A stretch of DNA of 28,819 bases from positions 1 through 28,819 of the IMG/VR virus record IMGVR_UViG_3300033571_016772, one strand, 5' to 3'. A program made the position numbers and the translations under genes. Position 1 is the first letter of the stretch. Each line of letters begins with the position of its first letter. The DNA comes from a virus. Below are positions 1 through 28,819 of this stretch, piece by piece. Below the pieces are notes generated by a model. The model did not search any database. It had not been told where the DNA came from and was given only the letters and a program-made list of their open reading frames with translations.

Positions 1-1248
1 GTTCGGCCAGAGACCAGTGGTTTCGTGATGCAACCATGCGCAGATGTTGTTCAACGGGTAAAGTTCAGGGTGGTTGGCGAGAATCACGCGACAACGGCGG
101 AATCCGCCGGGTTTGCGCATAATTGGACGCCAGTAACGGAGGAGTTGTTCAAGGTTGCCACGGCGAGGTCCGTATCCACGGGTTCGCGCAGTGACGATTT
201 CTTGCGGAATGATTCCACCAAGGGGGTCTGCTTTTTCTGGTGATTTTGGCTTAACACCCATGGGGACTTGTGGGTCAGCGTCAAGGCGGTAACGGTCTTC
301 GTAGCGTCGCTCAGCGTCTGAACCGCTAGGAACATTGTCTGAATCTGCGTTGACATAAACGGTTTGTGGCTTTACTCGTGTTGCGTCACCAAACATGAAT
401 TGATTGTTGTCAAAATGGTAGGAAACACGCATCGTCATGATGCCTTGACCCTCTACACGGTGGTCAAAAATCACGCTATTTGCGTCTGATTCCCTTATTT
501 TAACGGCTCCACCAAACTTCTTGGCGAGTGCGTATGGCAGGTTCTCCTGACGACTACGCGATGGCATTGGCGCATCTACGGCGTCATCATCGTATTCATC
601 GTCTCGTTCTTCTTGTGGCTTATTGCGTTGCATGTTGCTTGCCATGAAGCGTGCGAGAAGTGAACGACCCGCTTCGGTGATGTTGCCGTTTTCGTCACGC
701 ATCTGACCTTTTGAGTCGTTTCCTTCAAAGGACTTAATTGAGATTGTGCCTGTAAGTTGATTTGCGCCGTGAAGAACAGGACTTGCCTCATATAGTTCAA
801 CTTTTTTGAGGACATTTGCTTGGCGTTGTGGGTCAAAATCTGCATCAAGGGTTTTGTAGCCAATTGACCACTCTTGCTCTTCGCCAAAGAAGGCAACATC
901 TGCGAAAGCCTGACGTCCTCGCTCGGATTTAAGGTTAAATTGAACTTTTGCGTAAAGTCCACCAATGCCAGCGGCACGCATTTTGATTGGAAGTCGTGGG
1001 TCAGACGGTGGAACTTCGTACATTTCAAGTACTTTTCCGATTGGTTCATTCCAGTTGTGACCCCAAACGACGCGAGGTTTACGCCTTTTAAGGCTCTCGG
1101 TGAATGCGCCCGGCACGATGATGTCGCCAACGCTGTCCTTGTTTCCAATGCCTGCAACGAAGCATTCAACGACACCAAGCGCTTCGTCAATATTGAATTG
1201 ACCTTGGAGTGCTTTGTATTGCTGAGAATCTACTGCGGTGTTTGGCAT
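1..1248 (-). CDS. HK97-type prohead (capsid maturation) protease with C-terminal extension, partial
   Basis: I translated this frame by hand: it stays open from an ATG at 1248 to the left edge (416 codons), so the C-terminus is missing. A GGAG ribosome site lies four bases before the ATG. Residues 1-175 fit the U35 prohead protease family, which cleaves scaffold and capsid protein inside the prohead. The likely catalytic residues are His64 in VVWGHNW, Ser128 in EWSIGY and Glu154 in LYEASPV. After about residue 180 comes a charged, probably disordered linker (ERDDEYDDD). A second conserved-looking module occupies roughly residues 365-416, with YWRPIMRKPGGF, Cys386, Cys403 and CAWLHHETTG. I recall similar C-terminal modules on protease proteins of actinobacterial phages, but the module's function is unknown to me. 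It lies downstream of the portal on the same strand, the usual portal-protease order. The capsid gene is expected to the left. Confidence 0.9.
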   Translation of the reverse strand, partial: MPNTAVDSQQYKALQGQFNIDEALGVVECFVAGIGNKDSVGDIIVPGAFTESLKRRKPRVVWGHNWNEPIGKVLEMYEVPPSDPRLPIKMRAAGIGGLYAKVQFNLKSERGRQAFADVAFFGEEQEWSIGYKTLDADFDPQRQANVLKKVELYEASPVLHGANQLTGTISIKSFEGNDSKGQMRDENGNITEAGRSLLARFMASNMQRNKPQEERDDEYDDDAVDAPMPSRSRQENLPYALAKKFGGAVKIRESDANSVIFDHRVEGQGIMTMRVSYHFDNNQFMFGDATRVKPQTVYVNADSDNVPSGSDAERRYEDRYRLDADPQVPMGVKPKSPEKADPLGGIIPQEIVTARTRGYGPRRGNLEQLLRYWRPIMRKPGGFRRCRVILANHPELYPLNNICAWLHHETTGLWPN

Positions 1249-1267
1249 GGTGCTCCGATGAAAAGTT

Positions 1268-1285
1268 GTTTATTTAACAATAAAC
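1268..1285 (-). other. AT-rich hairpin in the leader of the protease gene
   Basis: A 7-bp perfect inverted repeat (GTTTATT and AATAAAC) with a four-base loop lies in the 93-base gap between portal and protease, about 20 bases before the protease start. It has no GC-rich stem followed by a T run, so it is not a classic terminator. It could be an mRNA processing or stability element, or chance in an AT-rich gap. Confidence 0.3.
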
Positions 1286-1315
1286 TATTTGGAGCCCCAA
1301 AAAAGGAACACTTTA

Positions 1316-1321
1316 AGTATA
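1316..1321 (-). promoter_or_regulatory. Possible -10 box (TATACT) upstream of the protease gene
   Basis: Read on the minus strand, the sequence is CATTATACTT, a good match to a sigma-70/SigA -10 box. It lies just after the portal stop and about 70 bases before the protease start. The hexamer 17 bases upstream is TAGTTT, a poor -35. It could give extra transcription of the protease and capsid genes. Weak evidence, from sequence only. Confidence 0.3.
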
Positions 1322-1341
1322 ATGGGCTTGTTTTACTGAAA

Positions 1342-3552
1342 CTACTCTTTATTGAAGCCGAAACGCAAACGGCAACGACAGTTAAATGTGAGAGCAGGTG
1401 GTGCTAAAGGGTCACCCGGAAAGCGCAAAACCGTACCGTCAACCAAGAATCCGTCACTAAAATCAACCGTATTGCCCTCTAATGTCTTATGAGTACTGCG
1501 AACGCGGGAATCTTTTCGTGTAATCCAAGTCTTCGTCAAGCCAACATTGTTTTCTTTACCAGCCAAGAACACTCCGCCGTTGTATGAAGCCTGAGCCTCA
1601 TGTTCAGCAATATCCCTGCGACGCTTGGAAAGAAGTTTGAGGAAGATTGCTATTAGCGCAAGACGCAGAAGAACAGAACGCTCTTCTTCGCTTTCTTCCA
1701 TCAACGCAACGGCTATAGCCGCTCCAATTTCTTCGGCGGTAGAAGCATTAGCCATTTGCATTCTCTCAACCTGCTGTTGGGCGAGTTTTTCAACTTCTTG
1801 TGGTTCCATGACCACATTGCTACTTGTTCTAGAAGCAACATATTCTTTAGCCTCTGTATAGATTGCCAAAATGATTGGTTCTAGGTCGTCGGCAAGTTGT
1901 TTGTTCCAAACCTCTTGGTCAAAAACCATATCTACGGTAAGAATTCCCGTGGATAGCGCTTTTAGTCCACGCTTGCCAAAAGCCTTCTCCATAACAACAC
2001 GCTGTTGTCTTTCAAACACACGCTCAAGAGCACGGTCAAGTATTTCAGTCCATCTGTCGGTATCTGCGTCTGCTTTAGTTTCAAGTTCCTGTACGAACTT
2101 CAACTGCATTTCTTGCTGAATCTTTTCAAACTCTGATAACTGTTGGTCAGGTGTCAGTGTTGCTGTTTCAGGAGCGACCCCTGCTTGAGTGTCAGGAATC
2201 TGTATCTCTGTTGGTGGCGCAGGAGGTGGAACCTGCATTGCGCCTTCCTGTGGAGGTAAGCCTTGAGGCATGGCATTCGGGTCAACACCAGCCATATCAA
2301 CAGGCTGTTGTTCTTCAGGCTTGAAAGCCTTCTCAGTGTTGGCAATAGGGGTGAGGTTCGGATTGGACAAAAGACTGTCTGCAAGTTCAGATTCAACCTT
2401 CTTGCGACCTGTGGCGGTTCTGTATTCGTTGAGACTGATAAGACCTTGTTGGAATTCGTCCATCACATAGCGTTCGCGTTCCTGCTTTGCAAGAATGAGA
2501 ATGGGAATGTCTTCCGTATCAAAATCAACATAATACTTTTCGTCAAGTTCATCAAATGCTCGCGCAAGAGTATGAAGATGAGGAGCCATTGTCTCCATCC
2601 AAAAGACACGCAACTCTTCTGACGCATTTGAGAATGTTCTTCCTGATGCGTTACCAATGACCGACTCAGGAACACCAAAAGCCGCAAAGATTTCGTTCTT
2701 TTGAAGTTCACGCATTTGGGTGTACGCGGCATCTCTTGGTGAAGCAGAAGTATCTATGTAGTCAACGCCATCTGATGAAGCAAGGACGGTTGTTGAGCCA
2801 GCACGAGAAAGGTTTCCACGGAATCGGTTCTTCAGTTCCTGCTTGTCATCGTCTTCCATGTCACCACGAACCACAAGTAGTCCACCCGGACGACCATCAT
2901 TGATGAGGTAGTTACGGTTATAGAGTTTAGACAAGTTCTCTAATTCAATTGCAATACCAGCGGATTCCATAGGAGTCATTGAGAGATACGGGTCTAATGG
3001 GTGTGGGCGTCGTATCCAACAAACATCTTCTGGCTTTAGGACAAACTTCGTTCCGTTGCGCATGTCAACTTCAAAGCCTTGAACAAATTTCTTGCTGTCA
3101 GGAATTGGTGCTGTGTACTGTGGCGGAAGAAGTTGCAACGCAATTATTTTTCCGTCTCGGGAGCGAACCTTTTCAATAAACACTCCTCGCGTGCTCATCA
3201 ACAATTGAGCAGAAATTCTGTATCTGAAAGCGAAAGAGTTTTCACCGTCGTTTGACTTTGAATTGAAAATCTCAAGTAGCGATTCGTTGTCTTTTGTTTG
3301 TTCTCCGCGCTGGTCGTTACCTTTTCGCAGAATGACAGGAAGTCGTGCTTGGTTTCCTGCAATTGCGTCTATGCAACGGAATACCCAAGTAACTTTTTGC
3401 ATACCTTCTCGGTATGCGCGGTCAATATCCCATCCATCTTTATATGGTTTACCAACTCGTCCCATGTCAAAAGCGACAGGAGCACCGGGGTTGGACATTG
3501 CTTTTTCAGCACTGTTTCTTAGATCTTTATTATTGTCGCTATTCCAAGCCAT
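1342..3552 (-). CDS. Portal protein fused to a MuF-like head morphogenesis domain
   Basis: The 736-residue product has two parts. Residues about 25-410 look like an HK97-family portal, the dodecameric ring at the capsid vertex through which DNA is packaged. Supporting motifs are the region around WVFRCIDAIAGNQARLP (56-72), LLPPQYTAPIPD (141-152), DPYLSMTPMESA (187-198), NDGRPGGLLV (218-227) and IFAAFGVPESVIG (288-300). A Pro/Gln-rich linker spans about 415-465. Residues about 475-736 are helical and end in a MuF-type signature: WITRKDSRVRSTHKTLEG, then LRFPGDPLAPP and NCRCRLRF at the C-terminus. MuF/SPP1 gp7-like proteins are minor head proteins often encoded just after the portal as separate genes; here the two are one chain. 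The start ATG overlaps the stop of the upstream membrane-protein gene (TAATG), which suggests translational coupling. Confidence 0.93.
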   Translation of the reverse strand: MAWNSDNNKDLRNSAEKAMSNPGAPVAFDMGRVGKPYKDGWDIDRAYREGMQKVTWVFRCIDAIAGNQARLPVILRKGNDQRGEQTKDNESLLEIFNSKSNDGENSFAFRYRISAQLLMSTRGVFIEKVRSRDGKIIALQLLPPQYTAPIPDSKKFVQGFEVDMRNGTKFVLKPEDVCWIRRPHPLDPYLSMTPMESAGIAIELENLSKLYNRNYLINDGRPGGLLVVRGDMEDDDKQELKNRFRGNLSRAGSTTVLASSDGVDYIDTSASPRDAAYTQMRELQKNEIFAAFGVPESVIGNASGRTFSNASEELRVFWMETMAPHLHTLARAFDELDEKYYVDFDTEDIPILILAKQERERYVMDEFQQGLISLNEYRTATGRKKVESELADSLLSNPNLTPIANTEKAFKPEEQQPVDMAGVDPNAMPQGLPPQEGAMQVPPPAPPTEIQIPDTQAGVAPETATLTPDQQLSEFEKIQQEMQLKFVQELETKADADTDRWTEILDRALERVFERQQRVVMEKAFGKRGLKALSTGILTVDMVFDQEVWNKQLADDLEPIILAIYTEAKEYVASRTSSNVVMEPQEVEKLAQQQVERMQMANASTAEEIGAAIAVALMEESEEERSVLLRLALIAIFLKLLSKRRRDIAEHEAQASYNGGVFLAGKENNVGLTKTWITRKDSRVRSTHKTLEGNTVDFSDGFLVDGTVLRFPGDPLAPPALTFNCRCRLRFGFNKE

Positions 3553-3728
3553 TATTCAGATCCCAACAGGTAACCATAGATTCCACAGGTTACTCCGAAG
3601 GCAATTATGCCTGCTGGTGGGAAAATGAGACCCGTACCTATCGAAATTCCTGTGACGAATAAAACCATCAAACAGTTTGCAAGGTTGGGGCGGGTAAGGG
3701 AATATTTAAATTTTCGGAAAATGTCCAT
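3552..3728 (-). CDS. Small two-helix membrane protein
   Basis: A short reading frame directly upstream of the portal, sharing one base with it (TAATG). The protein has a basic N-terminus (MDIFRKFKYSLTRPN) followed by two hydrophobic stretches, LMVLFVTGISIGTG and IIAFGVTCGIYGYLLG, so it probably sits in the host inner membrane. I chose the ATG at 3728 because an AAGG motif lies about 11 bases upstream. An ATG at 3737 and a GTG at 3740 are alternatives, but the AAGG is then too close. The coupling argues that it is a real gene expressed with the head genes. Its role is not recognisable; two helices would also fit a holin-like or superinfection-exclusion protein, but nothing shows that. Confidence 0.6.
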   Translation of the reverse strand: MDIFRKFKYSLTRPNLANCLMVLFVTGISIGTGLIFPPAGIIAFGVTCGIYGYLLGSE

Positions 3729-3802
3729 TGAGACCATCACCTTAGCAAATGAGAGACCTCTTTAATACTACATTATGTATGTACCGATATTTACGAGGAC
3801 TG
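3729..3802. promoter_or_regulatory. Divergent intergenic region between head block and terminase
   Basis: This gap of about 74 bases separates the minus-strand head genes from the plus-strand terminase. Both transcription units need a promoter here or further inside a neighbour. On the minus strand TAGTAT is -10-like; on the plus strand TATGTA is a weak -10 candidate. I see no convincing -35 on either strand. The plus-strand ribosome site GAGG (3795-3798) lies at the right end. Confidence 0.4.
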
Positions 3803-5107
3803 ATGGCTGACTGGGATAAAATTTATGATTACCTCCAACCGAAGGAGTCACTCTTCTGCCCTGAAGAGGCTTCTCTGACGCAGAAAGTTTTTTTGCGTAG
3901 TTACTCGCTTGAGGGTTTATTCGGTGGTGCCGCAGGTGGAGGCAAAAGCAGTGCGCTATTGATGGCGGCGTTGCAGTATGTGGATGTTCCAAACTATTCA
4001 GCGATTCTTTTCCGTCGCACCTATGCCGACCTTTCCCTGCCGGGTGCACTCATGGATCGTTTCCGCACTTGGGTGTCGGCGTATGATGATGTTCATTGGA
4101 ACGCCAACAGTTATGTCGCCACTTTCCCGTCAGGTGCAAGAGTTTCCTTTGGATATTTAAATAATACTAATGATTACTTACGTTATAAAGGTTCTGAATT
4201 TCAATTCATTGGAATGGATGAGGTAACCGAAATCCGTGAATCGGACTACAGGTACATGTTCTCCCGTTTGCGCCGTCCTGCGAGTGGACCTTTGTCCAAA
4301 GTCCCTTTGAGGATGCGTTCAGCCTCCAACCCTGCCCCTAATTGGGTTAGACAGCGATTTATTGTTGAAGGCAAAAATGAGCAGAGATTTTTTGTACCAT
4401 CATTTTTAACTGACAACCCCGGAATTGACGCAGAATCGTACCGTCAGGCGTTATCTGTTCTTGACCCTGTAGAGCGCAGAAGGCTTGAAATGGGCGACTG
4501 GTGGGCAACCACTCTTGGAACATTGTTTGATAGAACCGATTTCCCTATTATTGACGGTTCGGATGTTCCCGAAATCACAAGTAGCGCTAGGGCAGTCAGA
4601 TATTGGGACTTGGCGGCAACGGAGCCTCATTCAGGAAATACCGACCCTGACTGGACGGTAGGAACCTTGATGCTTTTTGACCAAGGAATCGCCTACATCA
4701 TGGATGTTCGTAAAATAAGAGCGAAATCAGACAAAGTTGAAGCATTTATCCATCAAACAGCCCAAGAGGACGGAAAAGGTGTAACTATCCGTATGGAGCA
4801 AGAGCCGGGCTCTTCAGGTAAGGCACTTATTGACCAATATGCACGATATGTAGTGCCGGGTTGGGATTTACAGGGTATCCGTTCATCTGGAGACAAGGAA
4901 ACAAGAGCGAGACCATTCGCAGCCGCTGTTGCTAACGGCAATGTTCGCTTAGTGAGAGGAAAATGGATTACCGATTGGTTGGACGAAGTCTCGTCCTTCC
5001 CAGAGGCTTGCACCCATGACGACCAAGTTGACTCTGCCGTCGGAGCCTTCACATTTTTGACTGGATTGGGGTTGCCTCAACGAAGGAAAGCCGTTATCAT
5101 CGTGTGA
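3803..5107 (+). CDS. terL: Terminase large subunit (packaging ATPase and nuclease)
   Basis: The protein powers DNA packaging into the prohead and cuts the concatemer. From the ATG at 3803 it has 434 residues, near the usual length. The N-terminal ATPase has a Walker A loop, GGAAGGGKSS (41-50), a helicase-like FRRTYADL (70-77) and a Walker B, FIGMDE (135-140), where Glu140 would be catalytic. The RNase H-like nuclease has its acidic residues in YWDLAAT (Asp269), MEQEPGSSGKA (Glu332) and HDDQVDS (405-411). The frame is open further upstream to 3749, but ACGAGG five bases before 3803 and the start MADWDKIYDYL favour 3803. No small terminase subunit is visible next to it. It heads the plus-strand block and lies back to back with the portal gene, whereas phages usually have terminase and portal on one strand. 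Confidence 0.96.
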   Translation: MADWDKIYDYLQPKESLFCPEEASLTQKVFLRSYSLEGLFGGAAGGGKSSALLMAALQYVDVPNYSAILFRRTYADLSLPGALMDRFRTWVSAYDDVHWNANSYVATFPSGARVSFGYLNNTNDYLRYKGSEFQFIGMDEVTEIRESDYRYMFSRLRRPASGPLSKVPLRMRSASNPAPNWVRQRFIVEGKNEQRFFVPSFLTDNPGIDAESYRQALSVLDPVERRRLEMGDWWATTLGTLFDRTDFPIIDGSDVPEITSSARAVRYWDLAATEPHSGNTDPDWTVGTLMLFDQGIAYIMDVRKIRAKSDKVEAFIHQTAQEDGKGVTIRMEQEPGSSGKALIDQYARYVVPGWDLQGIRSSGDKETRARPFAAAVANGNVRLVRGKWITDWLDEVSSFPEACTHDDQVDSAVGAFTFLTGLGLPQRRKAVIIV

Positions 5108-5135
5108 ACTAAACCTAGTTCCTGAAAGAGGAAAT

Positions 5136-5633
5136 GTGGAATCCAAAGACCTATTAGAACTTATTGAATTCCGTAAAGCAATGATTGCCATTGGCGATAA
5201 GGCTTTACAGAACCTAGAGCAGGATGATGAGCAATTATGGTGCGACACACTTGTTTTGCTTCACGCCATAAAGGGCGACATTTCGTCTATATTTACCCAG
5301 TTTTCCAATCTTTTTGCTGAGAAAATTGAACTTTCCGAGTATCAGTCTTCTAATGGTCAATTGATTGAAAAGAAGTCTGCATTTGACCGCAAGGGATGGA
5401 GGCACGAAGATATTGCTTCTGAAGTCTTGCGTAGATTGCGTGACCTTTCCGTTGACATGGATACGGGTGAAGTGACAATGTCTGATGAAGAAATTGCCAT
5501 GAAACTTCTTGATTATGTTCAGCCCTCTTATTGGCGTGTTAAAGAGTTGTCAAAACTAGGCATAAACGCAGACCAGTTCTGTGAAGTCGGAGAACTAAAA
5601 ACAAGCATTATCGTGCGAAAGGAAAAAATCTAA
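5136..5633 (+). CDS. Unknown 165-residue phage protein in the recombination cluster
   Basis: A GTG start four bases after AGAGG gives a 165-residue, mostly helical, acidic protein. I do not recognise the family. Visible features are a helical N-terminus (MESKDLLELIEFRKAM), a middle segment with KSAFDRKGWRHEDIA, and a compact C-terminal part including YVQPSYWRVKELSKLG. The last base of its stop is the first base of the next start (TAATG), so it is coupled to the Rad52-like protein. A helper role in annealing or recombination, or in replication initiation, is plausible from position only. It is not obviously a small terminase: it follows the large subunit and shows no clear DNA-binding helix-turn-helix. 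Confidence 0.8.
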   Translation: MESKDLLELIEFRKAMIAIGDKALQNLEQDDEQLWCDTLVLLHAIKGDISSIFTQFSNLFAEKIELSEYQSSNGQLIEKKSAFDRKGWRHEDIASEVLRRLRDLSVDMDTGEVTMSDEEIAMKLLDYVQPSYWRVKELSKLGINADQFCEVGELKTSIIVRKEKI

Positions 5634-6325
5634 TGAACGATATTTACCAACAACTAACCGAACAATTTCCCCCCGAGATGGAGAAGCGCCTCAATAAAGG
5701 TGGTGCAAGTTTGGTCTATATCCCTATTAGTGAAGTTATTACTCGGATGAATAAAATCATCGGTGTAGAAAACTGGTCTTTCATTGTCAAAGGTTGGGAA
5801 CAGGTAGGAACATCAATCGTTGCTCATGTATCAGTAACAGCAACCATTTTGGGAAATACTGTCACTAGAGAAGGTGTCGGCGGGCAGAAAATCAAGTTGA
5901 CCAAACAGGGAGAGCCTGTTGACATTGGAGACGAAGTCAAGGGTGCCGTTTCAGACGCTTTGAAGAAAGCGGTTCAAACACTTGGTATCGGGTTGTATCT
6001 TGCACGGTCTTATGAAGCAATGGAAATTGAGCAGGTACTTGACGCACCAGTTGCCCTTCCTGCTCCTACCGTTTCTCCAAAGTACACACAGTTCAAGTCT
6101 CTACTTGAGGGAAATGACGAATACAAAGCAAAGATTAAAGATTTTTGGGGTCATTATGGTGGTGGACGACCAGTTCCAAAGCCATCAGAGTTCACAGAAG
6201 AAGAACTTGACATCTTGATTGCTGAAATTGTTTCGTACAGTTTCCCCGGCGCGACAGTCGTGGAAACACCTCCTGTCAAAAAGCAGAAGAGTACTGAAAT
6301 GCCTTCTCGCAGAGACCTTGACTAA
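5633..6325 (+). CDS. Rad52-family single-strand annealing protein
   Basis: The first 130 or so residues match the Rad52/22 annealing fold used by phages for recombination. Key segments are YIPISEVITRMNKIIGVENW (29-48), with the conserved aromatic and Asn positions, a beta region with VTATILGNTVTREGVGG (68-84), and GDEVKGAVSDALKKAVQTLG (99-118), the hallmark helix. Such proteins coat single-stranded DNA and anneal complementary strands during phage replication or repair. The C-terminal 100 residues are less conserved: a Pro-rich stretch (VALPAPTVSPKY), then an acidic region and a basic tail. The next gene is a nuclease of the type that makes single-stranded ends, so the two probably act as an exonuclease/annealase pair. 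A good ribosome site (AAAGGA) lies inside the preceding gene. Confidence 0.9.
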   Translation: MNDIYQQLTEQFPPEMEKRLNKGGASLVYIPISEVITRMNKIIGVENWSFIVKGWEQVGTSIVAHVSVTATILGNTVTREGVGGQKIKLTKQGEPVDIGDEVKGAVSDALKKAVQTLGIGLYLARSYEAMEIEQVLDAPVALPAPTVSPKYTQFKSLLEGNDEYKAKIKDFWGHYGGGRPVPKPSEFTEEELDILIAEIVSYSFPGATVVETPPVKKQKSTEMPSRRDLD

Positions 6326-7094
6326 TTTGCTTACCGCTCCCGAATATCTTTCACCAAGTTCCATAGGCACATTTCATCAATGTCCGTTGAAGTACAAACT
6401 TTCCCGAATTGATGGAATCAAGGAACCGCCAACAGAACACACGCTTCTAGGTAATTATGTTCACTCCATCCTTGAGGAATTTTATCGCCTTGACGCAAGT
6501 GAGCGAAATGTTCTGAGCGCAAGAACACTTTTCAGAAACATATGGGAAGATTACGCCCAAGATGTTGTGGATATCTACCACGGTAAAACAGAAAGCATTT
6601 CTCAGTTTAGGTTGCGTGCGCGTTACTGCGTAGAGAACCTTATGGGTATGGAATCATCGCAGACCATTGAATTTGATGGAATTGAAACCGAACTCAATCA
6701 TGCTGTAAGCGGTGTGAAGATAAAAGGATTTATTGATAGGTGGGCTGTTGCTGACGGCAAGATAAACATTGGCGATTACAAGACTGGCAAGGTTCCTCAG
6801 CCACGATTCCGTGACGACAAATTTGACCAACTCTTAATTTATGCGATTATTTTGTCAGAGATAGAAGACAAAGATATTGGGACATTGGAATTGCTGTACA
6901 TCAAAGATAGCGTTAAATTGACCAAAAACCCGACAAAAGAAGATGTCACAAGAATAACTAACATGTTAGTTGAGACAAGAAATGCCATAGATGCAAGATG
7001 TGAAACCGAGGTCTTTGAAACTAAGGTCGGAGTCTTGTGTGGATGGTGCCACTATAAACCTATATGCCCTGCATGGAGTAAGAAGAACAAATGA
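6318..7094 (+). CDS. Cas4/RecB-like PD-(D/E)XK exonuclease with Fe-S cluster cysteines
   Basis: From the TTG at 6318 the product has 258 residues. It has the PD-(D/E)XK nuclease pattern of the RecB/AddB/Cas4 group: GNYVHSILEEFY with His49, GFIDRW with Asp140, GDYKTGK with Asp153 and Lys155, and QLLIYA with Gln171 and Tyr175. One N-terminal cysteine in FHQCPLKY (Cys22) and three at the C-terminus, CGWCHYKPIC (Cys241, 244, 250), match the four-cysteine 4Fe-4S arrangement of Cas4 and AddB. The likely role is resecting DNA ends for the Rad52-like annealase upstream. The start is uncertain: no ATG lies in the right place, TTG codons at 6318 and 6327 are the best options, and the frame is open to a TTG at 6219. 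It overlaps the stop of the previous gene by 8 bases. Confidence 0.88.
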   Translation: MTNLLTAPEYLSPSSIGTFHQCPLKYKLSRIDGIKEPPTEHTLLGNYVHSILEEFYRLDASERNVLSARTLFRNIWEDYAQDVVDIYHGKTESISQFRLRARYCVENLMGMESSQTIEFDGIETELNHAVSGVKIKGFIDRWAVADGKINIGDYKTGKVPQPRFRDDKFDQLLIYAIILSEIEDKDIGTLELLYIKDSVKLTKNPTKEDVTRITNMLVETRNAIDARCETEVFETKVGVLCGWCHYKPICPAWSKKNK

Positions 7095-7609
7095 ACGACG
7101 AATCATTCGCACGCCTAGTTGCTGACGATGTAAAAAATAAATCAACCGAAGCCCAAAAAAAATATCTTCAGTTGCCTGAAAACATCACAAGATGGAGAAG
7201 GGCTCTTGAGTACCTAGATTCAAATCTTCAGGAACAGATAAAACAAATTAATTCCTACGAGACATTAAAACTCAAAGAATTTGAACATTTGGGTGAAGAA
7301 GGAACCGCCCTAATTGCTGAAACATCAGCCAATTTCACTGCTCGTAGGTCAAAAATTGAACGATTTGATTTTTTTGTCAAAGCGAAACTTGATGAAGTAT
7401 CAAGATTAAACGCTTTGTCCCCTAGCGATGGTTCTTCGCAAAATGCAGAAGACTTTTACCGTAGGGCTATCCGCAAATGGTGGTCACTCATGGAAGACTT
7501 CGAAATGGAAACTACCCGCATTGACGAGGCTCTCTACGCAACGCTTGACGGCAGGTGGGAATTTGAAGGATTGACCCAAGATAATGTCTTCGGTGATTTT
7601 GAAGATTAA
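7091..7609 (+). CDS. Unknown helical (coiled-coil-like) protein
   Basis: The ATG overlaps the nuclease stop as ATGA, so the two genes are translationally coupled. The 172-residue product is rich in charged residues and long helices, for example from ITRWRRALEYLDSNLQEQ through EFEHLGEEGTALIAE to ARRSKIERFDFFVKAKLDEV, which looks coiled-coil-like. It ends in an acidic tail (DNVFGDFED). An acidic, aromatic-ended tail is seen in single-stranded DNA-binding proteins, but there is no OB-fold signature, so I do not claim that. I do not recognise a family; its location suggests a partner of the nuclease/annealase pair. Confidence 0.8.
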   Translation: MNDESFARLVADDVKNKSTEAQKKYLQLPENITRWRRALEYLDSNLQEQIKQINSYETLKLKEFEHLGEEGTALIAETSANFTARRSKIERFDFFVKAKLDEVSRLNALSPSDGSSQNAEDFYRRAIRKWWSLMEDFEMETTRIDEALYATLDGRWEFEGLTQDNVFGDFED

Positions 7610-7617
7610 GTAGAATA

Positions 7618-8751
7618 GTGACTAGGCAAAGACTATTTCTTGACATTTCTTGTGTTGACGCCGCTCGTGAACGGTTGCGTCATGTATACGACACCTTTGA
7701 CACTGTTTGCTACCAATTTTCTGGTGGTAAAGACAGTACAGCGATTATCTACCTTGCAAAAGAAATCCACGAAGAGCGAAACCTCGGAAAAGTAAAAGTT
7801 ATTTTTCGTGACGAAGAAATGGTTAGCCCTACGGTTGTGTCTTTTGTTGAAAAAGTCAGGAATTACGATTGGGTTGACATGGAATGGTACTGCCTTCCAT
7901 CAGGTCAAGAAATATGGGTTCTTGGTCGGCGTGAGTATGTTTTGCTTTGGTCTCCACAAAGAAAGGCTGAAGGTCGTTTAGTTCGTGAAATGCCCGAGTG
8001 GGCTATCAAGGCAGAACACTTTGGTTTAGACCCGTCAAAACCCTGTCCTAATCTTGTTGACTACTACACGATGCAGGGCAAGAAGGGCAGAACCGCATTC
8101 GTTATGGGTGTCCGTGCCAACGAGTCAATGGTCAGGTACAGGTCGTGCGTACAGAAACTTCATGAAAACTACATTGTTTCACCTTTTCTTTTACAGAAAT
8201 CAATACCTCTTAAATTTGCCAAAGTCATTTACGACTGGACAACCGAAGATGTCATGAAGTTTATTATTGATGAACATAAGGCTGAATATTGCGAATATTA
8301 TGATTTGGCAGAATTGACAGGTAGCAACAGTCGTGTTGGAATTCCTTTACATTCTGTTGCAATTAGACGCATTGGCGATGTTGTTGCTACTGAGCCAGAG
8401 TTTTACGACCAGTTGGTTCGCTGTTTTCCTCAAATAGATGCTCAACGGAGATATTGGGCTGACTTTGATATTGAGAGTTTGATTCTAAACTATTCGTCTA
8501 TGGGTTGGGATGGTGTGTCTCAATGTATTGATGACCACATGCTGACTCCCGGAATGCGATTGGATGCATTGAAGTTCGCTTCTGCTTTCAGGAAAAAAAG
8601 AGTTGTAGACCCATACGGTTTCCCTCTTGAATACTTGATTAGGACACTGCTACTGAACGAGTTTCATCAGTCAACACCAACTCCCGTCGGACCGAAAACA
8701 AGAGCACACACGATGCGCTTGAAGGCGATAGAGGCTGGCGAAGATTACTAA
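7618..8751 (+). CDS. PP-loop ATPase of the PAPS-reductase/IbrA-like family
   Basis: The 377-residue protein has the N-type ATP pyrophosphatase loop SGGKDSTAI starting at residue 35, the defining motif of PAPS reductases, DndC and IbrA. Later motifs are GVRANESMVRYRSC and IYDWTTEDVMKF, both typical of this superfamily. The redox motif ECGxH of true PAPS reductases is absent, so sulfate reduction is unlikely. The domain order, the length and the ParB-like gene 14 bases downstream are the pattern of IbrA/IbrB, known from Escherichia coli as regulators of prophage-encoded immunoglobulin-binding proteins. The real biochemical reaction is not known to me; adenylation-type chemistry on a nucleotide or nucleic acid is an inference from the fold. 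The GTG start follows the previous stop by eight bases with no clear ribosome site. It is not part of the structural gene programme. Confidence 0.88.
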   Translation: MTRQRLFLDISCVDAARERLRHVYDTFDTVCYQFSGGKDSTAIIYLAKEIHEERNLGKVKVIFRDEEMVSPTVVSFVEKVRNYDWVDMEWYCLPSGQEIWVLGRREYVLLWSPQRKAEGRLVREMPEWAIKAEHFGLDPSKPCPNLVDYYTMQGKKGRTAFVMGVRANESMVRYRSCVQKLHENYIVSPFLLQKSIPLKFAKVIYDWTTEDVMKFIIDEHKAEYCEYYDLAELTGSNSRVGIPLHSVAIRRIGDVVATEPEFYDQLVRCFPQIDAQRRYWADFDIESLILNYSSMGWDGVSQCIDDHMLTPGMRLDALKFASAFRKKRVVDPYGFPLEYLIRTLLLNEFHQSTPTPVGPKTRAHTMRLKAIEAGEDY

Positions 8752-8765
8752 CATGAGGAGAATTT

Positions 8766-9314
8766 ATGGAATTAACTGAGGTTAAAAATAAAGTCTTGAA
8801 AATCCCCAAGTGGGGTTCTACAAGCATTTTAAGACCAGAGAAAATGCTTCTTAAACTTTCTCTAATTGAACATGGTTGGCTACAACCACTAGTTGTCAGG
8901 CTCTCAGATAAAACAATTATTGACGGCTATCAGAGATATCTGATATCCATAGATGACGAGAAGTTTTTAAAAAAGTATGGTGACAAGATTCCTGTCATTT
9001 ATCAGGATGTTGACGAAATTGAAGCAATGGTGATGCATGTTCGCTTAAATAGGGCGCGTGGTTCTGTTAATTCATACGGTCTAAGTAAATTAGTTAAAAG
9101 AATTGTTGCATCAGGCAGGTACGAAGAAGATGATTTGGGAAACCTATTCTTAATGCATGATGACGAAGTTGATTTGCTTATGTCGGATGGTCTTTTGAAG
9201 AAGAAAAACTGGCAGAAATACGAATATTCTCGTGCTTGGGTTCCGATTGAGGTGCCAAAACCTGTTGTTGAGGACACTGTTCTGATTGAACGCCCTCCAA
9301 ACGCTGACCGTTAG
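8766..9314 (+). CDS. ParB/sulfiredoxin-fold protein, IbrB-like partner
   Basis: The 182-residue product has the ParB-like N-terminal domain at about residues 20-100: LRPEKMLLK, then HGWLQPLVVR, IIDGYQRYLI (in place of the usual DGxxR box), IPVIYQDVDEIEAM and a closing LNRARG. ParB-domain proteins of this size bind nucleotides and often DNA. The second half is helical (YGLSKLVKRIVASGRYEEDDL) and may bind DNA or the PP-loop partner. It starts at an ATG behind a strong GAGGAG site, 14 bases after the PP-loop gene, so the two form one unit. The pairing mirrors IbrB with IbrA. No plasmid-type ParA or centromere repeats are present, so a partition role is unlikely. Confidence 0.85.
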   Translation: MELTEVKNKVLKIPKWGSTSILRPEKMLLKLSLIEHGWLQPLVVRLSDKTIIDGYQRYLISIDDEKFLKKYGDKIPVIYQDVDEIEAMVMHVRLNRARGSVNSYGLSKLVKRIVASGRYEEDDLGNLFLMHDDEVDLLMSDGLLKKKNWQKYEYSRAWVPIEVPKPVVEDTVLIERPPNADR

Positions 9315-9335
9315 GGAATGCAAATAGTCAGTATG

Positions 9336-9344
9336 TGGTAAAAT
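9336..9344 (+). promoter_or_regulatory. Possible extended -10 promoter before the basic protein
   Basis: TGGTAAAAT is a TGn extended -10 with a near-consensus TAAAAT box, in the 58-base gap after the ParB-like gene. It lies 28 bases before the ATG at 9373. No -35 is visible 16-18 bases upstream, which fits extended -10 promoters. It would start transcription of the connector and tail block. Confidence 0.4.
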
Positions 9345-9372
9345 TCCAAGTACCCCTTTCAGGAGAATACTG

Positions 9373-9786
9373 ATGCCACGACCAAGAAGCACTGAAGATG
9401 TTGAGTTCCGCACAGATGTGGATACTGCTGGCAATGTTGTTCGACGTGCCCGTTTTGTTCGCCGTCCTCGCCGACAAGGTGGTCGGAATGTTCCGGGAAA
9501 TGCTCGCTATTATCGCCGTCGTCAGGCTGAACTTAACGCCGCTAGACGGCAACGCCGTGGCGCTGTAGCAGGAGCGGGTAACGCAGCCCGTCGTGGACGA
9601 GCCGCGGAACGAACAGCAAGGGGTGCAGGTCGTGCGGGTCGTAATGCAGGCAATCCTCGTACAGTAACCCCTCGTGGTACTGGTGGAAATGCTCGTCGTC
9701 GTGGTGGTGTTCGTGGCGCTCTTGCCCGTGCCGCTAGAGGTCTTGCTAACAGGCTTGAAAGAAATCGTACTCGTCGTAGCCGATAA
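9373..9786 (+). CDS. Arginine-rich, lysine-free basic protein (protamine-like)
   Basis: The 137-residue product is extreme in composition: by my count about 40 arginines and no lysine, with most of the rest Ala, Gly and Asn. After a short acidic start (STEDVEFRTDVD) it is a nearly unbroken low-complexity basic chain, for example VRRARFVRRPRRQGGR and GNARYYRRRQAE. It has no cysteine, no obvious fold and no membrane segment. A good ribosome site (AGGAG) precedes the ATG, and the next gene follows after 13 bases behind GGAGG. It lies just before the head-tail connector genes, so binding and neutralising packaged DNA, or a head-internal role, is a reasonable guess. A nucleolar-like RNA-binding or scaffold role is also possible. 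The family is not recognised. Confidence 0.82.
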   Translation: MPRPRSTEDVEFRTDVDTAGNVVRRARFVRRPRRQGGRNVPGNARYYRRRQAELNAARRQRRGAVAGAGNAARRGRAAERTARGAGRAGRNAGNPRTVTPRGTGGNARRRGGVRGALARAARGLANRLERNRTRRSR

Positions 9787-9799
9787 TCGGAGGTAGCCA

Positions 9800-10675
9800 A
9801 TGGCTTTGGTGACGGTTTCCGATCTAAAGACTTACATGGACATTAGTTTTTCCAACAGACAAGAAGACGCTGCTCAATTTGTGCTTGACGGACTTCAAAG
9901 CGAACTTGAAACATTTCTTCGCCGACCTATAGAGGTTGCTTCTTTTACGGAAAAATATGTCCTTGAATCAGACCATACGGGTCTACCTATGGGCTCAACG
10001 ATTTTTAATGATTTCTATCAGGCTTCAGATGTAGACCCTGTTGGACTTATTACTTACGGAACGCCGCCACCAACGATTTATTTCAATAACTCACCAGTTG
10101 TTTCCGTTCAGAGCGTCACTGTGACGAACCTTTCAGAAACAAACCGTGTTCTCGGGGAAGCCATCAAAAGAACGGCAACGGTCACTTCGGTAACTGTCGC
10201 AAGCACAACAGTTACATATACCGCGGCTAACCACGGCTTTACTGTTGGACAAAACATTACGGTAACTGGTTTGAGCACTTCTGCTTTAAACCTTGCGTCC
10301 AAAATTATTACTTCTGTTGCCACCAACACCTTTACAGTGACTCAGAGTGGACTTACTGCGGGAACCTTTGCCCAAACTGGCACAGCAGTCGCATCAGGTG
10401 TTGATTACACCGTAAGAAAGTTTGGAATTGACTTTTATCGTGGTTTTGCCAACGATGTCGTAACCGTCACCTACACCGCTGGTCTCGCTGGCGGGAATAC
10501 TCCAATGTTTAAACTCATGATTCTCAGGGCGGCGACTAGGGAAATGCAGAACATGCATGACGACGTTGTTGGTATTAAAGACCTAGAGTCAAGAAATGTC
10601 GCTCCACTTGAAACAGGCTTCTTGGAAAAAGAATTGAATGCTGTCAAGCGCTATCGTAGAAACAGGATTTCCTAG
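9800..10675 (+). CDS. Head-tail connector/adaptor protein with an inserted beta-rich domain
   Basis: The ends look like a gp6/gp15-type adaptor, which docks under the portal: N-terminal helices (VTVSDLKTYMDI, QFVLDGLQSELETFLRRPI) and a C-terminal helix pair (FKLMILRAATREMQNM). Before the last helices, VDYTVRKFGIDFYRG and VTVTYTAGL are also typical of this family. Between them, residues about 125-199 form a Thr/Val-rich insert with NHGFTVGQNITVTGL that standard adaptors lack. It resembles a segment in the baseplate J-like protein at 21892-22116 (HGFSVGDSVTVAGM). With the insert the protein is about 291 residues, longer than ordinary adaptors. The gene begins eight bases after GGAGG and heads the connector series. 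Confidence 0.82.
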   Translation: MALVTVSDLKTYMDISFSNRQEDAAQFVLDGLQSELETFLRRPIEVASFTEKYVLESDHTGLPMGSTIFNDFYQASDVDPVGLITYGTPPPTIYFNNSPVVSVQSVTVTNLSETNRVLGEAIKRTATVTSVTVASTTVTYTAANHGFTVGQNITVTGLSTSALNLASKIITSVATNTFTVTQSGLTAGTFAQTGTAVASGVDYTVRKFGIDFYRGFANDVVTVTYTAGLAGGNTPMFKLMILRAATREMQNMHDDVVGIKDLESRNVAPLETGFLEKELNAVKRYRRNRIS

Positions 10676-10678
10676 CCG

Positions 10679-11146
10679 ATGGCTTCTAACTTGAAAATAA
10701 CGATAAAGGTTGACGCTCGCGCCGCAATCAAGTTAATGAAAAGCATGGAACGGCGTTCCTTGGATTTTAAACCCGTATTTAGATGGGCTAAAAGAGAACT
10801 TGGCTTAATGAACGCCGCGAACTTTACCTCAAACGGTCTCCCCGTTGGAGGCTGGTCTCCTCTCAGTCCTGCATATTCGGCTTGGAAATCGGTGAATTTC
10901 CCCGGCAGACCAACGATGATAAGAAGCGGAAAACTCTTTAATTCCCTCCGTAGTCTTGACGGTCCTGTTAACTCTATTGGTTTTACAAAAGCAACCTTCG
11001 GTACAGATGTTGAGTACGCAAAATTTCATCAGTACGGAACGACAAAGATGGCAAAGCGCAAACTTGTTTACGAGCCTGCTGGTTTTGCTCAGCGTTTAGC
11101 CATATTGTCGGCAAGACATGTCGTCAATGGTAGTTTGGGTGTTTAA
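10679..11146 (+). CDS. Virion morphogenesis / tail completion protein (Mu gpG- or P2 gpS-like)
   Basis: The 155-residue product has the pattern of the phage virion morphogenesis family: an early helix (DARAAIKLMKSMERR), then GGWSPLSPAYSAWK, an IRSGKLFNSLR segment, and FGTDVEYAKFHQYGT near the end. The last motif, with Tyr, His and Tyr-Gly, is the most diagnostic. Members act at the head-tail junction, where they complete the tail top or the neck. The start is three bases after the previous stop. Its place between the adaptor and the next neck gene supports the call. Confidence 0.82.
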   Translation: MASNLKITIKVDARAAIKLMKSMERRSLDFKPVFRWAKRELGLMNAANFTSNGLPVGGWSPLSPAYSAWKSVNFPGRPTMIRSGKLFNSLRSLDGPVNSIGFTKATFGTDVEYAKFHQYGTTKMAKRKLVYEPAGFAQRLAILSARHVVNGSLGV

Positions 11147-11155
11147 GGATTAATT

Positions 11156-11767
11156 GTGACCACACAAGACACTGAACTTATGCATGGTGCTCAATGGGCG
11201 AAATACTATGTAAACCAATATCTGACTGCTGATTTGCCTAGCAGAATAAATCGTTACCGTTCTGGCTGGAATCTTGACTCCAAAGAGTTGCCTACGCCCG
11301 AATTCTTCCTAACTTACGAACCAATCGCCCTTGACCACTGGCCGACAATTATTACGGTCTGCATAGGAACCTCTCCGTTTGAACGAATGATGCAAGGTAG
11401 ACAGGGCGACCCTCTTTATCGCGTGACATACAGCATGAGAACTTATGTTTGGACTAAAACCGAGGGTTCTGAAGCCGTCACGCTTATGCGAGATAGGTTG
11501 ACAACTGTTCTACGGTCATCGTTGATGGATAAACCATGTCTTAAAAGGTACGACATAGAAACCAATGCTGATATTTTGATTGACGAATCATCACTTAGGG
11601 AAGAGTTTTCTGACTTAACTCTGATAAAAGGTGACCGTGTATTAGCAGGGTCATATTTAGGCTATGATTTAATATTGAACGAAGTTATATATCGAGATCA
11701 GGTTGCCCCTATAACTGGCTACAACGTAGAGGGCTACAACATGCGAAACACAGCAGAGGAATACTAA
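11156..11767 (+). CDS. Putative neck / tail terminator protein
   Basis: A GTG start follows an AAGGA site. The 203-residue protein lies where tail terminators usually lie, after the gpG/gpS-like gene and before sheath and tube. Segments such as YVNQYLTADLPSRINRYR near the start and GDPLYRVTYSMRTYVWTK in the middle fit the alpha/beta fold of the family, which caps the tail tube and sets where it joins the head. These are pattern impressions and no diagnostic motif is present. The stop shares a base with the next start (TAATG). Confidence 0.65.
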   Translation: MTTQDTELMHGAQWAKYYVNQYLTADLPSRINRYRSGWNLDSKELPTPEFFLTYEPIALDHWPTIITVCIGTSPFERMMQGRQGDPLYRVTYSMRTYVWTKTEGSEAVTLMRDRLTTVLRSSLMDKPCLKRYDIETNADILIDESSLREEFSDLTLIKGDRVLAGSYLGYDLILNEVIYRDQVAPITGYNVEGYNMRNTAEEY

Positions 11768-12153
11768 TGGAACCAATTTATGACGGAACAAATGCGTCTG
11801 GCTTACTCAAGGTATGGAACGCTACAAAGGGATATTTGGATGTAAGCACAGAAGGTCACCTTCTGACAGGCGAAACAACCGCTTGGGTTGAAGAAACCCC
11901 TGAGATTATTTCCTTGATTGAAAAGGGTTTACTCATCCTTGTTGAGGGAGAAACCACTTTAAGTCCTTCGGAAACCGTTACACCTGCTGAAAACGCAAAA
12001 AAAAAGCGGTCTTCAACAGTAACGAACCCATCATCCACCAGCACAGAAGATCAACCTGTTGTGGATAATACGGTTAATAAAAATGATGCAGATGAAATTA
12101 AGTCGTCAAATAATGATGTTTCAGTTGAGACTGTTTCAGTTGAGGCTGTTTAA
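11767..12153 (+). CDS. Small structural-region protein with disordered C-terminal tail
   Basis: The 128-residue product has a compact N-terminus of about 65 residues (LLKVWNATKGYLDV, EGHLLTGETTAWVEE, IEKGLLILVEG) that reminds me of small hypothetical proteins found beside phage neck genes. The rest is Ser/Thr/Glu-rich with a KKKR patch and no predicted fold. The extreme C-terminus is a tandem repeat encoded by two near-identical 15-base units (12121-12135 and 12136-12150), giving VSVETVSVEAV. It is coupled to the preceding neck gene (TAATG, with a GAGGA site). Function unknown; perhaps a minor virion or assembly factor. Confidence 0.72.
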   Translation: MEPIYDGTNASGLLKVWNATKGYLDVSTEGHLLTGETTAWVEETPEIISLIEKGLLILVEGETTLSPSETVTPAENAKKKRSSTVTNPSSTSTEDQPVVDNTVNKNDADEIKSSNNDVSVETVSVEAV

Positions 12154-12159
12154 GTAATG

Positions 12160-12165
12160 TATACT
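12160..12165 (+). promoter_or_regulatory. Possible -10 box (TATACT) for the sheath-tube genes
   Basis: TATACT, a strong -10 match preceded by ATG, lies in the 53-base gap before the tail sheath gene. The best -35-like sequence (TTGAGG, 12140-12145) is only 14 bases away, so this would be a poor standard promoter. Sheath and tube are made in large amounts, so a dedicated promoter would make sense. Confidence 0.35.
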
Positions 12166-12172
12166 CGTTTTA

Positions 12173-12184
12173 AAGAAATTTCTT
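12173..12184 (+). promoter_or_regulatory. 12-base perfect palindrome before the tail sheath gene
   Basis: AAGAAATTTCTT equals its own reverse complement. It lies just downstream of the TATACT box and upstream of the sheath ribosome site (GGAGG), where an operator would be placed. It could bind a dimeric regulator; it could also be chance in AT-rich DNA. Confidence 0.25.
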
Positions 12185-12206
12185 CGACCCAAATGGAGGG
12201 TGCTAG

Positions 12207-13673
12207 ATGGCTGGCGTAACAATTACAACCGCAGTTCGCACAGGCGCAATCAATACCGGAACCGCCCCTGCGGCTACGTTCTTCCTTCTTGGCACTTCCG
12301 AGCGCGGAACCAACACCGTGGCAACACAGGTGACCTCGCTTGAAGACTTTGAAACCAAGTTTGGTGCCCATGTAACAGGCTCGTACTCATGGTATTCAAC
12401 AAAGACATTCTTTGAAGAAGGCGGAGTGAACATGTATTTTGTTCGCGTCTCCGCTGCTGCTGGTGTTGCTGGAACAAAAGCGCTCACTACTTCAACATCA
12501 ACTGGTCCTGGAATTACCTTCACAGCCATTGGTAAAGGTGCTTGGGCGAACAACCTTTCGTTCGTTGCAACAAACAACACCACATCATTTGACCTAACTG
12601 TTACCTACAGTGGAACACAGGTCTTCTCGGGAACTGGTTTTACAAGTCTTACGGAATGCATTACCGCAGTAAACGCAAGCACAACAGCACGGTATTACTT
12701 CACAGCGGCACTAACTGCATCAGCAGTGGCGTCACAACTATTGGCAACAGCCTCCGCGACATCGCCTTCAAACGGTTCAGATGGAACTGTTGCTAAATCA
12801 GATTTCATTAGCGCAATTGCACTCTTCACTGAAGAACTTGGTGCTGGCGCTGTAGCCGCACCGGGTGTTGCAACAGGCTCAAGCGATGCGGCTCTTTACG
12901 ATGCGCTCCGCACACATGCCGCTTTGTATAACCGAATTGCGTTGTGTGGCTTTGTGTCAACTGCTTCTCTTTCTGATGCTCGTTCAGCATCAACTGGATA
13001 CACAGGAACAACATCCCACGAATACATGGCTTTCTACCATCCTTGGGTTCAGATTCCTAACAACACCGTAACTGTGGACATCCCACCAGAAGCATATGTG
13101 GCGGCTGTTCGTTCCCGTACACATAACTCAACTGGTCCATGGAAGGCTTACGCAGGTATTGCATCAGAAGCAAAGTTTGTTTCAGGTTTGACTCTTCCAG
13201 TAAGTCGTTCAGAAGGCGACCTCATGGATGCGTCTTATGTGAACCCAATTCGTCTCATCAATGGTCGTGTCCGCATCTATGGTGCCCGTTCACACTCAAG
13301 CGTTGTCGCACAGTGGCGTTTCATCACCGCTCGTGACACGATTAACTACATCGTGACTCAGGCAAATGGTCGTTTGGAAGACCTCGTCTTCTCAACAATC
13401 GATGGTCGTTCAACATTGTTCGCAAATATCATCAACTCAATCCAATCAGTACTTGAACCTATCCGAATTGGTGGCGGTTTGTACGAAGGATTTGACGCGA
13501 CTGGTCGTCGTGTTGACTACGGATACACAATCAAATGCGACGCTTCTTTGAACCCTGTTGCCACACTTGAAACAGGAACAGTACAGGCACGAATTGGTGT
13601 TCGTTGCTCAACTGTTGGTGACAAAATCGAAGTTGATCTTATCAAGTCAAATCTAACAACTGCTTTGGCATAA
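12207..13673 (+). CDS. Contractile tail sheath protein
   Basis: The 488-residue product is the sheath that surrounds the tail tube and contracts on infection, which makes the phage a myovirus. The N-terminus has the family start (TAPAATFFLLGTSERG) and the first conserved domain (SLEDFETKFG, then FFEEGGVNMYFVRVS). The C-terminal third holds the conserved inter-subunit part: PPEAYVAAVRSRTHNSTGPW, LPVSRSEGDLMDASYVNPI, and near the end FATTDGR-like and GTVQARIGVRC segments. The middle is a Ser/Thr/Ala-rich variable domain. It has a strong GGAGG ribosome site, and the tube gene follows after 11 bases, the normal sheath-tube order. Confidence 0.93.
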   Translation: MAGVTITTAVRTGAINTGTAPAATFFLLGTSERGTNTVATQVTSLEDFETKFGAHVTGSYSWYSTKTFFEEGGVNMYFVRVSAAAGVAGTKALTTSTSTGPGITFTAIGKGAWANNLSFVATNNTTSFDLTVTYSGTQVFSGTGFTSLTECITAVNASTTARYYFTAALTASAVASQLLATASATSPSNGSDGTVAKSDFISAIALFTEELGAGAVAAPGVATGSSDAALYDALRTHAALYNRIALCGFVSTASLSDARSASTGYTGTTSHEYMAFYHPWVQIPNNTVTVDIPPEAYVAAVRSRTHNSTGPWKAYAGIASEAKFVSGLTLPVSRSEGDLMDASYVNPIRLINGRVRIYGARSHSSVVAQWRFITARDTINYIVTQANGRLEDLVFSTIDGRSTLFANIINSIQSVLEPIRIGGGLYEGFDATGRRVDYGYTIKCDASLNPVATLETGTVQARIGVRCSTVGDKIEVDLIKSNLTTALA

Positions 13674-13684
13674 CGGAGGAATAA

Positions 13685-14167
13685 ATGGCTCGTCCAACAC
13701 TTTTCAAGAATCTTGCTACGCAACGACAAATCGTTGGCAAGATTACGCCAACTGACACCACCTCAAACCTCCCTACCTTTCCAGACTATTTCACACAGAT
13801 TTCTGGTGGAGAAATTACTGCCTCGGTAGAAAAGGTTTACCACGGTGGTGACTTGTTCTCGGAAACACTCTGTGCTCCGATGGAAATTGGTGACATTACC
13901 TTGACTGGTTATGTGTCTACTGATTCGGCTTTCATGCAGAAAATTCAGGCTTTGCGCCAAGTAGTAGGACGCGTACGCTACGACATTGATGTCCATGTCT
14001 TTGACTGTGACATTGCTGTTCCGGGTGCTGACCGTCAGTACACAAAGGCATTGCTCGTTGGTTTGACTGAACCAGATGGTGACGCAACCTCAGGAACTCC
14101 TGCTACTTTCGCCCTTACATTCAGTGTTTCAACTGTTTCCGTGGGCAACACTCCTCAAACCGCTTAA
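13685..14167 (+). CDS. Tail tube protein
   Basis: The 160-residue product follows the sheath with a GGAGG ribosome site. Length and position fit myovirus tube proteins, which stack as hexameric rings inside the sheath. The sequence is beta-rich (VEKVYHGGDLFSETLCAP, then GDITLTGYVSTDS, VRYDIDVHVFDCDI), with one helix (AFMQKIQALRQVVG) in the expected middle place. The end, ATFALTFSVSTVSVGNTP, fits the family's last strands. A probable terminator follows. Identity rests on fold pattern and synteny. Confidence 0.87.
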   Translation: MARPTLFKNLATQRQIVGKITPTDTTSNLPTFPDYFTQISGGEITASVEKVYHGGDLFSETLCAPMEIGDITLTGYVSTDSAFMQKIQALRQVVGRVRYDIDVHVFDCDIAVPGADRQYTKALLVGLTEPDGDATSGTPATFALTFSVSTVSVGNTPQTA

Positions 14168-14177
14168 TAACTGTATT

Positions 14178-14209
14178 TGCAGAACCGTATTTTACGGGGT
14201 TGCATTTTT
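14178..14209 (+). terminator. Probable rho-independent terminator after the tail tube
   Basis: A hairpin with stem CCGTA (14185-14189) and TACGG (14193-14197), a TTT loop and an outer TGCA/TGCA pairing is followed by TTTTT (14205-14209). The GAA/GGT internal loop weakens it. It lies 10 bases after the tube stop, so it could limit transcription from the strongly expressed sheath-tube pair into the tape-measure genes. Confidence 0.55.
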
Positions 14210-14238
14210 GATATTGATGTCGTGTTAGTGTCTCGGAT

Positions 14239-14787
14239 ATGACAAACATCCATTTCAACTCAGAAGACAGTGGAATTTCGGAATCTCCGACCATTGCTCC
14301 ACGAACTGCCTATAACGAAGACATCCGCGACAATGACAATGTTCTTGCCTCGCTGAAGAAAATTATTCAGGACAAAGTTCGTCGTCCTGATGTTTATATC
14401 AATGTTCCAGAGCGACCCGGCGTTCAAGTGCGAATTTCGCCAAATATCTCGCAGAACCAACTAAAGGCTTGGCGTCGTAACGCTGGCGAAGAGCGCAAAT
14501 CAGGCATGGATACACTCAAGTTCTCTGCAAACCTGATTGCCGCTACGACAACAGGAATCATCGTGAACGATACTGTCGTTACTGATGAAGGTGGTGTTGA
14601 GTTAACTTTCGCTTCACCTGAAATCATGGCAATGACAAACACGACTCGTCCTCATCCTGATTGTGTTTTGGCTTTCTTTGGTCTTGAACCACACATTGAA
14701 GCCGCGGCTGTTGCAATTATTGAAGCGGCTGGCTACGGAGATACGGTTGATGCAGTGGACCCTACGAAGAGGTCTTCCGAGAGTTAA
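14239..14787 (+). CDS. Tail assembly chaperone, unshifted product
   Basis: The 182-residue protein lies between the tail tube and the tape measure, the fixed place for tail assembly chaperones (lambda gpG, Mu gp41-type). It helps the tape measure fold and recruits tube protein, and is usually absent from the virion. It starts with an acidic, probably flexible region (residues 1-45); the rest has a helix/strand pattern (NQLKAWRRNAGEERKSG, LKFSANLIAATTTG, EPHIEAAAVAIIEAAG). The reading frame stops at 14785, but the -1 frame continues with typical chaperone extension sequence, so this is the shorter of two products. The ribosome site is weak (CGGA). Confidence 0.82.
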   Translation: MTNIHFNSEDSGISESPTIAPRTAYNEDIRDNDNVLASLKKIIQDKVRRPDVYINVPERPGVQVRISPNISQNQLKAWRRNAGEERKSGMDTLKFSANLIAATTTGIIVNDTVVTDEGGVELTFASPEIMAMTNTTRPHPDCVLAFFGLEPHIEAAAVAIIEAAGYGDTVDAVDPTKRSSES

Positions 14788-14957
14788 CGGACGACTTCCG
14801 CATCGTTCTTGCGGCGAGGCTTGGCGACCTCTTCAAAACTGATCCCATACAACTACTGAATAGCACTAATGAAGAATGGGTTATTCGGCTTGCGTGTGCT
14901 AAAGTTATACAGACGGATAGAGAAAAACAGGAAGCGGAAATGCGACGAAATAAGTAG
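14239..14957 (+). CDS. Tail assembly chaperone, -1 frameshifted long product (gpG-T type)
   Basis: The long product would read frame 0 from 14239 to about 14763, then slip back one base and continue to the TAG at 14955-14957, giving about 239 residues. The -1 frame has a stop at 14748-14750 and the 0 frame ends at 14787, so the slip must occur between 14751 and 14784. The extension after the junction reads PYEEVFRELTDDFRIVLAAR and then LGDLFKTDPIQLLNSTNEEW. It ends in a charged tail (TDREKQEAEMRRNK) and looks like a typical chaperone second half. It has no start codon or ribosome site of its own in a sensible place. It ends 54 bases before the tape measure ATG. The frameshift is inferred, not shown. 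Confidence 0.75.
14757..14834 (+). promoter_or_regulatory. Programmed -1 frameshift signal with downstream stem
   Basis: GGACCCT (14757-14763) is the best slip site: after a one-base slip, Asp GAC would pair on GGA (poor) and Pro CCT on CCC (good). Two bases later a perfect 9-bp inverted repeat begins, GAAGAGGTC (14766-14774) with GACCTCTTC (14826-14834). Its loop contains a smaller hairpin, CCGCA (14798-14802) with TGCGG (14810-14814). A stem right behind the slip site is the standard stimulator of -1 frameshifting. The site is not a canonical heptamer such as GGGAAAA. Confidence 0.55.
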
Positions 14958-15011
14958 TCGATTTCTGCTGGAGCGCTCATACTCCCTAACCCTTAAAACG
15001 GAGACGGATAG

Positions 15012-18000
15012 ATGGCAGCCGAGCGCGTAGTAATTGACATTGAGGTCAACTCTGATATTGCGACGATAGAGGCTACCCGTGAAGCCCTCGAACGCTTAAC
15101 CAACGCACAAAAACGCTACAACCGTGAACTCGACCGCGAACCTCGCGGCGGAGGCGGAGGCGGAGGCGGCGGGGGCGGCGGAGGAGGCGGAAATAATCGC
15201 AACCCTCGTGCACCCGGTGTAAGAGGAAGCGGAGGGGGCAAAAAAGGTCGTTACGAGGGTTTCTTCGGACAAGTTTTCGACTTCCGTGGTGACGCTGGTA
15301 AGGCAATTGCATCCTACGGTGCGCTACTCAAGATGGTCAACAAACTGGCAATGATATCTTTGCCGTTATTGGCTGGTGCTTTGAGCGGAATTTCCTTGGC
15401 TTTTCAAGCAGGAACATATTTCATCAAAATGTACAGGGCGGCGATGTCTTCAATGGCGTCCGCAGTTGGTCTCGCATTTGTTGCTATTACTACTTTATTG
15501 GCTGCCCAGAAAGAATTTGCCGCTGTTCAAATTTCTCCTCAATACGCTAATGGAACACAGTCGTCAACTGACCGTTTTGTTGCCGCTGGACAAGCAATGT
15601 CAATGTTTACCGACAATACACAGTTGGCGATTATTGGTGCCAAAGGTCTTCAATCGGCTTTCACTACTTTAAGCAAGGTAAAGCCAGTTACTGGTGAAAC
15701 TGTAGGTGCCTTCACAACACTGACAGATTATGTTGCTGGTCAGGGTGGCGATATAGAGGGCAATACTAAGAAACTCGCTGACTTCTTAGCCGCCGTACAG
15801 AAAAAAGGCACACTTGCTGGTGGTGCTGAAGCCGCCAAAGCACTTGGACCTGACTTTGAAAAAATCGTGAAAGAGGCTAGTGCTCTAGGTGTTAAAACTA
15901 GTGATGAGTTTTTGAAAGCAGCGGCTGAAGGAAAACTTGGTGAAACTTTTGCAACAAAGTATGCAGGAACTTTAGATGCTTTGAACAATACGGTTATGGG
16001 GCGTTTCAAGCAGGCTATCTCTGCAATCAAGGGTCAGTTAACCGACTTGGGTGGCGAGTACCTTTCTGAGACAGGCGGTGCGATAGTCCGTTTGCAGGGA
16101 ATTATTCAAACAACGATTGCTCGTCTTGCTTATGTTCTTAATGATTTCGATGCCGCTGGAAAAATGGGCTCTTTCATGGACATGGTGCAGAAAGCGTCAG
16201 ACAAACTCATAGTCGTTATGACTAAGTATTTGGGCACATCGCCTGACCTGTTTGAATTTTTTGGTAATTCATTCAACAGTATTGCTAACGCTTTTGACGC
16301 TATGCAGGATTGGATGAGACAGTTTCAAGCCGCTGGAACAATGATTAATGATTACTTCTTTAAGCCCTTGTTTAATGCGCTTGGGCAAAGTTTTACCGAA
16401 AGTATGGAGAGTCTTTCTAACACTATTAGCGGTAACGGTCCTGCTATTGAATCTTTTGCGAATGGAATAGCAAAAGCACTTACATCTATCGGAAAATACG
16501 GTAATGAAGTTAGGAAACTTTTTATCACTGCATTGCCTGCTCTAACACTGCTTCTCAAAGTTGTTGAATTATTCTTTAGGGGTTTAGGTGCTTTCGCTAG
16601 TGCTGCGTCTAGTATTGCTAAAACTTTTGCAAAACTCGGACCTTTGGGCAAGATTGCTGGCGGTCTTGTTTCTGTAGTCGCACTGTATTCTTTGTTCACT
16701 ATTGCAACACGATTTTTTAAGACTCTTGGCTCCATGTTTGGACAAGGCATGAAAGATAAAACAATCAGAGCGAACAATGTTTTTGTAAACGGTTCCACGG
16801 GTTTTGGCGGTGGCGGATCCGGAGGCGGCGGAGGCGGCGGTCGAGGAGGCAGAGGCACTGGTAAATTTGGTAAAGCAAAACAGATGCTCGGTGATGCTGG
16901 ATACACTGCTGGTGGATTCGCCTCCGGTCTTGCTCTGACAATGGGTGGTAGTTATCTCATGGGTAAGGGCTCTGAGGCTGGTGGGTACGACACCGCAGGC
17001 GGAACAGCATTAAAAACTGCGGGTATTGCTGGTATTGGAACCGGTGCTGTATTGATGGCTGCCCCTACTACTGCCATCACCGCCGCTGGAGGTTTGGTGA
17101 GTGGTGGTGCATTGACAGGTCTTAGTGCTACGGCTGCTGGTGCTGGAGCAATCGCCGCACCAATTGCAGGAGCAGCCGCTGCATATGGAATCGGAAGTTA
17201 TGCCGCAAGCAAGTTCAATGACGACTCCGTGAAATCAAGAATGGGTGCCGCTGGAATTGGAGCCGCTGGTGGTGCGCTTACTGGTGCCGCGGCTGGTGCC
17301 GCGTTGACGGCATGGGCAGGACCTGGTGCGGTAGTTGGTGCGGTAGTTGGCGCAGGTGTTGGTGCACTTATTGGTGGGGTCACTGGTTATTTTAAAGCGG
17401 GAAAGCAAAGAAAAGAGATACGCAAAGCCGCCAAGGGAATAGCAGAAGAATTTGGAGACGCGGTTGAGGCAGGTTTTGAGGGCGGGAACGTTGATGATCT
17501 TTTAGCGGCTCGCGACAAGATGATGGCAGACCAGAAGAAACTTATTCTAGAAGGCGGTGATTCTGCATATGCTCAGCAGGCTTTAGAAAAATACAATGAA
17601 CAGTTCACAAAACTGAATACCCAAATTGACAACTACACGGGAACAGTCGCTATTTCAGAAAAGTTTTTTGGTGTAGGCGCAGAGGCTTTAAATAAACTGG
17701 CTGAAAAGGCTGGAATAGACCTAAAAGACAAGATGCTCAACTTCCGAGATATTTTGAATCTCGTAGGGAAAACTGCTGAAGAAAAAGCACGATTGATTAA
17801 ATTGGCTTGGTCAAACATAGGTTCTTTTGCGGTTTCCGAGGCAACGAGTTACTTTGATAAGCAACAGCAGGCACGAGAACAATCCAAGTTGGTAGACGCT
17901 TCTGAGTTAAGACTCAAGGGTGGTCAAACGAGTCTTGAGACACAACAGGATTTTCTAAAAAATCTAATCAACTTCAACGTGTCTAAATTTGGTGATACTG

Positions 18001-18599
18001 GCGGATTGGCAAATGCTTACACTGCTTTGGAGAGTCAACTTGGTGAAGGTGGCGGTTTAAGTGGTCTCTCTGATGAAGTAAAGGCAAGTTTGCGAGGAGA
18101 GTTGAAGGCGGCTGGTGCAGACCCTGCTGGCGTAATCAAAAATGTAATAGCCTCTATAGGTGAAACAGGACTCGCTGATCTGCTTGGCGGTTCTGCTGGT
18201 GTGCCAGCGTCCGTTATGGGTACAGATGGAAAAATTGACCCGACTGCATTAAACAAACTTGCAATTGAGACAATGACTGGTCCGAACGGCGCATACTTCC
18301 TTGCAAACCTACAAAAAGCACAAGAAGCATCAGCGTTTGTCACACCAAAACAAATGCCGGGCAAGGAAACTGCTTCCGTGTTTGCTCAACCGGGATTACA
18401 GGGTGCAGGTGCAGGCGCTCTTGGAATAGGGGCTGTCCCTCCTGCCACAGTAGTAGCACCAAGTTATGTGAACACAACAGTGAACGCTTCTGTTCTTGAT
18501 AGAAGCACTATTCAACAAATTGAGGCTGCTGTTGCCAAGGGACTTCGCGATGCAAAAGAACGAGGCGCTACAGCCTCCATTGGTGTGGAAAGAAAGTGA
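15012..18599 (+). CDS. Tail tape measure protein
   Basis: At 1195 residues this is the longest gene in the window and lies just after the chaperone, so it is the tape measure, the extended protein that sets tail length and leaves the tube with the DNA. At about 0.15 nm per residue it predicts a tail near 180 nm. The N-terminus is helical, then comes a 15-glycine run (residues 46-60). Hydrophobic, membrane-active segments lie near 110-165, 500-530 and 550-575. A second Gly-rich tract (GGGGSGGGGGGGRGGRG) is near residue 600. Residues about 630-795 are an Ala/Gly-rich region with GxxxG repeats (GAVVGAVVGAGVGALIGG), like glycine zippers. The C-terminal part is helical. I see no lysozyme or peptidase motif. 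A GGAG site precedes the ATG. Confidence 0.95.
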   Translation: MAAERVVIDIEVNSDIATIEATREALERLTNAQKRYNRELDREPRGGGGGGGGGGGGGGGNNRNPRAPGVRGSGGGKKGRYEGFFGQVFDFRGDAGKAIASYGALLKMVNKLAMISLPLLAGALSGISLAFQAGTYFIKMYRAAMSSMASAVGLAFVAITTLLAAQKEFAAVQISPQYANGTQSSTDRFVAAGQAMSMFTDNTQLAIIGAKGLQSAFTTLSKVKPVTGETVGAFTTLTDYVAGQGGDIEGNTKKLADFLAAVQKKGTLAGGAEAAKALGPDFEKIVKEASALGVKTSDEFLKAAAEGKLGETFATKYAGTLDALNNTVMGRFKQAISAIKGQLTDLGGEYLSETGGAIVRLQGIIQTTIARLAYVLNDFDAAGKMGSFMDMVQKASDKLIVVMTKYLGTSPDLFEFFGNSFNSIANAFDAMQDWMRQFQAAGTMINDYFFKPLFNALGQSFTESMESLSNTISGNGPAIESFANGIAKALTSIGKYGNEVRKLFITALPALTLLLKVVELFFRGLGAFASAASSIAKTFAKLGPLGKIAGGLVSVVALYSLFTIATRFFKTLGSMFGQGMKDKTIRANNVFVNGSTGFGGGGSGGGGGGGRGGRGTGKFGKAKQMLGDAGYTAGGFASGLALTMGGSYLMGKGSEAGGYDTAGGTALKTAGIAGIGTGAVLMAAPTTAITAAGGLVSGGALTGLSATAAGAGAIAAPIAGAAAAYGIGSYAASKFNDDSVKSRMGAAGIGAAGGALTGAAAGAALTAWAGPGAVVGAVVGAGVGALIGGVTGYFKAGKQRKEIRKAAKGIAEEFGDAVEAGFEGGNVDDLLAARDKMMADQKKLILEGGDSAYAQQALEKYNEQFTKLNTQIDNYTGTVAISEKFFGVGAEALNKLAEKAGIDLKDKMLNFRDILNLVGKTAEEKARLIKLAWSNIGSFAVSEATSYFDKQQQAREQSKLVDASELRLKGGQTSLETQQDFLKNLINFNVSKFGDTGGLANAYTALESQLGEGGGLSGLSDEVKASLRGELKAAGADPAGVIKNVIASIGETGLADLLGGSAGVPASVMGTDGKIDPTALNKLAIETMTGPNGAYFLANLQKAQEASAFVTPKQMPGKETASVFAQPGLQGAGAGALGIGAVPPATVVAPSYVNTTVNASVLDRSTIQQIEAAVAKGLRDAKERGATASIGVERK
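15147..15191 (+). repeat. Poly-glycine codon run (15 glycines) in the tape measure
   Basis: Fifteen consecutive GGN codons, mixed as GGC, GGA and one GGG, encode an unbroken glycine run. The mixed codons suggest expansion followed by drift, or protein-level selection. A second, interrupted Gly tract is encoded near 16805-16857. Both probably act as flexible linkers. Confidence 0.9.
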
Positions 18600-18612
18600 C
18601 TAGGAAATAATT

Positions 18613-19410
18613 ATGGCTAACACAGTTACTGTTTGGGTAAGAATGAAAGACCCAACACCAGAGGCTGAACGTATGAGCGCTACCATAGGTGGTGCCTTAC
18701 CTCTTATTTTAAGAATGACCACTGGTAGTAATGAAACAGATAGAGATTTTGTTTTCCCTTACAGTCCTAGAGAAATTAAGGTTGGGAAACTTTCTGACGA
18801 AATGGTTCAGATAGCACGACCGGGCACCACCCCTATTGTTGCATTCAAAAGCCACAACTTGATGACGATTGATTTCACTGCCTTGATTGCGTATCCGGGT
18901 GATGGGTTGGTTCAAGATGTTGAAAGAGAACTGTTTGCTTTGCGTACCATGGCGTCAAGCAGTAACCGTGTTTTTCAGTTGCTGAACTACGATATTTTTA
19001 CTTACACGCCTTTTGTGTATAGAAATATGTCTGCCGAAAGACAAAGTACATTACTTTTTTCTATAACAGAAATGAGTATTGATGTTGTGCGTAGAAATAA
19101 GGAAAATAAGATTACGAGCGCTAATGTTCAAATCAGTTTAGTTGAGAACAGAAATCCTAAGATAAATATCACCGCGATTCCTCCTTTGAAGTTTACGAGA
19201 CCAAATCCAAAATGCGAGAGCGCGGCTTACAGGAAAAAGAATCCAACCAAATGCAAGCCTAAAAAAGTAACGCCTCCTAGAACTCGTACTGCTTCTGAAG
19301 CATCGCTCACCACCGCCGCCGCAAATATCAAAGGACAGCAAGGCAAGCATTGTATCTATCCTATTGCTGGAAAAAAAATATGTCCGGGCGAACCCGGATA
19401 TACAGGATAG
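18613..19410 (+). CDS. Baseplate tube-initiator/LysM-region-like protein with a four-cysteine tail
   Basis: The 265-residue product follows the tape measure and precedes the baseplate hub. The first 170 residues have the motif order of proteins that connect tail tube to baseplate hub: DFVFPYSPREIKVGKL, then QIARPGTTPIVAFKSH, MTIDFTALIAYPGDG and ERELFALRTM. No clear LysM peptidoglycan-binding repeat is visible, although relatives often carry one. The C-terminal 70 residues are unlike the rest: basic, with cysteines at 201, 214, 247 and 257 and ending in ICPGEPGYTG. These could bind a metal ion or form disulfides. It begins 13 bases after the tape measure stop with an AGGA site. Confidence 0.72.
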   Translation: MANTVTVWVRMKDPTPEAERMSATIGGALPLILRMTTGSNETDRDFVFPYSPREIKVGKLSDEMVQIARPGTTPIVAFKSHNLMTIDFTALIAYPGDGLVQDVERELFALRTMASSSNRVFQLLNYDIFTYTPFVYRNMSAERQSTLLFSITEMSIDVVRRNKENKITSANVQISLVENRNPKINITAIPPLKFTRPNPKCESAAYRKKNPTKCKPKKVTPPRTRTASEASLTTAAANIKGQQGKHCIYPIAGKKICPGEPGYTG

Positions 19411-19425
19411 AAACTGTCATAAATA

Positions 19426-20451
19426 GTGATTACAGATAAGACTATTATCATTACTGGTCATGACCAGACCCCTCTTTTAAGTGCTCAAATAGCACAGAGT
19501 GTTACTTCAATCATCGTCAACTACACGGTTGATGGTGCATCTCAAGTCACCGTTGAACTTGTTGACGACGGACTTGAAATGTGGAACAACAATTATTTTC
19601 AAGTCGGGAACATCGTTGAGTTTTTTGATGGTACTTTGACAGAAAACTACATGATTGCCAGTCATGAGATATCCAACGGTGAGGGCAATTATTTTAAAAT
19701 AAAATTAGAACTTCGCACAGAGGCAATTCAAAGAATGAAAATGGACAGGAAGCCTGAAGCATTCAAATCAACTACAGCCTACGAATATGCGCAAAAAGTC
19801 GCAAAAAAGTTCGGTCTAGCGTTTATTGGTCAAGAACCAAAAGGTATCAAAACTACGACCATCAAGGTTAGACAAGACAAGAATAGGGAATCTGTTTACG
19901 ATGTTCTTGTTCGTTCAGCAAAAGATTTACAATATCTTTGCTTCGTAATGTATGCGATACCTGCCTCTGGTGGCAGGGCGGTTCCGACACTTTTTTATGG
20001 TTCCCCAAATTGGCTTCTTGGGCGTTGGGGAGTAGAGAAAACCGATGTATTCACCTTTACTACTGCGGATGGCAAGACTGAAAAGCGTCCACTTTATTTT
20101 ATTCCTTTGAAGTATCCAAATGACACTAAACTCAACTTCTTCCTTACTGATGTTCCCGAGTTGAGACGATCTATGGATAGTCCCAAAGAGTCGGAAGGTA
20201 CCGCAAATATCTGGGTTGGCGACAGACATGAAGAGAACATAGGTAGCGCGTATAATATAAGAGCGGGCATGACTGTCGTTGTTTACGGAATCAAGGGTTT
20301 TGATAAGTCAGCATATTTGATTACATCTGTTGAGTATCAGTACGGACTGCCAGAACCTGTAAAAATAAGGTTTGCAACTTTGGAAAAAATCAACCCCGAA
20401 GATAAAAAGAAAATTGACGCAAAAGTCGCTGAAACAACAGTGATTGGCTAG
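19426..20451 (+). CDS. Baseplate hub protein (gpD / gp27-like, late control D family)
   Basis: The 341-residue product matches the position and pattern of the hub family, a trimer with two tube-like domains that carries the central spike. Supporting segments are SIIVNYTVDGASQVTVELVD (residues 28-47), VGNIVEFFDG, YEYAQKVAKKFGLAF, and the family's second domain start NRESVYDVLVRSAKDLQY. Near the end, GMTVVVYGIKGFDKSAYLIT is the closing tube-domain pattern. The start is a GTG without a clear ribosome site, 16 bases after the previous stop. The spike gene follows after 11 bases. Confidence 0.85.
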   Translation: MITDKTIIITGHDQTPLLSAQIAQSVTSIIVNYTVDGASQVTVELVDDGLEMWNNNYFQVGNIVEFFDGTLTENYMIASHEISNGEGNYFKIKLELRTEAIQRMKMDRKPEAFKSTTAYEYAQKVAKKFGLAFIGQEPKGIKTTTIKVRQDKNRESVYDVLVRSAKDLQYLCFVMYAIPASGGRAVPTLFYGSPNWLLGRWGVEKTDVFTFTTADGKTEKRPLYFIPLKYPNDTKLNFFLTDVPELRRSMDSPKESEGTANIWVGDRHEENIGSAYNIRAGMTVVVYGIKGFDKSAYLITSVEYQYGLPEPVKIRFATLEKINPEDKKKIDAKVAETTVIG

Positions 20452-20462
20452 TAAGGAATATT

Positions 20463-20879
20463 ATGACAGCAACTCTAGGAGGTGACGGGTTAGACGGTAT
20501 GCAACGTGCCGACTCGTCACAGATGACCAATGCCTCATTCTCGTCTATTCACATTGGTGTAGTTACGGCAACCTCAGATGCTACGAAAACTGGTTTTGTT
20601 CGGATTCCTGCATTAAATCAATCGGCTCAACTTGGTCCTTTTAAGTTTCTAGAACCGTTTTCATTTCCAGTTACTACGCCTGTAAAACAGACACTCACTA
20701 CCACGTCAGCGGTTGTTTCAGGCACCACGGTGCTTACGGGTGCTTCGCTCTCAAATACAACCACAGACCTGTCTGGTGCGTACTCGGGTTCACTGACGCT
20801 ACCTGCCGTGGGAACACGAGTGCTTGTAGTTTTCCTCAATGACTCGCTTGACGAGGGTGTTATTGTGGGGAAGATATGA
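20463..20879 (+). CDS. Baseplate spike OB-fold protein (gpV / gp5 N-terminal-like)
   Basis: The 138-residue protein has the strand pattern of the OB-fold found in baseplate spike proteins: SSIHIGVVTATSDATKTGFV, then the end GTRVLVVFLNDSLDEGVIVG, which is the most recognisable part. The middle Thr/Ser-rich stretch (TTTSAVVSGTTVLTG) could be a loop or insertion. There is no long beta-helix needle or lysozyme domain, so the protein is only the base of the spike, or the tip is a separate protein outside the window. It has an AAGGA ribosome site and overlaps the next gene by four bases (ATGA). Confidence 0.78.
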   Translation: MTATLGGDGLDGMQRADSSQMTNASFSSIHIGVVTATSDATKTGFVRIPALNQSAQLGPFKFLEPFSFPVTTPVKQTLTTTSAVVSGTTVLTGASLSNTTTDLSGAYSGSLTLPAVGTRVLVVFLNDSLDEGVIVGKI

Positions 20880-21178
20880 ACACCATTCGCTTGCCTATAC
20901 GGTTCAGTTCTGTTTCTTCACAAATGGAAACAATTGATGAAACTACCGATGAGTATTACGCAACACTAATTGGGTTCGCAATACAGATTGAAAACAATTC
21001 TTTACCTATTTCAACTTTTTATGGCGCTTCTGACCCTGTTTTTGACGATCGTCAGACAGGAAGAATTGTTCAGGAAGTTTCAAGGCACATCCCCGAGATA
21101 AAGGTCATAGAGGTAAATACCGTGAAAGACAATACTGGTAAAACAAACTTGGCAATACGATTTGAAAGGTTGTCATAA
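20876..21178 (+). CDS. Baseplate wedge protein, gp25/gpW-like
   Basis: The 100-residue protein overlaps the spike gene by four bases (ATGA). Length and position fit gp25/gpW, which joins the wedge to the sheath initiator. The N-terminal part (TIRLPIRFSSVSSQMET) aligns with the family's strand region, and DPVFDDRQTGRIVQEVSRHI fits the helix near the middle. The EPR motif common in the family is not obvious here, so confidence is moderate. Confidence 0.7.
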   Translation: MNTIRLPIRFSSVSSQMETIDETTDEYYATLIGFAIQIENNSLPISTFYGASDPVFDDRQTGRIVQEVSRHIPEIKVIEVNTVKDNTGKTNLAIRFERLS

Positions 21179-21180
21179 AA

Positions 21181-22590
21181 ATGGCTTCACCGAACTTCTC
21201 CCCATACATTGACCTGACTATCAATAATAAAACAATTACTGAAGTCTATGACGCTTCTGTTCAGTATGCCCAAACAGCACTTCCTGAGTTCACCCCTCGT
21301 GTTGGAACAATCGAAAACGCCCTCCTAGAGGCAGTCGCCCACGCAACTGGGAGTTTGATAAATACGATAAACGCGCTTCCTGATGGACTAATGGAAGGTC
21401 TACTCAAATTGATGGGCTTTTCACGCACCGAAGCAACACCATCCACAGCAACGGTATCAATCACCTTGTCAATCAATACGGGCGCAACAATTTCCGCTGG
21501 CACTGTTTTCTCCTATAATGTTTTTGATGCTGAAGGTGTTCTGACACAATACCTATATGAGACAATCGCCGACCTAACAATTGCTTCAGGCTCAACAACT
21601 GGCACCGCCGCTGTCGTTGCTTCTGAGGCGTCTGCATATCCAGACATTCCAGTTGGTACTGAACTGACTGTTGTTTCTAGTACTCCGTTCATTCTCAGCG
21701 TGACGATAACTTCGGTTGCAAGTGTCGGAACAGATACGGAAACTGACTCCGAATACTTTGACCGCGCTGTAACTTATCTTGGTTCTTTGAGTTCTTCTAT
21801 CGCAACAGCATCACAGTTAACAAACTATATTGCTATTAATTACCCTACGGTAAGCCGTTTTAAAGTTTTTGACTTGACGCAAGCAAAAGAGAACGATATT
21901 GTCAATGCCGTCCTAGCCTCTAACGTAGTGACACTAACGACTCGTTATACTCATGGTTTTTCTGTGGGTGACAGCGTTACGGTCGCAGGAATGGCTAATG
22001 CGGTCTACAACGGAACATACACAATTACAGTTGTGCCGACAACCACAACATTTCGTTACGCAAAGACAAATGCAAACATCACTACTGCCGTTACTACAGT
22101 TGGAAATGTAGTTCTTGCTAACGGAATGCTTTACGCAACGGGAAATGTTGGCGGTGCTGTAACTATTTCTATGTGCGATTCAGAGGGCGGTGCAATTTCT
22201 GTTGCTCAAAAACTGATTATCAAAGAAAATATTGAGTCAAAAGTGGTTGCCGGTCTAAACATTTATTTGCACGACATGAATACATTCAATGTTGATGTAG
22301 AGGCAACTATCGTAGTTGAACCAAATTACTCAACTACTGATGTTGGTACTGCCGTATCTGAAGCGATAGAGGCTTACCTTTCCATCGCTGGTTGGGATTT
22401 TGCGACATCAGTCAGCGCACTGTATTTGACAACAATCGCATCACGCGTAACGGGTGTTAAATATGTTTCAGCGATGGACGCAACACTTAATGGTGCTACC
22501 GACTTCGCCTCTAACGACTCTTTGAATGTTACGGTTCTACAAAAAGGCGCTATTCCTATTGGTTCCTGCACAACAACGGCTTCGGCTTAA
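21181..22590 (+). CDS. Baseplate J-like protein (gp47-like) with an inserted beta-rich domain
   Basis: The 469-residue product is the baseplate J/gp47 type, one of the wedge proteins. Family patterns are the N-terminal helix region with LLEAVAHATGSLINTINALP (48-67) and GLMEGLLKLMGFSRTEATPS (69-88), the strand block TATVSITLSI-GATISAGTVF, and DSEYFDRAVTYLGS (189-202), which is characteristic. Residues about 238-312 form an insert (ASNVVTLTTRYTHGFSVGDS, then VAGM and YNGTYTIT) that resembles the insert in the head-tail adaptor at 10172-10396. The C-terminal part (VDVEATIVVEPNYSTTDVG) is a family-type strand and helix. The gene starts three bases after the gp25-like stop. Confidence 0.87.
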   Translation: MASPNFSPYIDLTINNKTITEVYDASVQYAQTALPEFTPRVGTIENALLEAVAHATGSLINTINALPDGLMEGLLKLMGFSRTEATPSTATVSITLSINTGATISAGTVFSYNVFDAEGVLTQYLYETIADLTIASGSTTGTAAVVASEASAYPDIPVGTELTVVSSTPFILSVTITSVASVGTDTETDSEYFDRAVTYLGSLSSSIATASQLTNYIAINYPTVSRFKVFDLTQAKENDIVNAVLASNVVTLTTRYTHGFSVGDSVTVAGMANAVYNGTYTITVVPTTTTFRYAKTNANITTAVTTVGNVVLANGMLYATGNVGGAVTISMCDSEGGAISVAQKLIIKENIESKVVAGLNIYLHDMNTFNVDVEATIVVEPNYSTTDVGTAVSEAIEAYLSIAGWDFATSVSALYLTTIASRVTGVKYVSAMDATLNGATDFASNDSLNVTVLQKGAIPIGSCTTTASA

Positions 22591-22592
22591 AT

Positions 22593-23882
22593 ATGGGTGT
22601 CATTTATAACTACATAGATGAATCGGAACGGATATTCTTAGAGAATACCGCTTTCAATGCTTCTGTCGATGATTACTGGACTTCAGATGGAACTTTAAGT
22701 GCCGATCCTGTGGTTTTCCAAGATTCTGATTTTGGTTCTTTAAAGTTGACTCCCTCAACTTCCGAGCACTACATAAAATATAACTATTGGGCAGTTCCAG
22801 CAACTGACATTCCTTCGCAGTATGCGGTAACACCGAATCAAGACATCAACGACTTTGTTGAATCCTTCTTTTGGGTTCGGTCAACCGTCAACTGCACAAT
22901 CTATTTAAAAACAGTTCTACATAAGGTCACATACAACACCGGCACGCAGAAGTATATGTTGTCCACCGATGCGCAAGACATAATTACGGGTGCTGAAGGT
23001 ACCCACGTTGTAAGTTTGGGTGCTTTAGACCAAAATAGGTTTCATCTACTAAGGGCTGTTCCTGTGGAACTCCCGACCACAGGTAACTATTCTGTATCAT
23101 TACACTTTCGCGTTGTTTTTGACACTTTGGTAAATGCTTCAATAAATATTTCTCGCCCAACATCCCATCCCTCGTATAGGGTTTTTAGGAATGGGTTCGC
23201 TTCCGAGGTGTTGAATGTACTGCCTGAAGTTTTCCTTGAGTCAGATACCGCTAATTTTGGAACCAATCAACCAACTTTTGTTTTGAGTAGGTTTACTGAA
23301 ATCGCCTGCTCTGTTGCTGACGAGATATACGACAAGACTTATCAATTTGAATATCTTGATATTTCTGAAGGTCAGGAAAGTAATGACCTTGACACCTTGA
23401 GTACCCTTATTAATCCACAGATTTGTGACGGTGATACTCTTTTCTGGCTAGCACAGTTTCGCGGTAGACCAATCTTGGTTACTTATCAGCCTTCAACAGA
23501 AGGTGTCGGTTGGGAAGTTTTCACCCTTGACAGTGCGTCAAGTTTGCTTGACGGGAGCAATGTTCTCGGAACTGACGCGTCCGCCTCGTCGCAGTTGCCT
23601 TCAGGTATTGATGCCTTTGCAAGATGGCAAGTTGAGACTGGATATTACGGTCACAATGCGGGCACATTGCAGGCAATGATTAGCGCAATTCAGCGTGCTC
23701 TAACAAATCAAAAAATCGTGAATTATACGAAGTCAACGAATCAGATTGATTTTACGACGAGTCAAGCGGAAACATTCGGTACGGTCGTCGGTGATGTTGG
23801 TAGTTCTGTAGCAAACATTCTCGCCCTGATTGAGCCAGCAAGACCTCTGGGAATGATTGTCACTCACACGCTCACTGCTTGA
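22593..23882 (+). CDS. Baseplate tail protein I-like (P2 gpI family) with an extra N-terminal domain
   Basis: The 429-residue product lies right after the J-like protein, where P2 gpI-like proteins occur. These link the wedge to the fibres. The C-terminal half supports it: FTEIACSVADEIYDKTYQFE (232-251), DALSTLINPQICDG-type and LFWLAQFRGRP segments, then ARWQVETGYYGHNAGT and the closing IEPARPLGMIVTHTLT. The first 200 residues are different: strand-rich, with many aromatic residues (EHYIKYNYWAVPA), perhaps a sugar-binding-like jelly roll, but that is an impression only. The gene begins two bases after the preceding stop with no strong ribosome site, which suggests coupled translation. Confidence 0.8.
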   Translation: MGVIYNYIDESERIFLENTAFNASVDDYWTSDGTLSADPVVFQDSDFGSLKLTPSTSEHYIKYNYWAVPATDIPSQYAVTPNQDINDFVESFFWVRSTVNCTIYLKTVLHKVTYNTGTQKYMLSTDAQDIITGAEGTHVVSLGALDQNRFHLLRAVPVELPTTGNYSVSLHFRVVFDTLVNASINISRPTSHPSYRVFRNGFASEVLNVLPEVFLESDTANFGTNQPTFVLSRFTEIACSVADEIYDKTYQFEYLDISEGQESNDLDTLSTLINPQICDGDTLFWLAQFRGRPILVTYQPSTEGVGWEVFTLDSASSLLDGSNVLGTDASASSQLPSGIDAFARWQVETGYYGHNAGTLQAMISAIQRALTNQKIVNYTKSTNQIDFTTSQAETFGTVVGDVGSSVANILALIEPARPLGMIVTHTLTA

Positions 23883-23919
23883 TGTAGAATAGGTAAGTAA
23901 CTTTAAGATTGGGGAATTC

Positions 23920-24174
23920 ATGGAAGAACAAAATTCTGAACCTTCTGTGGATAAAGAAATAGAGCAACTCATTAGAGAGTCAATGCCCGAAGGTCTTGTA
24001 ACCAATTTTATTATTATCGCAGAAGTGGCTTCTAGTTCTCAACAAGAACTGTCGCTATCTATATCTGATTCAATGACTCCGTGGCTTGCTCATGGGATGT
24101 TGGAATTGGCTATAGAAATGATGCGCTCAGGCGAGTACCAATTCCCTTACATGGAGGAAAACAATGAACAATAA
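23920..24174 (+). CDS. Small acidic phage protein, unknown function
   Basis: The 84-residue acidic protein has a clear GGGGAA ribosome site. The core MPEGLVTNFIIIAEVASSS then ISDSMTPWLAHGMLELAIEM looks like a compact strand-strand-helix fold, and I recall similar small proteins in tail regions of actinobacterial phages, though no function. It overlaps the next gene by 11 bases. It could be a chaperone or a lysis-related partner of the following membrane protein. Confidence 0.78.
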   Translation: MEEQNSEPSVDKEIEQLIRESMPEGLVTNFIIIAEVASSSQQELSLSISDSMTPWLAHGMLELAIEMMRSGEYQFPYMEENNEQ

Positions 24175-24406
24175 CATCCAAGCAAATGTCAGTGATCAGG
24201 CAGTTAAAGGTGCAGTACTTGGTGGTCTTGCTTACCTAGCCACAAAATACGGCGTTTCTGCTGAGGTCGTCGCTGTAGTGACGCCAGCAGTTTTGGCTGG
24301 TTTTGCTTTCTTGTCAACAAAGATTGGCGACAAGAATACGACTGCGATTTTTTCAGTTGTTGCCAAAGTTGTTGAAGCACAGGCAAAAAGCAAGAAAAAG
24401 GCATAA
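24164..24406 (+). CDS. Small membrane protein, candidate holin
   Basis: The 80-residue product has two hydrophobic segments, AVKGAVLGGLAYLA and VVAVVTPAVLAGFAFL, and a positively charged C-terminus (AKSKKKA). This is the shape of a small class II holin, which perforates the host membrane for lysis. No endolysin is present next to it, which weakens the call; holins and endolysins can be apart. It starts within the preceding gene, 11 bases before that gene's end, behind a strong GGAGG site. A membrane anchor for tail assembly is an alternative. Confidence 0.7.
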   Translation: MNNNIQANVSDQAVKGAVLGGLAYLATKYGVSAEVVAVVTPAVLAGFAFLSTKIGDKNTTAIFSVVAKVVEAQAKSKKKA

Positions 24407-24423
24407 CCTTTCAAATCCCAAAG

Positions 24424-24471
24424 ATACAATTGTTGTATTCTTGTAGGGGTAGAGGCTTTCGCATCCCCCTA
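24424..24471 (+). terminator. Two hairpins between holin-like gene and fibre cassette
   Basis: The first is AT-rich: ATACAA (24424-24429) pairs with TTGTAT (24433-24438). The second is stronger: TAGGGG (24444-24449) pairs with CCCCTA (24466-24471), with partial inner pairing of GAGGC with GCATC. Only three Ts follow, so termination is possible but not certain. TACAAT (24425-24430) is also -10-like, so the stretch could combine a terminator and a promoter for the fibre genes. Confidence 0.4.
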
Positions 24472-24486
24472 TTTGAGTGAGGATTT

Positions 24487-24867
24487 ATGCTTGCAGGTAA
24501 ATACAACATATTCATAGAGCAGGGAACAACCTTCTATCGTCTTATTGACGTGATGGAGCCAAATATTCTTGATCCAACCACATTTGAACCATTTGACCTG
24601 ACTGGTTATACGGCAAGAATGCAGATACGTAGAACAATTGACTCCCCAACGGCGATGCTTTCGCTCACGAGCCCTACCGTAAACGGTAATGGAATAACCA
24701 TGAGGGATGGCGTCGTCAATGCGTTAAGTATCAACATAACAGACGCGATGACCTCTTCGCTCACTAGTAGCGGAGTTTACGACCTAGAGATTATCAAAAC
24801 AGCAACAGGCGATGTCAGCAGACTCCTGCAAGGGACAATGACATTATCACTAGAGGTCACCCGATGA
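24487..24867 (+). CDS. BppU N-terminal-like baseplate/fibre protein
   Basis: The 126-residue product fits the small beta-rich domain seen at the start of baseplate upper proteins such as BppU. Motifs in order are YNIFIEQGTTFYRLIDV, PFDLTGYTARMQIRRTID, a middle strand region, and the end GVYDLEIIKTATGDVSRLLQ followed by GTMTLSLEVTR. The final Glu-Val-Thr-Arg pattern is common in this family. It probably anchors or spaces the fibres downstream. It has a GAGG ribosome site. Confidence 0.78.
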   Translation: MLAGKYNIFIEQGTTFYRLIDVMEPNILDPTTFEPFDLTGYTARMQIRRTIDSPTAMLSLTSPTVNGNGITMRDGVVNALSINITDAMTSSLTSSGVYDLEIIKTATGDVSRLLQGTMTLSLEVTR

Positions 24868-24898
24868 AAAAGAACTATCTAGTGAAAAGGATTAAACT

Positions 24899-25471
24899 AT
24901 GCCTGAAATAGTCTCCGTCCTTACCGATACCGCAAATCAAGTTTTCGTCAATGACGAATCACCAAACCTACTTCAGGTCAGAGTTGCCAAAAGTGGTGCT
25001 GATGGTGCTGGGTATTCTGGCGTCACATCTACAACGAGTTTGAGTATTACTGCTGGAACAAGGGTTTTTACCATAAGTACGGCATCTAGTGCATTTGCTA
25101 CTGGTGCCAGAGTAAGGGCGTCATCTACTGCCAACCCGAACAACTACATGGAGGGGATAGTCACAATCTCTGGAACCACCATGACCATGACTTGCGACAG
25201 TTTTGGTGGGAGCGGTACCTTCGCTAGTTGGAATATTCACCTAGCGGGCGACAAGGGTGCAACTGGAGCGGCTAGTGGCTCGTATGTTCACTATCAATCA
25301 TCAGCGGCATCAGTATGGACGGTTACCCATAATCTTGGCTATTTCGTTGGCGGTATATCGGTTATTGATAGCGCAGAAACGATAGTAGTTGGCGACATAA
25401 CGCACTTAAATATTAATTCATTTACAGTGAGTTTTTCAACTGCTTTTTCAGGGAAGGTTTACGTCTCCTAG
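24899..25471 (+). CDS. Tail fibre protein with HNLG C-terminal domain
   Basis: The 190-residue protein begins with a short anchoring region (MPEIVSVLTDTANQVF) followed by a short collagen-like Gly stretch (SGADGAGYSG). The middle domain is Ser/Thr-rich beta (TSLSITAGTRVFTIST) with another Gly-rich hinge (GDKGATGAASGS). The C-terminal 62 residues are a small domain, WTVTHNLGYFVGGISVIDSA, then FTVSFSTAFSGKVYVS, that occurs again with high similarity in the gene at 26096 and more distantly in the gene at 26570. This is a common fibre-tip-like module in phages. An AAAGGA ribosome site precedes the ATG. It converges with the minus-strand gene 14 bases on. Confidence 0.82.
   Translation: MPEIVSVLTDTANQVFVNDESPNLLQVRVAKSGADGAGYSGVTSTTSLSITAGTRVFTISTASSAFATGARVRASSTANPNNYMEGIVTISGTTMTMTCDSFGGSGTFASWNIHLAGDKGATGAASGSYVHYQSSAASVWTVTHNLGYFVGGISVIDSAETIVVGDITHLNINSFTVSFSTAFSGKVYVS
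25283..25468 (+). repeat. Copy 1 of the HNLG fibre-tip domain
   Basis: DNA for the last 62 residues of the first fibre gene. It matches 26363-26548 closely, including identical CATAATCTTGG and near-identical GATAGCGCAGAAA and GGCGACATA. Conservation is visible in DNA as well as protein, which implies a fairly recent duplication or exchange between the two fibre genes. Confidence 0.8.
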
Positions 25472-25485
25472 TAGGTAACGCTGTA

Positions 25486-25983
25486 TTACAAACCTATTGA
25501 CAGCCGTGCAACATCTTCTCCGCTCAGGTAAACCCTAGCGAAACTTATTTCAATTTCTTCTCCCGACCCACTCAGAATAATGTCAACCTGCTTGTGGTGA
25601 AGTCCAAACTTCTCAGCAATTGATTTTGACAATTCTAAAGAAATGCCGTAATCAGCAAAATTTTCCGTTGATTCTGAACCTCTTGCTGGCTCAATGTTGG
25701 GGGTGGCAACGACAAAGTGAACTTCACCAGTTGGGGCAGTAGTTTCTACGGAGACCTCAATAACTTCTTCCGTAATCGGTTCTTCTTCCAATTGCTCCAC
25801 AACAGGCAACTCTTGCACCGTCTCAATATCCTCGGGGACGGAGTGACTAAATGCGAATTTTCCACTATTTGTTGAGAAGTCATCATCTGGATGGTCGATT
25901 ACAACTGGAGCAACGATTTTTGCAGTTTTTTTCTTTACAGGCTTTACAGCCTTTTTCACTGTTGCTTTCTTTTTTGGTTCCAT
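25486..25983 (-). CDS. Minus-strand protein with lysine-rich histone-like N-terminus
   Basis: This 165-residue gene runs opposite to all its neighbours in the fibre cassette. Residues 2-25 are lysine-rich with a K-K-A/V-V-K pattern (EPKKKATVKKAVKPVKKKTA), like histone H1 or HU tails. The middle (about 45-85) is acidic with many Glu (VVEQLEEEPITEEVIEVSVE). The last 60 residues may fold: NFADYGISLELSKSIAEKFG then VDIILSGSGEEIEISFARVY. No family is recognised. The ribosome site is weak (AGG about 10 bases before the ATG). The basic-acidic-folded layout and coherent frame support a real gene. It may bind nucleic acid, or regulate or assist fibre genes. Confidence 0.7.
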   Translation of the reverse strand: MEPKKKATVKKAVKPVKKKTAKIVAPVVIDHPDDDFSTNSGKFAFSHSVPEDIETVQELPVVEQLEEEPITEEVIEVSVETTAPTGEVHFVVATPNIEPARGSESTENFADYGISLELSKSIAEKFGLHHKQVDIILSGSGEEIEISFARVYLSGEDVARLSIGL

Positions 25984-26044
25984 AAAACAAAGCCTAACAT
26001 AGTGAACCCTGTCCGTTTGCCCACATTCTCAAAAGGGTTTTTTG

Positions 26045-26053
26045 TGTCATAAT
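26045..26053 (+). promoter_or_regulatory. Possible extended -10 promoter for the fibre genes
   Basis: TGTCATAAT is a TGn extended -10 with a CATAAT box, 43 bases before the fibre ATG at 26096. No -35 is visible. AGGGTTTTTT lies just upstream. Because the preceding gene is on the other strand, the fibre genes from 26096 onward need a promoter in this gap, which supports the call. Confidence 0.45.
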
Positions 26054-26095
26054 AAGCAGGGTCAGTATTCGGATACAACCAGCAGAGATGGTGCA

Positions 26096-26551
26096 ATGTC
26101 ATACAGAATCAAACTCAGAAGGTCAACTGCCTCTCAATGGACTGCCGCTAATCCCGTCTTATTTGCTGGCGAAGTTGGTGTTGAAACCGACACAAACTCT
26201 TTCAAAATTGGTGATGGCTCAACAGCATGGACATCCCTTTATTATTTCAAGAATTCAAACAATGTTTCCATCAATGATTTTAATGATGTGACAATTACTA
26301 GTGCTAGTGCCGGACAAGGGTTGGTCTACAACGGTTCGGCATTTGTTAACAAAGCAACCACTTTTACCTTTACGCAAGCAAGTTCTTCAGCGTCGTGGAC
26401 AGTTACGCATAATCTTGGATATCGTCCAGGTGGCGTCTCAATTATTGACAGCGCAGAAAATGTTGTAATGGGCGACATAGTTCATTCTTCAGATAACGAA
26501 CTCGTGATAAACTTCTCAAGTGCCTTTTCAGGCAAAGCATACCTCTCATAG
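26096..26551 (+). CDS. Tail fibre protein: Mtd_N-like N-terminus and HNLG C-terminus
   Basis: I place the start at the ATG at 26096 (151 residues), because the family motif begins immediately: MSYRIKLRRSTASQWTAANP, then GEVGVETDTNSFKIGDGSTA and W. The frame is open upstream to 26042, but that stretch is not conserved. This N-terminus matches the small domain at the start of Bordetella phage Mtd and many other phage fibre proteins; the same domain starts the partial gene at 28625. Residues about 90-151 are the HNLG domain (WTVTHNLGYRPGGVSIIDSA, ending SSAFSGKAYLS), a near copy of that in the gene at 24899. The middle is a short spacer. It may attach to the baseplate or act as a short fibre. 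Confidence 0.82.
   Translation: MSYRIKLRRSTASQWTAANPVLFAGEVGVETDTNSFKIGDGSTAWTSLYYFKNSNNVSINDFNDVTITSASAGQGLVYNGSAFVNKATTFTFTQASSSASWTVTHNLGYRPGGVSIIDSAENVVMGDIVHSSDNELVINFSSAFSGKAYLS
26363..26548 (+). repeat. Copy 2 of the HNLG fibre-tip domain
   Basis: Second copy of the DNA described at 25283-25468, encoding the last 62 residues of this fibre gene. A third, more diverged version (VVTHNLNTRDLQVQLFEVAS) is encoded at about 27947-28153. Confidence 0.8.
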
Positions 26552-26569
26552 CGGAAAGAGCAAACAGCC

Positions 26570-28156
26570 ATGGCAAAACATTTAAATAACTTAAATCTCA
26601 ACAAGAATGAATTACAAAATGCCGTAATTCAAAACCTTGCTACGGCTCCAGCGAATCCAGTCAAAGGTCAGATTTACTTTGATACCGTAGCCGATGCTCT
26701 GTTCGTATACAACGGCACTGCTTGGGAAGCATCAGCACTCAGTGGTGTTACTGCCGATGCGGCAGAACTTAACATTCTTGATGGTGCCACCCTCACTACG
26801 ACAGAACTCAACTATGTAGACGGTGTAACTTCTCCAATTCAAACTCAGTTGGATGCAAAAGCACCTCTTGCATCACCAACCTTTACTGGTACCGTAACCC
26901 TGCCTTCTGGCACCGTTACATCAGCAATGATTGCAGATGGCACCATCGTTGATGGTGACATTAGTTCTTCAGCCGCCATTGCTGACAGCAAACTTGGAAC
27001 GATTTCAACCGCTGGTAAGGTTTCCAACTCAGCAACTACCGCAACAGCCTCTGCTGGCAACAACACAATCGTTGCCCGTGATGGTTCTGGTAACTTCGCC
27101 GCTGGAACAATCACTGCGTCATTGAGTGGTAATGCCTCAACTGCAACCACGCTTGCCACAGCACGAGCAATTGAACTTTCGGGCGATGTAACAGGTACCG
27201 CAAACTTTGATGGTTCTGCCGCGATTAACATCACCACGACTATCGCCGCTAACTCGGTAGCACTCGGTACTGACACAACTGGAAACTATGTAAGTGATGT
27301 CACTGCTGGTACCGGCGTAACCGTAACACATACTCCGGGAGAAGGAAGCAGTCCGACCATTTCAATCGGTCAGGCAGTCGGAACATCAAGCAACGTAACC
27401 TTCAATGATGTAACTGTTTCTGGAAACTTGACTGTAAGTGGAACAACCACAACCGTCAATACAGAACAAATCTTACTTGAAGATAACATCATCACCCTTA
27501 ACTCGGGTGAAGTTGGGACTCCATCAGCAAATGCTGGTATTGAAATTGAGCGTGGAACATCTACCAACACAGTATTGCGTTGGAACGAAACGACCGATAC
27601 TTGGCAGACAACCAACAATGGTACTGACTACTACGACATTGTCACAACCAACACATCAGCCGCTCAAGTTACAGCCGCCGCAATTATTGCCGCTGCAGGT
27701 GGTGAAGGAACTGCTGGTCAAGCAATCACAACCAATGGTGCTGGTGTCCTCGATTTCACAACGATTGTTGGAACGACAGAAGCATCAATCATTTCGGCAG
27801 TTGGTGCTGACGGTGCTGCTGGTGCAGTTCTTTCAACCAACGGTGCTGGTGACCTTTCGTTCGTAACATCAGTACCAGTAGCAAACGGTGGTACGGGTGC
27901 AACAACAGCCGCTGGTGCTCGTGCGAACCTTAATGCAACAACCAAGGTGTCTGCAAGCGTTGGTAACGGTTCCGCAACATCAATTGTTGTTACCCACAAC
28001 CTGAACACTCGCGACCTACAAGTTCAACTCTTTGAAGTAGCATCACCATATGCTCAGGTGTTCACTGATGTGGAACTAACCACAGAAAATACTTTGACAT
28101 TGCTGTTCAGTGTTGCTCCAACATCAAACCAGTACAGAGTTGTCATCGTAGGTTAA
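26570..28156 (+). CDS. Long tail fibre protein, modular
   Basis: The 528-residue Thr/Ala/Gly-rich protein is a chain of known fibre-type modules. The N-terminus (QNLATAPANPVKGQIYFDTV, then FVYNGTAWEAS) is a common virion-anchoring pattern. Next come repeats of the type AELNILDGAT and TELNYVDGVTSPIQTQLDAK, then PTFTGTVTLP. A central part (LSGDVTGTANFDGSAAINIT, VSGNLTVSGTTTTVNTEQ, LLEDNIITLNSGEVG) resembles long-tail-fibre segments of T4-like and cyanophages. Near the end come VANGGTGATTAAGARANLN and a last domain related to the HNLG module (IVVTHNLNTRDLQVQLFEVA). These fibres are receptor-binding or link to the receptor-binding tip. No chaperone or peptidase domain is seen at the C-terminus. 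Confidence 0.88.
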   Translation: MAKHLNNLNLNKNELQNAVIQNLATAPANPVKGQIYFDTVADALFVYNGTAWEASALSGVTADAAELNILDGATLTTTELNYVDGVTSPIQTQLDAKAPLASPTFTGTVTLPSGTVTSAMIADGTIVDGDISSSAAIADSKLGTISTAGKVSNSATTATASAGNNTIVARDGSGNFAAGTITASLSGNASTATTLATARAIELSGDVTGTANFDGSAAINITTTIAANSVALGTDTTGNYVSDVTAGTGVTVTHTPGEGSSPTISIGQAVGTSSNVTFNDVTVSGNLTVSGTTTTVNTEQILLEDNIITLNSGEVGTPSANAGIEIERGTSTNTVLRWNETTDTWQTTNNGTDYYDIVTTNTSAAQVTAAAIIAAAGGEGTAGQAITTNGAGVLDFTTIVGTTEASIISAVGADGAAGAVLSTNGAGDLSFVTSVPVANGGTGATTAAGARANLNATTKVSASVGNGSATSIVVTHNLNTRDLQVQLFEVASPYAQVFTDVELTTENTLTLLFSVAPTSNQYRVVIVG

Positions 28157-28163
28157 CTCAAAC

Positions 28164-28183
28164 AACCCTGCGGGGTTCATAAT
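28164..28183 (+). promoter_or_regulatory. Short hairpin followed by a CATAAT box
   Basis: AACCC (28164-28168) pairs with GGGTT (28173-28177) across TGCG, but no T run follows. CATAAT (28178-28183) follows directly, the same -10-like hexamer as at 26048-26053, again just after a GGGTT. It lies 17 bases before the next ATG. It could be a repeated fibre promoter; short motifs like this also occur by chance. Confidence 0.3.
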
Positions 28184-28200
28184 CGGTAAGGTCGAGGCTA

Positions 28201-28623
28201 ATGCCAGCATTTTTAGATAAGATAAGAGCACGTAAATTCGCGTCGGTTTCATCTCTCGCTGTAGAGGTTGGCGTAACTGCTGAGTCTGAACCTCGTCTAA
28301 AAGTTGATGCTGGCGGAAAACTTACCTTTGGTGATGGCTCAGCCTCTGGAGATACGACGCTTTACCGAAGCGCCGCTGACACACTCAAAACAGATGACGT
28401 CTTTCAGGCTGTTGCTGGTGTGGTCACGCTTACTACAGCAGGAGCGCCTAGTACATCAATTGCTAATGGCGCATTGGCGGTAGATACGACTAATGATGCG
28501 CTATATTTCAGATCAAACTCAACATGGAATGAAGTAACGACTATTCCAACATCGCTTGATGGTGGAAGTGCTACGGCAATCTATGACGGTGTTGAAGATG
28601 TTCTAGATGGAGGCGCTGCTTAA
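28201..28623 (+). CDS. Small tail fibre-associated protein
   Basis: The 140-residue product shows fibre-type signatures: PRLKVDAGGKLTFGDGSASG, then TLYRSAADTLKTDDVFQAVA, and SIANGALAVDTTNDALYFRS followed by W. These phrases are typical of proteins that coat or extend phage fibres. It ends with VEDVLDGGAA. The ATG follows AAGG (spacing about nine). The N-terminal FLDKIRARKFASVSSLAVE is probably the assembly part. The next gene starts one base after its stop. Role beyond virion attachment is unknown. Confidence 0.78.
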   Translation: MPAFLDKIRARKFASVSSLAVEVGVTAESEPRLKVDAGGKLTFGDGSASGDTTLYRSAADTLKTDDVFQAVAGVVTLTTAGAPSTSIANGALAVDTTNDALYFRSNSTWNEVTTIPTSLDGGSATAIYDGVEDVLDGGAA

Positions 28624-28624
28624 T

Positions 28625-28819
28625 ATGTCAACAAGAATCAGGCTCAGGCGAGATACCGCAGCCAATTGGACTTCGGCAAACCCGACGCTTACCACTGGTG
28701 AAATGGGTTATGAAACAGATACAGGGAAATTTAAGATTGGTAACAACACCAATGCATGGACTGCTCTTCCGTACTCAATTACTGCGGAACTAAGCGAAGG
28801 CAACCTAAACGACCTTAAA
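28625..28819 (+). CDS. Tail fibre protein with Mtd_N-like N-terminus, partial at right edge
   Basis: The frame is open from an ATG at 28625 to the right edge (65 codons). It encodes MSTRIRLRRDTAANWTSANP, then GEMGYETDTGKFKIGNNTNA, W and AELSEGNLNDL, clearly related to the start of the fibre gene at 26096. The start overlaps nothing and is one base after the previous stop. The rest of the protein is outside the window, so whether it is a receptor-binding protein cannot be told. Confidence 0.85.
   Translation, partial: MSTRIRLRRDTAANWTSANPTLTTGEMGYETDTGKFKIGNNTNAWTALPYSITAELSEGNLNDLK

Follow-up and report, generated by a model that had tools for sequence, protein, structure and literature searches.

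A paired PP-loop ATPase and ParB-fold protein of tailed phages, with a slot for tailoring genes between them, suggests nucleic-acid modification

The window analysed here is a virus contig of 28.8 kb, taken over its whole length, in which two intact open reading frames, ORF A and ORF B, lie next to each other on the plus strand. ORF A (7618-8751, 377 amino acids, GTG start) is an IbrA-like PP-loop ATPase with the PAPS-reductase fold and belongs to phrog_2302. ORF B (8766-9314, 182 amino acids, ATG start) is an IbrB/YbdM-like protein with the ParB/Srx fold and belongs to phrog_2159. They are separated by a spacer of 14 bp (8752-8765, plus strand) with a ribosome-binding-like GAGGAG, and it is here that relatives carry tailoring or nuclease-like ORFs.

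Pfam and PHROGs name, upstream of the pair, a portal gene (minus strand), the large terminase subunit (3749-5107, plus strand), a Rad52-type annealing protein and a PD-(D/E)XK exonuclease, and downstream of it neck, tail sheath, tail tube, chaperone and baseplate genes. The set of portal, terminase, neck, sheath, tube and baseplate genes identifies the window as a fragment of a contractile-tailed phage, and the pair is located between the recombination and the structural genes, as the sequence-only reading of this DNA had placed it. The terminase was used as a landmark; in relatives ORF B, and usually both A and B, adjoins it. The portal gene (1342-3552), which carries a C-terminal Mu F-like domain, and the terminase gene are divergent, on opposite strands. 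Directly 5' of ORF A an ORF of 172 amino acids (7091-7609, plus strand), with no function assigned, is kept in relatives of the same lineage. An extremely arginine-rich ORF of 137 amino acids 3' of ORF B (9373-9786) is conserved in close relatives and gave no family match. Related contigs of up to 100-150 kb encode WhiB-type regulators, which suggests an actinobacterial host; the window phage is taken to be a virus of freshwater actinobacteria.

ORF A matches Pfam PAPS_reduct at 1.6e-9 and phrog_2302 at 1.5e-75, the latter across nearly its full length. Its AlphaFold2 model (pLDDT 90.7, pTM 0.86) has an additional C-terminal helical region. The best PDB match of this model in Foldseek is CysH (6vpu, E 2.5e-7, TM 0.63 on target length), and FAD synthase, CysD, TilS and NcsA rank lower (TilS and NcsA at 1e-4 to 1e-3). 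PstS, returned at 0.002 by a PDB sequence search, was discarded as spurious because the predicted fold differs.

Across 90 relatives of ORF A the PP-loop SGGKDS (residues 35-40, 7720-7737) and a DWxxxD motif are invariant. D65 and E67 of the acidic triad D65-E66-E67 (7810-7818) are also invariant and E66 is nearly so. The invariant positions of GxRxxESxxR (residues 164-173, 8107-8136) are present in E. coli YbdN as well, and the motif YCxxYD (8287-8304) contains Cys225, the only strongly conserved cysteine (96%); all four mapped motifs are on the plus strand. Neither the catalytic ECGxH motif of CysH nor its ECG core is present in the ORF A protein of the window. Furthermore, there is no CxxC in ORF A or in its 90 relatives, and no DndC-type cysteines. 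The initial description of ORF A as a PAPS-reductase-like ATPase with SGGKDS and without ECGxH thus holds. ORF A is conserved to about the same degree as the large terminase, with identities of 96, 91 and 73% in three bins against 94, 90 and 81% for the terminase.

ORF B is recognised by the ParB-like phrog_2159 at 1.2e-26 and weakly, at 1.8e-3 and under the cut-off of the family, by Pfam ParB_N. The AlphaFold2 model (pLDDT 86.7, pTM 0.75) ends in a low-confidence tail and matches Noc, ParB and KorB in the PDB with E-values of 2e-7 to 6e-6, in agreement with the earlier assignment of a ParB domain. Three motifs were mapped, all on the plus strand. DGYQR (DGxxR, residues 53-57, 8922-8936) is a predicted NTP-binding motif of which D53, G54 and R57 are invariant in 81 relatives; in DndI, the arginine of DGQQR is required for ATP hydrolysis (PMC11662687). 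NRARG (NRxxG, residues 95-99, 9048-9062) is a box of the ParB fold, with N95 invariant and R96 and G99 nearly so, and YSRAW (residues 154-158, 9225-9239), a C-terminal motif with Y154 and W158 invariant, is common to E. coli YbdM. The HTH-like C-terminal region carries no net positive charge, so DNA binding by ORF B is not evident. The evolutionary rate of ORF B is similar to that of the neighbouring exonuclease and Rad52 genes; the idea that it is an unusually fast-evolving specificity subunit was therefore rejected, ORF A being the unusually slow gene.

By their database names, and by the matches to the CysH and ParB folds, the two genes could be taken for ordinary auxiliary metabolic genes, A being a PAPS reductase of sulfate assimilation and B a plasmid-type partition protein, and PAPS-reductase homologues have been interpreted in this way in virome papers. 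ORF A shares the PP-loop PAPS-reductase fold with CysH but not the catalytic cysteine of ECGxH. ORF B shares the ParB fold with ParABS systems, but it is short and scores 20.6 bits against TIGR00180 parB_part, where the cut-off is 58.45, and no ParA is found among the window genes named by Pfam or PHROGs. Neither protein is thus placed in the ordinary sulfate-assimilation or partition families. Such an explanation also leaves the pairing with tailoring enzymes, described below, unaccounted for, and we regard it as barely credible.

Both proteins are homologous to the E. coli K-12 proteins YbdN and YbdM, encoded in the same order, with 25% identity over 262 amino acids for ORF A (BLASTP 8e-14) and 29% over 158 amino acids for ORF B (2e-16). 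A profile alignment of ORF A with DUF3440-type IbrA has a probability of 100% over 301 columns and ends at residue 311, and the SGGKDS, GxRxxESxxR and DW motifs of IbrA and YbdN are common to ORF A. However, the C-terminal segment of IbrA, with its two conserved cysteines, is missing: DUF3440 (PF11922) did not match ORF A at E-values up to 1, whereas the IbrA of phage phiFN37 matches at 1e-80. Furthermore, DUF3440-type IbrA has YNxLYD, with an asparagine, in place of YCxxYD with Cys225. Lacking this segment, ORF A is IbrA-like rather than IbrA. The proposed kinship with IbrA/IbrB therefore stands in homology and gene order and fails for the DUF3440 segment.

By its sequence, ORF A represents a phage subfamily within the IbrA superfamily. 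Nearly all of its closest relatives are phage genes; in 84,980 bacterial and archaeal species there is one complete match of the subfamily (43% identity) and a partial one (67%), followed by matches of about 30% identity. The pair itself is known, with annotations in phages of Mycobacterium, Arthrobacter, Bacillus, Rhizobium and other hosts. Annotated combinations of phrog_2302 and phrog_2159 include gp4-gp5 of Mycobacterium Pipefishvirus, gp6-gp7 of Arthrobacter Laroyevirus and a pair in Bacillus phage 031MP004. These belong to the same subfamily, with A about 33-36% identical, and in the actinophages the pair is next to the terminase or not far from it. They have a second ParB upstream, whereas the window has none in its 28.8 kb. 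IbrA/IbrB have been named in phages with no demonstrated function (PMC4490671, PMC4541368), and in enterobacteria the homologous ybdNM is a chromosomal operon regulated by CitR, repressed by it in E. coli and also of unknown role there (PMC9068703). No wet-lab evidence for any member of the ORF A subfamily was found in the literature searched.

The spacer of 14 bases and the order of the two genes are as originally described, and the suggested search for the pair in other phages was carried out on collections of viral and bacterial loci. All counts refer to the matches listed and are not exhaustive. Gene calls in the loci of relatives were made with a simple longest-ORF script, so the exact starts of ORFs may be imprecise and the slot inventories incomplete. 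Where the viral locus had room for it, B was located downstream of A on the same strand in 188 of the 211 loci listed, some of them duplicate contigs, which rules out an absence of pairing in relatives. Taking representatives at 95% identity, the same arrangement was found in 86/101 non-redundant phage loci and in 15/17 lineages among the matches listed; the two remaining lineages are represented by L191, with B upstream, and L114, a contig that ends at A. In bacteria it was found in 78/79 loci, which were picked by similarity to A and include some duplicates.

Additionally, 77 loci with the closest terminases were newly fetched: A lies within 4.5 kb in 41 of them, 23 break off too early and 13 lack A at this site. 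All 13 of the latter retain B beside the terminase, and two have A elsewhere on the contig. Where A is unlinked on a contig no shorter than 50 kb, B is present roughly 35-70 kb away in 3/3 cases, so both genes are kept together even when they are not adjacent. The pairing of A and B is obligate and far beyond chance. In most lineages the two ORFs overlap or nearly overlap, which suggests co-translation or a complex, and a search for A-B fusion proteins found none.

Some further genes were observed around A in other phages. SNF2-type helicases are encoded near the unlinked A in L120 (6710-8692, HARP-like) and L145 (6719-8674), and others are encoded a short way upstream of IbrA-type genes of Streptococcus, Lactobacillus and Flavobacterium phages, at L088 (3133-4371), L090 (3921-5090) and L089 (5961-7160). 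Immediately 5' of the unlinked A in L120, a homologue of pyrimidine dimer DNA glycosylase (PF03013) is located at 4386-4805. A different SGGKDS protein is encoded close to the pair in L176 (3433-4173).

New in this analysis is a hot spot for tailoring genes, located in the slot between A and B. The gene order of distant lineages runs ParB1, A, GNAT acetyltransferase, HNH-like Zn protein, methyltransferase or TauD dioxygenase, B and terminase, where the genes in the slot are present in differing subsets and sometimes in changed order. Pfam matches reach 2e-9 for the GNAT proteins and 1e-11 to 1e-12 for TauD; the methyltransferases are SAM-dependent, and the 2OG-Fe(II) dioxygenases are of two kinds. 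A GNAT gene also adjoins the pair in some bacterial loci, and phages of Arthrobacter, Bacillus and M. abscessus have beside it a methyltransferase belonging to the same cluster, whereas the window has none there. In the lineage of the window itself the slot is empty (the window), holds a 2OG-Fe(II) oxygenase (L196, 1340-1948, PF13640 at 1.4e-11), or holds an ORF of 167 amino acids in several loci with near-identical A. No GNAT, HNH-like, methyltransferase, TauD or other dioxygenase gene of the slot types was found in a search across the 28.8 kb of the window.

The 167-amino-acid ORF has a D...ExK spacing resembling PD-(D/E)XK and is positioned exactly between A and B, at 6135-6638 in L012, L015 and L019, at 4780-5283 in L024 and at 5191-5694 in L037. 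In other relatives A and B are separated by 34-56 bp that look like the two ends of this ORF joined together, which suggests that the ORF has been internally deleted repeatedly. The ORF in close relatives, its scars in others and the HNH-like proteins in the slot of other lineages could be read as counter-defence or host exclusion, with B or the slot ORF a nuclease that cuts host or rival DNA while phage DNA is marked. Against this, the ORF has neither a Pfam nor a PHROG match, is missing from the window and has been lost time and again, as would be expected of a dispensable or selfish element. We consider nuclease action of this kind very unlikely.

IbrA and IbrB are annotated in databases as co-activators of prophage gene expression (also PMC4490671, PMC4541368), and the pair might accordingly co-activate phage or host genes, as proposed for E. 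coli IbrA/IbrB. Tailoring enzymes in the slot would not be expected for a regulator, the conserved ATP-pyrophosphatase motif and slow evolution of ORF A point to catalysis, and changes in transcription could be secondary to a modification. A regulatory role is therefore improbable.

Modification genes also occur at some distance from the pair. A second ParB of about 250-290 amino acids is usual in the long relatives, and in G001, G002, G003 and G005, all of the window lineage, an N6/N4 DNA methyltransferase is encoded a few kb from it. A C5 DNA methylase (PF00145) is present in 3/12 long relatives. Hypermodification of thymine by a thymidylate synthase homologue was rejected, as none of the 12 long relatives encodes one, and so was a 7-deazaguanine (Dpd) link, a TGT (DpdA) homologue being found in 0/15 distant-lineage contigs searched. 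As a separate observation, the Fusobacterium phage phiFN37 (L092, 1-849 and 3808-5596) encodes a ParB beside a queuine tRNA-ribosyltransferase (TGT), a few kb from IbrA/IbrB.

In phosphorothioation, DndC of the PAPS-reductase type acts together with the ParB-family protein DndB (PMC10853773). The profiles of DndC, BrxP and SspD match ORF A weakly, DndC with 25 bits against a cut-off of 290, and ORF A has neither the cysteine dyad nor the CxxC of DndC. The partner ATPase, DndE and SspB of the Dnd/Ssp systems were not recognised among the main genes named by Pfam and PHROGs in the window, which is a fragment. In CmoA/CmoX DNA hypermodification, the AMP-forming, asparagine-synthetase-like ligase CmoY modifies the cytosine base in DNA, and a ParBc protein with no assigned role is found on many phage contigs of this type (PMC12783734). 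The likeness lies in the combination of an AMP-forming PP-loop ligase with ParBc; ORF A, however, is of the PAPS-reductase branch and not an asparagine synthetase, and the C5 DNA methylase is limited to the 3/12 long relatives noted above.

Modification, regulation and takeover or anti-defence had all been left as candidate functions by the sequence-only reading. Among these we favour nucleic-acid modification owing to the tailoring genes of relatives, none of which is present in the window. We give about even chances to A and B forming a phage-encoded unit that modifies nucleic acid, most likely the DNA of the phage itself. The PP-loop of A would bind ATP and adenylate a substrate with release of pyrophosphate, whereupon an amine or sulfur donor would attack the activated group, giving an amide- or thio-type modification without reduction of the CysH kind. 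B, as an NTP-binding ParB-fold protein, may be a switch, clamp or specificity partner of A, aided in many phages by the second ParB. In other phages the acetyltransferase, methyltransferase or 2OG-Fe(II) dioxygenase of the slot would elaborate the product, the window phage being the minimal form, and the modified phage DNA would be protected against host nucleases. DndC with DndB, and CmoY with its neighbouring ParBc proteins, are precedents for such a unit. Several observations count against these proposals: the window lacks every tailoring enzyme, ORF A has no CxxC or DndC-type cysteines, the 12 long relatives have no thymidylate synthase homologue, DNA binding by ORF B is not evident, and the chromosomal, CitR-regulated ybdNM of enterobacteria is not an obvious match for a role in protecting DNA.

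For the tailoring genes, RNA or a small molecule would be an equally possible target. Most modifying PP-loop enzymes with known function act on tRNA, and tailoring by GNAT, methyltransferase and dioxygenase enzymes is also found on RNA. With TilS and NcsA among the Foldseek matches of ORF A, the pair might, like these enzymes on tRNA, modify tRNA, mRNA or another host macromolecule during takeover; we find this rather unlikely, as Pfam detected no known tRNA-binding domain in ORF A, and the ParB partners, like the DNA methyltransferases encoded nearby, speak for DNA as the target. The fold of ORF A is shared with CysD and FAD synthase, and the ParB fold includes the metabolic enzymes SerK and Srx and binds ATP, GTP or CTP (PMC12704722). 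The pair might therefore produce or use up a small molecule or a modified nucleotide, such as an adenylated metabolite, with B a SerK-like kinase, as signal, antidote or precursor. Diffusible intermediates would be consistent with those genomes in which tens of kb lie between A and B, but the conserved adjacency and the overlapping or nearly overlapping ORFs of most lineages speak against such a function, and a small-molecule product seems to us unlikely.

Returning to modification of phage DNA, the retention of the pair in hundreds of unrelated phages, sometimes with tailoring enzymes between the two genes, suggests that this is what it serves. With somewhat less than even confidence, we propose a widespread pathway of phage DNA hypermodification, in which a PP-loop ATPase and a ParB protein would be the minimal writer and the slot a plug-in site for acetyltransferase, methyltransferase, dioxygenase or nuclease genes giving lineage-specific DNA decorations. 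PAPS-reductase genes in viromes are routinely interpreted as sulfur metabolism; if the pair does write a DNA modification, hundreds of phage contigs have been misread, and the long-standing unknown ybdNM of E. coli becomes testable. The content of the tailoring slot predicts which modified nucleosides to seek in phages that can be cultured on M. smegmatis, Arthrobacter and B. subtilis.
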